A stretch of 64,000 bases of DNA from Chitinophagales bacterium (GTDB taxonomy: Bacteria > Bacteroidota > Bacteroidia > Chitinophagales > UBA10324): contig JACDDS010000011.1 in NCBI GenBank assembly GCA_013816805.1, forward strand, positions 1-64,000, in the 5' to 3' direction. Below the pieces are notes generated by a model. It was not told where the DNA came from. It saw only the letters and a list, made by a program, of their open reading frames with translations, and searched no databases. A program made the translations under genes and the position numbers. Below are positions 1 to 64,000 of this stretch, piece after piece; within the stretch, counting starts at the first letter, position 1, and each line of letters begins with the position of its first letter.

Positions 1-19
1 TAGGGTATTCCCGAAAATG
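1..19. repeat. Left terminal inverted repeat of the IS
   Basis: The 19 bases at 1-19 are the exact reverse complement of 1634-1652. Similarity stops abruptly at base 20, so 19 bp is the full repeat. Confidence 0.93.
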
Positions 20-171
20 TTTCAAATTCATTTGGAGTGATGGCTAATGCTTGCTGATCATCTTGCTAAGAGATATTTTTTTGATTCATGGAGCAGCGGA
101 TATCCTTTTGGTTTAGCAGCGAACACACTTCGTGCTGCAGTCTTTTCAACCTTGATATTTTGTGCGGAGTT

Positions 172-1565
172 TTATGCTGTCAGTCGCAGCGAGCGTTGTG
201 GTGGCGCATGATTTTGCCTGGTGGTTTCAAAGCGTTTAGCCATCGTGACGGCATTGGCAGTATGAATGCCGAAGAAGATCCAACAGGTTTCAGTATGCGG
301 TGAACGGGCATTGACCTTATCAAGCAAGTAGTGATTTTTTTCGTTGCCGAAGCTACCTTCCAGTTTGGTACTGCGCTCACGGTTGAGCAGTGTGCGCATG
401 AGTGCTGCTTGTTGGATGTGTGCCGTCTCTGTTTTCCTTTTGGGATAAAGTTGGTGACAATGCCTTTGCTCTTGCAATAGGTACGATTAGCGTTGGTGGC
501 ATAGATGGCGTCGGCAGATACTTGCTTGCATTTGCCAAACAGGTCTTGGTGCATACGAATGCCCTGCTGCAGACGTGTGCCTTCGTTGAAGACATCATAA
601 CTGAGATGTTCGATGAAGCTGATGCCATCGATCTGCAGCTTGTTAACCTTGGCACCGAACTCTACCTGCTTGACCTCTTTGCCGCGAATGATCGGGCGGA
701 TGTATGATTTGCTGATGCTCACGATGCGGTCTTCAATTTTCTCTCCATGAAGTTTTTTAAACTGCTGCTCATAGAGGCGATGGATAGTTTTTAATCGCTT
801 GCTTTTACTCCCGGAAAATATCACGCGATACTTCTCACATAGCTCACCGAGCAGTTCCAGCAAGCGGCGTAAATACTTCACGAGTCTTTGGCGCAACTTC
901 TTCTCCCACCGCCGCGTTTTCTTTCGGCTCTTCTGGTAGGATAAAAAATCATTGCTCCTGTCAGCATAATTGTTGCGGCTGCGACGCTGATGATGCTTGC
1001 GACGAATCTGTTGCATCAATTGATGAACCGTGTTACACCCTTGCCACAACAGCTTTACATCCGTGGGGTATGCGATGCGGCTTTCGTAGCAGGTAGCATC
1101 TTGTGAGCCTGATTGTGTTTGTTGCATACAGGGCTTCCATCGCGTGGCAAATACTTTCTGCCACTTGTCAATATCCAAGTGCTGACCAAGAAAACTTCTC
1201 CATTGGCTGGGCAAATCTTTGTCGCCAATTACTTCACCTGGTTTAAGTTGTATGCCACAAAAATATTGCAGTGACCAATCGGTGTTGATCCGCTCGATGA
1301 GTTTGGCATCACTCAACTGTAAATAATGTTTGAGATACTGCAGCGCGATTCCACCTTTGGCATCCAACCACGGCTTGCGACCTAATCCACTCAATGAAGA
1401 TCGCGGTGCGGGCACCAGTGCTGCTAACTTTTCAAAGGGAATACTGAGATAAATTTTGCCAACATCAGTGCCATTAAATCTTTTCTCTAAAAGTGAAGGA
1501 CCAAGCTGGAACAGAAGATTTTCATACATTTGAAGTGCAAATTTGATTGCCCCAAAATTGATCAC
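172..1565 (-). pseudogene. DDE transposase, broken by a frameshift near its C-terminus
   Basis: The main frame encodes about 375 residues of an IS1182/IS5-type transposase. It has the N-terminal DUF772-like region, the basic middle section and the catalytic-core segments around QIDGISF and SADAIYATNAN. At the tract on + bases 431-443 (A4-G2-A4 on the coding strand) similarity jumps to the -1 frame. That frame supplies the expected end, with LEGSFGNEKNHY (the catalytic Glu region) and WIFFGIHTANAV, and stops at 172. In the original frame the last ~80 residues look random. One extra base is the simplest explanation. Programmed -1 frameshifting on the A-rich tract is possible but not typical of this family. 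Confidence 0.85.
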
Positions 1566-1633
1566 TTCGTGACTTTTTTGGGGATTTTTCTTTGCACATA
1601 CTACTGTGGAATCTTTGCCAAGTACGCATTCTG

Positions 1634-1652
1634 CATTTTCGGGAATACCCTA
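1634..1652. repeat. Right terminal inverted repeat of the IS
   Basis: This is the exact reverse complement of bases 1-19. It lies 69 bp upstream of the transposase start and marks the inner boundary of the element with the chromosome. Confidence 0.93.
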
Positions 1653-1832
1653 GTTAAAGGTGAACAGTGAGCCTTCGATTCTTCTGTTTGTTCACTGAAT
1701 AGACTAAATAGTTCCCTGCTTAATTTCCTTTGTAAGCCGCAAACAAGCAACAGCGTAAGACTTCTGCCAAGGTTTTTTACAGAATTTTCATGGAAGAATT
1801 CCTCAGGCAACTAACCAGGTTTAAAATGCGGG
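1653..1832. other. Short gap between IS and ispF; no recognisable gene
   Basis: About 180 bp between the IS end and the ispF stop. A minus-strand frame of 69 codons runs from 1810 into the IS and crosses its terminal repeat. It could be the start of a gene cut by the insertion, but it resembles no family I recognise. Confidence 0.4.
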
Positions 1833-2318
1833 TTATAATGTATATTCAATCAGAACGACTGCGTATGCGGCAATCCCCTCATTTCTTCCTACATAACCCA
1901 GCTTCTCATTGGTAGTTGCTTTAATCGAGATACAATCCTCATATAATCCTGTAACCTCTGCCAGAGATCGCTTCATGGAAGGTATGTAGGAATTTATCTT
2001 CGGATGCTCCAGGCAGACAGTTGTATCAAGGTTTCCCACCCGATATTTTTTTTCAGCAAGCAATTCCACAACCCGCTTCAATAAAATTTTGCTATCAATA
2101 TTTTTATACTGCAGATCTGTATCAGGAAAATGAAATCCGATATCTCCCAGCCCTGCAGCGCCCAATAAGGCATCACAAATGGCGTGGATCAAGACATCGG
2201 CATCAGAATGCCCTACCGCTCCTTTGGTATGGGGAAGTTTCACTCCACCCAAATAAAAGTCATTTCCCTCAGCTAAAGGATGCACATCAAAGCCAAAGCC
2301 AATCCTGAATGGTGACAA
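1833..2318 (-). CDS. ispF: 2-C-methyl-D-erythritol 2,4-cyclodiphosphate synthase
   Basis: IspF converts CDP-methylerythritol 2-phosphate into the cyclic diphosphate in the cytosolic MEP pathway to isoprenoids. The 161-residue length matches the family. It carries the zinc-binding GFDVH motif near the N-terminus, the GHSDADVLIHAICDALLGA block, the HFPDTD motif, and the C-terminal KATTNEKLGYVGRNEG signature. The only reasonable start is TTG at 2318, because an in-frame stop lies four codons upstream. It begins 21 bp after porV on the same strand and is probably the last gene of the porU-porV-ispF transcript. Confidence 0.96.
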   Translation of the reverse strand: MSPFRIGFGFDVHPLAEGNDFYLGGVKLPHTKGAVGHSDADVLIHAICDALLGAAGLGDIGFHFPDTDLQYKNIDSKILLKRVVELLAEKKYRVGNLDTTVCLEHPKINSYIPSMKRSLAEVTGLYEDCISIKATTNEKLGYVGRNEGIAAYAVVLIEYTL

Positions 2319-2339
2319 AAAAATAATTTAATAACCCGT

Positions 2340-3539
2340 CTAATCCTGCTCTGAAGGTGGTGTTTCCTGCTGTGCGCCTTTCAAATTGTTAAAGTCAAAC
2401 AATAAAGAAAAACGAAGGGTATTATCTAATGGATTCTTTTGGCTGGAAGTAGGTACCAAATAGGAAAAATTAAGGCCGAAGACATTATACTTTATACCTA
2501 AACCAGCTGTGAGGAACTGCCTGCCTCCTTTATTCTTGCTTTCGAAAAAGTATCCCGCCCGCACACTGAACAAGCTTTTATACCAGTATTCTGCTCCGCC
2601 TTGCACATCAATCTCCTGCATTTCTTCACTAAAACCTCCGGGAGCATCTCCAAATGATTTAAAGATGCCTGATATAACACCTACATTTCTGAAGTTGCCG
2701 GACGTATCCGGTGTGGGAACAAGCAATTTATTGAAATTAAGATCGAGTGACAATTTATTATATTCATTAAAGTCAAACGATACATCTCCACCTAACCCCA
2801 GGTTTGTTGGAATAAAGTCCTTATTCTCCGCAGATTCTGTATAGGTAATTTTATTACCGATGTTTGCAACAGTTGCCGCAATATTATAACTGCCTTTAGT
2901 GGTACCGAACTGAGCATTATGAGTATAAAAAAATGATATATCTGCTTTTACTGCTGTGCCCGCCTTAATAGGAACATTACTTACTGCAAAACCGGCCGCA
3001 AGGTTAGAATAGATAAATCCAAGATTCAGGCCTGTTCCAAAGTGATCTGTCAGTTTTCTGGAATATCCAGCATCAATAGCAAATTCTTTAGGGTTGAAAT
3101 CGCCCAGGGTTTGACCGGAAGCATTTGTAAAGGTGATACTTCCCAGTGAAAAATAACGAAGGCCAAAAGATATTGCCGAGTTAGGATCAACTTTATAATA
3201 TCCTCCTAAAGTTGCGAGGTAGATATCATTAACCAATTCACGTAGCCAGGGGGTATACGTAGCCGACAACGCCAGATCCTGCTGAGCAAAAGGCAGCTTC
3301 GCACCGTTCCAAAATATAGCATTTGCATCCGGTGAAAGAGCAAGCCCTGCATCGCCGATGGCAGCCGATCGGGCATCGGGAGCTATTCTTAAGAATGGAA
3401 CAGCGGTATTAATAGTGTTTACACGGCCATCCAGCGAATCGGCAATACTCGGGGTTTGCGCTTTAACATAAGATGATATCAGAATAATAATTGTAATAAC
3501 TGCAATAGAAGCCTTTCGAAATAAAGATATTGTATTCAT
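2340..3539 (-). CDS. porV: Type IX secretion outer-membrane protein PorV (LptO)
   Basis: PorV is a FadL-like outer-membrane beta-barrel that shuttles T9SS cargo from the translocon to the PorU sortase. The chosen ATG at 3539 gives 399 residues with a signal peptide ending near VKA at residue 27. The open frame continues upstream to 3632 but would overlap the end of porU, and those residues do not form a signal peptide. The mature start holds the PFLRIAPDARSAAIGDAG motif and the SPDANAIFWN segment typical of PorV, followed by alternating beta-strand pattern to the end. It lies 46 bp downstream of porU, the usual arrangement. Confidence 0.94.
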   Translation of the reverse strand: MNTISLFRKASIAVITIIILISSYVKAQTPSIADSLDGRVNTINTAVPFLRIAPDARSAAIGDAGLALSPDANAIFWNGAKLPFAQQDLALSATYTPWLRELVNDIYLATLGGYYKVDPNSAISFGLRYFSLGSITFTNASGQTLGDFNPKEFAIDAGYSRKLTDHFGTGLNLGFIYSNLAAGFAVSNVPIKAGTAVKADISFFYTHNAQFGTTKGSYNIAATVANIGNKITYTESAENKDFIPTNLGLGGDVSFDFNEYNKLSLDLNFNKLLVPTPDTSGNFRNVGVISGIFKSFGDAPGGFSEEMQEIDVQGGAEYWYKSLFSVRAGYFFESKNKGGRQFLTAGLGIKYNVFGLNFSYLVPTSSQKNPLDNTLRFSLLFDFNNLKGAQQETPPSEQD

Positions 3540-3585
3540 TAAAATGGAGTGAGATGAAACTGAATGAGAAAACAAAAATATTTTT

Positions 3586-6500
3586 TTATTTAAGAATGAC
3601 CAATTTTTCATACCTATCAGCCTTGAAACCATTTGCAGCTCTTACCGAAAGCTTATAAACATATACTCCCTTTCCTATAGGATCGCCGTAATCGTCCTTG
3701 CCGTCCCAGTAGATTCCATTCACCCGGTAACCGCCTTCAGCATCTCCAACGCCAAAACCCGAACCGGAAGTATTTACAGATTGGGGAACAATTGCCTGTT
3801 GCATGGTTTTTACCAGCTTCCCTGAAACCGTATAAATCTGAATCATAACATTAAGCACCGCACCCGGCATATTGTGCTCAAACATAAATTCAGTACGAGT
3901 AGTAAAAGGGTTCGGATAGTTCAGCACGTGCGCTAAGGCCATTGAGGCAGATGTAGAAACCACAAACTGTGTTAATGCCTGGGAAGAATTATTATACACA
4001 TCCCAGGCCTTAACATTTAGTGTATGCACGCCTTCCGCCAGGCTGGTTAAAGGATAACGCACTTCCCCTGATTGGTAGCTGTCTAAATCGGTTGAATAAA
4101 AATTGTTCATGTCCAAAGTATTCTTAGTATCATTATCGAGCACAGCAGTTATATCGTGGCCAATACCAGTACCGACTGTATTAAGCCCGCTTGAATCGAT
4201 CAACTTAACCAGGATCGTCGGGTTTGGATCTGTAATCCCGCCAAATACAAAGCGTTCGTCATTCATATATACTTTAACCTGCGGTCCTGAAACGTCATGT
4301 GCTACCGAGTCTGATATCCCCCCTATCACAATATCATTCTTATATCCTGAAGCATCTATAACACCGTTATCGGCATAGTAGCTGATTTTTCCGTAACCGA
4401 ACTGATAAGAAATATCTTTCGGCACAATAAAAGAAAAACTAAAAACCCCATTGCGAACGCTTGCCTTACCATTATAGATCACGTTCTTTTGTAAAACAAA
4501 GCTTCTTACATAGCTTGCTTCGTCGTTAGCCAGGGTCTGGTAAAGCTGCGGCTTATCATAAATAGTTGGAAAAATAACGCCATTAAAGTCCTGCATTACA
4601 TTACCGTTAAAATCATTTATGGTTCCGCTTACCGTAACCTTTTGAAGCGCTTTCATGGTATCAGGAACTGATGTTAGGGTTTTACCTTCAATGGCTGTAG
4701 TGTTTATATTGTATTGCGGGTAATCCAAAGTAATGGCAGGATCCCCTATAAGTGTGAACTTCCTGTTATTGGTATCACCGCTGATCTTGTTTTTGCCTCT
4801 CCTGAATACTTCGCCCAAAGGTGGAATAATACCGTTTTTTGCTACAAACACATTATCCATAAAGGCCTGATTCATCAATTTATTTGCAGATGAATACACC
4901 AGGCGAACGGTAGTTACCAATGCAATGGCACCTCCTTTTGCATTTAAAAGCAGCTGCTCTCCTGCCGATACTATGGACGGATTATCATACACTGTAAAAT
5001 CGCAGGTGGCGGTTACAAACAGGGTAAGCTTATTTAAATTCGTGTAATTCTGAATCTCTGTAAGATTCATGATGCGCTCATGCCCTAGTCCGCCGGTGCC
5101 TCCATGACCAACATAATTAAACAGAAGGGTGCCCCCGTTAATTTGATTATTTATTGCAATGTTGACCTCAGGATAACGTGCTCCTCCCGGAATTTGCACT
5201 TGCTTATACGCATCTAAATAGATCTTATCGATGTTATACACCGGGTGAGCATTGCCCGTATTTGTTGCGATCTCATCACAGTCATTTATGTGCACATCAT
5301 TATCTTCATCATCTGCAACAAAGGTGAGCACATTGCGCCAGTTTCCTAAAGATTGGGGAGCCGCATAGATTTTTATTTTATTTATTACAACAGATGCCTG
5401 GTCAGTATTGTTAACCGGAAGCCGGCCTATCGCAATATCCACTTTTGCTGCCGGATCGAGAATGTTTCCCCCTTCGGTTACATCTAATAATCCGAAAAAA
5501 TCGTCTGATACAAAGGAGCTGGTAGGGCTTAAGGAATTGGAGCTCTCGTAAGCAGGAATTAAGCTGCTATTTCCGGGTATATTTTCCTTATTATCATAGG
5601 AACCATCTCCAAAAAGAAGCAGGTATTTGGGCATTAATACCGAATCACCATTAGCCCGAACGTAAAACATTCGTATGAAATCACGAATAGCAGAAAGGTC
5701 TTTTGCCCCTGCTGAAAACTCATTATATATCTGCTCCACTGAAACTACATTCACGGATTGGCTGAATTGATTCCGGTGGAAATTTCCCAGGTCTTCTGCC
5801 GAAGACCTTAACAGGTCGGGGGTAATAATAAACAGGTCAGACTGGCTAAGAGAATGCAAGTCCTGGTTTAATATTTTGCCTGCTATTTCAGGCACCATAC
5901 CTTCACTATTTGAAAAAATTACAAATTCATGAAGCGTGTCAGTAGCTACCGTAAACTGGCTCTGGTTACCTGTGAAATTCATGGATTCACTCACGACATT
6001 AGTAGACTTGGTAACATCCCACGTTAATAAATTACTATTTGTATTGCTGATAGTGAATTGAGATACTTTTCCTATACCCATGGATGCAGCACTCCTGAAA
6101 TTCATTTGCGAGCCATTCCACGAAAGGTTACTCACAACGTTAATCTCAATATAATCGAGATACCCAACAGCATCCTGAGAATTCTTATTATAATCCAGTT
6201 TTACTGTAAGCGTACCCGGGGCAGGATAAAATACAGATTGCAATACAGAGCCATTTGCATATCCGCAAGTATAATCGGCGCATACCGCTGGAATGGATTG
6301 GGCAGCTATTAAGCTTTGGCCATTTACAGATAGGGCAAAGCTATTGCTGGCATATATACTTCTGGAGGCTACGCTGGCGGTTACCGTGCCCTGTGAGCCT
6401 GCAACAATATTTGGAAAAGTAAAGGGAACGGATACCGCAGTCTCAAAATCAAATTTTTCGCCAAACCATTGCCTTCCACTTTGAAGGAGATTTTCCAGAT

Positions 6501-7464
6501 CCAATTCATGAAAAGCATAATCATCAAAGGTATTTACAGCAAAATTACTGGCTTCACCTGAACTGTAATCCTGCACCCGTTTTCCGGCGCCCAAATCAGT
6601 AGTAATAAAATAATAGGTACTCTTGGAGTAAAGATTAGAGATATGACTGAAGCGCTTTAAGGCTGCATCATATTTCCACCTGTCCGGACTCTGTCCGTAA
6701 AACAATACGTAATCGCCATCATCAAACTTCCCATCTTCTTCACCCACTACTTTTATAGCATTCTCCTGCAAATCATCATAACGAAAGAAACTATTTGGCT
6801 CAGGTAACATGCCACCGCCGTTTCCATAAATACGAATGTTGCGCGGATCAATTGATGTTGTACTGATTCCCAGGGTTTGCAGGAATGACTTATCTATCTT
6901 GTAAATACCATCCTTACCTACAGCTATTTTATACCATGTTCCAGTTGCCAATACGGAGTGGGCAACATAAGAATTGGTGCTTCTTAAGGAAGTACCGGCT
7001 TCCGGGGTTACGGTTAGTGAATAACTGAATGAAACCAGCCTTTCAACAATTCCAGTAGCAGGATTTCTCCGGAAAGGAAGAATGGCAACCAAAGCAATAG
7101 GTCTGGTGCGTTCAAATCCATTATTTACCGTTATAACCGGTGTATTTTTAATCGGATCGAAATCTTTTCCCGTGAATCCTTTTAACTGCGTGTTTACCAG
7201 AGCATATACAGCATTGTAAAGCGTAACATTCACCTTTCCAGGCAAAGAAAGGCGGATTGATGCCTCAAAAAGCGGCAGACGGCCAAATTCATTTTCATGG
7301 TAAACTGCACCTTCAAAATAAAATGCATTATATATTTTATAATCGGAAAACTCTGATTTCAACAGCGTATCTGACCAGAGTAATTTTTGCGAATAGGAAT
7401 TTACCTGGCTATAGGAAGAATAATAAATAAGCAATGCAATAATGAGAAAGGAGTACTTCTGCAT
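3586..7464 (-). CDS. porU: Type IX secretion sortase PorU (C25 gingipain-like)
   Basis: PorU is the surface sortase of the T9SS. It removes the C-terminal sorting domain of cargo and, in Porphyromonas, joins the cargo to A-LPS. The 1292-residue protein has a signal peptide (~1-20), a long beta-rich N-terminal region, and a C25 peptidase domain in the middle. The catalytic pair is visible: His787 in YVGHGGTG and Cys821 in VTATCDF. The C-terminus (about 1200-1292) is an FlgD-like Ig fold starting LNYPNPF and ending with GVYVYKL...YEKLVILK. It is divergent from the PorP/SprF gene across a 122-bp intergenic region and is followed by porV. Confidence 0.96.
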   Translation of the reverse strand: MQKYSFLIIALLIYYSSYSQVNSYSQKLLWSDTLLKSEFSDYKIYNAFYFEGAVYHENEFGRLPLFEASIRLSLPGKVNVTLYNAVYALVNTQLKGFTGKDFDPIKNTPVITVNNGFERTRPIALVAILPFRRNPATGIVERLVSFSYSLTVTPEAGTSLRSTNSYVAHSVLATGTWYKIAVGKDGIYKIDKSFLQTLGISTTSIDPRNIRIYGNGGGMLPEPNSFFRYDDLQENAIKVVGEEDGKFDDGDYVLFYGQSPDRWKYDAALKRFSHISNLYSKSTYYFITTDLGAGKRVQDYSSGEASNFAVNTFDDYAFHELDLENLLQSGRQWFGEKFDFETAVSVPFTFPNIVAGSQGTVTASVASRSIYASNSFALSVNGQSLIAAQSIPAVCADYTCGYANGSVLQSVFYPAPGTLTVKLDYNKNSQDAVGYLDYIEINVVSNLSWNGSQMNFRSAASMGIGKVSQFTISNTNSNLLTWDVTKSTNVVSESMNFTGNQSQFTVATDTLHEFVIFSNSEGMVPEIAGKILNQDLHSLSQSDLFIITPDLLRSSAEDLGNFHRNQFSQSVNVVSVEQIYNEFSAGAKDLSAIRDFIRMFYVRANGDSVLMPKYLLLFGDGSYDNKENIPGNSSLIPAYESSNSLSPTSSFVSDDFFGLLDVTEGGNILDPAAKVDIAIGRLPVNNTDQASVVINKIKIYAAPQSLGNWRNVLTFVADDEDNDVHINDCDEIATNTGNAHPVYNIDKIYLDAYKQVQIPGGARYPEVNIAINNQINGGTLLFNYVGHGGTGGLGHERIMNLTEIQNYTNLNKLTLFVTATCDFTVYDNPSIVSAGEQLLLNAKGGAIALVTTVRLVYSSANKLMNQAFMDNVFVAKNGIIPPLGEVFRRGKNKISGDTNNRKFTLIGDPAITLDYPQYNINTTAIEGKTLTSVPDTMKALQKVTVSGTINDFNGNVMQDFNGVIFPTIYDKPQLYQTLANDEASYVRSFVLQKNVIYNGKASVRNGVFSFSFIVPKDISYQFGYGKISYYADNGVIDASGYKNDIVIGGISDSVAHDVSGPQVKVYMNDERFVFGGITDPNPTILVKLIDSSGLNTVGTGIGHDITAVLDNDTKNTLDMNNFYSTDLDSYQSGEVRYPLTSLAEGVHTLNVKAWDVYNNSSQALTQFVVSTSASMALAHVLNYPNPFTTRTEFMFEHNMPGAVLNVMIQIYTVSGKLVKTMQQAIVPQSVNTSGSGFGVGDAEGGYRVNGIYWDGKDDYGDPIGKGVYVYKLSVRAANGFKADRYEKLVILK

Positions 7465-7586
7465 GAAGAGATTTGTATTAATTAAATTTCATATCAGGGA
7501 TTCTTAAAAAAATATCGTTCTTTAACGTATTATACTAAAGTTTATTTTTCAGCGTAGTCTAACCACAATTAAACTCAATTGCTGCA

Positions 7587-8609
7587 GTGAGAAGGATCGC
7601 AATATTAGCTATTATTTTATCGGGTCTCACAAAAATACAGGCTCAGGATGTAGTATTCAGTCAATTCTATAATACTACGCTTTATCTGAATCCGGCGTTC
7701 GCCGGAATAAGCGGAGGCCCCAGGCTTACCGCGTTATACCGCAACCAATGGCCTTTATTAGGAAATGCCTATTCCACCTATTTAGTTTCATATGATCAGT
7801 TTTTAAATCAGATTAACAGCGGTGTAGGCGCCATAGTTTCATCAGATGTACAGGGCGGTTTTTATTACACGAATAGCATTACCGGGATGTATGCCTATCA
7901 GATACAACTGAATGAAAATTGGGCGATAAATGTGGGACTTCAGGCAGCTTTTATGCAGAAAAGAATACAAACGGACAAATTGGTTTTTGCTGAAAATATT
8001 AACCTTGGAAATGGATCTGTCAACAATTTTCCCAGTAAGGATATTCCGGATAATCCTACCCGATCATTTGCTGACTTTGGGGCCGGTGCACTTTTTTTCA
8101 GTAAAAAAGTTTTTATCGGTTTTGCAGCAAAGCATCTTTCGCAGCCAAATGAATCTTTTGATAATACATTGCCGGAGCATTTGCCTATTTGTTATGATGC
8201 AAATGCAGGGATAGAGCTGCGCTCCGGCAACTACAGCTCTTCATCCTTTTTTTCGCCTAATATCATGTACGCTCAGCAGGAATTTTTTAAACAGGCAACA
8301 GGCGGCTTTATCACAGGTATAAATGTTTTTTATGCAGGTTTATACTACCGGTATGCTTTCGGAAAAAACAATGCAGCCTCTGTTCAGTCAGATAGCATTA
8401 AAGCCAGCAACTCATCCGCCTTTATCCTTCTCGCAGGATTACAAAAAGGGATCTTTAAAATTGGTTACAGCTATGACATAACCCTTGGCGGGTTAAGCGG
8501 AACAGGAGGAAGCCATGAAATTTCTGTTACACTCAATTTTAATGATTCGAAAAAATCCAGGGAAAAAAACCAGAGGAAAAAGCTTACCGAGTGTCCTAAA
8601 ATGTTTTAA
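7587..8609 (+). CDS. PorP/SprF family outer-membrane protein
   Basis: This is a 340-residue outer-membrane beta-barrel of the PorP/SprF family. Members anchor T9SS type B cargo or form part of the secretion and gliding machinery. A signal peptide ends near IQA (residue 19), followed by the family start QDVVFSQFYNTTLYLNPAFAG and LYRNQWP, then amphipathic strands to a polar, lysine-rich tail. The start is a GTG at 7587, since no ATG lies near the signal peptide. It is divergent from porU and co-directional with gldJ. Several paralogues are normal in this phylum, so which cargo it serves is unknown. Confidence 0.9.
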   Translation: MRRIAILAIILSGLTKIQAQDVVFSQFYNTTLYLNPAFAGISGGPRLTALYRNQWPLLGNAYSTYLVSYDQFLNQINSGVGAIVSSDVQGGFYYTNSITGMYAYQIQLNENWAINVGLQAAFMQKRIQTDKLVFAENINLGNGSVNNFPSKDIPDNPTRSFADFGAGALFFSKKVFIGFAAKHLSQPNESFDNTLPEHLPICYDANAGIELRSGNYSSSSFFSPNIMYAQQEFFKQATGGFITGINVFYAGLYYRYAFGKNNAASVQSDSIKASNSSAFILLAGLQKGIFKIGYSYDITLGGLSGTGGSHEISVTLNFNDSKKSREKNQRKKLTECPKMF

Positions 8610-8715
8610 TACCCGCAACCACTGTGTTTTTGGGCAACTGAAATACATCAGAATTCCATTATTGCCTTATTCTTACTGAATCAATTAATCAGGTTTTCGC
8701 TTGCACTAAATCAAT

Positions 8716-8723
8716 TACTTTTG
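8716..8723 (+). promoter_or_regulatory. Probable -7 promoter element of gldJ
   Basis: TACTTTTG matches the Bacteroidota TAnnTTTG -7 consensus and lies 40 bp before the gldJ ATG. A TTTT at the position expected for the -33 TTTG gives partial support. It suggests gldJ is transcribed apart from the upstream PorP/SprF gene. Confidence 0.5.
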
Positions 8724-8763
8724 CGTTAATCCCTTCTACATTTTACAATTACTTAAGACAAAC

Positions 8764-10251
8764 ATGCTAAAGCATTCATTTTTTTTATCAGGACCAATAA
8801 TGTTAACAGCGGTAGCTTGCCTGTTCATTTTGAATTCCTGCAAGAATGAAAAATCTACCGCTACAGGATGGAACTATAACGATTCTAAGTGGGGAGGATT
8901 CGAAGAACATAATTATAAAGGACAGGAAAACGGTCCTAATCTAGTGCTCATATCCGGCGGCTCCTACGTAATGGGCAATACTGAGCAGAACATAACTTAC
9001 GATTACGATAATGTACCGCGTAAAGTAACGGTTGCTTCTTTTTATATGGATGAAACGGAGGTAGCAAATATTCACTATCGCGAGTATTTATTCTGGCTAA
9101 ATCGAATTTTTGGGGCTGACTTTCCTGAAATTTATCGGCGTGCTTTACCCGATACCATGGTTTGGCGTGATGAGCTGGCTTATAATGAACCATACGTAGA
9201 TTACTACTTCCGCCATCCTGCCTATAATAATTATCCTGTGGTAGGTGTTACCTGGGTGCAGGCCAATGAATACTGCAAGTGGCGAACGGACAGGGTTAAC
9301 GAAGGCATCCTAATGCGCGAAGGAATTCTGGAAAGAAACCCGAACCAGGTAGATGCTGATAACTTCAATACCGGATCTTACCTTATTGGGCAATACCAGG
9401 GTACGGTTAAGAAAAACTTAAAAGATTACAGCCCAAATGGCACGGGTGAAAGACCAGTAAGAGTAGAGGATGGAATTTTGCTGCCGGATTACCGGCTCCC
9501 AACCGAAGCGGAATGGGAATATGCTGCATTAGGATTGATCGGCAATAGCGCATATAAAGGCGAAGAAATTATTACCGATAGAAAGATATATCCATGGAAC
9601 GGCAAAAACCTCCGGGATCCCTATCATAATAGTGCACAGGGAAAATTTCTGGCAAACTTTAAAAGAGGAGGTGGTGATATGATGGGTATTGCAGGAGGCT
9701 TAAATGATAATGCTGACATTCCCGGGGAGGTTACATCCTTTGTACCTAATGATTTCGGGTTGTATAACATGGCCGGTAATGTGAGTGAGTGGGTGGCGGA
9801 TGTATATCGGCCTACCACCTTTTATGATGCAAGTGATTTTAACCCTTTTCGGGGAAATATCTTCATGAAAGATTCTCTGGATGCAGAAGGCACCCATGTA
9901 GATAAGGATTCTATGGGCCGTGTTGTGCGGATTCCGGTTTCTGATAAGGAAAGTGCTAATCGCCTGAACTACCGCCGTGGAAACGCGATCAATTTTATGG
10001 ATGGAGATACGATGTCTGATGCCACATATAACTACGGAGTTACCACGCTTATAAATGATAATGCACGGGTTTACAAAGGCGGCTCCTGGAATGACCGGGC
10101 CTATTACCTCTCACCAGGCACCCGCAGGTTTTTAGATGAGAACCTGGCTACAGCAACCATTGGCTTCCGATGCGCAATGGTTCGGGTAGGCAGCCCTGCA
10201 GGAAATAAAATCCCATCCGGAAATAAAATAAAGGAGTTCAAAACCAGGTAA
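8764..10251 (+). CDS. gldJ: Gliding motility lipoprotein GldJ
   Basis: GldJ is an outer-membrane-associated lipoprotein with a formylglycine-generating-enzyme (FGE-sulfatase) fold. It is needed for gliding and T9SS stability. The 495-residue product has a lipobox LNSC with the lipidated Cys at residue 26, then the GldJ-specific TGWNYNDSKWGGFE segment. Next come GPNLVLISGGSYVMG, DETEVANIHYREYL, PVVGVTWVQANEYC, LPTEAEWEYAA and a C-terminal GGSWND...GFRCA. These are the FGE fold markers, but the catalytic Cys pair of true FGE is not expected in GldJ. Placement beside porU/porV is the conserved synteny seen in Flavobacterium. Confidence 0.94.
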   Translation: MLKHSFFLSGPIMLTAVACLFILNSCKNEKSTATGWNYNDSKWGGFEEHNYKGQENGPNLVLISGGSYVMGNTEQNITYDYDNVPRKVTVASFYMDETEVANIHYREYLFWLNRIFGADFPEIYRRALPDTMVWRDELAYNEPYVDYYFRHPAYNNYPVVGVTWVQANEYCKWRTDRVNEGILMREGILERNPNQVDADNFNTGSYLIGQYQGTVKKNLKDYSPNGTGERPVRVEDGILLPDYRLPTEAEWEYAALGLIGNSAYKGEEIITDRKIYPWNGKNLRDPYHNSAQGKFLANFKRGGGDMMGIAGGLNDNADIPGEVTSFVPNDFGLYNMAGNVSEWVADVYRPTTFYDASDFNPFRGNIFMKDSLDAEGTHVDKDSMGRVVRIPVSDKESANRLNYRRGNAINFMDGDTMSDATYNYGVTTLINDNARVYKGGSWNDRAYYLSPGTRRFLDENLATATIGFRCAMVRVGSPAGNKIPSGNKIKEFKTR

Positions 10252-10275
10252 TATAATCCTTTAAATGTCCAGATA

Positions 10276-10312
10276 AAAAGAGGCTGCTTGAACAGGCAGC
10301 CTCTTTTATTTT
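10276..10312 (+). terminator. Rho-independent terminator after gldJ
   Basis: A perfect 12-bp stem (10276-10287 with 10296-10307) encloses an 8-base loop and is flanked by A-rich and T-rich ends, 25 bp past the gldJ stop. Confidence 0.9.
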
Positions 10313-10371
10313 CCGGGATCTTTATCGCACTCCTGGAAATGAACTGGCCATAAAGGTCAATTACCTTTTAT

Positions 10372-10761
10372 CTAAATAAATTTCCTGACTAGAGTTTCTG
10401 CTCCGCTTTTCAGCAGTATTATATATAAACCGTTTGGAACAGCAGGATCCATGTTTATTTCTTCTTCAATACGGTTTTGATTTTTAATACTGATGCGGAA
10501 TAAAATACTTTACCCACTAAATTAACCATTTGGACACTGCACGACCTTTCAGAATTTTCATCGAATTGTGCACTTAAAAAAATATGATCGCCGGCAGGAT
10601 TTGGATAAATAGTAAAGCTTGCTCTAAAAGCATTGTAAGAAGCATAATCTTCTCCTTTACAGTTACTAACTACGCTTACGGTATCTACAGTGCGATGCTA
10701 AGGGAGAGAAGAAATAAACAAAGTACGCTTTCCGAAAGCCTAATACACGTTCCTGAAACAT
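10372..10761 (-). pseudogene. Internally deleted T9SS cargo paralogue (start plus sorting domain only)
   Basis: On the minus strand, 10372 to about 10710 encodes a decayed copy of the C-terminus of the neighbouring gene at 11038-14007. It shows SNCKGEDY, then FTIYPNPAGDHIFL, VNLVGKV and, after a one-base frameshift near 10500, PNGLYIILLKSGAETLVRKFI before a TAG stop. The upstream end is an ATG at 10761 with about 20 signal-peptide-like codons (KAYFVYFF), joined out of frame to the sorting domain. The sequence before this ATG also aligns with the leader of the intact gene. The simplest reading is a tandem duplicate that lost about 2.6 kb of its centre. Confidence 0.8.
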
Positions 10762-10779
10762 TAGTAAAAATTAATGATT

Positions 10780-10900
10780 AACTTATAAGGGGTACGGTGT
10801 TTACTTATGGGAAATAAAAGGTTTAACTCCATTTAACCATCTCATAATCATATATATAGATGTAATAATAAACTTATAATTTTTTTTAATTTTTATATTT
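10780..10900 (-). promoter_or_regulatory. Relic leader/promoter shared with the gene at 14007
   Basis: This AT-rich stretch aligns base by base with 14020-14125: GATTAT start, an imperfect GGTTAA...TTAAACC hairpin at 10820-10838, then CACC(G)TACCCC and AGTTAA before the ATG. The -7 box has changed from TATATTTG to TATATATG and the -33 TTTTG is lost, so the promoter is probably dead. Confidence 0.65.
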
Positions 10901-11037
10901 TTTTTTATCTAGCAGAAAAGACGCTCTCATTTTTTGGTAATGAAGAAATTAATTTCTGAAGCCTGCTCCAACAGGAATAAATAAGGTTAGGTTATCAAAA
11001 AATAAGAAGAACCTCTTTCAAGGCCCTCTTTACGTTG

Positions 11038-14007
11038 CTACTTCCTGCTTACAATAAATTTTTTTATATAAACGTCTTCGCCATTTTTAATATAAACCAA
11101 ATAAATCCCTTCCGATACTTCGGGGCTGATCTGAATTTCCGTATCCATTTCATCTCCTATAAATGCCACTGCAGTCGAGCTTACTGTTACTCCAATAAAA
11201 TTTTTGATCTCAACAAGGCATAATTCTTCCTTTGGTTGTTTAAAAGAAACATGAATATTAAGGAGATCCTGTGCCGGATTTGGAAAAAGGGACAGTTCTC
11301 TAAATTCACCATTAATTATATTAGAATCATCCTCCCTGCAATTACTGGTGAGTGTAATGGTATTGGAAGTATTTATGCATCCGTTGCCATCCGTAATAAG
11401 GCAGGCATAATTACCGGAAGATGTCGCTACGTAGGTGGACAATATAGCGCCGGATATATTAGTCTCATTTTTTTGCCACTGATAATTATAACCCACATCA
11501 ACAGAAGCAGTTAAAAGTTTTGTAGCTCCCTTGCAGATATTGGTTGATCCTGAAAGTGAAATTTTAGCTTTCGGAAGTTTCCAGACAATGATGGTTAGCG
11601 GATCAGAGGTATTCTGACATACAGCATCCAATATTTTAACCGTGTAATTGCCTGACGATAAAGGCGTATAGGTTTTAGCTATAGCACCGCTGATATCCTT
11701 ACCGTTTTTTTCCCATTGATAACTGTAACCAGCAACACTTGATTTTAACACGCTCGGTGCAATACCATCACAATAAGACGGCGGGCCCGATAAAATAACC
11801 TTAGGCTTGGGAAGGGTGCTTGCAGAGATTATAATGGCATTCGAGGTTCCGGTACATCCGTAATCTCCGGTTGCCGTTACTGAATAAGTTCCGGCATCGG
11901 CAGTCTTCAATACTTTACCGGTTTTTCCTGAAGACCAAACATAATTTTTATATCCATCATTTGCCGTAAGCGTTTCCTCTTCACCTGAACATACTGTTAA
12001 TGGACCTGCGGGCGTTACGGTAATTACCGGTAACGGATATATGGTTATATTCTGAGTATCGGAATTCGCTTTGCAGCCATATTCATCCGTTATAGTAAGC
12101 CAATAATTTCCGGAGCTTGTTACCTTTAAAAGAGAAGAGGTTGCCCCTGTATTCCACAATAAAGAATAACCTGTAAGATCACCCGGGTCCAGTGAAATTG
12201 GTTTACCCTGACAAGCCGATTTACTTCCGTCTATTTTTATTTTAGGTGATTTTGGCAAGGGATTAACGGTAACCATTACCGTATCAGCGGTAGCATATCC
12301 ATTGGTAATATTACGCACCCTCACCCAATACATGCCTGAAGATTCTACAGTAATATTCTTTGTAGTTTGCCCGGTAGACCATTCGTATTCTGAATAACCA
12401 CTGCTGGCCTTTAGTAACACAGATTCACCCTGGCATATGCTGACCGGACTTTTTGGTGAAATACTGACCTGGGGGGGTGGGGGAGCCGGAATACCGCTTC
12501 CCGATATTCTTAAAACAGAATAGGGTTCGAGAGTAACCAGGGTGTCCGCTGCCTTTATTTTTTTGGTAGTATAAGTTAGTTCAGGCTCAGAGGCAATATA
12601 TTCCATAGGATCGCCCGCATATTTCTCCTGAGTGCCTCCATTTGGAAAGAGATCTTTTATATTTATTTTATAAGAAGAATCTGAAACATTTACTACCAGC
12701 AGATCGGCTGTTTTATCATCTGTCAGAAACCAACCCAGAACCGTTTTATAGGTTACCATTTCACCATCGTAATTAAAAGTTAACACAGGGCACTTATCAA
12801 ATACAAGAGGAGAAGCGTATTTCTTGTTTTCGATAGCCTTGCCTATTAGTTGCATTACGGATCCGCCTGCAGTTAAATCCCAAGCCACAGTAGGCTTTGG
12901 ATGAGGTGGCGGAATATAACCATCCTTTCCACCGTAGTTGAACCCTTTGGTATTATCGAAATAGGAGCCGTGAACAGCAGAGCCCACGGTTTCAAAATCA
13001 TGGAGGTTCGTAATTCTCCAGTCATTTAAAAACATCAATGTGTATTCCGCCAAAAATAATCCATGGGCCCATGTACCCTCTACCGGCCGTTTGGTATCCG
13101 TAAGGTTATACTCTGTAATCCATACCTGGTCCCACGGTCGAAGGATAGATAAATCTTCTGTAGCAAGAATATCCCAGGCTTCATTTGGGCGATAGAACAT
13201 TTCAGGCAGATCACTTGATAGAAAAGGCAATCCAAGTGAATCTATAAGGGAATCACCCGAAGCAGCTGAATAGTAGCAATGGTACGTTATAACATCCTCG
13301 TGCTTCAAAGTGGTAAACATGCTTTCATCCCATGTCTGTCTTCGGGTGGCGGATGTTTTATTGAATGCGCCAACTGCTCCGATTTTACATTGGGGAAAGT
13401 AATGATGGATGGTATCTATCCATTGCGTACATACTGACCCATAAATGGCTGCAGTAGGAAAAACTTTATACGCGACGCTGTCATCCGGGGTAGGATCCAG
13501 GAAGAATTCATTTCCCAGCTCCACATATTTAACAGGCAATCCTATTGAATCAGCATGTTTAAGCATGGCTACCTGGTCCGCAAGAGTGGAAGTAATCATG
13601 TTTACCACAAACAGTGGTTCCGCATTCGCAGAATCCAGAAATACCTTTAAGCTCTCAAGAGTGTTTGGCTTCTTCACCTGTTTTTGATGCTTCATAGGAA
13701 CAATGGAAGAATCTAAAAACCATCCTGTATGCCAGTCCCACCAGTTAGCAATACCCCCGCCTGGATACCGGTAGACTTTCCCATGAAGTGCCCCTACATG
13801 TGTAAGCAGGTTATGGTTAATAATAGACATGCCATCTTCGGTAGTGTTGGTAGCATTGTAGCCTATAAAGGTGGGATCTAAAGGTGTACGTGTTGTTAAA
13901 GCCGGAGTGATTAAAGGCGGTTGAGTCTGAGCATATCCATTGGAATAAAAAATCAGGAAAAAAATAAAATAGAGTTTTCCCGAAGCGTTAGTAACGTTTC
14001 GCAGCAT
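11038..14007 (-). CDS. Secreted clan GH-A-like glycoside hydrolase with Ig-like repeats and T9SS sorting domain
   Basis: This 989-residue secreted protein has a signal peptide ending near residue 26 (YAQ). A TIM-barrel domain of about 30-410 follows, with two Glu placed as in clan GH-A enzymes: Glu167 in ELGNEFF (likely acid/base) and Glu299 in WITEYNL (likely nucleophile). The segment YRYPGGGIANWWDW fits GH39/51/79-type barrels. A beta-sandwich lies at about 420-510. A proline-rich linker then leads to five Cys-containing Ig-like repeats (about 515-890), several with an SSGxYxV-type strand. The end is a type A sorting domain (LSLFPNPAQDLL...IYLVYIKNGE...KKFIVSRK). Substrate is unknown; arabinofuranosidase- or glucuronidase-like activity is a guess. 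PorU/PorV nearby would process it. Confidence 0.82.
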   Translation of the reverse strand: MLRNVTNASGKLYFIFFLIFYSNGYAQTQPPLITPALTTRTPLDPTFIGYNATNTTEDGMSIINHNLLTHVGALHGKVYRYPGGGIANWWDWHTGWFLDSSIVPMKHQKQVKKPNTLESLKVFLDSANAEPLFVVNMITSTLADQVAMLKHADSIGLPVKYVELGNEFFLDPTPDDSVAYKVFPTAAIYGSVCTQWIDTIHHYFPQCKIGAVGAFNKTSATRRQTWDESMFTTLKHEDVITYHCYYSAASGDSLIDSLGLPFLSSDLPEMFYRPNEAWDILATEDLSILRPWDQVWITEYNLTDTKRPVEGTWAHGLFLAEYTLMFLNDWRITNLHDFETVGSAVHGSYFDNTKGFNYGGKDGYIPPPHPKPTVAWDLTAGGSVMQLIGKAIENKKYASPLVFDKCPVLTFNYDGEMVTYKTVLGWFLTDDKTADLLVVNVSDSSYKINIKDLFPNGGTQEKYAGDPMEYIASEPELTYTTKKIKAADTLVTLEPYSVLRISGSGIPAPPPPQVSISPKSPVSICQGESVLLKASSGYSEYEWSTGQTTKNITVESSGMYWVRVRNITNGYATADTVMVTVNPLPKSPKIKIDGSKSACQGKPISLDPGDLTGYSLLWNTGATSSLLKVTSSGNYWLTITDEYGCKANSDTQNITIYPLPVITVTPAGPLTVCSGEEETLTANDGYKNYVWSSGKTGKVLKTADAGTYSVTATGDYGCTGTSNAIIISASTLPKPKVILSGPPSYCDGIAPSVLKSSVAGYSYQWEKNGKDISGAIAKTYTPLSSGNYTVKILDAVCQNTSDPLTIIVWKLPKAKISLSGSTNICKGATKLLTASVDVGYNYQWQKNETNISGAILSTYVATSSGNYACLITDGNGCINTSNTITLTSNCREDDSNIINGEFRELSLFPNPAQDLLNIHVSFKQPKEELCLVEIKNFIGVTVSSTAVAFIGDEMDTEIQISPEVSEGIYLVYIKNGEDVYIKKFIVSRK

Positions 14008-14065
14008 CCTAGAGATTTTGAGTTAACTGTTTTGGGGTAGGTGTTTGGTTCTTAGCAGTAAAAAA

Positions 14066-14085
14066 GGATTAACCCCTTTTAATCC
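14066..14085. promoter_or_regulatory. Conserved inverted repeat in the leader of the GH-like gene
   Basis: A perfect 7-bp inverted repeat (GGATTAA/TTAATCC, 6-base spacer) lies just downstream of the predicted promoter. The relic copy at 10820-10838 keeps the hairpin with changed bases in both arms. It may be an operator or an RNA hairpin. Confidence 0.45.
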
Positions 14086-14094
14086 GTTTATAAT

Positions 14095-14125
14095 CAAATA
14101 TATATAAGTCACAGAAAAGTCAAAA
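14095..14125 (-). promoter_or_regulatory. Promoter of the GH-like gene
   Basis: On the minus strand TTTTG and TATATTTG are spaced by 20 bases, close to the Bacteroidota TTTG-N19-TAnnTTTG consensus. The predicted transcript has a leader of about 80 nt before the ATG at 14007. Confidence 0.6.
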
Positions 14126-14264
14126 TTTTTTTTATTTTTTAACTCTGTGCATTTTTAAAGTACGCCGTTCCTTATTCCTCTACTCGCTAATAGATCTATT
14201 TTTTTAAATCCATATTAAAAAGAATGATTAAATTACAATCCAAAAAATAGATTGGAATACAATC

Positions 14265-15491
14265 ATGTTTTTAAATACTGATAAGACTATTATTCATATG
14301 GATCTGGATTGCTTCTTTGTTGCGGTCTCCAGGCTCATGAATCCTGCATTAAATAATAAGCCGGTGCTTATAGGCGGCAGTAGTGGCAGGGGTGTGGTGG
14401 CAGCGTGTAGCTATGAGGCACGTAAATACGGTATTCATTCGGCCATGCCTATGAAACTGGCCAGAAGATTATGCCCGGAGGCATTAATTGTGCATGGAGA
14501 TTATGAGATGTATACTAAAAAGTCAGATGAGGTAACGGAGATTATCCATGAGCAGGTGCCGGTTTATGAGAAATCATCGGTGGATGAATTTTATATAGAC
14601 ATGACGGGCATGGATCGTTTTTTTGGCTGCTATCGCTGGGCGCTGCAACTATGGGAGAAAATTAAGAAAGAGACGGGACTGCCCAGCTCCTTCGGATTGT
14701 CAGTTAATAAAACCGTTTCTAAAGTAGCAACGGATGAAGTAAAGCCGAACAATAATAAAAAGGTGGACCGGGGCACTGAAAAGGAATTTTTAGCTCCGAT
14801 GTCGGTAAATAAAATTCCGATGGTAGGTGAAAAAACATACTATACGTTACGGCAGATGGGCATTGAAAAAATTTATACCCTTCAGCAGATGCCGGTGGAA
14901 TTGATGAAAGATGTGCTGGGAGAAAACGGTGTTACTATCTGGCAGAAGGCAAATGGCATCGATGATAGTCCCGTAATTCCCTACAGCGAGCGTAAATCTA
15001 TATCCTCAGAAGAAACCTTTGATCAGGACACTATTGACATAGTGAAGTTAAAATCACTGCTCATCACTATGACGGAGAAGCTGGCCCTGCAGCTGCGGAA
15101 CGAAAATAAGCTGACCGCATGCGTAACCGTAAAGATCCGCTATTCCAACTTCGATACGCATACCATGCAATGCCAGGTGCCGTACACCAACTGCGACCAC
15201 CACCTTATTTTAAGAGTGAAAGAACTGTTTGACAAGCTTTATAACCGGAGAATGCTGATTCGCCTGGCAGGCGTACGGTTTAGTCACCTGGTGGGCGGTG
15301 GTTACCAGATTAACCTGTGGGAAGATTCCGAAGAGATGATACAACTCTACCAGGCCATGGATAAAATACGCAAAAGATATGGTGATAATGCCGTACAGCG
15401 CGCGGCAGGGCTTGGATTTCATTTACGTGATTTTAACCCATTTAATGGAATACGTAAGAGTGTGGCGGAAGGCGAGAATAAGAAGGGATAG
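14265..15491 (+). CDS. dinB: DNA polymerase IV (Y family)
   Basis: DinB is an error-prone translesion polymerase. The 408-residue protein has the catalytic HMDLDCFF motif with metal ligand Asp13 and likely steric gate Phe18, the SSVDEFYID motif with Asp107 and Glu108, helix-hairpin-helix thumb residues around KIPMVGEKTYYTLRQMGI, and a little-finger domain in the C-terminal third. Length is slightly above the usual ~350-400. It stands alone, divergent from the GH-like gene and convergent with thrS. Just before the ATG, TACAATC is repeated directly at 14234-14240 and 14258-14264, around a TCCAA/TTGGA inverted repeat. These may be regulatory, but no known SOS box was recognised. Confidence 0.95.
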   Translation: MFLNTDKTIIHMDLDCFFVAVSRLMNPALNNKPVLIGGSSGRGVVAACSYEARKYGIHSAMPMKLARRLCPEALIVHGDYEMYTKKSDEVTEIIHEQVPVYEKSSVDEFYIDMTGMDRFFGCYRWALQLWEKIKKETGLPSSFGLSVNKTVSKVATDEVKPNNNKKVDRGTEKEFLAPMSVNKIPMVGEKTYYTLRQMGIEKIYTLQQMPVELMKDVLGENGVTIWQKANGIDDSPVIPYSERKSISSEETFDQDTIDIVKLKSLLITMTEKLALQLRNENKLTACVTVKIRYSNFDTHTMQCQVPYTNCDHHLILRVKELFDKLYNRRMLIRLAGVRFSHLVGGGYQINLWEDSEEMIQLYQAMDKIRKRYGDNAVQRAAGLGFHLRDFNPFNGIRKSVAEGENKKG

Positions 15492-15613
15492 AGATGGCCT
15501 GAATTTTAAAAAATCTTATTATGTTTTGTTAACAGCTATTACTTCTACTGCAAAAGATTATTTCGGTAAGTTTGACAATATATCCTTTACCAAATGCTGA
15601 TAGCAAAAAAAAA

Positions 15614-17539
15614 TCAGGGTATAGCCGCTTCTGATATTAGCTGATTTAAAAACACATCCACCGGCATTTGGCCCTTATCTCCCTCACCATGCTTTCTTAC
15701 ACTCATTTTTTCTTCCTGCTCTTCTTTGTCACCAATTATCAGCATGTAGGGAATCTTCTTCATTTCTGCATCTCTGATCTTTTTTCCAATCTTTTCTGCG
15801 CGTTCATCGAGTTCCGCCCGCAGGTTATGCTTACGTAAAAGGTCTAATAATTTTTTACCATACATTGTATGCCGGTCGCTAATGGGCAAAATAGCTACCT
15901 GCCTGGGCGCCAGCCATACCGGAAAGTTGCCTGCATAATGCTCAATTAAAAATCCGATGAAGCGCTCATGTGTTCCCAAAGGTGCCCGGTGAATAACGAT
16001 TGGCGTTTCGGATTCGTTGTTCTTATTCTGAAAAGACAGATCGAAACGTAATGGTTGTGCGAAATCAACCTGGTTTGTTGCTAAAGTAAATTCTCTTCCA
16101 ATAACACTCCAGACCTGAACGTCTATTTTAGGTCCGTAGAATGCAGCTTCATCAGCTACTTCTACATGGGGAATATTTGATTCAATTAATACTTTGCGAA
16201 CCATATCCTCAGTCTTCTTCCATAATTCGGGCATGTCCAGATATTTCTTACCCAGCCGTGCAGGATTATGGGTGGAAAAACGCATTTGGTATTTTTCAAT
16301 CCCGAAAATTTTAAAATACTTCAGGTACATCTCATTTACTGCCTTAAACTCACTTTCAAACTGCTCTTCGGAGCAATAAATATGGCCATCATTTATCTGG
16401 AGGCAACGTACGCGCATAAGTCCAAAGAGCTCGCCCGACTGTTCATAGCGGTAGCACATTCCATATTCCGCCAGCCGAAGCGGAAGGTCTTTATAACTAC
16501 GGGGGGAAGCAGCATAAATTTTATGGTGATGAGGGCAATTCATAGCTTTCAGGTAATACTTAATTCCTTCAAGTTCCATTGGCGGGTACATGGAATCGGC
16601 ATAGTAAGGCAAGTGCCCGCTCTTTAAATACAGGGATTCTTTTGCAATGTGAGGAGTTTTTACACGGGCATAGCCCCCCTCAGCTTCAGTCTTTTTTGCG
16701 AGTGCCTCCAGTTGCTCAATCAAAATGCCACCATTAGGCAGCCACAATGGAAGTCCCGGTCCTACATCATCATCAAAAATGAAGATTTCCAGATCCTTGC
16801 CTATTTTCCGGTGATCACGCTTCCTGGCTTCTTCAAGCGCCGTTACATAATCATCAAGCTCTTTTTGTTTTGGAAAAGTGATACCATAGATGCGGGTGAG
16901 CTGCTTGTTCTTCTCATCACCCTTCCAGTAAGCTCCTGCTATATTTGTGAGCAATATTGCTTTTATAAAGCTTGTATTGGGAATATGAGGCCCTCTGCAC
17001 AAATCAATAAAATTTCCCTGCTGATAAAAAGTGATCTCGCCGTCATTCAGCTCATAAATGGTTTGCACTTTATACTCATCTCCTTTTTCCTGAAAATATT
17101 TTAATGCTTCTTCTTTTGAAACTTCCCTGCGGATATAATGATTATTTTTTGCCGCGAGCTCTTTCATTTTTTGTTCTATCTTCCTTAAATCTTCAGGCTT
17201 TATTTCTCTTCCTCCTAAATCAATATCATAATAAAATCCATTTTCAACGGGTGGGCCATATCCGAACTTTATCCCGGGAAAGTAAAATTCCAATGCCTCC
17301 GCCATCAGATGTGCAGAGGAATGCCAGAAAGTGGCTTTTCCTTCTGAATCATCCCAGGTCAGCAACTTTAAAGTCGAATCCTGGTTAATAGGTCTTGTTG
17401 CATCCTGCACTTTGTCATCCACCTTTGACACTACTATTTTTCTGGCTAATCCTTCGCTAATAGACTTTGCTATATCAAGTGAAGTGATTCCTTGTTCATA
17501 TTCCCTGATTGTACCGTCGGGAAATGTAATCTTAATCAT
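15614..17539 (-). CDS. thrS: Threonyl-tRNA synthetase
   Basis: ThrRS charges tRNA-Thr. The 641-residue length is normal. Domains in order: an N-terminal TGS domain (1-60), an editing domain with HSSAH (73-77) and CRGPH (181-185), the class II catalytic core, and an anticodon-binding domain from about 540. The zinc ligands Cys335 (MNCPHH), His386 (GHIYC) and the later IHRAPLG His are present at the positions known from E. coli. The motif 2 loop reads RVRCLQINDGHIYC instead of the common RVRGFTQDDAHIF. It lies 17 bp downstream of a TPR lipoprotein gene and is likely co-transcribed. The usual partner infC is not beside it. Confidence 0.97.
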   Translation of the reverse strand: MIKITFPDGTIREYEQGITSLDIAKSISEGLARKIVVSKVDDKVQDATRPINQDSTLKLLTWDDSEGKATFWHSSAHLMAEALEFYFPGIKFGYGPPVENGFYYDIDLGGREIKPEDLRKIEQKMKELAAKNNHYIRREVSKEEALKYFQEKGDEYKVQTIYELNDGEITFYQQGNFIDLCRGPHIPNTSFIKAILLTNIAGAYWKGDEKNKQLTRIYGITFPKQKELDDYVTALEEARKRDHRKIGKDLEIFIFDDDVGPGLPLWLPNGGILIEQLEALAKKTEAEGGYARVKTPHIAKESLYLKSGHLPYYADSMYPPMELEGIKYYLKAMNCPHHHKIYAASPRSYKDLPLRLAEYGMCYRYEQSGELFGLMRVRCLQINDGHIYCSEEQFESEFKAVNEMYLKYFKIFGIEKYQMRFSTHNPARLGKKYLDMPELWKKTEDMVRKVLIESNIPHVEVADEAAFYGPKIDVQVWSVIGREFTLATNQVDFAQPLRFDLSFQNKNNESETPIVIHRAPLGTHERFIGFLIEHYAGNFPVWLAPRQVAILPISDRHTMYGKKLLDLLRKHNLRAELDERAEKIGKKIRDAEMKKIPYMLIIGDKEEQEEKMSVRKHGEGDKGQMPVDVFLNQLISEAAIP

Positions 17540-17556
17540 GTTGACAGATTAAATAT

Positions 17557-18576
17557 TTACCTGGTTATATTATTTAATTCTTTTTGGGCAGGCTCATATT
17601 CTGGTTTCAGGGTTATTGCCTGACGGAAATCATCGATGGCATCCTCTTTCCTGCCTTTTTGTAATGAACACAAACCTCTGTAATAGTAGGCTTCAGCATA
17701 CGCCGGCGAAACCTTTATTGCAAGGTCGAACATGCGGTATGCCTTATCTATTGAATCCTGATTTATAAAAATAAAACCCAGGTTAAAATATGCATTCTGG
17801 TACTGGGGATCAATCATAATTAATCTGTGGTAAATGTCTTTTGCTTTTTCATATTCTTTCCTCTCCTGGAAAAATTTCCCTTTGTCATAATAGGCCTCAG
17901 TGCTTGAACTGTCGATCCGGATTGCATTATCAAAATATTGAGGAGCCTGCCCGCCAGGCTGGTGCATAGAAAGTAACCCTAATTCCATGTAAGCATCATA
18001 AAAAGCAGGATTAATAGAAACTGCATTCTGAAATGCTGCAAGGGCATGAGTGGTGTCGCCCATTTCTTTATAATTCATTCCCCTTATAAAATTTATTTCA
18101 GGATTGTTTTTATTTATTTTTTCTAAGTTCTCTAATTGCTTTAATGAATTCGTATAATTTTTTTCATAAAAATAAACTTTACTCATTCTCATCAGCGCTT
18201 CTTCATTTTTTGGATCGAATTTTAAAACAGAATTAAAGGCACTCAGCGCACCACGCACATTGGCACCCTTCAAATATATATCCCCTATTGAAAAGTAGTA
18301 TTTTGTATTGGATGAATCCAGGGCAATTGCTGTAGAAATATCATTAAAAGCTGCACGGATAAAGTTTGCCTGCATCAGTATATTGCTCCTCGTAAAATAA
18401 TTTTCTGCACTCTTTGGATCTTTTGAAATCTGCTCAGTAAGCACCTTTACCTGCGGATCACCCAGCGCTTTTTTAATGAGTGAATCCTGCTCTTTGCTTT
18501 GCACATTTGCGACCGGGTGCTTGCATGAAAACAGGAAGGATAACCACAAAATGAGCAGCAGCCAATATTTTCTCAT
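17557..18576 (-). CDS. TPR-repeat lipoprotein
   Basis: This is a lipoprotein of about 339 residues with lipobox FLFSC at the N-terminus followed by at least seven tetratricopeptide repeats of 34 residues (for example SAENYFTRSNILMQ, AEAYYYRGLCSLQKGR). TPR arrays bind partner proteins, and here the protein would sit on the periplasmic side of a membrane. The ATG at 18576 is preferred over the adjoining GTG at 18579; the difference is one residue. It precedes thrS by 17 bp. No specific partner can be named. Confidence 0.88.
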   Translation of the reverse strand: MRKYWLLLILWLSFLFSCKHPVANVQSKEQDSLIKKALGDPQVKVLTEQISKDPKSAENYFTRSNILMQANFIRAAFNDISTAIALDSSNTKYYFSIGDIYLKGANVRGALSAFNSVLKFDPKNEEALMRMSKVYFYEKNYTNSLKQLENLEKINKNNPEINFIRGMNYKEMGDTTHALAAFQNAVSINPAFYDAYMELGLLSMHQPGGQAPQYFDNAIRIDSSSTEAYYDKGKFFQERKEYEKAKDIYHRLIMIDPQYQNAYFNLGFIFINQDSIDKAYRMFDLAIKVSPAYAEAYYYRGLCSLQKGRKEDAIDDFRQAITLKPEYEPAQKELNNITR

Positions 18577-18776
18577 CACCCAAAATTAATAATTACCGAA
18601 GCGAAATGGTGGAATAGCAAGCAAGCTACCAATGGATTCAGTATTATCGTTGGAAATTGAATTTTGGTTTTCTGTAACATCTGATTTTTGAGAGAGATAG
18701 ACTTATCACTACATTAACTTATAAATTGTAGATGGCAGAACAATCTGATAGCTAAATTACCCTCATCAGAAACAGC

Positions 18777-18784
18777 TATTTTTG
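18777..18784 (+). promoter_or_regulatory. Possible -7 promoter element of manC
   Basis: TATTTTTG matches TAnnTTTG and lies 21 bp before the manC ATG. No clear -33 TTTG is visible. Confidence 0.4.
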
Positions 18785-18805
18785 ATAGCTTTATTATAGT
18801 CTCTT

Positions 18806-19888
18806 ATGAAAAAGCATAATTATGCTGTGATATTGGCAGGAGGTATCGGAAGCCGTTTCTGGCCTTTGAGTAAATCGCGTTATCCAAAGCAGTTCATTGA
18901 TTTTCTGGGAACAGGAAAGTCTCTGATGCAGCTTACCTATGAGCGTTTTATCCAATTTTTTCCGGCAGAAAAGATATTTATTATCACGAACGAGGCTTAC
19001 AAGGACCTTGTGAAACTCCATATTCCTCAGGTAAAAGAGGAAAACTTACTACTGGAACCGGCAAGAAAAAATACAGCGCCGTGTATTGCTTACGCCGGTC
19101 ATAAGATTTTATCGCTGGACACAAACTCAAATGTGGTAATTGCACCTTCAGATCACGTGATCCTTAATGAGGCAAAGTACCGCGAAGCCATTGAAAAAGG
19201 TTTGAAGGTTGTCGAAAAAAAAGATCTGATTATTACATTAGGTATACCTCCTACCCGGCCTGATACGGGCTACGGTTATATTCAATACATGGATGAAAAA
19301 GGAGAGGATGGCGTATTTAAGGTAAAAACGTTTGTAGAAAAGCCACCTTTTGACATTGCGACTACCTTTTTTCAAAGCGGCGATTTTTTATGGAATGCCG
19401 GCATTTTTATCTCCAATGTTAGAACCTTATTAAATGCCTTTCATCACTTTCTTCCTGAAGTGAATGATAACTTTAAAGAGGGTAAAAAAGTATACAACAC
19501 ACCTGCTGAAAAAGAATTTGTATCTAATGCTTTTGCTCTATGCCCGAATGTAAGCATCGATACAGGCATTATGGAAAAAGCAAAAAATGTTTGCGTAATT
19601 CCTGCACAGTTCGGATGGAGTGATTTGGGTACATGGGCCTCGTTATATGAATCCCATCATAAGGATTATTTGGGAAATGCCGTATCCGGTAAAAATGTAA
19701 TGATCTATGATTCCAATAACTCCATGGTTATGGTACCTGATCAAAAACTGGTGGTGTTACAAGGCCTGGAAGATTACATTGTGGTGGACACGGAGGAAGT
19801 GCTGCTGATTTGCCGCAAAGACAAAGAGCAGGAGATTAAGCAAATTGTTGCCGACATCAGGCGTAAGAAAGGTGACCGTTTCCTATAG
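18806..19888 (+). CDS. manC: Mannose-1-phosphate guanylyltransferase
   Basis: This enzyme makes GDP-mannose from mannose-1-phosphate and GTP, feeding GDP-fucose, rhamnose-like sugars and mannosylated glycans. The 360-residue length fits the monofunctional form without a fused isomerase domain. The nucleotide-binding signature LAGGIGSRFWPLSKSRYPKQF is near the N-terminus, followed by FVEKPP and the GWSDLGTW motif. It stands alone 16 kb from the glycan cluster but could supply it. Confidence 0.95.
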   Translation: MKKHNYAVILAGGIGSRFWPLSKSRYPKQFIDFLGTGKSLMQLTYERFIQFFPAEKIFIITNEAYKDLVKLHIPQVKEENLLLEPARKNTAPCIAYAGHKILSLDTNSNVVIAPSDHVILNEAKYREAIEKGLKVVEKKDLIITLGIPPTRPDTGYGYIQYMDEKGEDGVFKVKTFVEKPPFDIATTFFQSGDFLWNAGIFISNVRTLLNAFHHFLPEVNDNFKEGKKVYNTPAEKEFVSNAFALCPNVSIDTGIMEKAKNVCVIPAQFGWSDLGTWASLYESHHKDYLGNAVSGKNVMIYDSNNSMVMVPDQKLVVLQGLEDYIVVDTEEVLLICRKDKEQEIKQIVADIRRKKGDRFL

Positions 19889-19952
19889 CTCCAATACCTG
19901 TATTTCACGATTCAATTTATAATAAAAAATTAGGTTGCGTCGAAGATTGTTG

Positions 19953-19960
19953 TAACTTTG
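19953..19960 (+). promoter_or_regulatory. Probable -7 promoter element of the cold-shock gene
   Basis: TAACTTTG fits TAnnTTTG and a TTAG occupies the -33 position 19 bases upstream. The ATG lies 30 bp downstream. Confidence 0.45.
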
Positions 19961-19990
19961 ATCCTCTTTAAACAATAAAATTTAATTTCA

Positions 19991-20182
19991 ATGAAAAAAG
20001 GTAAAGTAAAATTCTTTAATTCCACCAAGGGTTTTGGATTCATCAATGACGCATCCACCGGGCAGGATATTTTCGTCCATGTATCAGGATTAACACAAGA
20101 AATTCGTGAAGGAGATGAAGTGGTTTTCGACGTCACCCCAGGTAAAAAAGGTTTAAATGCAGTGAATGTGAAACTAGCATAA
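19991..20182 (+). CDS. Cold-shock domain protein (CspA family)
   Basis: A 63-residue OB-fold RNA chaperone. It carries KGKVKFFNSTKGFGFI (RNP1) and DIFVHVS (RNP2) with the aromatic residues that stack on RNA. It probably melts secondary structure in mRNA in the cytosol. It is monocistronic, with its own promoter and terminator. Confidence 0.96.
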   Translation: MKKGKVKFFNSTKGFGFINDASTGQDIFVHVSGLTQEIREGDEVVFDVTPGKKGLNAVNVKLA

Positions 20183-20202
20183 ACGATTTAATTCTTTTTG
20201 TC

Positions 20203-20236
20203 AAAAGCTCTGCGATTCACCGCGGAGCTTTTTTGT
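20203..20236 (+). terminator. Rho-independent terminator after the cold-shock gene
   Basis: A 12-bp stem (20203-20214 with 20221-20232, one T-G pair) with a 6-base loop runs into a T-rich tract. Confidence 0.9.
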
Positions 20237-20277
20237 TTTAGCTGAATCCTTTCTTCCTTTTAAATACGAGTTAGGTT

Positions 20278-20961
20278 ATGGCTGGTAAGCGTATTTTACT
20301 TGCTACCGTGTTAATGCTTCCCATCCTATTTTTACAAGCCCAAACTAAAAGTATGGCCAAAAAAAACCCTTACACCATGCTCTGTCTTGGAGATTCTTAT
20401 ACTGTAGGTGAGGGATTGAATGAACAGGATCGCTTCCCAAACCAGGCCGTATCATTGCTTAAAAAAAGTAGAATATATTTCGGAAAGCCTGAAGTTATTG
20501 CAACCACGGGATGGACGGCCGGTGAATTACTGGAAGGTATAAAAGAGAAACAGGCTGACTCTCTATTTGATTTTGTCACTTTGCTTATTGGGGTAAACAA
20601 TCAATACAGGGGCGAAAAGATGGAACCCTATAGTAAACAGTTCAAAGAACTTCTGAGTCTTGCAATTCAGTTTACAGATAGCATAAAAAACCATGTGATA
20701 GTGCTCTCCATTCCCGATTGGGGAGCTACTCCTTTTGCAGAAGGACGGGACAGGCAACAAATTGCTAAAGAGATTGATCTTTTTAATGCTATCAATAAAG
20801 AAGAATGCAAAAATCAGGGTATTCATTATATAAATATTACACCCTTAACACGTGACCACGCCAATTGGGTAACCGAAGATGGCCTGCACCCAAATGCAGA
20901 AATGTACCGGGTGTGGGCAGAAATGCTGACTAATGTTATAGAACAAGAGCTAAATCAATAA
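20278..20961 (+). CDS. SGNH/GDSL-family hydrolase, secreted
   Basis: A 227-residue esterase or lipase-like hydrolase. It has an N-terminal hydrophobic signal (residues 5-22, ending LQAQ) and the SGNH blocks: GDSYTVGEG with nucleophile Ser40, GWTAGEL, GVNNQ, and DGLHP with Asp201 and His204. The product is probably periplasmic and removes acyl groups from a small ester, lipid or glycan; the substrate cannot be told. It is followed after 3 bp by the SDR gene, so the two likely form an operon. Confidence 0.9.
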   Translation: MAGKRILLATVLMLPILFLQAQTKSMAKKNPYTMLCLGDSYTVGEGLNEQDRFPNQAVSLLKKSRIYFGKPEVIATTGWTAGELLEGIKEKQADSLFDFVTLLIGVNNQYRGEKMEPYSKQFKELLSLAIQFTDSIKNHVIVLSIPDWGATPFAEGRDRQQIAKEIDLFNAINKEECKNQGIHYINITPLTRDHANWVTEDGLHPNAEMYRVWAEMLTNVIEQELNQ

Positions 20962-20964
20962 TAA

Positions 20965-21723
20965 ATGAATTCCACCATTTTTATCACTGGTGCCTCTTCA
21001 GGATTTGGGAAAGCCATTGCCGCAAAGTTTGCTCAAAATAACTACCGGCTTATCTTAACGGGCCGGAGGGAAGAGTTGCTGATGGATTATGCAGCTGAAT
21101 TGAATACTGAATACGGAGTAGAAGTATTTATTCTGAATTTCGACGTCCGCGATAAGCATGAAGTTTCCAGATCAGTCAATTCTTTGCCTGACAATTGGAA
21201 AAATATAGATATCCTGGTTAATAATGCGGGCCTTGCTGCAGGATTAGATTTAATCCAGGAGGGATCTATTGATGATTGGGATCAAATGATTGATACCAAT
21301 GTAAAAGGTCTTCTATACGTTACCAGAGCAATTGTTTCATTAATGATTAAAAATCAGAAAGGTCATATCCTGAACGTTGGTTCTACTGCGGCAAAATATG
21401 TTTACGAGAAAGGAAATGTGTATTGCGCGACTAAGTTTGCTGTGGATGCTCTTTCGCAGGCTATGCGAATAGATTTATTGCGCGACCATATTAAGGTAAC
21501 AGCTGTTCACCCCGGCGCTGCAGAAACAGAATTCTCTACCGTTCGATTGAAGGGTGACCAGGAAAAAGCAAAAGCTGTATATAAAGGATATCAGCCATTA
21601 CATGCAGAGGATATAGCCGACGCCGTCTACTATTGTGCCACATGCCCTCCTCATGTATGTATCAGCGAGATGGTAATAACTCCAACCGCACAAGCAAATC
21701 CCTTTTATATCGACCGGAAATAA
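20965..21723 (+). CDS. Short-chain dehydrogenase/reductase (YdfG-like)
   Basis: A 252-residue classical SDR with the cofactor motif TGASSGFG (9-16), NNAG (86-89), and catalytic Ser140, Tyr153 and Lys157 (YCATK). The Arg residues after strand 2 (TGRREE) favour NADP(H). Overall similarity is to the YdfG type (serine/3-hydroxy acid dehydrogenase), but the true substrate is uncertain. It is co-transcribed with the SGNH hydrolase. Confidence 0.9.
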   Translation: MNSTIFITGASSGFGKAIAAKFAQNNYRLILTGRREELLMDYAAELNTEYGVEVFILNFDVRDKHEVSRSVNSLPDNWKNIDILVNNAGLAAGLDLIQEGSIDDWDQMIDTNVKGLLYVTRAIVSLMIKNQKGHILNVGSTAAKYVYEKGNVYCATKFAVDALSQAMRIDLLRDHIKVTAVHPGAAETEFSTVRLKGDQEKAKAVYKGYQPLHAEDIADAVYYCATCPPHVCISEMVITPTAQANPFYIDRK

Positions 21724-21732
21724 GTTTGATTA

Positions 21733-22950
21733 TTAAACATATTCTGCGAAGCTGGATTCTAATAAAGAAGCTAAGGCTTCACCAAGGTATTTATATTGCT
21801 CTACAGAATTATAGCATTGTGCTGAAATTCGTACCCATAGACGCGGATCTTTCCTGCTCCATACAAAAACCGGCACTTCGATTTTGTATTTATTCCACAG
21901 ATCCTCCTGCAACGGGTGCAGGTAATTGAATCCATAAGAAGAGGGATTAGTTTTTCCAATATAAAGAGTGGAGAGATTTGCAATCATATTTTCCGGGGCG
22001 GGAAGTTCCGTTTGGATTTTTTCCGCAATAATGGCCCTGGCATTTAAACATAAGTTGCGATTGTAGTTTTTTAATTCCTGCCATCCTCCGGGGAACAAAG
22101 TATCCAGATATTCTATTGCATCTTTTACACACAAATAAGCTGAATAATCATTAGTGCCTGGCCAGAAAAAGTGTGAGGACCATAATCTTTCTTTTTCTAT
22201 CGGTTGATCATACAGATGACTCACCACCATAGGATGTATCAAATGCTTTTTTTCTTTATCAACATATAAAAAGGCTGCTCCTTTCGGCGAACAGATCCAT
22301 TTATGGCAGTTGCCTGTATAGTACGCTGCACCGATATCTTTAATGTTTAGATTAAGATGTCCGGGGGCATGTGCGCCATCTATTAAACAATCAATCCCTT
22401 TTTCCTTAAGGAGTGAAACTATTCTTTGAACCGGGAATATGATCCCTGTCGCAGAGGTGATGTGGTCTATCATTAAAAGCCTGGTCTTAGAAGTAACCTT
22501 TGACAGGATAGCATCAATTATCTCTTCCTCCGACGAAACAGGGAACGGTACTTCTGCTTTAATCATTTTTGCCTTTGCCTTATCGGCAAACCATTGAAGC
22601 GCATTTACGCATGCACCGTAGCCGTGGTTAGTAGTTAACAATTCATCTCCTTCGCTGAAGTGTAATGCATTTAATACAGTGTTTACACCAGTGGTAGCAT
22701 TTGGAACAAATGCCAGGTCGGCGGCTTTTGCTCCAATAAAATTTGCAAGGGCTTCTTTTGATTTCCAGATTAACGGTTCCAGTTCCCGAACCATAAATCT
22801 TACCGGTTCCTGTTCCATTTGCCGGCGGTATTCAGCTTGCTTTTGTAAAACAGCAAGCGGGCAAGCCCCGAATGAGCCGTGGTTCAGGAAGGTAACAGAG
22901 GAATCGAGCTGCCAATGCTGAGTATAAGGAGAGTAAGAGGGTGTCGCCAT
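21733..22950 (-). CDS. Class V aminotransferase-fold PLP enzyme (isopenicillin-N-epimerase-like)
   Basis: A 405-residue PLP-dependent protein of the aminotransferase class V fold. The start FLNHGSFGACP and PNATTGVNTVL are typical of the isopenicillin-N epimerase-like branch. IDGAHAPGH carries the cofactor Asp, and the Schiff-base Lys is Lys217 in GNCHKWIC. No signal peptide is present, so it is cytosolic. Members of this branch include desulfurases, epimerases and many uncharacterised enzymes, so the reaction is unknown. It is divergent from a paralogue at 23061 and convergent with the SDR gene. Confidence 0.85.
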   Translation of the reverse strand: MATPSYSPYTQHWQLDSSVTFLNHGSFGACPLAVLQKQAEYRRQMEQEPVRFMVRELEPLIWKSKEALANFIGAKAADLAFVPNATTGVNTVLNALHFSEGDELLTTNHGYGACVNALQWFADKAKAKMIKAEVPFPVSSEEEIIDAILSKVTSKTRLLMIDHITSATGIIFPVQRIVSLLKEKGIDCLIDGAHAPGHLNLNIKDIGAAYYTGNCHKWICSPKGAAFLYVDKEKKHLIHPMVVSHLYDQPIEKERLWSSHFFWPGTNDYSAYLCVKDAIEYLDTLFPGGWQELKNYNRNLCLNARAIIAEKIQTELPAPENMIANLSTLYIGKTNPSSYGFNYLHPLQEDLWNKYKIEVPVFVWSRKDPRLWVRISAQCYNSVEQYKYLGEALASLLESSFAEYV

Positions 22951-23060
22951 GATAAAGTAACTGAGTTAGTTAGTACAAAACAATATGTTTTTAATAGTTA
23001 TTTATGTCCGATAGAAAAAAGAATTTTAAATGTATCAACTTTAGTTTTTAATTTTTTTAA

Positions 23061-24368
23061 ATGGCCTCCCGACGTCAATTTTTGAAAAAATCCGGTCTTG
23101 CTGCATTGGGTTCCTTGCACATTCCTTCATTTTCATCCCGGATTACAATAACGGATATAGAGGCGGCATTGCATACGAAATCACGTCTGGCACCGGACCA
23201 AATTGCAGCCGATGAAGATTTCTGGTCGCTGATCCGCGAGGCTTATTCCGTCTCTCCCTCGCTCATCAATCTCAATAACGGGGGCGTAAGTCCGCAAACG
23301 CAACATACGCAGGAGATGGAATATAAATATATTCAGATGAGCAATGAGGCGCCAAGCTATTATATGTGGCGCGTTCTCGATCAGGGCCGTGAGCCATTGC
23401 GGCAGAAGCTTGCATTGCTTGCAGGATGTGAGGCGAGGGAAATAGCAATTGACCGCAATGCTACGGAAGCGCTAGAAACTATAATCTTTGGTTTGGAGAT
23501 GAAAGCCGGAGATGAGGTTATTCTCACCAGGCAGGATTATCCGAATATGATTCATGCCTGGAACCAGCGTACTCAGCGTGATGGAATAAAACTGGTATGG
23601 CTTAACCTTGATTTACCAAATGAAAGCGATGGGTATTTTGAAGAACAGTTTCAAAACGCTGTAACCGATCGAACACGGATTGTTCATATAACGCATATGA
23701 TTAACTGGATGGGGCAAATTCAACCAGTGAAAAAAATTGCGGATGCTGTAAGAAAAAAGAATCCAAACATCGAAGTGATTAGTGATTCTGCCCATACTTT
23801 TGGACAGATTGATTTTAAAATTCCGGATCTGGGATGTGATTATTTAGGTACCAGTTTACACAAATGGCTTTGCGCACCTTTTGGTACCGGGATGCTCTGG
23901 GTAAAAAAGGAAAAAATTCCTTCCCTCTGGCCATTATTCGGTGCTGATGACCCACGAAGTCCGGATATTAAAAAGTTTGAAGTGCTGGGCACCCGATCCA
24001 TACCGGCAGAACAGGCTATAGGATATGCGATTGATTTTCATAATGCCATTGGAACTGCAAGAAAAGAGGCACGGCTTCATTACCTCAAAACTTACTGGAC
24101 AAAGGAGATTAGGGAAACACCTAAAGTGAGGCTGCATACTTCTCTTAAGCCAAAATATGGCTGTGCTATCTGTGGTGTTTCTATAGACGGCATTGAAGTA
24201 ACTGACCTTGATAGCTTTTTTTATACTAAATACAAGATACATACCGTAGGCATTAACTGGGAAAACATACATTGTGTAAGGGTTACGCCGCATGTATACA
24301 CCTCGTTAAAAGATTTGGATAAACTAGTAATTGCTATTAAAGATGCCGCAATGAATGGAGTCAAGTGA
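23061..24368 (+). CDS. Tat-exported class V aminotransferase-fold PLP enzyme
   Basis: A 435-residue paralogue of the gene at 21733. It starts with a twin-arginine signal (SRRQFLKKSGLAALG, Arg4-Arg5), which implies folded export with PLP bound. The fold markers are INLNNGGVSP, DRNATEALETII, SDSAHTFGQ and the Schiff-base Lys268 in TSLHKWLCAP. The substrate is unknown. The two paralogues share a 110-bp divergent intergenic region, so they may be co-regulated and act on related substrates on either side of the membrane. Confidence 0.86.
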   Translation: MASRRQFLKKSGLAALGSLHIPSFSSRITITDIEAALHTKSRLAPDQIAADEDFWSLIREAYSVSPSLINLNNGGVSPQTQHTQEMEYKYIQMSNEAPSYYMWRVLDQGREPLRQKLALLAGCEAREIAIDRNATEALETIIFGLEMKAGDEVILTRQDYPNMIHAWNQRTQRDGIKLVWLNLDLPNESDGYFEEQFQNAVTDRTRIVHITHMINWMGQIQPVKKIADAVRKKNPNIEVISDSAHTFGQIDFKIPDLGCDYLGTSLHKWLCAPFGTGMLWVKKEKIPSLWPLFGADDPRSPDIKKFEVLGTRSIPAEQAIGYAIDFHNAIGTARKEARLHYLKTYWTKEIRETPKVRLHTSLKPKYGCAICGVSIDGIEVTDLDSFFYTKYKIHTVGINWENIHCVRVTPHVYTSLKDLDKLVIAIKDAAMNGVK

Positions 24369-24475
24369 GGTGGTTGAAAACTTTATACACCATCTATTAA
24401 ATTTTAACTACAATCCAAAAAGCAACAGTTTACGTTATTAAGTTTTAAATTAACTTTCTTACTAAAATTTAAGGC

Positions 24476-24784
24476 ATGAATAATAAAAACAAAATGGCAT
24501 TATGGGTATTGCTGGAAGCAAAGCCAGGCAAGGAATCTGCAGTGGAAGAGTTTCTGAACAGCGGTTTATCTTTAGTAGAAGATGAGCCCAATACACTCAC
24601 CTGGTTTGCACTTAGGATAGGACCTTCCACCTATGGCATTTTTGATACGTTTCCTAATAGTGAAGGCCGGGACGAACACCTTAATGGAAAAGTTGCCGCT
24701 GCACTGATGCAAAAAGCGTCGGAGCTCTTTTCTAAGCCTCCTTCCATTCAGAAGGTAGATGTTTTGGCAGTGAAGCTTCCGTAA
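24476..24784 (+). CDS. Antibiotic-biosynthesis-monooxygenase-fold (ABM) protein
   Basis: A 102-residue dimeric alpha-beta barrel protein. It has the start ALWVLLEAKPGKESAVEEFL, a middle TWFALRIGPSTYGIFDTFPN, and the helix DEHLNGKVAAALMQKA, as in putative quinol monooxygenases. Such proteins act on quinols or unknown small aromatics. It is monocistronic. A second, only distantly similar member lies at 59971. Confidence 0.82.
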   Translation: MNNKNKMALWVLLEAKPGKESAVEEFLNSGLSLVEDEPNTLTWFALRIGPSTYGIFDTFPNSEGRDEHLNGKVAAALMQKASELFSKPPSIQKVDVLAVKLP

Positions 24785-25079
24785 AAAATAACAGTACAGT
24801 TTTTAACGGCATAATGTTGCAAGTTCCTCTTTCAGGGCCATCTGATTAAAGATGACTTTTACTGAACTGTACTGCATTATATCCGCTCCAATAGTTTTGT
24901 TTCTTTCCAATTTCTAGTATTTTATATATTACCATTAGCATCTACATATTACCTTTTTACAGGTCCCAACTAAACTATCATTTACTGATATTTGAGGCAG
25001 TGTTTGGGCGAACTAAGCTAAAACGTTGTTATACTATTTAAAATTTTTAAATACATTATTAGGAATTTATTTAAATTTC
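24785..25079. other. Intergenic stretch without a gene
   Basis: About 295 bp, mostly AT-rich. A 10-bp inverted repeat at 24792-24801 and 24865-24874 is the only structure seen. The missing 5' half of the decayed regulator downstream is not found here. Confidence 0.5.
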
Positions 25080-25464
25080 TGCACCGTTTATGAAGATGAT
25101 GAGAATATTTTTAAAGCATTATCAAATGGCGCTTCGGGGTATATTCTAAAACCTACACCACCCGTACAACTGATAGAAGCCATTTATGAGCTGCATCGCG
25201 GCCGCTCACCAATGAGCAGCGGCATTGCACGCAAGAGTGGTTGCTTCACTTCATACCAAAGAAACAGATGCCGCCTGGGAGATATTAACAGGCCGTTAAA
25301 AACAGATACTGGAACGGCTCGATCAGGGTTTTTTCTATAAGGAAATTGCAGATGAATTGGCAATTAAAACAGATGCCGTGAAAAAGCATATTCATAATAT
25401 TTACTCCAAGCTGCACGTGCAAAGCCGCACAGAGGCTATTAATAAAATGTACGGAAGAAGGTAA
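25080..25464 (+). pseudogene. Decayed LuxR/NarL-type response regulator
   Basis: The remnant begins inside a receiver domain (TVYEDDENIFKALSNGASGYILK, then the PPVQLIEAI helix) and lacks the N-terminal half with the phosphoacceptor Asp. An extra A near 25236 shifts the frame by one. In the new frame VVASLHTKE leads to ILTGR, then a TAA at 25297 where a Glu codon is expected. A good LuxR DNA-binding domain follows (KQILERLDQGFFYKEIADEL, VKKHIHNIYSKLHVQSRTEAI) to the stop at 25464. Three separate lesions show it is dead. Confidence 0.88.
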
Positions 25465-25531
25465 TTACCATTAAGTAGTAACTAACAAAGGAATACTTAG
25501 TTTCTCCACCTTTCGCTTCTACTCTGCTTAT

Positions 25532-26983
25532 TCATTCTCCTTCTATCAAGCTGCCTTTTTTCTTTTGCCAGTGTTTAGGAGCGCCCCCATCCATTTTTAC
25601 AATTTTAGGGATGAATTTCCCTATCACATCCACCAGCTGTTTTTGTGAGCGCATCACTACTTCAATATCCTTATAAGCAAAGGGTGCCTCATCCAGTCCC
25701 CCACCAAGCAGCTTTACATTGTTTTTTTCCAGCTCCTGTTTCAGATCTTTATGCGACAGATTACGGAGTGCTGCTGTTCTGCTCATTCTTCTGCCTGCGC
25801 CATGGGATGCAGAACTGATGGATGCTGCATCACCTTTTCCTTTTATAATAAAACCGGGCGCAGTCATGCTTCCTGGAATAATGCCCAAAACATTTTTCCC
25901 GGCAGGAGTAGCACCTTTACGGTGCACAATCACTTCCCTGCCCTCATAATCTTCTTTCCAGGCAAAATTGTGATGGTTCTCTACCATCCTTACAGGTTGC
26001 CTGTTCAATTGCTCAGCGACTTTATCATGTATGATGTGGTGACAGGCGCTTGCATAATCACCTGCAAGGTTCATTGCTATCCAGTATTCTGCTCCTTCAG
26101 CTTCTTCCATAGAAAGCCAGGAAAGGTTAATGGCTTCCTGCGGAAGTTTTCTTTTTTGCATTGCAAGCTTTGTAAAATGGCCTGCAATATTAGCACCGAG
26201 CCCACGGGAGCCGGAATGACTTAGCAGTGCCACATAGCTGCCTGCAGGCACGTTTAAAATTTCATCCTGCGCGCCAATCTCTGCAATACCAAATTCAACA
26301 AAATGGTTACCGCCGCCGCTGGTACCTAGTTGCTTCCATGCTTTCTGCTGAAGCCCTTTCAAAAATGGGATCTCTTCAAATGCTTTCTGTTCCAGCACCT
26401 CATGATCTGCAGGGGTATCAAACTCGGAACCACTACCAAATCTGGTTGCACCAAGCAATATTTTTATAAATTGATCATGCCTGGTAGCAAGTTCTTCCGG
26501 CTTTATATCAAAAATGCTCAGGCACATCCGGCAGCCAATATCAACTCCTACACCATAGGGAATCACAGCTCCTTCTGTTGCAAGTACTCCGCCTATCGGG
26601 AGGCCATAACCGAAATGCGCATCAGGCATTAGCGCGCCGGCAATGGCAACCGGGAGCCTTGAGGCAGCATGCATTTGGTGTAATGCACCTTCTTCAATAA
26701 ATTCAGCACCAAACACATTAAAATGAACACCATTATTCAATAGGGCTATCTCATCAAGTCTTGTTTTTTCTTTTGGCAAAAGCATTTTTGCAATGTTACC
26801 CAGCACCGGATCTTTTATAAAAACAGCAGGTTCTGCCAGCACATTTTTCAGTGTTGTTATCACTTCGCCTTTTGGAAGATGTTTGTAATGTTTTTCCATT
26901 ACATTGATCGCTACGCTTATTACCGGTCCTTGCGGATAGCCCAATGCCCTCAGTTTTTTACCATTTAATTTTGATTTGCTCAC
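25532..26983 (-). CDS. rtcB: RNA-splicing ligase RtcB
   Basis: RtcB joins RNA 2',3'-cyclic phosphate or 3'-phosphate ends to 5'-OH ends using GTP and Mn2+. The 483-residue protein shows the full active site: GVDIGCR with Asp148 and Cys151, GGGNHFVEF with His227, LSHSGSRGLG with His256, ENHHNF (337-338), HRKGATPAG and SHGAGR with His394 as the likely guanylylated residue. It could repair cleaved tRNA or rRNA after toxin attack or stress. No archease or rtcA neighbour is visible. Confidence 0.95.
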   Translation of the reverse strand: MSKSKLNGKKLRALGYPQGPVISVAINVMEKHYKHLPKGEVITTLKNVLAEPAVFIKDPVLGNIAKMLLPKEKTRLDEIALLNNGVHFNVFGAEFIEEGALHQMHAASRLPVAIAGALMPDAHFGYGLPIGGVLATEGAVIPYGVGVDIGCRMCLSIFDIKPEELATRHDQFIKILLGATRFGSGSEFDTPADHEVLEQKAFEEIPFLKGLQQKAWKQLGTSGGGNHFVEFGIAEIGAQDEILNVPAGSYVALLSHSGSRGLGANIAGHFTKLAMQKRKLPQEAINLSWLSMEEAEGAEYWIAMNLAGDYASACHHIIHDKVAEQLNRQPVRMVENHHNFAWKEDYEGREVIVHRKGATPAGKNVLGIIPGSMTAPGFIIKGKGDAASISSASHGAGRRMSRTAALRNLSHKDLKQELEKNNVKLLGGGLDEAPFAYKDIEVVMRSQKQLVDVIGKFIPKIVKMDGGAPKHWQKKKGSLIEGE

Positions 26984-27042
26984 TGAATCCGGAGATAAAT
27001 AGAGAAATAAATTTAGAGGATTCCTGTGTTTATAGTACTATA

Positions 27043-27080
27043 ATAAAAAAAACCCTTCCCGATTTTGCAGGAAGGGTCTT
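27043..27080 (-). terminator. Rho-independent terminator of the efflux operon
   Basis: Read on the minus strand, a 8-bp stem (27070-27077 with 27052-27059) is followed by a run of eight T. It lies about 20 bp after the RND gene stop. Confidence 0.88.
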
Positions 27081-27096
27081 CAGACATTAAAATTCC

Positions 27097-30000
27097 CTAA
27101 ATTAATATTTCAACATTCTCTGGCTCTTCCACTTTTTTGGCCGGGCGAATGCCAAAGGTGCGACCTCTCCAGCGGCTTAGTTTTACTTTTAAAGAATAGG
27201 CGATCAGGTACATGCATGGCACCAGGATGAGGGTAAGAAAAGTGGCAAAGGATAATCCGAAAATAATAGTCCAGGAAAGAGGTCCCCAAAATGCGACATT
27301 ATCTCCGCCAAAATAAATGTGCGGTTGTAAATGGGTAAACAATGAAACAAAATCAATATTAAATCCTACCGCAAGAGGAACAAGCGCCAGCATGGTTGCA
27401 CTAGCCGTGAGAATAACCGGCGTCATGCGCGTTTTTCCCGCCTGAATGATTGCATCGCGGGTTTTTAAGCCACGCGCTTTTAACTCGTCGGCAAATTCGA
27501 CCAGCAAGATTCCATTGCGCACTGCAATACCTGCAAGGCCAACAATTCCTATACCTGTCATAACAATAGAAATTTTCATCTTAAAGATTGCAAAACCAAG
27601 CAATACGCCGATAATGCTGAACAATATTTCTGAAAGGATGATCAATGGTTTTGAGAAAGAATTAAACTGGGTGACCAGAATAAGAAAGATCAGGCATAGC
27701 GAAATCATCATTGCAGTCATTAAAAAGTTCTGTGATTCATCCTGTTCTTCCTGCTGACCTGTTTGAGAAATCATAAGACCTTCCGGTATTTTAAAGTCTT
27801 TAACTGCATTACCTATATTCTGATTTACCTCGGTTGGTGTATAGCCATTCAGCACATTCGATGAAAGCGTAATCACCCGCTTTAGATTTTTCCGGGTTAC
27901 AGCACCCAGTGAATTGTTATAAGAAATGCTTGCAATGGAGGAGAGCGGAATTTGCCTGATCTGGCCATTATTCTGATTTCGGAATGTAATCTTCAGGTTT
28001 GACAATGCATCCAGGTCTTTACGCTGGCTCGGATCATATCGGACCATGATGGGATATTCGTCCTCTAATTCACGATACTTGGATGCTTCATTTCCGTACA
28101 CTGCAGTCCTGATTTCTGATCCCACCTGTCCGGTAGAAATGTTTTCGCGCCTCATCCGCTCGCGGTCAAGGCTGATGGCGATTTCAGGATTGCTTACTTC
28201 TGCATCACTTTTTAATGCCTCTACACCTGGTATTTGCACAGAATCAAGATAATGACGTAAACCAATAGAAGTAGCAATTAACTGGTTATAGTCATCACCG
28301 GTTATTTCTATATTGATAGGCTTTCCTGTAGGGGGACCGCCTTGTTCCTGGTCAACAGAAATTTCTACACCCGGCAAATTTTTCACTGATGAGCGGATTT
28401 TATCCATATAGTCACGAGTTGACTGGCCGTTCCGGTATTTATATTCCTTGAAAGCCACGGTTACTTTTCCTTTATTAGGAGCCGGATTACCACCCCCAAA
28501 CTGATTGTCATCAGCTCCAATGGCTACATTACCAATCACAGCATCCACAATAGGATTGTTTTTACCAACAATATCAAATACTTTTTTCTCGAGAGTTTTG
28601 GTAACAGAATCGGTTACTCTTACGTCAGTTCCCACGGGTAATTTAGCGTAGACATAAATAAAATTCGGATCGCTGGTCGGGAAAAACTCTATCGGCGGTT
28701 GCCGCAATCCGATCATCACAAAAGAAAAAATGAAGAGCAGGACCGTCCCTAAAAGCATCATCCATGGACGCATAATTCTATACCTTCTTCCAAAAATTTT
28801 AAAATGAATCATTCCCAGTGCCCAGGTAATTACTCTCGCATAACCATGCTGCATTCTGGGAATAAATCCTTGCTGAAAACGTGCAATTAGACCAGTAAGC
28901 ACGTATTTATTCAAGTAAACAAGTGCTAACAAAAAGAGGGTAAAATTTCCTAACCCCGGACTTTTGAATAAATAGAAAATGATGGCCAGAAAAACAAAGG
29001 CTCCGGAGGTGATATACAAAGTCCGGTTTGATTTTTTACGGACACCATTTTCGTGACCCGGTTCTTCCTTTATTTTCATGAAAGTAACTGCGAATACTGG
29101 ATTAATGATATAGGCAACAACTAAAGATGCAAGCAAGGTAAGAATCAGGGTTATCGGAAGATAAAACATAAATTTCCCCACAATGCCTGGCCAGAATGCA
29201 AGCGGCACGAAGGGAGAAAGTGTAGTAAGAGTTCCTGCAAGCACAGGAGCGAAAACTTCACCAGCTGCATACTTTGCTGCAAGTGAAACCGGTAATTTCG
29301 TTTGATTGAGAATACGCCAGGTATTTTCAATTACCACAATGGCATCGTCCACTACTATTCCCAAGGCGAATAAAAGGGAAAATAGCACAATCATATTCAG
29401 ATTAAACCCGATTGTTGGCATTACAAGAAAAGCGAGAAATATAGAAAGAGGCACAGACAAGCCGACAAATATTGCATTGGTAGGTCCCATGAAAAACATC
29501 AGGATCAGGGTAACAAGCACAAACCCAATAATAATTGAATTCAGAAGGTCCGTAAGTGTATTCCGGGTTTGTGTCGACTGATCTCCGGTAACAGAAATTT
29601 TTAGCTGCTGTGGAAATTGTGTTTCCTGCATGTCCTTAACAATATCACGAACTTTATCGGAGGTCTGAATGAGATTCTGACCCGATCGTTTGATTACGTT
29701 CAGCGTTATTACATTTTTTTCGTCGAGTCGTGCATACGATTCTTTTTCCTTATAGCCATCGGTTACGGTTGCAATATCTCTTAGATATATCGGATCACCT
29801 GAACCTGTTTGAATAATAAGATTCCGGATCTGATCCATGTCAGTGAATTCCCCATCTACTTTCAGACTTCTCTTCATACCGGACATGGGTATTTGACCGC
29901 CAGAGACTATCACATTTTCATAAGCAATAGCATCTTCCACATCCCGGGTAGTCACTTGGGCTATTTCCATTTTGTACATATCGAGGTCTACCTGTATTTC

Positions 30001-30570
30001 ACGCTCAGGGGCCCCCACTATATCTACACGGGTAACTGCAGGTAATTCTTCAATACGGTCTTTAAGATCATCCGAATATTTTTTCAGCTTGGATAATTCA
30101 ATATCACCACTCAGATTTATATTTTCCATTGGAAATTCGGAGAAATTAATGTCAATAACCTGCGGATCTCCGTATGTGGACAGATCGGTAGGTAAATTTC
30201 TCTTTGATTTATCGACGGCATCCTTCACCTTTTGCTTGGCATCTGCCACCACTACGCCTGTATTAAATTCAACAACAATTGTCGCGAAATCCTGAACGGA
30301 ATTACTGGTTATTTTTTTGATGCCTGAGATGGACTTAATTTCTTTTTCAATATGCCGCGTAACCAAATTCTCCATATCTGTAGGAGATGTGCCGGGGTAA
30401 TAGGTTGATACGAATATGGTTGGAATTACTATATCAGGAAACTGTTCTTTGGGTAAGGAATTATAAGTTGCAATACCAAGTATCATCACAATCACAGTGA
30501 AAATGAAAATACTGGTCTTGTTATTTATTGCCCAGCTGGTAGGTTTAAATTCCTTAGGAGTGTGTTTCAT
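27097..30570 (-). CDS. RND efflux transporter, HAE1/AcrB family
   Basis: A 1157-residue inner-membrane proton-driven pump. It has the N-terminal membrane helix (about 18-36), the large periplasmic porter loop, and the helix-4 motif GIVVDDAIVVIENT (404-417) with the paired Asp408-Asp409 of the proton relay. An extra hydrophobic section follows (about 520-560), then the second porter loop and the last membrane helices. It is about 100 residues longer than AcrB, mostly from the central insertion and C-terminal tail. It ends the tetR-tolC-MFP-RND operon. Substrates are unknown; drugs or hydrophobic compounds are likely. Confidence 0.94.
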   Translation of the reverse strand: MKHTPKEFKPTSWAINNKTSIFIFTVIVMILGIATYNSLPKEQFPDIVIPTIFVSTYYPGTSPTDMENLVTRHIEKEIKSISGIKKITSNSVQDFATIVVEFNTGVVVADAKQKVKDAVDKSKRNLPTDLSTYGDPQVIDINFSEFPMENINLSGDIELSKLKKYSDDLKDRIEELPAVTRVDIVGAPEREIQVDLDMYKMEIAQVTTRDVEDAIAYENVIVSGGQIPMSGMKRSLKVDGEFTDMDQIRNLIIQTGSGDPIYLRDIATVTDGYKEKESYARLDEKNVITLNVIKRSGQNLIQTSDKVRDIVKDMQETQFPQQLKISVTGDQSTQTRNTLTDLLNSIIIGFVLVTLILMFFMGPTNAIFVGLSVPLSIFLAFLVMPTIGFNLNMIVLFSLLFALGIVVDDAIVVIENTWRILNQTKLPVSLAAKYAAGEVFAPVLAGTLTTLSPFVPLAFWPGIVGKFMFYLPITLILTLLASLVVAYIINPVFAVTFMKIKEEPGHENGVRKKSNRTLYITSGAFVFLAIIFYLFKSPGLGNFTLFLLALVYLNKYVLTGLIARFQQGFIPRMQHGYARVITWALGMIHFKIFGRRYRIMRPWMMLLGTVLLFIFSFVMIGLRQPPIEFFPTSDPNFIYVYAKLPVGTDVRVTDSVTKTLEKKVFDIVGKNNPIVDAVIGNVAIGADDNQFGGGNPAPNKGKVTVAFKEYKYRNGQSTRDYMDKIRSSVKNLPGVEISVDQEQGGPPTGKPINIEITGDDYNQLIATSIGLRHYLDSVQIPGVEALKSDAEVSNPEIAISLDRERMRRENISTGQVGSEIRTAVYGNEASKYRELEDEYPIMVRYDPSQRKDLDALSNLKITFRNQNNGQIRQIPLSSIASISYNNSLGAVTRKNLKRVITLSSNVLNGYTPTEVNQNIGNAVKDFKIPEGLMISQTGQQEEQDESQNFLMTAMMISLCLIFLILVTQFNSFSKPLIILSEILFSIIGVLLGFAIFKMKISIVMTGIGIVGLAGIAVRNGILLVEFADELKARGLKTRDAIIQAGKTRMTPVILTASATMLALVPLAVGFNIDFVSLFTHLQPHIYFGGDNVAFWGPLSWTIIFGLSFATFLTLILVPCMYLIAYSLKVKLSRWRGRTFGIRPAKKVEEPENVEILI

Positions 30571-30720
30571 ATAAATCTATTTTTTCAATGATTGTTGACT
30601 GCATAGATTTTATTACGCAACAGATCATTGCTTTGTTAACAGGAATAGTTTAAAGGATGACTTTGCCATATCTTTTAAACTTATTTAGGTTCTGTTCATT
30701 TTTCACAGCATCATCTTCTT

Positions 30721-31881
30721 TTATTGTTTCATAGTATTTGCTGCTGTTGCCAAATTATCCAGCGCAATCAACTGTCCGTTATTCAGATCCTGGTAGCCGA
30801 CCGTTATTAACTGGTCACCTGCTTTTAAACCGGATACTATTTCGATGCGATCGCCATAAGACATGCCTGGTGTTATTATTTGCTTGATGGCTACAGTCTT
30901 TCCATCCTGGTTAGAGGCTATAAAAACAAACTTTCCTTCTTCCGAATTTTGAACGGTATTTATAGGAATAGCTATAGAATTATTTTTTGAATAGTCTCCG
31001 ATTTTTGCTATTACAATCATGTTTGGGCGGAATAGCTCTTTCTCTTCGGTTCCAAGGCGTGCTTCGATCTGGAACGATCGTGAGTTTGGATCAATTACCT
31101 GGCTTACGGCAGTAATTTTTTTAGTGATTTGCTTACCTGCATCCTTTAAGGTGATGGTAACCTGATCGCCCACTTTAATTATTCCGGCATACCTTTCTGC
31201 CACATCTGCAATTACTTTTAATTTAGACAAATTAACTACGCGAAAAGATGGCCGGCCCGGCGTAGCCATTTCACCAAGCTTTGCCATCACTTCATCAACG
31301 GTTCCATCAATAGGCGATTTAATTTTAGTCATCTCCATTTGCTGCTGCAGCACATTCAGATTTTTATCTATAGCTTCCTTCTGATTTTTTGCCGTCAGGT
31401 ACTGCACTTCCGTTCCTATTTGCTGATCCCATAATGATTTTTGTTTTTCATATAATGTGTTTGCAAGTGTAAGGCTGTTTTTAGTTACCTCAATATTTGC
31501 CTGCAGGGTAGCCGCATCCGTAATGGCAAGCACTTGTCCTTTCCTAACACGGTTTCCTGCCTGTACAAAAATATTTGTTATCACACCTCCTATCTGAGGT
31601 GTTACACCTACATTTTCATCTGCATCAACCTTTCCCTGCACTTCCAAAAAATGCTGAAATACACCGGGCTGAAGTGTCTCTATAGCTACCAGCTTAGGCT
31701 TCTGCCTGGATCCGGAGGTATCATTAGCAGCAATTTGTGCCTGCAATGTTGTTATCTCCCCGGAGATTTGCAGCTGTTGTTTTTTTAATTCTGCAAGACG
31801 TGCCTGTGGGTCCTGTGTATTTGCCTGCTGACAGGAAACCAGCCATATTACACAGCCAGCGAGTAATAAAAACTTTTTCAT
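30721..31881 (-). CDS. RND periplasmic adaptor (membrane fusion protein), lipoprotein
   Basis: This subunit bridges the RND pump and the TolC channel. The ATG at 31881 is chosen because it gives a lipoprotein signal with lipobox WLVSC (Cys17); the open frame extends 10 codons upstream. A coiled coil begins right after it (RLAELKKQQLQISGEITTLQAQ). The biotinyl-lipoyl halves (VGVTPQIGGVITNIFVQAGNRVRKGQVL and IKSPIDGTV) flank an alpha hairpin, followed by beta-barrel and membrane-proximal domains. It lies 38 bp after the tolC-like gene. Confidence 0.92.
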   Translation of the reverse strand: MKKFLLLAGCVIWLVSCQQANTQDPQARLAELKKQQLQISGEITTLQAQIAANDTSGSRQKPKLVAIETLQPGVFQHFLEVQGKVDADENVGVTPQIGGVITNIFVQAGNRVRKGQVLAITDAATLQANIEVTKNSLTLANTLYEKQKSLWDQQIGTEVQYLTAKNQKEAIDKNLNVLQQQMEMTKIKSPIDGTVDEVMAKLGEMATPGRPSFRVVNLSKLKVIADVAERYAGIIKVGDQVTITLKDAGKQITKKITAVSQVIDPNSRSFQIEARLGTEEKELFRPNMIVIAKIGDYSKNNSIAIPINTVQNSEEGKFVFIASNQDGKTVAIKQIITPGMSYGDRIEIVSGLKAGDQLITVGYQDLNNGQLIALDNLATAANTMKQ

Positions 31882-31919
31882 GCTATACAATTTTACAAGT
31901 GATGAGGTCATCTTATTAA

Positions 31920-33272
31920 TTATTTTTTATAAAGTGTTCCGAGCGATTTCTGTAAATCAATTCTTGCAACCCAGGCATCGTAAAGGGCATTCAAATAATT
32001 GACCTGAGCTTCCCTGAGTGATGATTCTCCATTGGTCACTTCAAGGGAGCTGCCAACACCCTGATCAAATTTTTTTCTGGAAATATCCACTACTTCCTTT
32101 GCAAGATCCAGATTGGTTCGCTGAGTATTTAAGGAAGAAATAGCGTTTTGCAAAGAAGTCTTAGCACTGGCTACCTGCAGAGATACGGCATTCTTAAAAT
32201 CTTCAATATCATTATTGGTTTTTTCAACACTTAATTTTGCCTGCTGAAGCTGACGTGCTTTCTGGAGTCCGTCAAAAATAGGAAGTGATAATTTGAATCC
32301 TGCTATGCCTGTTGGATACCAGGCTTCATTGTTAAAAAAGTTTAGCTTTTCGCGTTGTGCCTGGTAGCTTAAACTGGCAAATCCATACAGGGTGGGCAAA
32401 TACTCAAGCTTATACTGCTTTACATTCATTTCGGAAAGAGCAAGACCGGTTAACAATTGCTGGTATTCGATCCGGTTATTCAAATCCGATGTTCCTGCAT
32501 TCTGCAGCACGGATTGAAAATCATCTTCACGGATAGAATCGGTAAGCAGAAGCCCGTCGTTACCATTCATACCCATATTATATTTAAGCAAATAATAACT
32601 CAAAGCAATTGAATTCCTCACGTTATCACGCTCTGTTAATAGATTATTATAACTGACAGAAATACGGTCTACGTCCAATTTTTCTACGAAGCCGGCTTCG
32701 AACTGAGCCTTCGTATCATGAAATATCTTTTGCAGACGATCAATATTGGCATCCAGTTGTTTCACACGCTCTACATTAATTAAAGTGGACAGGTATGCCT
32801 TCATAACGGTATTTACCACATCTATCTCGGAACCCGTTACGGCAAGCTGCGCCTGATCTGCCAGCGCACGGCTGGCTTTTAATCCCAGGAAATACCTTCC
32901 ATCAAATATCAGCTGTGATGCCTGAGCACCCGCAGTAACGTTGTATTGTGTTCCAAACTTTACAGGGATGAAGGTACCTGCCTCACCGCCAAAGAATTCC
33001 CCTGGAATAAGGGAGGTGGGCAGCTTCAGGAAATCCGTAAACTCCAGGCTGCCATTTATTTGTGGCAAAGAGAGCCCGGTATATTCCTGTGTCTTCCGCT
33101 TAGCGATCTCAGCATCAAGGCGGGTATTTTTTACATTATGCTGATGCTGCAAGGCATAGTCAACGCATTCCTGAACCGACATACGCAGGGTATCGGGCTT
33201 CAGGTCGGTGGCCTGCTGTGCATTCGCAATTCTAAAAATTACACTCAGTAAAAGCGTTATACAGGTTTTCAT
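31920..33272 (-). CDS. TolC-family outer-membrane efflux channel
   Basis: A 450-residue outer-membrane factor with a signal peptide ending near NAQ (residue 18). Its two OEP repeats of long alpha-helical hairpins are recognised by SVQECVDYALQHQHNVKNTRLD and, in the second half, FDQGVGSSLEVTNGESSLREAQVNYLNALYDAW. It forms the exit duct for the adaptor and pump encoded next. Its start overlaps the tetR stop by 4 bp, which indicates translational coupling. Confidence 0.93.
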   Translation of the reverse strand: MKTCITLLLSVIFRIANAQQATDLKPDTLRMSVQECVDYALQHQHNVKNTRLDAEIAKRKTQEYTGLSLPQINGSLEFTDFLKLPTSLIPGEFFGGEAGTFIPVKFGTQYNVTAGAQASQLIFDGRYFLGLKASRALADQAQLAVTGSEIDVVNTVMKAYLSTLINVERVKQLDANIDRLQKIFHDTKAQFEAGFVEKLDVDRISVSYNNLLTERDNVRNSIALSYYLLKYNMGMNGNDGLLLTDSIREDDFQSVLQNAGTSDLNNRIEYQQLLTGLALSEMNVKQYKLEYLPTLYGFASLSYQAQREKLNFFNNEAWYPTGIAGFKLSLPIFDGLQKARQLQQAKLSVEKTNNDIEDFKNAVSLQVASAKTSLQNAISSLNTQRTNLDLAKEVVDISRKKFDQGVGSSLEVTNGESSLREAQVNYLNALYDAWVARIDLQKSLGTLYKK

Positions 33273-33913
33273 GCCAATACTTTTAGTTTTTTTATCTTCT
33301 TCTTTGTCTTGTAATCATTCAATAATTTAAGGCCTTCGAGTGTAATTATTCCATATAGAAAATGTACCAGCAGCTCCAGCTCTACTTCCCGAAGGTTAAA
33401 ATTTGATGGTGGATATATTATTGGATTCATACCTAAAACCACTTCCTCTATTCGTAACCTTGCAAGAATCTTTACATTAATCTCTGATCTGTAATACCCC
33501 TGACGAATTCCTTTCCTTAAATTCTTTTCCACGCTTCCTTTCAAATGATCTTCCCTGAATTTTTGAAATTCACTCCATGCAGCAGGATGAAATTTCTGTA
33601 AATCGTAGATCAGGTTTGGATTCAACCGTGAAAGAACAGCGGCAAGAAACTCCATGGATTGCATAATTTCATCGATGGCATCTTTAGACTGATCAGAAAT
33701 TTGCTGCATTGTAAGCACATTCTGATCACAGTCGATATGACACAGAGTTTGTACAATTTCGTCTTTATCTTCAAAGAACTGGTAAATAGTCTTTTTGGAA
33801 ATAGAGAGGTGACGGGCAATATCATCCATGGTGATGCTGCGGATTCCATAGCTGAAAAATAACTCGGTTGCAGCCTGCAATATTCTCCCACGCATGTCAG
33901 TTCCATTATTCAT
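33269..33913 (-). CDS. TetR/AcrR-family transcriptional regulator of the efflux operon
   Basis: A 214-residue repressor with an N-terminal helix-turn-helix (about 25-50: SITMDDIARHLSISKKTIYQFFEDKDEIV) and an alpha-helical ligand-binding domain. As first gene of the operon and overlapping the tolC start by 4 bp, it is probably autoregulated and represses the pump until a ligand binds. The promoter and operator lie directly upstream at 33924-33963. Its C-terminal tail is unusually lysine-rich (KTKKKIKKLK). Confidence 0.93.
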   Translation of the reverse strand: MNNGTDMRGRILQAATELFFSYGIRSITMDDIARHLSISKKTIYQFFEDKDEIVQTLCHIDCDQNVLTMQQISDQSKDAIDEIMQSMEFLAAVLSRLNPNLIYDLQKFHPAAWSEFQKFREDHLKGSVEKNLRKGIRQGYYRSEINVKILARLRIEEVVLGMNPIIYPPSNFNLREVELELLVHFLYGIITLEGLKLLNDYKTKKKIKKLKVLA

Positions 33914-33923
33914 AAAGAGGGCG

Positions 33924-33954
33924 CAAAACTATGGAAACATTTTACATTTCCAAA
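33924..33954 (-). promoter_or_regulatory. Promoter of the tetR-efflux operon
   Basis: On the minus strand TTTG (33951-33954) and TAGTTTTG (33924-33931) are separated by exactly 19 bp, a full match to the Bacteroidota TTTG-N19-TAnnTTTG consensus. The predicted start of transcription is only a few bases from the tetR ATG at 33913. Confidence 0.75.
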
Positions 33955-33963
33955 GTTTCCAAA
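33932..33963. promoter_or_regulatory. Probable TetR operator
   Basis: The inverted repeat TGGAAA (33932-33937) with TTTCCA (33947-33952) fills the 19-bp spacer between the -33 and -7 boxes. A direct repeat TTTCCAAA occurs at 33947-33954 and 33956-33963. Binding here would block RNA polymerase. Confidence 0.65.
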
Positions 33964-34105
33964 CAAAATAAATTTTTCAGTTCTGGAAATTCGACAAACC
34001 ATGCAACGGTTCCGACGAATGACAGGAATATTTATTGCAGCATATTCACATAAAAAAATCCTGAGTGGAGAACCAAAGCAGTATTTAAGTCGTTAGACAG
34101 CGCGA

Positions 34106-35278
34106 CTAAAAAAGTTTTTCTACTATGGAATTCTTATTTAGCTGCAGGGTTTCTGCATTGACATTAGTTATTAAATTCACGCCCGGCTTTTTACCGGGCT
34201 CCAGCCGCCCCAGATTATTCCACCCAAAAAATTCAGCACCATTTAATGTTGCCCAGGATACCAGTTGTGGGGTTAATATACCAGGATTTACCTGTTGAAT
34301 GGTTTTCATCTCCTCAAATATAGAAAGCCCCTTGTTACTGGCGTAGCTGTCCGTTCCCAGGCAAATGCGTTCATTGTAAGTAATGAAATTTTGAAAATCC
34401 GGTAATGTATTTTCTATAAATAAGTTGGCATTCGGACAAAGGCACCAGTAGCAGTTTTTATGCTTGTTCATCACAAACTCTATATCCTCTTTAGAAGAGA
34501 ATGTATTATGAACCAATAAAATTCTTTTTTCTTCCGGAAAAATATTCAGGTGAGCCTGAACAGAGCTCGCAGCAATTCTATCCGCAATAAATTGAAAATT
34601 AAACTTCCTGTAAAAATCTAAAAAGCCACCAGTGCCTTTTGTATATAAATCATTTTCTTCTGCGGTCTCCTGATTGTGGTAACTGAAAATCGAAGTTTGG
34701 TTTTCCGGAAGCCGGAATATTTTCTTCATCAGTTCCAACGACATAGAATAAGGGGCATGGGGGGTGATAGATGCTTCTAAGGATAATTGTTTTGCTGAAT
34801 GAAAAACTGCTATTGATCTGTCCAAAAATTCGTCGGCTTTTTCAGGTAACAACCCCAAACATTCTACAAATGTGTGATACTCTATACGTCGTTTTGATTT
34901 TTGCAGGAAAGATGTAACAGCATTTGATATATCGCCTACGCCTACAATTCCGTTCTGTATCATTTCATCCTCTGCATCCTTAATTGCCTGCTGAACATTT
35001 TCTCCCGAATCGTCTCTTTTACTTAAAAATTCAATTATAAAATTAACCAGGCCAGTATGTTCTGTGATCTGTTCTTTTAAATAAGATAATTCTAAATGAC
35101 AATGCGCATTTATAAAACCCGGACAAATGATTCCCCTGTAAATTTGCAATTCTGCATTTTCAAAATTATTCCGATCACTGAGTGAAATGATTATGCCATC
35201 ATCATCAATTACTATCACTCCGTTTTTTAATGGAGCGGAAGAAACCGGTAAAATATAGTCGGCGGAAATTTTATGCAT
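34106..35278 (-). CDS. Metal-dependent amidohydrolase (deaminase-like)
   Basis: A 390-residue cytosolic TIM-barrel hydrolase of the amidohydrolase superfamily. The metal site is visible: His59 and His61 in NAHCHLE, His201 in YHNQET with Glu204, and Asp310 in LGTDSYASN; HAPYS (174-178) and His257 line the pocket. This set fits the S-adenosylhomocysteine/chlorohydrolase/aminodeoxyfutalosine deaminase branch. A role in the futalosine menaquinone pathway is possible but no other men or mqn gene is nearby. A short Cys-rich degenerate stretch lies upstream. Confidence 0.82.
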   Translation of the reverse strand: MHKISADYILPVSSAPLKNGVIVIDDDGIIISLSDRNNFENAELQIYRGIICPGFINAHCHLELSYLKEQITEHTGLVNFIIEFLSKRDDSGENVQQAIKDAEDEMIQNGIVGVGDISNAVTSFLQKSKRRIEYHTFVECLGLLPEKADEFLDRSIAVFHSAKQLSLEASITPHAPYSMSLELMKKIFRLPENQTSIFSYHNQETAEENDLYTKGTGGFLDFYRKFNFQFIADRIAASSVQAHLNIFPEEKRILLVHNTFSSKEDIEFVMNKHKNCYWCLCPNANLFIENTLPDFQNFITYNERICLGTDSYASNKGLSIFEEMKTIQQVNPGILTPQLVSWATLNGAEFFGWNNLGRLEPGKKPGVNLITNVNAETLQLNKNSIVEKLF

Positions 35279-35305
35279 AGCTGCCTGGACTCTTAAAATT
35301 GGAAC

Positions 35306-35510
35306 TTACTTACCATAAAAAAGAGGAATAAATTTTAGGAAATTATACGCATTCATTCCCCAAGATAATTCCAGCACTGACTGTACCTGAAAATGATCTT
35401 TGGCAGAAGTTATACTTCCATATAATTTCACCGCAAACTCCGGTGCATTTTTTAACCCATGTAAAGGACATCATGATATTTTTATTGCACTTGTTACATT
35501 TATCGTGAAG
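35306..35510 (-). other. Possible relic of a small zinc-ribbon gene
   Basis: The minus strand after the end of this spacer's neighbours reads CNKCNKN, VKKCTGVCGEIIWKYNFC, then after a frame change DHFQVQSVLELSWGMNAYNFLKF to a stop at 35306. The paired Cys pattern suggests a decayed zinc-ribbon protein. No intact start or frame is present, and chance cannot be excluded. Confidence 0.22.
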
Positions 35511-36602
35511 CTATTTATGGATTATATCATTGAAGGCGTGAATTAAAGAACTAAGCTGTGAAGCCACTGAATATTTTTCTACTACCGTTTTTCTTGCCTC
35601 CATACCCATTTGTGTCCTCATTTCAGGGTTTTCTATTAACCGGCTAATTGTGTCTACCCATTCATTTTGATCAGCTGCCAGAAAGCCGTTTTTACCATGC
35701 TGAATAATTTCACAATTAACACCTACGGGTGACATAACAGGTGGAATAGCCAAGGACATATAAAGCAACCCTTTTAATCCACATTTCCCCCGGGTCCATT
35801 CATTGTCAGGCAGTGGCATAATCCCAATATGATAACTGTTTAATTCCGCCATTTCAGTTTCCTCAGACCATGCCGTTCCCTGAATGTTTAATTCGCGGTC
35901 ACTGAAGTTTTCGTCCCCCATCACCTTGAAATGTATGCGGTTACCGTACCGTGCTTTTAATTCTTTAAGGGCTGGTATACACGTTTTAAAATGCTCAATC
36001 GTAGTAAGGCTTCCGCTCCATCCAATGCAAACAGGTTCATTATTTTTTCCCTCTAATGGTGAAGGTTGAAACATATCGGTGTCTACTGTGGTAGGAATAA
36101 TAATTACATGATCATTAAACCGTTTTGCATACGTTGCCAAGTAATAATTACCGGCAATTACCAAGTCTGCTAATTTGATATTACGTGACGTCTTTCTTTC
36201 ATCCTTTAGCCATGCAAATTTTCTATTGGCATTAGACGTTTCCGGAATCCAGATGGAATCATCAAAATCAAAAATTATTTTCGCACCAGATTTTTGAAAG
36301 AGGTTTTCAAAAAAGGTAGTGCCGGTTAAAAATGCTTCCCGCTGAATAAAGATAATATCATAATTATTTGCGCGAAGAATGTCTTTCAGACGCCTTGAAG
36401 CACCACTTAATAGGAGCCCTAATTTTTTTAAATAATTGCCGGATCTATAAAGACTGATATCCCCGGTTTCTGAAATAAATGTGGAATATTCATATTCAAA
36501 ACCCTTCTCACTTAAGTATGGAAAATAATGCTCCATGCGAAATCGCTGAGATGGCGACCGCCCGGGCCTGTGTGAGCCAATGAATAGAATCCTAATAGCC
36601 AA
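35511..36602 (-). CDS. Glycosyltransferase (GT4-like)
   Basis: A 363-residue GT-B fold glycosyltransferase. It begins IRILFIGSHRPGRSPSQRFRMEHY, has the linker segment PVCIGWSGSLTT that opens the nucleotide-sugar domain, and the donor-binding section GIMPLPDNEWTRGKCGLKGLLYMS and SPVGVNCEII. It adds a sugar to a lipid-linked glycan at the cytoplasmic face; donor and acceptor are unknown. It starts 12 bp after the next GT gene and ends the asnB-led operon. Confidence 0.87.
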   Translation of the reverse strand: MAIRILFIGSHRPGRSPSQRFRMEHYFPYLSEKGFEYEYSTFISETGDISLYRSGNYLKKLGLLLSGASRRLKDILRANNYDIIFIQREAFLTGTTFFENLFQKSGAKIIFDFDDSIWIPETSNANRKFAWLKDERKTSRNIKLADLVIAGNYYLATYAKRFNDHVIIIPTTVDTDMFQPSPLEGKNNEPVCIGWSGSLTTIEHFKTCIPALKELKARYGNRIHFKVMGDENFSDRELNIQGTAWSEETEMAELNSYHIGIMPLPDNEWTRGKCGLKGLLYMSLAIPPVMSPVGVNCEIIQHGKNGFLAADQNEWVDTISRLIENPEMRTQMGMEARKTVVEKYSVASQLSSLIHAFNDIIHK

Positions 36603-36614
36603 ATAATGGTCGCT

Positions 36615-37841
36615 TTAAAGTGATAAGTAAATATGGTTGTATTGCTGGATTCCTTTATCCAGAGAAAAAAACTTTTCAGCACCTTCCCTGATTTTATCTG
36701 CGGAAAAAGACGCAGCAAAATATTTTTTAATGGCCGTATCAAAACTTTTAATGCTGAAATCTTCAATTAATATTCCTGCATTAGTTTCAGTGAGTATTTG
36801 ATCAACATCACCGATTCCTTTATTACAAAATACCGGAATACCAAGACTCATTAATTCACCCATTTTAGTTGGCGATGATGCCTTTTTTGAAAAAGTCGAT
36901 TTTATAAAAAATACAGATGCATTACTTAAGCTCAAAAGCATTGGCATTTCGTTTCGACGAGCTGCATACACAATAACATCCTTAGGATTTAATCCTGCCT
37001 TTTCAACTGCGTCACAAAGAAACTGATGATGAATTTCTGGAGTAAGAATTAAAAATTTAGAATTTTGTTTATGCGTTTTTAACCTTGAAAAGAAAAGCAG
37101 CATCTCATCAATTAAATACCAGGTGCCTACGGAGCCGGAATAGGAAATCACAAAATCCTCATTTGTAATTCCGTATTTATCTTTAAAAAAACTTTTGGTT
37201 TTTTCTTCAAAACCTCTTTCAGAGAATAAGTCCAGGTCTGTACAACAAGGAATAACCGTTATTTTATCAGGCAAAACAGCGGTCTTTTTCCATGAGAGAA
37301 TTTCCTGTTTTGCATTATCTGTTAAGCTCACCACAGCATCACTGTCAATTAAAAACTCGGCTTCTTTCTTCTTGAAAAAACGATATGCCCAATGGTACAA
37401 GGGATTTTTTAAGTTCCATAAGTTGCCTTCTACACGTTCATCTGCCCAAAAACCCCGCATATCAAAAATGAATTTTAACTGATGTCTTCTCTTTAATTGC
37501 AATCCAATGAGGGAGGGAATATAACTGCGGCAATGAACTATATCAAAATAATTTTTTTTTTGAAGTCGGAAAGCTTTTACGAATAATCTCCTGTAATTCA
37601 TTCTCTGTGAAAAACCAGGAATGGCATTCGAGTATGCTACAGGAAACCACTTAATTCCAGATGCGGACAATGAAATAGAAACCTGCGTTCCTTCTTTTAT
37701 TAAATATTTTTTCTTTTCTGCACTTATAATTGTAATGCTATGGCCCAGCCTGGTAAGTCCCAACAGATAGGGAATCACCTGTGATTGCCCAAGAGAATCA
37801 GTCATGCCTTCGTAGGAAATATAAAGTATTTTTTTACCCAT
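36615..37841 (-). CDS. Glycosyltransferase family 4 protein
   Basis: A 408-residue GT-B enzyme. The N-terminus ILYISYEGMTDSLGQSQVIPYLLGL is a typical GT4 acceptor-domain start. FVISYSGSVGTWYLIDEM opens the donor domain, and KMGELMSLGIPVFCNKGIGDVDQI is the donor-binding segment. Its ATG abuts the stop of the upstream methyltransferase without a gap. It probably extends the exported glycan; the sugar is unknown. Confidence 0.9.
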   Translation of the reverse strand: MGKKILYISYEGMTDSLGQSQVIPYLLGLTRLGHSITIISAEKKKYLIKEGTQVSISLSASGIKWFPVAYSNAIPGFSQRMNYRRLFVKAFRLQKKNYFDIVHCRSYIPSLIGLQLKRRHQLKFIFDMRGFWADERVEGNLWNLKNPLYHWAYRFFKKKEAEFLIDSDAVVSLTDNAKQEILSWKKTAVLPDKITVIPCCTDLDLFSERGFEEKTKSFFKDKYGITNEDFVISYSGSVGTWYLIDEMLLFFSRLKTHKQNSKFLILTPEIHHQFLCDAVEKAGLNPKDVIVYAARRNEMPMLLSLSNASVFFIKSTFSKKASSPTKMGELMSLGIPVFCNKGIGDVDQILTETNAGILIEDFSIKSFDTAIKKYFAASFSADKIREGAEKFFSLDKGIQQYNHIYLSL

Positions 37842-38726
37842 TTAACGAAAGCTATCTCTTACAAATACTGCTTTAATGGAATCGCCGATATAAAGGAAAG
37901 TAAGTATGCGGTTTATAAAACTTTTTAGTCCTCTTTTAAAACGGTTCGCTTCCAGCATAGTTCGAAGTTTTTCGTCATCAGAACTCCGGGTATTACAGTG
38001 TGATTGTACATTCGCCAGGCTTTCTTTTATTCTGCTGGTGCTAATTCCAGTGGTCTCCATTTTAAGATTTGAAAATCCTGTATTCTCGAATAAAGCCGAA
38101 ATAGTGTTTGGAGTGTAATAACATAAATGCTCAGGATAAACCAAAATATTCCATTTTTCTTTCAGTAAGAATTTCGATACGGAATGGAAGTTTGGTGTGG
38201 TGATGTAAACAGCACCACCTTCCCGCAACAGTTGCCGGAAATTTTTCATTTCCTGTATAGGATAGTTGATATGCTCAATAACTTCAAAAGAAGTTATAAC
38301 ATCAAAAGACGCAGGTAAATAATTTTCCGGATCTAATTTTCCCTGCTGTGTTTCAATTCCTTTTTTACGGCAGATCTGTACTGCTGCCTGTGTAAATTCT
38401 GTGCCATATACTTCCCAGTTACGTTCTTTTGCTACCTCAAGAAAATAACCGATACCACAACCTACATCCATCAGCCTGTTAGTCTTTCTGAATTTCTCCA
38501 AATAATCTAAGATTTCATGATACCTCTTAACGGTAACAGGAGAGAGATAATCATTTCGGCCGTAGAGATTATAGTGGCGGATTAACTCATTTTCTGCAGG
38601 AATTGCCTGTGAAAAAACAAAACCACACCGCGCGCATTTCACAAGAAGAATTTTTGAATACCTGTTTAGTGGCTTTAATAATGCACCATTGCAAAGCAGG
38701 CAACGATCATGCATTGGCGAATTCAT
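37842..38726 (-). CDS. Class I SAM methyltransferase with N-terminal zinc-ribbon-like motif
   Basis: About 294 residues. Cys pairs CLLC and CARC near the N-terminus suggest a zinc ribbon as in sugar C-methyltransferase-like proteins. The SAM-binding motif DVGCGIGYFLEVA and the acidic motif YGTEFT follow, then TSFEVIEHINYP. The ATG at 38726 is preferred because it overlaps the asnB stop as ATGA; the open frame reaches 15 codons further up. It probably methylates a sugar or glycan in the asnB-methyltransferase-GT-GT operon. Confidence 0.86.
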   Translation of the reverse strand: MNSPMHDRCLLCNGALLKPLNRYSKILLVKCARCGFVFSQAIPAENELIRHYNLYGRNDYLSPVTVKRYHEILDYLEKFRKTNRLMDVGCGIGYFLEVAKERNWEVYGTEFTQAAVQICRKKGIETQQGKLDPENYLPASFDVITSFEVIEHINYPIQEMKNFRQLLREGGAVYITTPNFHSVSKFLLKEKWNILVYPEHLCYYTPNTISALFENTGFSNLKMETTGISTSRIKESLANVQSHCNTRSSDDEKLRTMLEANRFKRGLKSFINRILTFLYIGDSIKAVFVRDSFR

Positions 38727-40570
38727 GCACTGTGCCTTTCCATCCATCGATGCAGTATCAATAAATTCCACAGGCGATTATAGAGGTAGGTCTTTCCATT
38801 TGTGAATTTTTTCTTTATCCGGTTCACTATTGCCACATCAACCAGTTTGTGTTTATTTATAACGTCATCAGAAAGATATTTATCGATCAAATATTTCAGG
38901 TCCGTTTGAAGCCATTTCTGCAGGGGAAGAGCAAATCCGTGTTTAGGACGATCAAACAATTCCGGCGGCAGGTAATCGGCCAGTAAACGGCGCGTCAGGA
39001 TTTTAAGATCACCTTTTTTAAGCTTCAAATTCTCTGACACATTAAGTGCAAAAGAAACTAAACGGTAATCCAAAAACGGAGTGCGGCATTCAAGACCATA
39101 TTGCATACCTGCACGATCTACTTTCACCAGCAGATCATCTTTGAGGTAATATTTTAAATCAAAGAGCGTCTGCAGTTCTTTTGCACTTAGCTTTCGATGT
39201 CCGTTAGGTTGCAGATCAAAAAAACTTTCCTGAAGGTTTTCACTATTGATCAGCAGATCATGTGTTTCTTGCTCTGAAAAAAAATATTGTTCCTGTGAAA
39301 AAATATGAGCCTGAATCTTTTCTTCAGATATATATTGAAAAAGTCTGGATACCCGTTGAGCGCGATTGTTACCCAAAGAAAACATGGCGCCTAGTGGAAA
39401 ACGAAACATTTTGACGACCGGATTATTTAATCGTGATGCCCAGCGGTATGCACCGTACCCCATAAAAAGTTCATCACCACCATCGCCGGTCAATACCATC
39501 TTTATATGTTTCCGCGCCTCTCTGGAAAGAAGTAATGCAGGAATAGCAGAAGAATCGGCAAATGGCTCATCATATATATCCATCATGGGCTCCACCCTTT
39601 CAATTGCATCTGCCTGGCTTACATAAAATTCATAATGGTCAGTTTTCAGGTACTGCGAAATCTTTTTTGCATGATCTGCCTCATTGTATTCAGATTCCTT
39701 AAAGCCGATGGTAAAAGTCTTAATTGGCACTGGGCTGTTTCTCTGTGCAATAGCGGTGACAAGGGATGAATCAACCCCTCCGCTTAGAAAGGTCCCGAAG
39801 GGTACATCACTGATCATGCGGTATTTTACAGAACTATGCAGCAGTTCATCCAGTTTTTGCTTTGCCGTATTCTCATTATCAATAGTATCATCTGTCAGCT
39901 GATCTTCTATTTTCCAATAATTTGTAAACGCTGCCCGATCTTTTTTTAATGTCAGGAAATTTCCCGCAGGAAATTTTTTGATTTCATTCCATATCGTAAG
40001 GGGTTGTGGAATATAGCCGAGCTGCAAATACCAGTATATTGCTTGCTGATTAATAGTACAATTCGTGCGTATCCATTCTACACTTAATAAGGCCTTTATT
40101 TCTGAGGCAAAAAACCATTGATTATTAATTTCCACATAAAATAGAGGCTTAACACCTAATCGGTCACGAAATAAAGTAAGCACCTTTTCCCTGGTATCAT
40201 ACAAAGCAATGGTGAACATTCCGTTGAACCTGGTAACTGCCCCGGTACCCCACCGATTAAAAGCTTCCAGCATCACCTCTGTATCGGAATCAGACCGAAA
40301 AGAGATGTTGAGCTCCCGGGCAATTTCTTTATAGTTATAAATTTCCCCGTTAAAAATAATAACATACCGCCTGTCATGGCTAAACATAGGCTGATTTCCC
40401 TCACAGGAAAGATCGATAATGCTTAACCGTCTGTGTGCAAGGCCGGCAATATCATCTTTATAAAAACCTTCAGCATCAGGTCCACGGTGTGCAACACATT
40501 CAGACATGACCTTCAGCCACTCTGTTGGAAATTTATTACCTGGAGCAAAATAACCTGCAATGCCACACAT
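38723..40570 (-). CDS. asnB: Asparagine synthase (glutamine-hydrolysing), glycan-cluster type
   Basis: A 615-residue two-domain amidotransferase. Cys2 (MCGIAGYF) is the glutaminase nucleophile, with AHRGPDAEG and FNGEIYNY in the same domain. The synthetase domain has the ATP pyrophosphatase loop FLSGGVDSSLV. Such paralogues occur often in capsule and O-antigen clusters, where they may amidate a uronic acid instead of aspartate. It is first in its operon, with a promoter at 40589-40596, and divergent from a sulfotransferase. Confidence 0.93.
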   Translation of the reverse strand: MCGIAGYFAPGNKFPTEWLKVMSECVAHRGPDAEGFYKDDIAGLAHRRLSIIDLSCEGNQPMFSHDRRYVIIFNGEIYNYKEIARELNISFRSDSDTEVMLEAFNRWGTGAVTRFNGMFTIALYDTREKVLTLFRDRLGVKPLFYVEINNQWFFASEIKALLSVEWIRTNCTINQQAIYWYLQLGYIPQPLTIWNEIKKFPAGNFLTLKKDRAAFTNYWKIEDQLTDDTIDNENTAKQKLDELLHSSVKYRMISDVPFGTFLSGGVDSSLVTAIAQRNSPVPIKTFTIGFKESEYNEADHAKKISQYLKTDHYEFYVSQADAIERVEPMMDIYDEPFADSSAIPALLLSREARKHIKMVLTGDGGDELFMGYGAYRWASRLNNPVVKMFRFPLGAMFSLGNNRAQRVSRLFQYISEEKIQAHIFSQEQYFFSEQETHDLLINSENLQESFFDLQPNGHRKLSAKELQTLFDLKYYLKDDLLVKVDRAGMQYGLECRTPFLDYRLVSFALNVSENLKLKKGDLKILTRRLLADYLPPELFDRPKHGFALPLQKWLQTDLKYLIDKYLSDDVINKHKLVDVAIVNRIKKKFTNGKTYLYNRLWNLLILHRWMERHSA

Positions 40571-40588
40571 GCATTAATCAATGAACCG

Positions 40589-40596
40589 CAAAACTA
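40589..40596 (-). promoter_or_regulatory. Probable -7 promoter element of asnB operon
   Basis: TAGTTTTG on the minus strand matches TAnnTTTG and lies 19 bp before the asnB ATG. No clear -33 box is visible. Confidence 0.42.
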
Positions 40597-40670
40597 AATT
40601 GAAAATTATGATTCGATGTAAATTAACGGGTTATTGAAATCTTACCACTATTTTTATCTGCGTAGAATAA

Positions 40671-41567
40671 ATGATGGAATCTAAAGTAGAACTAATGATT
40701 GTGGGTGCTCAAAAGGCAGGTACTACGTCATTAAAAAATTATCTCGGACAACATCCTTCTCTAACTACTCACCAGCTAACAGAGTTTTCATTTTTTGTAA
40801 ATGATGAGGACTATAAGGACGGCTTTGAAAAAATTTGCAAGACCTATTTTCCGAAACAAACCATCACGCCGGAAAAGAAAATTGTAGCTAAAAACGCAGG
40901 CATTTATTATAATGAAAAAGCCCTTTCACGTCTGCAGCAGCATAACCCCAATTGTATAGTGGTACTGATTATCCGTAACCCGGTAGAACGAGCCTATTCT
41001 TCTTATAACATGGAAATCGAAAGCGGATGGTTTAAAAAAAAATGGAACACTATTCTTTATTCAATAAATAAATTCAGAAACGGCGAGACGGATCAAATGT
41101 TCAGGCTGTTTATCAATTTGGGAATGTACTCTGAACATTTAAAAAAAATATACAAATATTTTCCTTCGGACCATGTAGAGGTTGTTCTCTTTGATGATTT
41201 AAAGGAGGATGCTACCTTAATTTGCCAACGGTTGTTTCGGAAACTTAATATTGAAAGTTCCTTTTCACCAGATACCAATGCTATTTTTAATCCTACTGAA
41301 AAACTCAGGTCAAAAAAAATAGGGAAGTTATTGGTCTGGCTTATGGACAATAAAAATCCTATTAAAAAAATTTTCAAGTCATTCCTTCCGAGTGCTGCTT
41401 TTTCGAAAATCAGAATATGGCTGTGGAAAGTAAATACTGCCGGAATAATTGCCGCTCAAAAACCTATGGCACCAGAAATACGTCAGGTATTAATTGAGTT
41501 TTTTAAACCCTACAATGAAAAATTAGAATCAATGACAGGCCTTAACCTAAAAAAGTGGAATCAATAA
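40671..41567 (+). CDS. Sulfotransferase (PAPS-dependent)
   Basis: A 298-residue sulfotransferase. The 5'-phosphosulfate loop is GAQKAGTTSLKNYL near the N-terminus, and the 3'-phosphate motif is LIIRNPVERAYSSY in the middle. It would move sulfate from PAPS to a sugar hydroxyl, probably on the glycan made by this region. It is a single plus-strand gene between minus-strand operons and is similar in layout to the sulfotransferase at 56427. PAPS synthesis genes are not in the window. Confidence 0.9.
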   Translation: MMESKVELMIVGAQKAGTTSLKNYLGQHPSLTTHQLTEFSFFVNDEDYKDGFEKICKTYFPKQTITPEKKIVAKNAGIYYNEKALSRLQQHNPNCIVVLIIRNPVERAYSSYNMEIESGWFKKKWNTILYSINKFRNGETDQMFRLFINLGMYSEHLKKIYKYFPSDHVEVVLFDDLKEDATLICQRLFRKLNIESSFSPDTNAIFNPTEKLRSKKIGKLLVWLMDNKNPIKKIFKSFLPSAAFSKIRIWLWKVNTAGIIAAQKPMAPEIRQVLIEFFKPYNEKLESMTGLNLKKWNQ

Positions 41568-41584
41568 TCTGATAGTTTCACAGG

Positions 41585-42637
41585 TTATTTTTTATGCTTG
41601 CGTTCACGAATAAAATTGCGCAATACAATGCCCTGTTCAATAGTTCTCGATAAAACCGGTATAAGATCAAATACCAACTGCGGTGGATAGTGAACAGGGA
41701 AACCTCCAAATCCTAATTTAAAACGATTGATATTATATAATTGACTTCCCGGTAATTCATTTGCTGGTAAGCCACCAAAATCGAGCACTCCGATCTTGTA
41801 CTCCCGGCATAACCGGATGATGTCAAAAAAAGCTCCATAAAGAATAGGAATGGTCCTTTTCTTTTTTTCTGTTGTGGAAGCACCTAAATAATAATAAGCA
41901 ACATTCCCCTGGAAAACAATTACAACTCCCCCAAGCAATTGTTCCTCCATCTCAACAGCCAGCATAAATCCTTTACCGGATTGCTGAAGAAATTTAAAAA
42001 GAGAAAGAATTAATAATTTATTTTTTTGCTCATTAATTGGAAGCCGGCGTTTTTTATACATTGCCATGTGAAGATTCGCAAGATCTTCCGCTTTGTTTAT
42101 ATCTGTAATTATTTTATAAGACAGGCCTGATTTCAAACTTTTTTCTATACTTTTTCGGTGCTGATTACTGAATGATAAGAATAATTGTTCCGGCTCCTGA
42201 TCTAAATTAAGCCACGCCGTTTTCCAATTAAAGAAAGAGTCTGATTGCCTGAACTTAGATGAATTACGGATCCGGGTTAAGATCAGATCTGTATTACTAT
42301 CTAAAGGCATGGGCAATTGAAGAGTCAATCGCCACCAAAATTTTTTCTTAAGCCATTTGACCATTTCATTAATCATTAATGCATATTCATCATTTTTATT
42401 TGTAACAGGGCCGAATGAAATATTAATAGTCCGAAATGGTTTTATGCCCACTGCTGTATAGGCAATAATTTCGTTAGCTTGATTTAAAACCAGCAGTACC
42501 GGTATTTTTTCAGGGTTACAGTATATCCAATCGGGGTCCTGATGAAAAGATTTATAATTGCTGTGTGCATAAATCTGCCTTAAGCTAATAATATTTTCAT
42601 CCGATAAGGAATAAATAATTTTAAAGGTCCATTTCAT
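41585..42637 (-). CDS. FemAB/GNAT-fold acyl- or aminoacyltransferase
   Basis: A 350-residue protein with the double-GNAT FemAB-like layout. Its second half contains LANLHMAMYKKRRLPI, a MLAVEMEEQLLGGVVIVFQGNVAYYYLGAS core and a VLDFGG strand as in BioF2-like acetyltransferase domains. It may acylate an amino sugar on the glycan. Its start overlaps the upstream methyltransferase by 4 bp. It shares only the fold with the similar genes at 45759 and 55082. The true acyl donor is unknown. Confidence 0.78.
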   Translation of the reverse strand: MKWTFKIIYSLSDENIISLRQIYAHSNYKSFHQDPDWIYCNPEKIPVLLVLNQANEIIAYTAVGIKPFRTINISFGPVTNKNDEYALMINEMVKWLKKKFWWRLTLQLPMPLDSNTDLILTRIRNSSKFRQSDSFFNWKTAWLNLDQEPEQLFLSFSNQHRKSIEKSLKSGLSYKIITDINKAEDLANLHMAMYKKRRLPINEQKNKLLILSLFKFLQQSGKGFMLAVEMEEQLLGGVVIVFQGNVAYYYLGASTTEKKKRTIPILYGAFFDIIRLCREYKIGVLDFGGLPANELPGSQLYNINRFKLGFGGFPVHYPPQLVFDLIPVLSRTIEQGIVLRNFIRERKHKK

Positions 42638-43401
42638 ATTTTTTCAGCCTCAACAAATATCCATGGCATGGTAACTTGTTTCCATTGTTCTCTTAAGATT
42701 ACCTTACCCGTTTGCATATCTTTAAATCCGGTGCTTCTAAATCCAATACTTTTAAGATCTCCATCTTGTCTTTCCACAGTCAGGTATAATATTTTGGTTT
42801 TAAAATGATCGGCACCGTCGTATATTGAAAAATATTCTTCATTTTCAAAGAGTGAATAAGCACCATTTATTTTTTTAATTTTTTTTATACGTTTAAGTTC
42901 TTTAAAAATTCTGAAAGGATTTCGGGGACACTGAAGAGAATATAATTTGTGAAGATGTCGTGCATTATGAAATGAAAAAAGTAAAAGGCCTTTTGGCTTT
43001 AGTACCCTGTAAAATTCATTTAAAATCTCAATCCTCCCTTCATAATCCACACAGTCAATACCGTTGAAGGAAAATAACACCAGGTCAAAATAATTATCAA
43101 CAAACGGATTAAGGTTTCGTGCATCCATATTTTTGAATACTGCATTTTCTAACTTCTTAAATTTATTACTGCAATAGTTTATCATGAGGGAGGAGTAATC
43201 AATTCCTATGTATTCCCGAACCCTATTAGCAAAAAATGGCGTGGTACGACCTCCACCAATGCCCACATCAAGCATGTTAAATCCCGTAAGTAATTTCCCA
43301 TGATTCTTTAGAAAATTTTTCTCTACAGAAAAAAGCCAGGGTTGTTTAAAGTAACTGCCTGCGTTTTTTTTATTCTCGTAAACTTTACGGTTTTCATCCA
43401 T
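42634..43401 (-). CDS. Class I SAM-dependent methyltransferase
   Basis: A 255-residue methyltransferase with LDVGIGGGRTTPFF (SAM motif I), YIGIDYSSLMI (motif II) and LVLFSFNGIDCVDY. A typical methyltransferase beta-sheet C-terminus follows. The substrate is probably a sugar or glycan intermediate, judged from its neighbours only. It overlaps the deacetylase gene by 8 bp and the next acyltransferase by 4 bp. Confidence 0.86.
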   Translation of the reverse strand: MDENRKVYENKKNAGSYFKQPWLFSVEKNFLKNHGKLLTGFNMLDVGIGGGRTTPFFANRVREYIGIDYSSLMINYCSNKFKKLENAVFKNMDARNLNPFVDNYFDLVLFSFNGIDCVDYEGRIEILNEFYRVLKPKGLLLFSFHNARHLHKLYSLQCPRNPFRIFKELKRIKKIKKINGAYSLFENEEYFSIYDGADHFKTKILYLTVERQDGDLKSIGFRSTGFKDMQTGKVILREQWKQVTMPWIFVEAEKI

Positions 43402-44380
43402 TTAAAGTGTTCCTCCATTTTTTTATGGATGAATGAAATCCTTCCATTTTCAAGATGGCTTCATCTGCACCAGATGTTGGTGTGACAATCCTGGGGAAAA
43501 TAATAGGGAACTCTTGCATTGTATTTTGATAAAAAAAAATATCTCCTGCTGCAAAAAGATAAGGATAACCAGCTGCTGCCGTAAAATTTACTGCACGCTC
43601 ATTATAGTGGGCAGCAGGAAAGGCAAAATACGGAACCGGATGATTGAGTAATTTTTGCAATTCGTTCCTTGAATCGACTATCTCATGATGTAATATAGAA
43701 TCAGAAAAAGGTCCGTCAACCAAAAGATGCGACCACCCATGAGAGCCTATTCGTATTCCCGCGCTTTCACACTCCAGTAAATTACTCCTGTCCATCATTT
43801 CAGGGAATACCATTCTTTCTTTATATGGATTTTCCAGACCCTCTATTACTGCTCCAATCTCTGACGGAGTAAAATCTTTTAATAACTGCACAGCCTCAAG
43901 AGACATAGCTGAAACATTTTTAAGCGTTACCAGCTTGCAATAATCGATGTTGAATTTTTTCAATGAAAATGGTGCATTTGAATCAACATGATTTTCTAAA
44001 ATCATATTCAGGCGGTAGGTCCAGTTAGGCCTGCTATTCAGTACAGAATCAATCACCACATTATGGACAGCCGGAAAATTATACTGTGATAGTATAGGCA
44101 ATGCATAGTGCATAAAATCACCAAAACCATCGTCAAATGTTATAATAAGCTTTGGGTTAATCGTTTTCTGCTGCCAGTCTTCGGGAAGAATCACTGAATA
44201 GTATCGTTTGCAGTAAAGCATAATATTCCGAAACATAGCAGTGCCTGTTGATGGCCAAACAATATTTTTTTCATCATTTACTCTGTGAAAACATAATACA
44301 GTAACTGCACTTTTTTTCTCCTTCCTTAAGACATCATGAATGCCTGCAAAACGTATTACTCGTGAAAAAAAAGAACGCAT
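43394..44380 (-). CDS. Polysaccharide deacetylase (NodB homology, CE4-like)
   Basis: About 328 residues. The NodB domain is marked by LCFHRV, ITFDDGFGDF with the catalytic and metal Asp pair, and GSHGWSHLLVD with the metal His pair, then FAFPAAHYNERAV. It removes acetyl groups from N-acetyl sugars in a glycan or a lipid-linked precursor. No convincing signal peptide is seen, so it may act at the cytosolic membrane face. ATG 44380 is preferred over a TTG 11 codons upstream. Confidence 0.88.
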   Translation of the reverse strand: MRSFFSRVIRFAGIHDVLRKEKKSAVTVLCFHRVNDEKNIVWPSTGTAMFRNIMLYCKRYYSVILPEDWQQKTINPKLIITFDDGFGDFMHYALPILSQYNFPAVHNVVIDSVLNSRPNWTYRLNMILENHVDSNAPFSLKKFNIDYCKLVTLKNVSAMSLEAVQLLKDFTPSEIGAVIEGLENPYKERMVFPEMMDRSNLLECESAGIRIGSHGWSHLLVDGPFSDSILHHEIVDSRNELQKLLNHPVPYFAFPAAHYNERAVNFTAAAGYPYLFAAGDIFFYQNTMQEFPIIFPRIVTPTSGADEAILKMEGFHSSIKKWRNTLNG

Positions 44381-44446
44381 ATCGTTTATAAAAAGTAAAA
44401 AATATAATCTCAAGGGCGAATCTAAAATCTTTAAGACAATCCAGGC

Positions 44447-45733
44447 TTATAGATTATCCAAAACTTTTACCATCGCTTTAGCTTGCTCCTCTCTTGAAAA
44501 TTTATTGATAGATTCAATATTTGGATGAATATCAATCAGGCTATCAGTTAGGTATTTATCAATTATTTTTTTTAGCATCGAGTAGGTTTCTTTTTCCGAG
44601 GTGGGAATAATACCCAGCCTGGTTTCAATCAGAATCTGCTCCAGAATATCGTGATCTGAAGGATACAATAGCACCGGCTTATGTAAACCTATATAATCGA
44701 ACAATTTTGCCTGGATATTACCTTTTAAATTTCCAGCTGAAAGAAGCAGCATAATATGGGATTGACCCAAAATACTGAGAAGCTCATTCTTTGGAATGCG
44801 TGGAGTAATCTTATAGTTGTTTTCAAATCCCGCAAGAGTTTGTGTTACACGATTTTCCTGAACCTTATCAAATCCAAGCCCGGGAAACAATATTCTTATT
44901 GGTAATCTTTTCTCATATTCTTTAATTAACAATGTAATAGGGCGAAGAGTACTTTCGATTTCCTGCAAATGGTATAATGTTCCTGCAAATGTGAATGTAA
45001 ACTGGCTGTAAGAATTAAGCTTTCTGTATGAAGCGCACTCTTTTTCGAAAAAACCATTATATACAACTGATGCCGGTTTTTGATGGAATCTATGCAACTT
45101 CTGGACGAAATAAGGAGTAACTGTTGTAATAGCTGATGAAGTTTTAATCCATTTTTTTTCACTCTTCTTTTCCAATTCATAAGTAAACCTGCGCCATCCT
45201 GACTTAAGATAATCCCAGTCGGTAGTGCTCCATTCGTCCCGGTAATCGGCTATCCAGTGTATGTTGAATTCCTGATGAAATAAATAACCGAGTCTGAAAA
45301 GGGGAAAAGGATTGCCTGTAATGATCAGCTTTTTAATATCACGGTTGTCCGCTAAAAAAGCCTTTGCAAAGCGGTATAGATTTTTGTATGGCACAATTGA
45401 GCTTGAAAAGTTTTCTAAAAACGCATTATAAAATGTTAGAAGTTTTCGCACCAGAATGAGTTTCTTTCCCATCTGCAAATAGATTTTATCCCGCAACGAT
45501 TCCTGGTGAGGCAATGCATACACTTCGTAGTCATCGCTTTTTTCATGGCGCATTGTGTTTACCGATTTTCTGATTAAGTCCCCGGGCGTCTTTATATCAT
45601 TATCCCACCGCCGGGTAATAATTATAGGATAATACCCTGAGCTTTTTAAGTATTGAGCCCAGCTCAGCACCCGAAAAGACGCAGGCATATTAGCAGGAGG
45701 AAAATAATAGGATATTATTAACACCTTTTCCAT
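44447..45733 (-). CDS. Glycosyltransferase (GT4-like)
   Basis: A 428-residue GT-B protein starting VLIISYYFPPANMPASFRVLSWAQYL, the usual motif of GT4 enzymes in capsule and O-antigen loci. WIADYRDEW and FTFTFAGTLYH mark the two domains. GNIQAKLFDYIGLHKPVLLYP is the donor-binding section. It follows the acyltransferase gene by 25 bp in the same operon. Its sugar specificity is not visible. Confidence 0.87.
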   Translation of the reverse strand: MEKVLIISYYFPPANMPASFRVLSWAQYLKSSGYYPIIITRRWDNDIKTPGDLIRKSVNTMRHEKSDDYEVYALPHQESLRDKIYLQMGKKLILVRKLLTFYNAFLENFSSSIVPYKNLYRFAKAFLADNRDIKKLIITGNPFPLFRLGYLFHQEFNIHWIADYRDEWSTTDWDYLKSGWRRFTYELEKKSEKKWIKTSSAITTVTPYFVQKLHRFHQKPASVVYNGFFEKECASYRKLNSYSQFTFTFAGTLYHLQEIESTLRPITLLIKEYEKRLPIRILFPGLGFDKVQENRVTQTLAGFENNYKITPRIPKNELLSILGQSHIMLLLSAGNLKGNIQAKLFDYIGLHKPVLLYPSDHDILEQILIETRLGIIPTSEKETYSMLKKIIDKYLTDSLIDIHPNIESINKFSREEQAKAMVKVLDNL

Positions 45734-45758
45734 ATTTGCGTTGTAGCCGTTCTACGGA

Positions 45759-46700
45759 TTACTTTAACATTTTAAGAAGTGCGAATTTTATAGATGCAGG
45801 AATACTGCTTGTTTTGAATATCTCAAAATAAGGCTTTTGCTTTGCACCAAATGAGCGAAAATAATTTTCCACCCCTTTTATCATGCTGCCTTCAAAGTCA
45901 AAAACAGATACCCTTTCACTCATAGTTTTAATAGCATGCCAGAAAAGAAAACTCATAGTACCAGTATTTTTATTCTCAGGATTTTTACCACCAATAAGAT
46001 AGTACGCCGCTGTTCTATCCCAAACAATGAATATAGCGGCATCAATTTTACCCGATGAATCTTTAGCGATCCAAAGTTGACCAGCATTGTTTGATTTACA
46101 TCCGTTGTAAAGATTTTGCAGTACTTCCCTGCTGAATGCAATCCTATTACCCTTAGTAAGTAAATTTTTTTTCAGAAGCCAATAAAATGCATCTACATCT
46201 TTACTTTCTTCAATTATATAATTATTAGCAGCTTTTTTTATTTCCCTGCGGATCTTTTCATTAAACTGACTCCATAGTATATCATGATCTAGAATGTTTT
46301 CCAATATGTAAGTATATCTAACTGTTTGCCGGTACCTTTCCCAATAAAACGGTAACCAATTTTGAAAGCTGAAATGCCAGCGTTGAAAAAATATTGAATT
46401 GGAAGGAATCTGACTGAGAAGATCAGATATCAAATCCATTTCTTCATTTAGCCGACTGCGATAGGTAGATGCCGTTAATTGATAATACGGTCCCAGGAAC
46501 TGGGTTAGATGAGGCATAATAATTTCCCTTCCTGCCAGTGTCTTTTTAAAAACGAAAGGCATGCTCGCCAGCAATCTTTCATCTTTTGTGATCAATGCAA
46601 CATCCCAGTTTTTTCCTGCGACCGCATCAAGCCAAAAAGGCTGATGAAAAACAGGCACTGATTGACAAAACTTTTTTATGTATTGCTCTTTATTACTCAT
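45759..46700 (-). CDS. FemAB/GNAT-fold acyltransferase
   Basis: A 313-residue protein of the same broad type as those at 41585 and 55082. It begins with the pattern VPVFHQPFWLDAV common to this group and has the GNAT-like core IAKDSSGKIDAAIFIVWDRTAAYYLIGG and the FDFEGSMIKGVENYFRSFGA ending. This C-terminal motif recurs in FemAB-like proteins of glycan loci. It is likely to acylate a glycan amino group; donor unknown. It is first in the minus-strand operon running to 41585. Confidence 0.8.
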   Translation of the reverse strand: MSNKEQYIKKFCQSVPVFHQPFWLDAVAGKNWDVALITKDERLLASMPFVFKKTLAGREIIMPHLTQFLGPYYQLTASTYRSRLNEEMDLISDLLSQIPSNSIFFQRWHFSFQNWLPFYWERYRQTVRYTYILENILDHDILWSQFNEKIRREIKKAANNYIIEESKDVDAFYWLLKKNLLTKGNRIAFSREVLQNLYNGCKSNNAGQLWIAKDSSGKIDAAIFIVWDRTAAYYLIGGKNPENKNTGTMSFLFWHAIKTMSERVSVFDFEGSMIKGVENYFRSFGAKQKPYFEIFKTSSIPASIKFALLKMLK

Positions 46701-46812
46701 GCTTCGATTACAGAAAGGTCTTTAAATTTTATATAACGCTTCTGCTCCGGTCGAAAATTGTTATCGAAAAATATTAACCTGCAACTGATTCACGCTTTAT
46801 ATTTGGTTTCAC

Positions 46813-48063
46813 ATGAAGAAGAAGATTCTGCTCATGCTTACCGATTCTTACCCTTTTGGATTGGCAGAGAACTACGTAAAAAATGAAATAGAATATCTCT
46901 CAAAATATTTTAAAGAAGTTTTTATTTTTTCCCGAACGTTAAACTCAGGAGAATCGCTTTATAAACTACCTGAAAACGTTCGGGCCTTTTCCTTAAGCGG
47001 CAGGCTTTTATTGACTGATAAAATATTAAGCTATCGTTACCTGATCTCTAAAATTTTCTGGGATGAAGTAAAATACCTTTCGCATTATCAATTACACATG
47101 CGCTGGTCTATATTAAAAATTATGCTGGCAGAACTTAAAAAAGCTCATAAGTGCATGTCGGTGCTTAAACAATTTTTGACAGATCACAATCTTAAAGAAG
47201 AAGATATTGTAGCTTATTCATACTGGACTGATAGCCGTGCATTAGCGTCGGCATGGTTGCGGAATAAAAAAATTACTGCTATTTCAAGAGCACACGGCTG
47301 GGATGTATATTTTGAGAGGCATCCTATACTGTATCAGCCATTCCGCAAGTATCTGCATGATCATCTCAATGCAATTTATTTTGTTTCAAAGGATGGAAGA
47401 GACTATTCTTTGAAGAGAATACCCGGCACAAATACCACAAAATTCAGGGTATCCAATTTAGGTACTCCATTTATTGGTCGAAATCCCGATACATTATCCA
47501 ATGAGTTTATTGTTGTAAGCTGTGCCCGCCTTGTAAGTTTGAAACGGGTACACTTAATTGCAGAGATAATTTCCCGGATAAAATTATTTCCTGTCCGATG
47601 GATCCATTTTGGTGATGGTCCCTTACAGGATGAGCTATTAAAAAAAACATTTACGCTTTTCTCAGGACACGCAAATATTCACTTCGATTTCAGGGGAGAT
47701 ACATCCATAGACGAGATCAATAATTATTACTTGCAAAACCATGTGGACCTGTTTTTACTTACAAGTGCATACGAAGGGAAGCCGGTAGTAATTATGGAAG
47801 CGTTGTCCTTTGGCATTCCCGTAATGGCCACAAATGCCGGTGGTATAAAAGAAATGGTTAATGAGTCTAACGGTTTTTTATTAAACCTTGATTTCAGGCC
47901 GGAAGAGGCAGCAAAAAAAATTGAATGTTTTTATAATATGACAGATAAGGAAAAAGAGAATTTCCGCAGCAATGCTTTTCTTACCTGGAAGCAAAGCTTT
48001 AACGCTGATGTTAATTATCCCTTATTTGTTGAAGAAATATTATCACTGGGAAAGAAGGATTGA
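46813..48063 (+). CDS. Glycosyltransferase family 4 protein
   Basis: A 416-residue GT-B enzyme. ISRAHGWDVYFERHP lies in the acceptor domain, IVVSCARLVSLKRVHLI opens the donor domain, and the catalytic EX7E-type segment is EGKPVVIMEALSFGIPVMATNAGGIKEMV. It is transcribed alone on the plus strand. Its last 49 bp overlap the 3' end of the convergent GT at 48015-49181. Confidence 0.92.
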   Translation: MKKKILLMLTDSYPFGLAENYVKNEIEYLSKYFKEVFIFSRTLNSGESLYKLPENVRAFSLSGRLLLTDKILSYRYLISKIFWDEVKYLSHYQLHMRWSILKIMLAELKKAHKCMSVLKQFLTDHNLKEEDIVAYSYWTDSRALASAWLRNKKITAISRAHGWDVYFERHPILYQPFRKYLHDHLNAIYFVSKDGRDYSLKRIPGTNTTKFRVSNLGTPFIGRNPDTLSNEFIVVSCARLVSLKRVHLIAEIISRIKLFPVRWIHFGDGPLQDELLKKTFTLFSGHANIHFDFRGDTSIDEINNYYLQNHVDLFLLTSAYEGKPVVIMEALSFGIPVMATNAGGIKEMVNESNGFLLNLDFRPEEAAKKIECFYNMTDKEKENFRSNAFLTWKQSFNADVNYPLFVEEILSLGKKD

Positions 48064-49181
48064 TAGAGGCTTAAAAGCTTATCAGCATACCCGGTAATAT
48101 CATACTGCCGCGCCTTCCTTCCCGCATTAACAGAAAACCTTTTATAAGTAATTTCATTGTCGATTATACGCCTGATCTTTTCTGCAAAAAGAGTAGCGTT
48201 CTGATTGGCAATCATAAATCCATTTACGCCATCATCTATTATTCCACGGTTCCCTTGTCCATCGAGGCACACTACTGGTAAACCGGTTGCCATAGCTTCT
48301 ACTATTGCAAGCCCGAAAGGTTCATGAGTGGCACCATGCACATACAGATGCGCACCATGCAGATAATCTTCCACGCTGCCAACACTACCCCTAAGGGCTA
48401 TATTATTTTCAAGACCATATTCCACTATTTTATTCCAAATTGCTGTATGTAAATTCCCCTCTCCTAAAATGTCCAAATGGACGGCATAATTATCTTCTTT
48501 TAAAATCTTAATTATTTCGAGAAGAAATAAATGATTTTTGCGCGGAATTAAATTTCCGGTTGTAACGAGGTTCAATTCTCTTTGAGGCAAATTTTTTGAT
48601 ACAAAAGAAAACCTTTGCAGATTAATTGCATTTTCAAGAAGGTGTAAGCTACTGGCTTTGAAAGGCAAAAATTTCAAAAGATATTTCATTGTATACGCGG
48701 AGTTTGCAATAAATTGATTGTTACATTCCCGGTATCTTTTCAAAATCCTCTTCCTGGTAAAAAACTCTATGATTTTTTTCTTTTGAATAATCTCCTTAAG
48801 CTTCATCGGTTCATAAGGTGAAACGGGGCCATGTACATGTGAGAAATAAGCGGTTTCCTGATTTATATTTTCACGTGTGATCTGATCGGCATAGAAAAGA
48901 TGCGAATGAATAATATGAGGTTGAAATGAATCGCATATTTTTCTGAATGATTTCAGGTTTGAAATTGTACGATTAGGAAATTTCATGTATACTTTACTGT
49001 TACAATAGCATACCGGCAGATCTTTTGTAATCTCAGGATAATCATTCTGCTTATTAAAAACAATCAGCATTTGCTCAACTCCCTTTTTGGAATTAAGCTC
49101 ATTACAAATATCTAATGCCAGCCGCTCAGCCCCCCCACGTGCAAGTGAATTAATCGCAAATAAAATCCGAAGGTTACTCAT
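48015..49181 (-). CDS. Glycosyltransferase family 4 protein
   Basis: A 388-residue GT-B enzyme with the glycine-rich acceptor motif LARGGAERLALDICNEL near the N-terminus, LVTTGNLIPRKNHLFLL at the domain boundary, and the donor segment HEPFGLAIVEAMATGLPVVCLDGQGNRGII. It adds a sugar in the assembly of the surface glycan; linkage unknown. It converges on and overlaps the GT at 46813. Confidence 0.92.
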   Translation of the reverse strand: MSNLRILFAINSLARGGAERLALDICNELNSKKGVEQMLIVFNKQNDYPEITKDLPVCYCNSKVYMKFPNRTISNLKSFRKICDSFQPHIIHSHLFYADQITRENINQETAYFSHVHGPVSPYEPMKLKEIIQKKKIIEFFTRKRILKRYRECNNQFIANSAYTMKYLLKFLPFKASSLHLLENAINLQRFSFVSKNLPQRELNLVTTGNLIPRKNHLFLLEIIKILKEDNYAVHLDILGEGNLHTAIWNKIVEYGLENNIALRGSVGSVEDYLHGAHLYVHGATHEPFGLAIVEAMATGLPVVCLDGQGNRGIIDDGVNGFMIANQNATLFAEKIRRIIDNEITYKRFSVNAGRKARQYDITGYADKLLSLYQSFFPSDNISSTNKG

Positions 49182-49300
49182 CCATTATTTATATGCCTGT
49201 GTGCCAAAAACAAAAAAACATTCTTAATTTTTCATGAAAATAATTTTTATGCGACTTTATGTGTTCTTTTAATTCAGTAGGCTGAAAACTAATATAATTC

Positions 49301-50458
49301 GTGTTTATACACATAACATACGGCAGGTCCCGATGGTTTCTTAAGGCCGTAGACATTTATAACTTTATCAAGTACCGGATACTGCGACCCATTATTTCCA
49401 ATGTGAGTTTTTATTGTTATTACATTTTTTTCTATCGCCGATACGAAAAAACATTTGAAGGAAACCCTTTAAAGCCCGGCATATCGGCATATATCCCTTG
49501 TAAGAATGAAGCAGCACATTTAATGCTTTGTCTTAAAAGTCTGCTGCCCGTTGTTGATCATTTTATACTGATCGATAATGGATCTGAGGATAATACGCTT
49601 GACCTGATGTATGAATTTCAAAAAAGCCACCAGCATGAAGCCTCAATTGAAGTCATTACTATGGCAAAGGCATTACTGGTAGAAATGGTACAGGCGGCAT
49701 TGACAAGAGTAAAGCATAAATGGGTATTGAAATGGGATGGCGATATGATAGCTATCACTGAAAATTTGAAAGCCATGAAAAAACGGATTACTAATATTTC
49801 CCGCCCTACCGCATATACATTACCCAGAATAAACCTTTGGGGAGATTTCTTTCATGTGAGCACATGGATGCCAGTTTTGGATGGAGGTGAATATTTTCTC
49901 CGCACCTTCAATAACCGTTTTTTTTTCAAGGAAGAATACGGAAGGCTTGAGCACGCAATTATTCCTATTTATTACACCCTTAAACGGGAAATAGATGTAT
50001 TCTACAGTTTTCATCTCAGTAATATTCGCCCTCCGCTTCGCATACTCTACAGGCATTGTTATCTGGACTGGAGGCAAACGGTGAATACGGGCACAGATAA
50101 AAATAAATACAGAAGCTGGGAAAAATTTCGCAACGATTGGATGCAGCATAATTTTGGCACCAACCATGAACCTTCAGTAAAATTCAGGTTCTCGAGGTTA
50201 ATTGCATCCATGGTGAAAAGAGAATATCACCCTGTTACAGAAGCGATGCAGCAAATCATTGATGAAGGAAAAGAGCCTTTTAAAATTATTTACAGAAATG
50301 ACAGGCCATACCTGATGATGGATAAATCCGATTCTGATTTTAAGAATTATTATCCTTCCGACGAAGATATAAGCTGGGAACCAGACTACAGGCGTTTCTA
50401 CAATGATCATATTCGGTTAGGCTTCACCAAACAGGACCATGAACCGAATAGCAGATAA
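49301..50458 (+). CDS. Glycosyltransferase family 2 protein
   Basis: A 385-residue GT-A enzyme. After an N-terminal hydrophobic/aromatic stretch, the GT2 fold starts at ISAYIPCKNEAAHLMLCLKSLL with FILIDNGSEDNT, and the metal-binding DxD-like motif is KWDGDMI. The start is GTG at 49301. It overlaps the broken FkbM methyltransferase by 20 bp, so both were probably expressed together. Confidence 0.88.
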   Translation: MFIHITYGRSRWFLKAVDIYNFIKYRILRPIISNVSFYCYYIFFYRRYEKTFEGNPLKPGISAYIPCKNEAAHLMLCLKSLLPVVDHFILIDNGSEDNTLDLMYEFQKSHQHEASIEVITMAKALLVEMVQAALTRVKHKWVLKWDGDMIAITENLKAMKKRITNISRPTAYTLPRINLWGDFFHVSTWMPVLDGGEYFLRTFNNRFFFKEEYGRLEHAIIPIYYTLKREIDVFYSFHLSNIRPPLRILYRHCYLDWRQTVNTGTDKNKYRSWEKFRNDWMQHNFGTNHEPSVKFRFSRLIASMVKREYHPVTEAMQQIIDEGKEPFKIIYRNDRPYLMMDKSDSDFKNYYPSDEDISWEPDYRRFYNDHIRLGFTKQDHEPNSR

Positions 50459-51268
50459 ATCTCCTTTCCGCATCTTTAAAAATGTTCCCTGGATTCGTTC
50501 CGGGTATCACAGTATTCGAACTTTTACATTTTATCTAAAACGGCTTGGCATTGTTAAAGGATTCAAAACTTATTCTGCTTTCCGGTATGTAACAGGAGGG
50601 ATTTTAGAAATAAATGTGCCTGGAATTCGTATGCCAGTTTTGGTTAGAAGCGGCACTTCAGATGCACATTCGTTTGAACATATTTTTATTTTTAATTCAT
50701 ATTCCACTTCATCTAATAATGAGTCGGGATTAATTATTGATGGGGGAGCCAATGCCGGCTATGCATCCATATGTTTTACCCACCGTTTTCCTGAAAAAAA
50801 AAAATTGCAGTAGAGCCTGAACCCTCAAATGCCGAAATCACCAAAAAAAATATCAGAAATTATCCAAACATTATATTATTGGAAGCGGCTATATGGAATA
50901 AAAATATCCCATTGAAAATAGTGGATAAGACTGTTTCAAAATGGGCAATACGAGTCAAAAATACAGGTTACAATGAAACAGGAACAATTCATGGTATTAC
51001 TATAGATACCATACTTAAGCAATCCGGCTACAATTATATTGATATTCTGAAGCTGGATGTGGAAGGATCGGAAGCAGAAATTTTTTATGAAGGTGTAGAT
51101 GAATGGCTGCGGAAAACGAAATGCATTATAATTGAGTTTCATGACCGGTTTAAGGAAAAATGCTCAAAAACATTTTATAAAGCAATTGAAAAGTATTCTT
51201 ACCACAAATTAATAAATGGAGAAAATGATATTTTAATTTTCGACCACAATGATCAGAAATCAGAGTAA
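50439..51268 (+). pseudogene. FkbM-family methyltransferase, frameshifted at an 11-A tract
   Basis: The first frame (50439-50813) encodes the start of an FkbM methyltransferase to the SAM motif IDGGANAGYASI, then ends prematurely after an A11 run at 50794-50804. In the next frame VEPEPSNAEITKKNI continues directly into EAAIWNKNIPL and ILKLDVEGSEAEIF, the conserved FkbM second half, to the stop at 51268. One more A (or two fewer) restores a full protein of about 276 residues. It may be a phase-variable gene, a true pseudogene, or a sequencing error in the homopolymer. It is probably co-transcribed with the GT2 gene. Confidence 0.88.
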
Positions 51269-52153
51269 ACCAATTTGTCTGGCTACTTCCTCCTGGCAAA
51301 GAAGGATGTTATCTGCACTTCCCCGATTGATTGCCGGCAGGCGAACAGGTGCATTCTTTTCATTCATATCAAAATAACAGTAAGTCATGTTTTCCAGCAT
51401 TTGTGAAATTTTAATCGCTGTTTCCTGTTTCAAAACCTCCAGCAGGATGGACGGTTTAAATTGACGCAGGTAATTTTCCATTCCTGCCAAAACTTCCAGT
51501 TCATGCATTTCAACATCTATTTTCATCAAATCTATTTTCTGCAAGTTATTTTCCTGAATGAATGTTGCAATTTTCTTTACCGGGACTATTGTTTCTTTCA
51601 GAAAAGAATTTTGCTTAAGCATCTCCCGATTTAGACTTGCGCTGTATGTGTGCGTATTTTCTAAATCATAAAATTTTGCGGTGTCATTTTTATCAGAAAG
51701 AGCATAATAAAAACAGTGGACATTTTTTAGCTTGTTGAGTGCCACATTCTTTTCAAACTTTGTATAGATATTTTTAGAAGGCTCAAAACCATACACTTTT
51801 GCAGATTGATTTAATTTTGCAGCAATCAGGGAATATATGCCTGTATTAGCCCCGATATCAAATATAACTGATGATTGTTTTGAAAGTAGTTTCCAGTATT
51901 TGATCGAATTTTTTTCCCAGCCATTATCTATCCCTTTCCAGAAGATTTCATTTTCAATTGTAGAAGAATAGTGTACCAATCTTAATTCCTCTTTATCAAC
52001 CCGGGTTTTAAAAATTCCGTTAAACTTAGTGTCCCGGTAGTATTTTTCATGATTAAAAGGTAATGCACGCAATAAAAGGCAGATATCTTTTTTAAAAGGA
52101 AGAATATGGTAGGTTTTTAAAAGCCATTGGTAAATAACAGCAGAAATGCTCAT
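51260..52153 (-). CDS. FkbM-family methyltransferase
   Basis: A 297-residue SAM-dependent O-methyltransferase. VIFDIGANTGIYSLIAAKL is the SAM motif, VYGFEPSKNIY the acidic motif, and DLMKIDVEMHELEVLAGM the FkbM signature. FkbM proteins methylate hydroxyls of sugars or polyketides. It is the last gene of the Wzm-led operon, and its final 9 bp overlap the convergent broken FkbM gene. Confidence 0.9.
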   Translation of the reverse strand: MSISAVIYQWLLKTYHILPFKKDICLLLRALPFNHEKYYRDTKFNGIFKTRVDKEELRLVHYSSTIENEIFWKGIDNGWEKNSIKYWKLLSKQSSVIFDIGANTGIYSLIAAKLNQSAKVYGFEPSKNIYTKFEKNVALNKLKNVHCFYYALSDKNDTAKFYDLENTHTYSASLNREMLKQNSFLKETIVPVKKIATFIQENNLQKIDLMKIDVEMHELEVLAGMENYLRQFKPSILLEVLKQETAIKISQMLENMTYCYFDMNEKNAPVRLPAINRGSADNILLCQEEVARQIGLL

Positions 52154-52166
52154 ACAGATTAGAGTA

Positions 52167-53201
52167 TTACTTTAAAGCTTCCGCTGGAATTTTATTATTG
52201 AAAAATAGCTTAAAGAGATACCCCACATCACGAAGAGTATATCCGGCTCTATTCCTGAATATAAGAATTTTAAAAAGCTGGATAAAATAATTTATTGCCA
52301 GTCTTTTTATTCTTAGATAGTTAAGTATATACGGATCAAAAAAGGAATAGACAAAAAAGGAAATAGATTTTGTATCACTGCTGTATTTTGAAATATGAAA
52401 AACACGGTAGGCCGCAGTGTTATTCCGAAGAATGATCCGGTCAATCTGTTTTGATTTGCCTAAAAACTGAGAAGTAATCCTTATGTAATACAGCGGAAGC
52501 ACATAGGCACCATCCCTGATAAAAAAATCTGAATTGCTACTATTTTTTATTTCTCTTCTATAAATAACCAATGGTTTTGGTATATACTTAAACAAATATT
52601 TTTGTGCAAGCTTAAGCTGCATGTCAAGATCTTCATAAATCATCTGCTCGTTAAAGCTACCTGCTTCTTTTAAATGAATGGTTCGGTAGATAACAGAAGG
52701 CGCAATCACCATACTGCCATTACAGAGTATTTCAAAAAAAACCTCTCCTTCCATTATTTTATTGCGGCGAGAAAAATTTTCCTCTGTTATAGATCCACTC
52801 TCATTGCAAAAATCAACAGGTGTATGAAGAAGCGCATACTCTTCCGGTAACTTTTCAAATTCCCTAACTAAAATTTGAAGGCGCTCCGGTTTCCAAAGGT
52901 CATCACCAAGGGAAGAAAAATATTTACCCTCTGCTAAATTCAGACCATCATTTAAGCTTTTACAGATGCCTTCATTTTTTTTGTGCCGGATAAAGGTGCA
53001 ACTGAACTGATGAGTATCAATCCATTCCTTTACTATTTCAGCAGAATTATCTGCGGAACCATCGTCAATAACAATGTTTTGAATTCTTTCCTGAGGATAA
53101 TATTGTTTTAATACAGATTCCAATGCCATGATTACTCTTTCACCGGAATTGTAAATAAGCGTGCACACCGTCACCAATGGTAAATTGATGTAATTATCCA
53201 T
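52167..53201 (-). CDS. Glycosyltransferase family 2 protein
   Basis: About 344 residues, GT-A fold. The GT2 start VTVCTLIYNSGERVIMALESVL is followed by IVIDDGSADNS and the metal motif region SSLGDDLWKP. The ATG at 53201 is chosen as it overlaps the fdtB stop by only 8 bp; the frame extends 10 codons more. It probably transfers the aminodeoxy sugar made by the adjacent Fdt genes, though this is inference from position. Confidence 0.9.
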   Translation of the reverse strand: MDNYINLPLVTVCTLIYNSGERVIMALESVLKQYYPQERIQNIVIDDGSADNSAEIVKEWIDTHQFSCTFIRHKKNEGICKSLNDGLNLAEGKYFSSLGDDLWKPERLQILVREFEKLPEEYALLHTPVDFCNESGSITEENFSRRNKIMEGEVFFEILCNGSMVIAPSVIYRTIHLKEAGSFNEQMIYEDLDMQLKLAQKYLFKYIPKPLVIYRREIKNSSNSDFFIRDGAYVLPLYYIRITSQFLGKSKQIDRIILRNNTAAYRVFHISKYSSDTKSISFFVYSFFDPYILNYLRIKRLAINYFIQLFKILIFRNRAGYTLRDVGYLFKLFFNNKIPAEALK

Positions 53202-54318
53202 GAAAGAACCCGTTGATTTGTTCGCAAACATACTCCACTGAAACGGAGCTTAAATTTGGATACATCGGTAAGCTAAGGCATGTTTCCGCAATGGTTTCAG
53301 CTATCGGAAATTCACCCCTTTTATAACCCAGATAAGAATAGGCTTTTTGAAGATGAGGCGGAACAGGATAGTGAATCATTGTTTCGACATTTCGGCTGGC
53401 AAGATATTTTTTTAACTCATCCCGTTTTTCAGTTCTGATTAGATAAATATGAAAAACACTGGTGGAGTTTATTGCTACTTCCGGAAGAATAATTCCTTCT
53501 ATACCAAACAAAAGGCTACTGTAGTGTTCCGCAATTTTAACTCTTTGTTTATTGCGTTGCTGAAGCTTATCTAACCTGGTTAAAAGAATAGCTGCCTGTA
53601 GCTCATCAAGTCTTGCATTATTGCCGATTATATCACTGTAATATTTCTTCTCGAAACCGTAATTTCTAAGCTTTTTTATTGCAGTTAATAACCCTTCACT
53701 ATCCGTGGTAATGGCACCTGCATCTCCCAATGCTCCCAGGTTTTTGGTAGGATAAAAGCTGGTTGCGTTTATATGTCCGAAGCTGCCGGTCAGTTTTCCA
53801 AAATTGGTTGCACCGTGAGCCTGGGCATTATCTTCTATAACATACAAACGAGAATTTTCTGCAACACTCATAATTGCACTCATTTCACAGGCCTGGCCGA
53901 ATAGATGAACGGGTATTATCGCCTTAGAATGCCCGGTAATTTTTTCTTTAATCAGCGCCGGATCAATATTGCACGTAGTTTTAAGAGGCTCTACAAAAAC
54001 AGGCCTGGCACCAACATTTGACACCGCAATAACAGTTGCAATGTAGGTATTGGAAGGCAAAATTACTTCATCACCTTCACCAATATCCAACGCCTTAAGA
54101 GCGAGCTGCAAAGCATCTAATCCATTGCTGATACCCGCACAAAATTTCACTCCATTAAACCTTGCGTATTGTCTTTCAAACTCTTCCACTTTTCTCCCAA
54201 GAATATACCATCCACTGTCTAATACCTCCTTAACCGCATCCATAATTGAAGATGCTTCATCCGGCAATAAACTGAGATCATTAAAAGGGACGGTCACAGA
54301 AAAAGTTATTTCTTTCAA
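53194..54318 (-). CDS. fdtB: DegT/DnrJ/EryC1 sugar aminotransferase (FdtB-like)
   Basis: A 374-residue PLP aminotransferase acting on nucleotide-linked keto sugars. It has VPFNDLSLL and YILGRKVEEFERQYARF at the start, SNTYIATVIAVSNVGA, IEDNAQAHGA and the Schiff-base Lys192 in SFYPTKNLGALGDAG. Together with the FdtA-like isomerase at 56032 it should make dTDP-3-amino-3,6-dideoxyhexose (Fuc3N or Qui3N) from a dTDP-3-keto sugar. RmlA/RmlB for the first steps are not in the window. Confidence 0.9.
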   Translation of the reverse strand: MKEITFSVTVPFNDLSLLPDEASSIMDAVKEVLDSGWYILGRKVEEFERQYARFNGVKFCAGISNGLDALQLALKALDIGEGDEVILPSNTYIATVIAVSNVGARPVFVEPLKTTCNIDPALIKEKITGHSKAIIPVHLFGQACEMSAIMSVAENSRLYVIEDNAQAHGATNFGKLTGSFGHINATSFYPTKNLGALGDAGAITTDSEGLLTAIKKLRNYGFEKKYYSDIIGNNARLDELQAAILLTRLDKLQQRNKQRVKIAEHYSSLLFGIEGIILPEVAINSTSVFHIYLIRTEKRDELKKYLASRNVETMIHYPVPPHLQKAYSYLGYKRGEFPIAETIAETCLSLPMYPNLSSVSVEYVCEQINGFFHG

Positions 54319-54334
54319 TCAAAGAAGCAAAGCA

Positions 54335-55081
54335 CTAATTAGATTTTTTACAATTCAAAAAAAACTCAGAACCGTTCTCCGGAAAATATTTTGTAATCAA
54401 GTAAAATCCCTCAAGCATGTTATCATCTATTAATTTTATATCTACCAGTTGCTGCATTTGTTTATGTGTAAATGGTTTAAAGAAATAGGAACCGTTATCT
54501 ATTACATTAAATCCATATTCATTTACTAAATGGGACAAAGATTCTATATCATAAGTATGGTGTTGCTGAAGGCTTATCTGGGAAGCGGATATCTCATGTA
54601 GGTCTTTAATGAGCCCTGCTTCCTTAGCAAGCAGCCGGTGAAAAGACTTAGCATTCGGAACATTGAAATGAATAACAGTATGGAGCGCACATAGATTGGA
54701 TAACCTTAACAAGAGGCTTTCCGGCTTTTCAATTTCATGCAACAAACCACTTACAATTATCATATCAGGAATAAAGGGCAATTCCCTGACCTCCTCAACC
54801 ATCCCGTTTACAATCAAAACTTTTTCTTTAATCCGGGTATTTTTATCAATGTCATGCACTGCCTGCTGAAAAAATAGTGAAGCAGGTTCGATTATAAACC
54901 ACCGATCGAAGTCGGTGAAATGATTAACAAGACTATCGGAACCGCAGCCCACCTCTACCACTGTTCTATGCGGATATTTCATAATACTTTCAATTACACA
55001 TTTTTTCCGGTATCGCGCCTGTATTATTTCGAACGGATGATTACGATAGGAATCAGAATATTGATCAAGGTTTCTGGCCAT
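54335..55081 (-). CDS. Class I SAM-dependent methyltransferase
   Basis: A 248-residue methyltransferase with SAM motif VVEVGCGSDSLVNHF, IIEPASLFFQQAV and the domain section MIIVSGLLHEIEKP. The N-terminus MARNLDQYSDSYRNHPFEIIQARYRKK is typical of sugar-locus methyltransferases. It may methylate an amino or hydroxyl group of the 3-aminodeoxy sugar. It abuts the upstream acyltransferase gene exactly and is 16 bp before fdtB. Confidence 0.84.
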   Translation of the reverse strand: MARNLDQYSDSYRNHPFEIIQARYRKKCVIESIMKYPHRTVVEVGCGSDSLVNHFTDFDRWFIIEPASLFFQQAVHDIDKNTRIKEKVLIVNGMVEEVRELPFIPDMIIVSGLLHEIEKPESLLLRLSNLCALHTVIHFNVPNAKSFHRLLAKEAGLIKDLHEISASQISLQQHHTYDIESLSHLVNEYGFNVIDNGSYFFKPFTHKQMQQLVDIKLIDDNMLEGFYLITKYFPENGSEFFLNCKKSN

Positions 55082-56035
55082 TTAAATTTTTATTCTGTAA
55101 AAATCTGAAATACTAATTTTAGCTCCGAAGCTTTCTTTAAACGACATTAAGTTTTCATTAAGCCACCTACCTTCCTGTTCTGTAGATTTTCCCAGATCTA
55201 AATATTTCTTTTCTTTGTATACTTCTGAAAGAAGGTGATAAATAAGCAAATCAATAGCACCCATTTGTTCACCGGCATTACTTGCTGCTATATATTGGGC
55301 ATGGGCCACATTTTTAGATTCATAAATCAATGTTCCACCAATCATTTCTGTATTCTGATAACAAGCAAATAGCTTAATATTTTCTGGAAATTTTTCAGCA
55401 AGCAATTCTATCTCTTTCGCATTATGCGCGGCACGTGCATGATATTTTGACTGGAGGCGAAAATCCACTATCTTGAAATAATCAGAAAAATCTTTTGATT
55501 GTTTTATTTGCAAGTTCATTTTTCCTGCACGTGAAATTTTCGCTTTTCTGTCCTTTCGCAATTTTACTTTGCACGAAGGAATTAATGTAGCAGAAGAATC
55601 TCTCCTATGTAATTCAAAGCCATATATAAACAAGCTGTAGAGATCTTCTTCTGTAAGGCAAGTGTGATAAATACCGGGAATAGCTTTATAAATAATTTCT
55701 CTCACGCCTTCTTCTTTTGCATAATTCAAGAAAACATCAAAGCAATTATTCATTCTTTTCTGTTTCATGGCAGAATTGCAAAGAAAACCGCCGTATGTTA
55801 ATCCTTCATGGCTAATAAAAGATTCGTTATTTTTATTTAAAGGCAACAACGCAATCAGATGATCATCTTCTGTTATCATCAACGAATGATCTTGAAAGCG
55901 ATCGCTATGGTAATCCATATAGTCGCGATAAAATAAAAACGTAGCGTTTTTACTTTCAGAGATAAAATTATCCCAGCGCTGTTTCCATGAAGGATTATAT
56001 CTTATAATATTAAGCACAATTATTTCTGCAATCAA
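55082..56035 (-). CDS. FemAB/GNAT-fold acyltransferase, probable aminodeoxy-sugar N-acyltransferase
   Basis: A 317-residue FemAB-like protein. Key segments are FLFYRDYMDYHSDRF, the GGFLCN motif, IGGTLIYESKNVAHAQYIAAS and LDLGKSTEQEGRWLNENLMSFKESFGA. It lies between fdtA and fdtB, where the classical pathway has the left-handed beta-helix enzyme FdtC. Its position suggests that it acylates the 3-amino group instead; this is inference. It overlaps fdtA by 4 bp. Confidence 0.8.
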   Translation of the reverse strand: MIAEIIVLNIIRYNPSWKQRWDNFISESKNATFLFYRDYMDYHSDRFQDHSLMITEDDHLIALLPLNKNNESFISHEGLTYGGFLCNSAMKQKRMNNCFDVFLNYAKEEGVREIIYKAIPGIYHTCLTEEDLYSLFIYGFELHRRDSSATLIPSCKVKLRKDRKAKISRAGKMNLQIKQSKDFSDYFKIVDFRLQSKYHARAAHNAKEIELLAEKFPENIKLFACYQNTEMIGGTLIYESKNVAHAQYIAASNAGEQMGAIDLLIYHLLSEVYKEKKYLDLGKSTEQEGRWLNENLMSFKESFGAKISISDFYRIKI

Positions 56036-56430
56036 ATTTTGAATACCTCATAATTTCTAATGTACTCTGTTTCATCATATAATTTTGAGCACAATACCAG
56101 TTGTACCGCATTGTGTGAATATTGCATTGTAGTCCACGTAAAAGGTGGAATGTATAAACCGACATTTGGATTATTCAATCTGAAAACCTCTAATATTCCA
56201 TTCCGGCGCTCGGTATTGACCGTTATCTGACCTGCTACTGCAATAAGAATTTGTTCATTTAACTTGTGAGCGTGTCTTCCCCTTACAATACTTTCAGGTG
56301 TATAGTAAGTCCAAAATGAGCGAAGGACCGGAAAAGGAATTTCCTTTTCGAACTCAAACACGGAGATATATCCTGTTATCGGTTCGCCTATTTTTTGAAA
56401 TTCAATAAGATGGGGTTCAGTAACATTCAT
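56032..56430 (-). CDS. fdtA: FdtA-like sugar 3,4-ketoisomerase (WxcM cupin)
   Basis: A 132-residue cupin of the WxcM/FdtA family. It interconverts the 4-keto and 3-keto forms of dTDP-6-deoxyhexose. RGRHAHKLNEQILIAVAGQI contains the catalytic His and the cupin strand, and VGLYIPPFTWTTMQYS is the other family marker. It has 4-bp overlaps with both neighbours, so it is tightly coupled to the sulfotransferase and the acyltransferase. Confidence 0.9.
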   Translation of the reverse strand: MNVTEPHLIEFQKIGEPITGYISVFEFEKEIPFPVLRSFWTYYTPESIVRGRHAHKLNEQILIAVAGQITVNTERRNGILEVFRLNNPNVGLYIPPFTWTTMQYSHNAVQLVLCSKLYDETEYIRNYEVFKI

Positions 56431-57314
56431 TGAAACTCTTTCCAGGATGAGAAATTTATTGCTGTAATTTGCTTTAAAAACATCACATCATCTTTTAGGA
56501 GATTAGTGAGCCAGATGCTGACCGATTCATCAGGTGAATAAGTCTGAATATTATGTTTTTCTTCCTGTAATAAAAGTTGCTTTGTAAATTCATTTTGTAT
56601 AAGGTAATTTTTTACCCGGTTCGGTACCAGCTTTTTTATTGCAGGTAAATTTAAACGTGCCCTATTGGTTTTATAACTTTTTTGCGTACCGTTTGCCTGG
56701 ATTTTAACAGCAGTTTTTAATTCGCTGATCTCTAAAAATCGGTAACAGGAGTTAATAGTTTCCATTGGCTGACTATTCAGCTCTTCGGTAATAATAATGT
56801 GGATATTACTTCTTCCGAAAACACGTATATATTCTGAAATCCATTTACCGTAATGGCTTAGTTCGAGATAGCTTTTGTAAAAGCCATTATAGAATGAAAA
56901 GTTTGGATTAAAAGGTTTTTTAATATCGGCCTCTAACTCTTCCCGAAATGAATTCAAGGGTCGTCCCTGAGATAAAAGCCAGTTATAATGAGAAACAATC
57001 CTTTGGATGGGATTGCGCAGAATGAAAATGAATTTTGGATCCGCAATATACTGTTGGATTCTCCTGATGGCGTTAAGTGAAGCCATATAGGTAGTGCTGG
57101 ATTCACCATAGTATTTAATATTGACAGCTGAGGTGCTGAATAAATTTAAATATTGATCAAACCCTTTTTCAAAATATTTATCAATGGAAAAGAAATGAGG
57201 TTCTTTAACCGAAGCCATCTGTACCAATGGGTGCTGATTCAAATAAAGATGAAGGCTTGACGTGCCGGACTTCCCGGCTCCCGGAATAAATAAGTTCGGA
57301 AACCTATATTTCAT
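56427..57314 (-). CDS. Sulfotransferase (PAPS-dependent)
   Basis: A 295-residue sulfotransferase. The phosphosulfate loop is GAGKSGTSSLHLYL, and FILRNPIQRIVSHYNW holds the 3'-phosphate-binding Arg and Ser. KEPHFFSIDKYFEKGF matches heparan- or glycan-type sulfotransferases. It probably adds sulfate to the glycan exported by the adjacent ABC system. It overlaps the Wzt gene by 11 bp. Confidence 0.9.
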   Translation of the reverse strand: MKYRFPNLFIPGAGKSGTSSLHLYLNQHPLVQMASVKEPHFFSIDKYFEKGFDQYLNLFSTSAVNIKYYGESSTTYMASLNAIRRIQQYIADPKFIFILRNPIQRIVSHYNWLLSQGRPLNSFREELEADIKKPFNPNFSFYNGFYKSYLELSHYGKWISEYIRVFGRSNIHIIITEELNSQPMETINSCYRFLEISELKTAVKIQANGTQKSYKTNRARLNLPAIKKLVPNRVKNYLIQNEFTKQLLLQEEKHNIQTYSPDESVSIWLTNLLKDDVMFLKQITAINFSSWKEFQ

Positions 57315-58545
57315 TTACTGAAATTTTGAAATCCATAAAAAACCTGTCACGACCCTTTTGTTGCACCATTCCTGCGCCAAAATAATCTCCTTCTTCAATA
57401 CTGAGCGTAAATGCATTTTCAAGATAATCCACCATATCCAGACCACCGGCAGTTTCAAACAGGTATAAATCACACAGGTAATCATCGGCAGATAAAGGAC
57501 ATTTTTTTATTTCCCAAATAATACGGGCAGCACCTTGAAGATTTACTTTTTCATTTTTAAGCCCTGATGCCAGGCTCAATAACCGATTCCCAAAATTATC
57601 TTTTATGGAAAGAGTTATATAAGCACTAATGCGCTCAGCCGGTAACCGTGGAACCAAACTTACTATAATACGCACATCACTTCCTGTGTTAAAAATATTA
57701 ACCGGTGTTCCATTGTTATCCGTAATAGTAAAATTGCTGAAGCGATATTTTCCATTGCCGCTGCGACCTGTACTGTCTAATAAATTATTATTTCTGCTTA
57801 AAGGATGATGGTAAATCTGGATTGCTTCCGATGCAGCACCCCGGAAAATGATTTTACCATTATCCAGCAGCATGGCACTTTTACATAGCCTGCTAATTGC
57901 TCCCATATTATGACTCACAAATAATAATGTTCTTCCATCCTTTTCGCTTACATCCTTCATTTTGCCAAGACATTTATTTTGGAATTCTGCATCGCCTACT
58001 GCAAGCACTTCATCCACAATTAAAATCTCCGGTTCCAAATGAGCCGCTACTGCAAAAGCGAGCCTTACATACATCCCGCTGCTGTACCGTTTTACAGGCG
58101 TATCAATAAATTGTTCGATACCGGAAAAGCTGACGATCTCCTCGAATTTATTTTTGATTTCCATTCTCTTCATACCCAGAATGGCGCCATTCATAAATAT
58201 ATTTTCACGGCCTGTAAGTTCCGGATGAAAACCCGTGCCTACTTCAAGCAGGGATGACACTCTTCCGTTCATTTCCACCCTCCCTGATGTAGGTTCTGTA
58301 ATACGTGAAAGAATTTTAAGCAGCGTACTTTTTCCTGCTCCATTCTTCCCAATAATACCAATTACTTCCCCTTTTTGCACTTCAAATGATACTTCCTTTA
58401 GAGCCCAGAATTCAGCAGCATTATTTTTACGTCTTAAAAAAATATTTTCAATACGGTCAGAAATGGCTTCCCTGAAATTTCCGCTATGCCTTCTACCTAT
58501 AGTATACTTCTTCGATAATTGCTCTACCCTGATTACTGGCTCCAT
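57304..58545 (-). CDS. wzt: Polysaccharide ABC exporter ATPase with C-terminal domain (Wzt)
   Basis: A 413-residue ATPase. Walker A is GKNGAGKST (66-74), the signature is YSSGM (154-158) and Walker B is ILIVDE (174-179). From about residue 260 a separate beta-sandwich domain follows, as in Wzt proteins that recognise a modified non-reducing end of the glycan (such as a methyl cap). This suggests the chain is finished in the cytoplasm and capped before export. It lies 11 bp after the permease gene. Confidence 0.94.
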   Translation of the reverse strand: MEPVIRVEQLSKKYTIGRRHSGNFREAISDRIENIFLRRKNNAAEFWALKEVSFEVQKGEVIGIIGKNGAGKSTLLKILSRITEPTSGRVEMNGRVSSLLEVGTGFHPELTGRENIFMNGAILGMKRMEIKNKFEEIVSFSGIEQFIDTPVKRYSSGMYVRLAFAVAAHLEPEILIVDEVLAVGDAEFQNKCLGKMKDVSEKDGRTLLFVSHNMGAISRLCKSAMLLDNGKIIFRGAASEAIQIYHHPLSRNNNLLDSTGRSGNGKYRFSNFTITDNNGTPVNIFNTGSDVRIIVSLVPRLPAERISAYITLSIKDNFGNRLLSLASGLKNEKVNLQGAARIIWEIKKCPLSADDYLCDLYLFETAGGLDMVDYLENAFTLSIEEGDYFGAGMVQQKGRDRFFMDFKISVNEI

Positions 58546-58556
58546 GCTCTGTTCTG

Positions 58557-59372
58557 TTAAATGATGTCGGCAATCCTGCTCTCTGTTTTCCTAAAATAAA
58601 AAATACTGCTGACAAAAAGCAGAACAGTAATAGATAAACTATATAGTAAATACTGTTTTTCAGGTAAGGGAATATTAAGCAGGGACCACCGAAAAGCATC
58701 TACCAAAACAGCCATTGGGTTTAGGTACACTATCCATTTATATTCAGAAGGAATCAATGATGTAGGATATGCTATCGGAGTTATATATAATCCGATCTGA
58801 ACCAGGAATGGGATGATGTATTGAAAATCACGAAAACGAATGGTAAGCGCACTAAGCCAAATTCCTGCTGAAAGAGATAATAATATTAAGATAAAAATTA
58901 TGAAAGGCAAGGCAATAATCTGAAGCGGCGGAACCACATGGTAGCTGATTAATAATATTAAAAGGATTACAAAAGTGATGCTGAAATCTATTAAGCCTGC
59001 CAGGCATTTTGAAAAAGGAATAAGTAACCTTGGGAAGTAAATTTTAGTTACAAGTTGCTGTGCATTGATAATGGATTGTCCTGCCTGGGTAATCACATAT
59101 GATAAATAACTCCAGGCCCACATTCCTGTCATGGCAAAAACAGGATATGGAATAGAGCCACTGTCAATTTTTGCAGCTTTGTTAAATACAAAAATGAATA
59201 TTAGTAGCGTAAAGACAGGTTGAATTACAGCCCATACAATACCGAGCACCGTTTGCGCATAACGTATTTTAAAGTCACGATAAGCAAGCATCCATAGTAA
59301 GTCGCGGTAATAAAATATCTCCCGTAAATTTACCTTCCATTTTGATTGACCGGCTTCAATTACCGTTTTCAT
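58557..59372 (-). CDS. wzm: Polysaccharide ABC exporter permease (Wzm)
   Basis: A 271-residue ABC-2 type permease with six membrane segments. The N-terminal cytosolic helix (LREIFYYRDLLWMLAYRDFKIRYAQTVLG) and the following IWAVIQPVFTLLIFIFVF are typical of Wzm/TagG. Together with Wzt it flips a lipid-linked glycan to the periplasm. It is the first gene of the nine-gene operon down to 51260. No clear promoter was found upstream. Confidence 0.94.
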   Translation of the reverse strand: MKTVIEAGQSKWKVNLREIFYYRDLLWMLAYRDFKIRYAQTVLGIVWAVIQPVFTLLIFIFVFNKAAKIDSGSIPYPVFAMTGMWAWSYLSYVITQAGQSIINAQQLVTKIYFPRLLIPFSKCLAGLIDFSITFVILLILLISYHVVPPLQIIALPFIIFILILLSLSAGIWLSALTIRFRDFQYIIPFLVQIGLYITPIAYPTSLIPSEYKWIVYLNPMAVLVDAFRWSLLNIPLPEKQYLLYSLSITVLLFVSSIFYFRKTESRIADII

Positions 59373-59504
59373 GGGTGTTTAAGTTCGCTGACGGTGAAGT
59401 TATAATTAATGTGAATCAACAGGCTTGCAATTGAAGTAACAACCACAGTGAGATATTTGAATGTATTAATTCCTAAGGTGGTATTAATCTTTAATAGTTA
59501 TTGA

Positions 59505-59936
59505 ATGGAATTCAAATTTAAAATTCCCTTATCGGTTCGATTCTCAGATTTTGATTCATTAGGCCACGTGAATAACGCGGTTATTTTATCTTATTTTGAA
59601 GAAGCAAGGATCCGATATTTTGAAGAAGTAATAACCGGCAATAAAGTAAATTGGTCAGAGAACGGAATAATACTTGCCAAAGTAATAATTGATTTTCGCA
59701 AGCCCATTAAGGATTATCATAACTATTTTGTGTTTATCTGTTGTTCCCGCCTTGGCACAAAAAGTTTTGATTTTTCATACAAAATTATTCAGGAGCTTAA
59801 TAATGATATACAGGTGATGGCTGAAGGAATAACCGTTATGGTTTGCTACAATTATAAAACTGCGCAAACTATTGAAATGCCTTTGGGTTGGAAAAAGAAA
59901 GTGGAATTATTTGAAGGCAAAAGCTTATCTGCATAA
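59505..59936 (+). CDS. Acyl-CoA thioesterase, 4HBT hotdog fold
   Basis: A 143-residue hotdog-fold thioesterase. The active-site segment VRFSDFDSLGHVNNAVILSYFEEARIRYF has the catalytic Asp and the conserved HVNNA motif of the 4-hydroxybenzoyl-CoA thioesterase family. It hydrolyses an acyl-CoA of unknown chain; a cytosolic clean-up role is usual. It is monocistronic and divergent from wzm. Confidence 0.9.
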   Translation: MEFKFKIPLSVRFSDFDSLGHVNNAVILSYFEEARIRYFEEVITGNKVNWSENGIILAKVIIDFRKPIKDYHNYFVFICCSRLGTKSFDFSYKIIQELNNDIQVMAEGITVMVCYNYKTAQTIEMPLGWKKKVELFEGKSLSA

Positions 59937-59970
59937 GGGTGAACTGAATAACGCTTTTTGTAAACAGGTA

Positions 59971-60279
59971 TTAGAAATGAGCTGATTGCGCACGCTCTAT
60001 CACCGTTACGCTCCAGGCTTCTGCTTTAGAAGCAAATAATTTTTTTGATTTTACCCAGGTCTTTTTAAAAAATTCAGAGAAACGATAATGGTCCAGGTAA
60101 TGCTCATCCTCCCAAATACTATATGTAAAAAAAATACTTGGATCACTCAACTCCTGTAACAATTCAACGTGGTGACAGCCATCGAAAGAAGCAATAGTCT
60201 CTTTTACTTCTTTAAATATGATGAGGAAATCACTTACTTTATCAGGCTGAAGGGTAATTTTTACTAATCGGGTAATCAT
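59971..60279 (-). CDS. Antibiotic-biosynthesis-monooxygenase-fold (ABM) protein
   Basis: A 102-residue ABM-fold protein. The pattern MITRLVKITLQPDKVSDFLIIFKEVKETIASFDGCHHVELLQ is typical of the family, followed by YSIWEDEHYLDHYRFSEFFKKTW. It is more like the YgiN/LsrG quinol monooxygenase group than the protein at 24476. Function unknown. It converges on the thioesterase gene. Confidence 0.85.
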   Translation of the reverse strand: MITRLVKITLQPDKVSDFLIIFKEVKETIASFDGCHHVELLQELSDPSIFFTYSIWEDEHYLDHYRFSEFFKKTWVKSKKLFASKAEAWSVTVIERAQSAHF

Positions 60280-60417
60280 AACAGATAATTTAATTATTTG
60301 GTGTTTTGCAGGCCCGCAAATTACTTTAAAGGTATTGAGCGAGAAAGAAATTAATTCTGCCCAAGCTCATAACTATATATTAATAAGTGACTAATTTCAC
60401 CACCTTACAAAATATTT

Positions 60418-60783
60418 ATGCCTTTAGATTTAATTGGGAAATTAATTACAATGCTTCCGGAACAAACCGGTCAGGGACAAAATGGAAATTGGTTTAAGCA
60501 GAGCTTTGTTCTTGAAACTCAGGATCAGTATCCTAAAAAAATATGTTTTACTGCCTGGAATGACAAAGCGGAATTTTTAAAATTATTAAAAACTGGGGAC
60601 GAAGTAAAAGTTGCCTTTAACTTAGAATCCCGGGAATATAATGGCCGGTGGTATACCGATGCAAAAGTATGGAGGATTGAAAAAATGTCAGGCGGTGAGC
60701 AAAGCACGCGCTCTGAATATGCTTTAAACACGGAACCTCCGCAGGAAGACGTATCACAGTTTAGAGACGATCTTCCATTTTGA
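60418..60783 (+). CDS. DUF3127 protein, OB-fold-like
   Basis: A 121-residue protein of the DUF3127 family, common in Bacteroidota. The N-terminal 85 residues look like an OB fold (GNWFKQSFVLETQDQYPKKICFTAWND, DEVKVAFNLESREYNGRWYTDAKVWRIE). The acidic tail ends in DDLPF, like the C-terminal partner-binding tip of single-stranded-DNA-binding proteins. A DNA- or partner-binding role is plausible but unproven. It is monocistronic. Confidence 0.85.
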   Translation: MPLDLIGKLITMLPEQTGQGQNGNWFKQSFVLETQDQYPKKICFTAWNDKAEFLKLLKTGDEVKVAFNLESREYNGRWYTDAKVWRIEKMSGGEQSTRSEYALNTEPPQEDVSQFRDDLPF

Positions 60784-60822
60784 TTAGCCTAATGGTTTAA
60801 TGAATATCCTTTTCTATTATAC

Positions 60823-61025
60823 TCAATAAGCTGTTATCTTTTTAACAATTAGCTGATCAAGCTGTTTTATAAAAAAAATATATCCGCAATTAGGGCATAC
60901 AATACTAGTGTACCCCCAATAGAAAATGAAACTGCAAGAGCATGTACCATTTTTAAAGGAAGATAACAGCCACAAATGATCTTATTTTTTCCAGACAATA
61001 AGAGAGATTCAGTAACAGTGGTCAT
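60823..61025 (-). other. Possible small zinc-ribbon ORF with a frame break
   Basis: From an ATG at 61025 the minus strand reads MTTVTESLLLSGKNKIICGCYLPLK, then similarity in Cys pattern continues only after a one-base shift at an A5 run: NGTCSCSF, then VCPNCGYIFFIKQLDQL to a stop at 60823. The CxC...CxC...CPNC pattern is zinc-ribbon-like. In the unshifted frame the ORF has 52 codons. Chance is possible. Confidence 0.25.
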
Positions 61026-61169
61026 GATTGATTTTTTAGAATGAGAGATAAGTAAAATTATCTGTCACCGTTGCATCAAACAATAACACATTTGAGGTAT
61101 GCTATACTTACTTCAGAAAAATGAAGCTGGATTTTATCGTCCGGCGATAACCAGATTCAGTGCTGTTAG

Positions 61170-61271
61170 TTATATAATCCTGGTCAATAGTTTAATAACC
61201 AAAAAGAAGAATAATCCTGTTCCAGTCCAGGCTCCAAACTCCACCATCCATTCCTTTAACTTGTCTTTCAT
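61170..61271 (-). CDS. Possible small membrane protein (33 residues)
   Basis: An ORF from ATG 61271 to TAA 61170 encodes an amphipathic start (MKDKLKEWMVEFGAW) and one membrane helix (TGLFFFLVIKLL). This layout is typical of small single-pass proteins. No clear ribosome site or homologue is known to me. The rest of 60784-61470 holds no other convincing gene. Confidence 0.38.
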   Translation of the reverse strand: MKDKLKEWMVEFGAWTGTGLFFFLVIKLLTRII

Positions 61272-61470
61272 TTGTTCTTATTTGCAATGCATTTTGGCAA
61301 ATAATATGCAAGATAAAGAAGGAAAATACTTAGTTTAATTTATCATATGTAGGTGCTTGAAATACTTTGTATAAAAAATCTGGTATATGCAAAACGTGAC
61401 AAATTAATGACGAGAGTCCGGATAAAGTTTTTACGGTTCGTCTTTGTTTAACTGATTACTTGTAATAAAA

Positions 61471-62610
61471 TCAGACAACTACAGCGGCGTTTCTTAATAT
61501 TTTTTCATAAAATGATTCATACATAGGTAATATCTTTTCTATATCATATTTTTTTGCTTGTTCTAAGGATTGCTTTTTAAATTGATTTAAGATTTGCTCA
61601 TCTGATAATAAATAAACAGCATTTTCAGCCATTTCATCTGTTTTACCAACTGAACTCATGAAACCGGTAACGCCCTGAATTATAATTTCCGGAATCCCTC
61701 CTGCATCGGTAGCTATCACAGGCACCTCAGTAGCCATGGCTTCAAGAGCTGCTAAACCGAAGCTCTCAGTTTCAGAAGGCATTAAAAACAAATCACTAAC
61801 CGCCAGAAGTTCTTCCACCGGGTCTTGCTTTCCCAGGAACCGTACGTCATCCATCAATTGTAAATCGCGGCACATGATCTCCATGGTCTGCCGGTCTGGA
61901 CCATCCCCAACCAATAGAAGCTTTGAAGGTACCTGCTCGTGTACTTTATAAAAAACTTTTATTACATCCTGCGTGCGTTTTACCTTACGGAAATTGGAAG
62001 TATGAATTAATATTTTTTCTCCATTAGGCGCAATTGCCTTTTTAAAATGTTCCTTTTTTGCTTTCCGGAAACGTTTCAGATCCACAAAGTTGGGAATCAC
62101 TTCGATTTCCTGTGCGATATTAAAATTTTTATACGTCTGTTTTTTCAGATCCTCTGATACAGCAGTTACTCCATCTGATTGATTTATTGAAAAAGTTACT
62201 ACCGGTGCATATGTTGGATCTTTTCCTACCAGCGTTATATCAGTTCCGTGAAGGGTGGTTATGTATGGAAGCTCAAGACCTTGTGTCTTCAGGATTTGCT
62301 TCGCCATATACGCAGTGGCCGCATGTGGAATGGCGTAATGCACGTGGAGCAGATCCAAATGCTCAAATTTTGCTACATCCACAATTTTACTGGATAAGGC
62401 GGTTTCATACGGAGCCCTTTCAAATAAGGGGTAATCAGCAAAACTTACTTCATGGTAAAAAACATTTTCAACAAATGAGTCAAGCCTGGCAGGTGCACGG
62501 TAAGAAATAAAGTGCACTCTATGGCCTTTTTGCGCAAGCGCTTTTCCCAATTCGGTAGCAACCACACCGCTTCCGCCATAGGTAGGGTAGCAAACAATTC
62601 CAATTTTCAT
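61471..62610 (-). CDS. bshA: N-acetyl-alpha-D-glucosaminyl L-malate synthase BshA
   Basis: BshA is the first enzyme of bacillithiol synthesis; it joins GlcNAc from UDP-GlcNAc to L-malate. The 379-residue GT4-type protein has CYPTYGGSGVVATELGKALA at the N-terminus, HVHYAIPHAATAYMAK, TLHGTDITLVG and the C-terminal donor motif SETESFGLAALEAMATEVPVIATDAGGIPEII. The malate-binding pattern and length match BshA and not the glycan GTs. bshB and bshC are not in the window. It is monocistronic here. Confidence 0.95.
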   Translation of the reverse strand: MKIGIVCYPTYGGSGVVATELGKALAQKGHRVHFISYRAPARLDSFVENVFYHEVSFADYPLFERAPYETALSSKIVDVAKFEHLDLLHVHYAIPHAATAYMAKQILKTQGLELPYITTLHGTDITLVGKDPTYAPVVTFSINQSDGVTAVSEDLKKQTYKNFNIAQEIEVIPNFVDLKRFRKAKKEHFKKAIAPNGEKILIHTSNFRKVKRTQDVIKVFYKVHEQVPSKLLLVGDGPDRQTMEIMCRDLQLMDDVRFLGKQDPVEELLAVSDLFLMPSETESFGLAALEAMATEVPVIATDAGGIPEIIIQGVTGFMSSVGKTDEMAENAVYLLSDEQILNQFKKQSLEQAKKYDIEKILPMYESFYEKILRNAAVVV

Positions 62611-62756
62611 AGATACTTATTTATAATGTAAAGATACCTGCTTCGTAAAAGCATAGAGACAAACTTCACGAACATAAAAAATTCATCAATAGTTTAATAT
62701 GCTTTAACTTATTCAATTGTATAATGTCAAATAATTCTTTTATGTGGATTACTATT

Positions 62757-64000
62757 TTATTTTTTAAGTTTTGGATCAAAAGCATCCCGTAATCCTTCCC
62801 CTATCAAATTGAATCCGGTAACCGTACTAAAAATCATCAATCCCGGAAATATTACCATCCACCATGCATGGTAATTACCTCTTGCATCATTTAACAGCGA
62901 TCCCCATGTTACTAAATCGTGAGGCACACCCACACCTAAGAAAGACAGTGATGATTCTAACAGTATGGCATTTGCAATCCCAAATGAAATGGTAACAATT
63001 GCGGGTGAAATTGCATTGGGTAATGCATGGCGGAGGAGAATCCTGAGTTGGCTATAACCTAATGCCCGCGCAGACTGGATGTATTCCTGATTTCTGACCC
63101 TTAACATCTCCGCACGGGTTAGCCTCGCTATTACTGTCCATGAGGTAAACCCTATAATAAGTATTACGTTTAGGATGGAAGGTTTTAAAATAGCAGTAAG
63201 CGATAAAATAAGCATAAAAACAGGAAGCGAAACAAGGATTTCGATAAGACGGGATATAATGGAATCAACAGGGATGTATATCTTATTTTTTAAGAATGGT
63301 AGCTTACTGATCCATTTTCCTATATAAGTAAACAGGCCAATAAATACAATTAAATCAGACAGGATGAATATGGCTTCGAATAATATGGTGACGAATGAAT
63401 TGCTGAATGTTTTACTTAAGATTCCTTTCCAGATTTGAATTCCATAAAACCAGCCTGCACAAATGCCTAAGATAACCATCCAAAATTCACCTCTTGTACT
63501 GATGAACGTGCGATCTCCGAAAAACCCTGCCAGCGAGCCCAGAATTAATCCGATGAAAGCTGCGATACCCATTGAAATAAAACCCACAGTAATTGAAACT
63601 CGGGTACCGTAGATTAAACCTGCCAGCAAATCGTTTCCCCGCTGTCCTGTTCCAAGCCAATGCCTGCAGCTTAAAGGAATTGGTAAAATTAAACCTGAAG
63701 GATTTAAAAATTTCTGTTTTTCAAAGGGACCTGTGAAGTTTGCATTCATAAAATCACTCTTCCAGGGAGAATACCGTATTGGAGCCCATATCACTGTTTC
63801 AAAATAAAATTGATTCCAGCTATTGTTATTTAAATCTATGGTTTCAGTGCTATCGTTCTGGCTATTCTTTATCTGGTATGAGTGCCTGAAAGTGAATGCA
63901 GGAAAAAAAAAGGATTTCTGATATTTAATCAGAAGCGGACGGTCATTTGCAATTACCGGTGCGAGTATGGCAATGAGCATCAAAAATGCGAGAAAATACA
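62757..64000 (-). CDS. Oligopeptide ABC transporter permease (OppC/DppC type), N-terminus cut by window end
   Basis: At least 410 residues; the frame stays open to base 64000, so the start lies outside. A first membrane helix (FLMLIAILAPVIA) is followed by a periplasmic segment of about 100 residues. The OppC core HWLGTGQRGNDLLAGLIYGTRVSITVG then begins, and the EAA loop is EYIQSARALGYSQLRILLRHALPNA. Between GFFGDR and the RLIEILVSLPVF helix there is an insertion of about 75 residues with two more hydrophobic segments, absent from common OppC (~300 residues). It imports peptides or similar solutes with partner subunits outside the window. Confidence 0.93.
   Translation of the reverse strand, partial: YFLAFLMLIAILAPVIANDRPLLIKYQKSFFFPAFTFRHSYQIKNSQNDSTETIDLNNNSWNQFYFETVIWAPIRYSPWKSDFMNANFTGPFEKQKFLNPSGLILPIPLSCRHWLGTGQRGNDLLAGLIYGTRVSITVGFISMGIAAFIGLILGSLAGFFGDRTFISTRGEFWMVILGICAGWFYGIQIWKGILSKTFSNSFVTILFEAIFILSDLIVFIGLFTYIGKWISKLPFLKNKIYIPVDSIISRLIEILVSLPVFMLILSLTAILKPSILNVILIIGFTSWTVIARLTRAEMLRVRNQEYIQSARALGYSQLRILLRHALPNAISPAIVTISFGIANAILLESSLSFLGVGVPHDLVTWGSLLNDARGNYHAWWMVIFPGLMIFSTVTGFNLIGEGLRDAFDPKLKK

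Follow-up and report, generated by a model that had tools for sequence, protein, structure and literature searches.

The DNA examined comes from a Chitinophagales bacterium (assembly GCA_013816805.1; 3.57 Mb in 31 contigs), and the window, meaning the whole stretch that was analysed, covers positions 1-64,000 of contig JACDDS010000011.1. It holds an intact gene for a 989-aa T9SS cargo protein and, adjacent to it, on the same strand and with the same order of parts, a relic that retains only the ends of such a gene. T9SS core genes resembling porU, porP/sprF and gldJ (window positions 3586-10251) directly adjoin the cargo gene and the relic. At least 150 type A sorting domains are encoded in the 3.57-Mb genome, which amounts to a very large T9SS secretome. 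The features at the locus are as follows.

10375..10500, reverse strand: relic, second half of the sorting domain, in the other of two frames, ending at a stop close to the counterpart of the gene's C-terminus
10458..10697, reverse strand: relic, linker between Ig-like and sorting domains (SNCKGED) and first half of the type A sorting domain, in one frame
10691..10711, reverse strand: putative deletion junction zone, where homology to codon ~17 stops and homology to codon ~882 starts
10711..10761, reverse strand: relic, coding start through codon ~17 (signal peptide region), which aligns to 13957-14007
10762..10900, reverse strand: relic, promoter and leader; identity to the intact gene's leader 65-73%, both sigma-ABfr boxes off consensus
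11038..14007, reverse strand: intact paralogue, a 989-aa T9SS cargo protein with a signal peptide, a predicted clan GH-A-like glycosidase domain, Ig-like repeats and a type A sorting domain
14008..14146, reverse strand: intact gene, promoter (TTTG-N18-TATATTTG at 14095-14124) and leader

The sorting domain of the intact neighbour exceeds the cut-off in both the PF18962 and TIGR04183 libraries, and it is the sole match of the whole protein in NCBIfam. The 491-aa N-terminal domain (12448-13920, reverse strand) had no sequence match in Pfam or the PDB. An AlphaFold2 model of the catalytic domain (pLDDT 81, pTM 0.86) was compared with the PDB using Foldseek, and the structures retrieved were GH51 arabinofuranosidases and GH79-like glucuronidases and heparanases, with a best E of 3.7e-22 and a TM of 0.64. 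GNEF and TEYN motifs are conserved in the family with invariant Glu residues, which would suit the roles of acid/base and nucleophile in clan GH-A. Judged by predicted fold, the enzymes would be clan GH-A-like glycosidases, and on that basis the sequence-only reading of this locus was right to label the domain catalytic. The neighbour is like GH51/GH79 clan GH-A glycosidases in its modelled fold and in both motifs, although its identity to them is 12-16%, and the relic lacks the entire domain. The catalytic domain may represent an undescribed glycosidase family; the genome has four copies of it, and related genera have others.

Upstream of the intact gene, TTTG-N18-TATATTTG constitutes a full sigma-ABfr type promoter according to the consensus of PMC6847099, and between the two leaders it is the intact copy only that matches this consensus. 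Since approximately three chance occurrences of the pattern are expected in the window, the intact promoter is notable only by its place directly upstream of a gene. A perfect inverted repeat with 7-base arms (GGATTAA-N6-TTAATCC; 14062-14081, reverse strand) lies just downstream of this promoter and is possibly a regulator site; its version in the relic is imperfect.

The two ends of the relic were tested separately, at the DNA and protein levels, against shuffles, the whole genome and relatives. At the 5' end, 10711-10900 aligned with the intact gene from its promoter and leader through the start codon to codon ~17. The local score was 126, whereas 1000 dinucleotide shuffles had a mean of 30 and reached 51 at most, bearing out the earlier claim that this part corresponds to the leader and signal peptide region of the neighbour. 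With the A/T tract left out, the score was still 84 versus 36, and the alignment of 10711-10790 with 13950-14035 scored 35, a value reached by 0 of 1000 shuffles. By blastn, the relic's leader and that of 11038-14007 were identical at 87 of 120 positions (73%; E 2e-13). The start codons align (ATG at 10761 in the relic, ATG at 14007 in the intact gene), and identity per 30 columns runs at 19-21 up to the coding start, falls to 16 in the following block and collapses at ~10711. The relic bases aligned to the intact promoter boxes are TATA and TATATATG, so that 3 of 10 consensus positions are altered, approximately the background divergence; such changes would be consistent with an absence of constraint.

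When a model built from both leaders was searched against the 3.57-Mb genome, two places matched (E 5e-32 and 4e-30) and the next match had an E of 0.15. A leader of this type was absent from the genome's three other family members and from the members found in relatives. With two copies in the genome and none at the other family members, the leader is a local repeat and not a common promoter type of the genome; a genome-wide leader family is thereby ruled out. An RNA element within the leader was also considered and rejected, as Rfam gave no match at gathering thresholds and folding of the leader was no better than that of shuffles.

At the 3' end, 10375-10691 encodes a T9SS type A sorting domain over two frames. 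The two frames were joined for the PF18962 (Por_Secre_tail) profile search only, where the domain was recognised with an E of 1.6e-10 and 41.5 bits against a cut-off of 27, in agreement with the sorting domain first proposed here; each half by itself fell under the TIGR04183 cut-off. The relic thus has a C-terminal domain of the kind carried by T9SS type A cargo (PF18962 / TIGR04183), recognisable once both frames are read, but differs from such cargo in that the domain is split between frames and comes directly after the signal peptide region. Its four best non-self matches in the genome were the neighbour (C11; 51 bits) and the family paralogues on C2 (49), C10 (46) and C1 (38), followed by a next match at 36 bits. 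In a genome with so many type A sorting domains, these four are exactly the four members of the neighbour's enzyme family, so we consider the relic a fifth member of it. Protein identity between the sorting domains of relic and neighbour is 27%, and the paralogues on C2 and C10 are nearly as close. DNA similarity across this domain was marginal, being equalled by 9 of 1000 shuffles, and a sorting-domain tree was weak, with long branches, and did not place the relic beside the neighbour. In the nucleotide alignment proposed in the sequence-only reading, the 5' part stands far above shuffles and the 3' part is marginal.

Between 10711 and 10691, ~860 of the 989 codons of the intact gene are missing, namely those of the catalytic and Ig domains, and no catalytic or Ig homology was found anywhere in the relic. 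The start piece (10669-10761) and 10375-10500 share one frame, and 10458-10697 is in another. No ORF in the ORF list spans the relic, and frame changes and stops leave none usable, so the original suggestion that standard gene calling would miss it holds. A search of the relic DNA against its own genome returned the self match only, and no copy of the relic was found in a plasmid search. Both ends are homologous to, and collinear with, those of the neighbour, the interior is lost, the frames are broken and the shared leader is unique to the two copies. The locus is accordingly, as originally described, an internally deleted T9SS cargo relic that keeps a leader, a start and a sorting domain.

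We regard it as highly probable that the relic is a decaying pseudogene, left by an old tandem copy after its divergence and the loss of its interior. An ancestral secreted-glycosidase gene would have been duplicated head-to-tail along with its promoter and leader, and both copies would then have diverged, probably while functional. A deletion in the downstream copy would then have removed ~2.6 kb of interior, with every catalytic and Ig-like domain, and fused codon ~17 to codon ~882; frame changes, stops and substitutions in the promoter boxes would have accumulated in the resulting stub. A leader confined to the relic and its neighbour supports a tandem origin and points to the neighbour as the relic's closest sister, and we infer that the duplication occurred in place and not by transposition. 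This step and the presumed order of events (duplication, divergence, deletion, decay) are the weaker ones in the pseudogene account. Because the sorting domain is 27% identical and its DNA is barely above chance, the relic copy was ancient and not a fresh duplicate. The tandem duplication and collapse proposed earlier are thus partly supported, through the unique shared leader, but not as a recent event. Like other bacterial pseudogenes formed by internal deletion after tandem duplication, the relic has homologous ends, a lost interior and broken frames; it differs from these in that the copies are much diverged, as befits an old paralogue. Beyond the leader and coding part, the flanks of the two copies, both 3' and upstream, share no sequence and thus give no endpoints for the duplicated unit.

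The sorting-domain tree and the unshared flanks count against this account, and so does a difference between the two ends. The leader has ~70% DNA identity to that of the neighbour, far above the 27% protein identity of the sorting domain, and the ends could therefore have different histories: the neighbour's leader and start, copied or gene-converted at a later time, might have been placed next to a decayed tail that belonged to a different family member. The C2 paralogue, nearly as close as the neighbour in the sorting domain (49 versus 51 bits), would suit such an origin. However, the ends are collinear, lie on one strand and meet within ~20 bases at points homologous to a single gene, and identity is uniform through the leader and start. 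Promoters and leaders can also remain conserved as sorting domains drift, and we consider separate origins unlikely.

It is considerably less likely still that the stub is a working small gene, in which leader, signal peptide and sorting domain would be expressed via frameshifting, or a decoy regulator site. The start codon, hydrophobic start and terminal stop are still in homologous places and the frames overlap, yet two frame changes would be needed, both promoter boxes are off consensus, the leader RNA folds no better than shuffles, and the relic has an imperfect version of the palindrome-like element found in the intact leader. Selection for a minimal export-tag product, or for a decoy that copies the regulatory leader of the neighbour, is equally improbable, and the stub appears to be without present function. 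An assembly or sequencing error within a real intact or short gene is hardly credible: the assembly is in 31 contigs and the frame changes could be indel errors, but the large genes nearby are all open, ~860 codons are missing, and the relic and its neighbour differ far too much to be a mis-assembled repeat.

The enzyme family was sought in 60 relatives from genera other than that of the source genome. Related family genes are carried by 7 of the 60, all seven from the source's own taxonomic family. Three of these genomes (G003, G001 and G008; loci L048, L049 and L050) contain a head-to-tail, same-strand pair made up of a 1922-1966-aa form and a 980-987-aa form. These intact pairs, which the sequence-only reading had suggested looking for, lie at different loci, in genera other than that of the source, and they therefore indicate that the family forms tandem pairs, not that the relic's locus once held an intact pair. 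In a catalytic-domain tree, the four members of the present genome form one clade (97/96), and thus the family has expanded in this lineage. The order of the porU-porP-gldJ cluster is kept in most relatives, and in the relatives searched no family member was found within ~1.5 kb beside gldJ or the polymerase gene. Adjoining the pair in G003 (L048) is an 871-aa gene that begins almost identically to the 869-aa gene following the long C2 paralogue (L055); these near-identical starts point to the ancestral location.

Among the titles listed in literature searches on T9SS cargo pseudogenes, none concerned relics of such genes. As read from sequence, the relic would be an ordinary dead gene in a readily duplicating family, and our understanding of T9SS would be unchanged by it. 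On a small scale, it shows cleanly how members of a T9SS cargo family are born and die, and it illustrates how annotation misses sorting-domain remnants. Of more specialist interest is the intact family, a predicted glycosidase without a family model.
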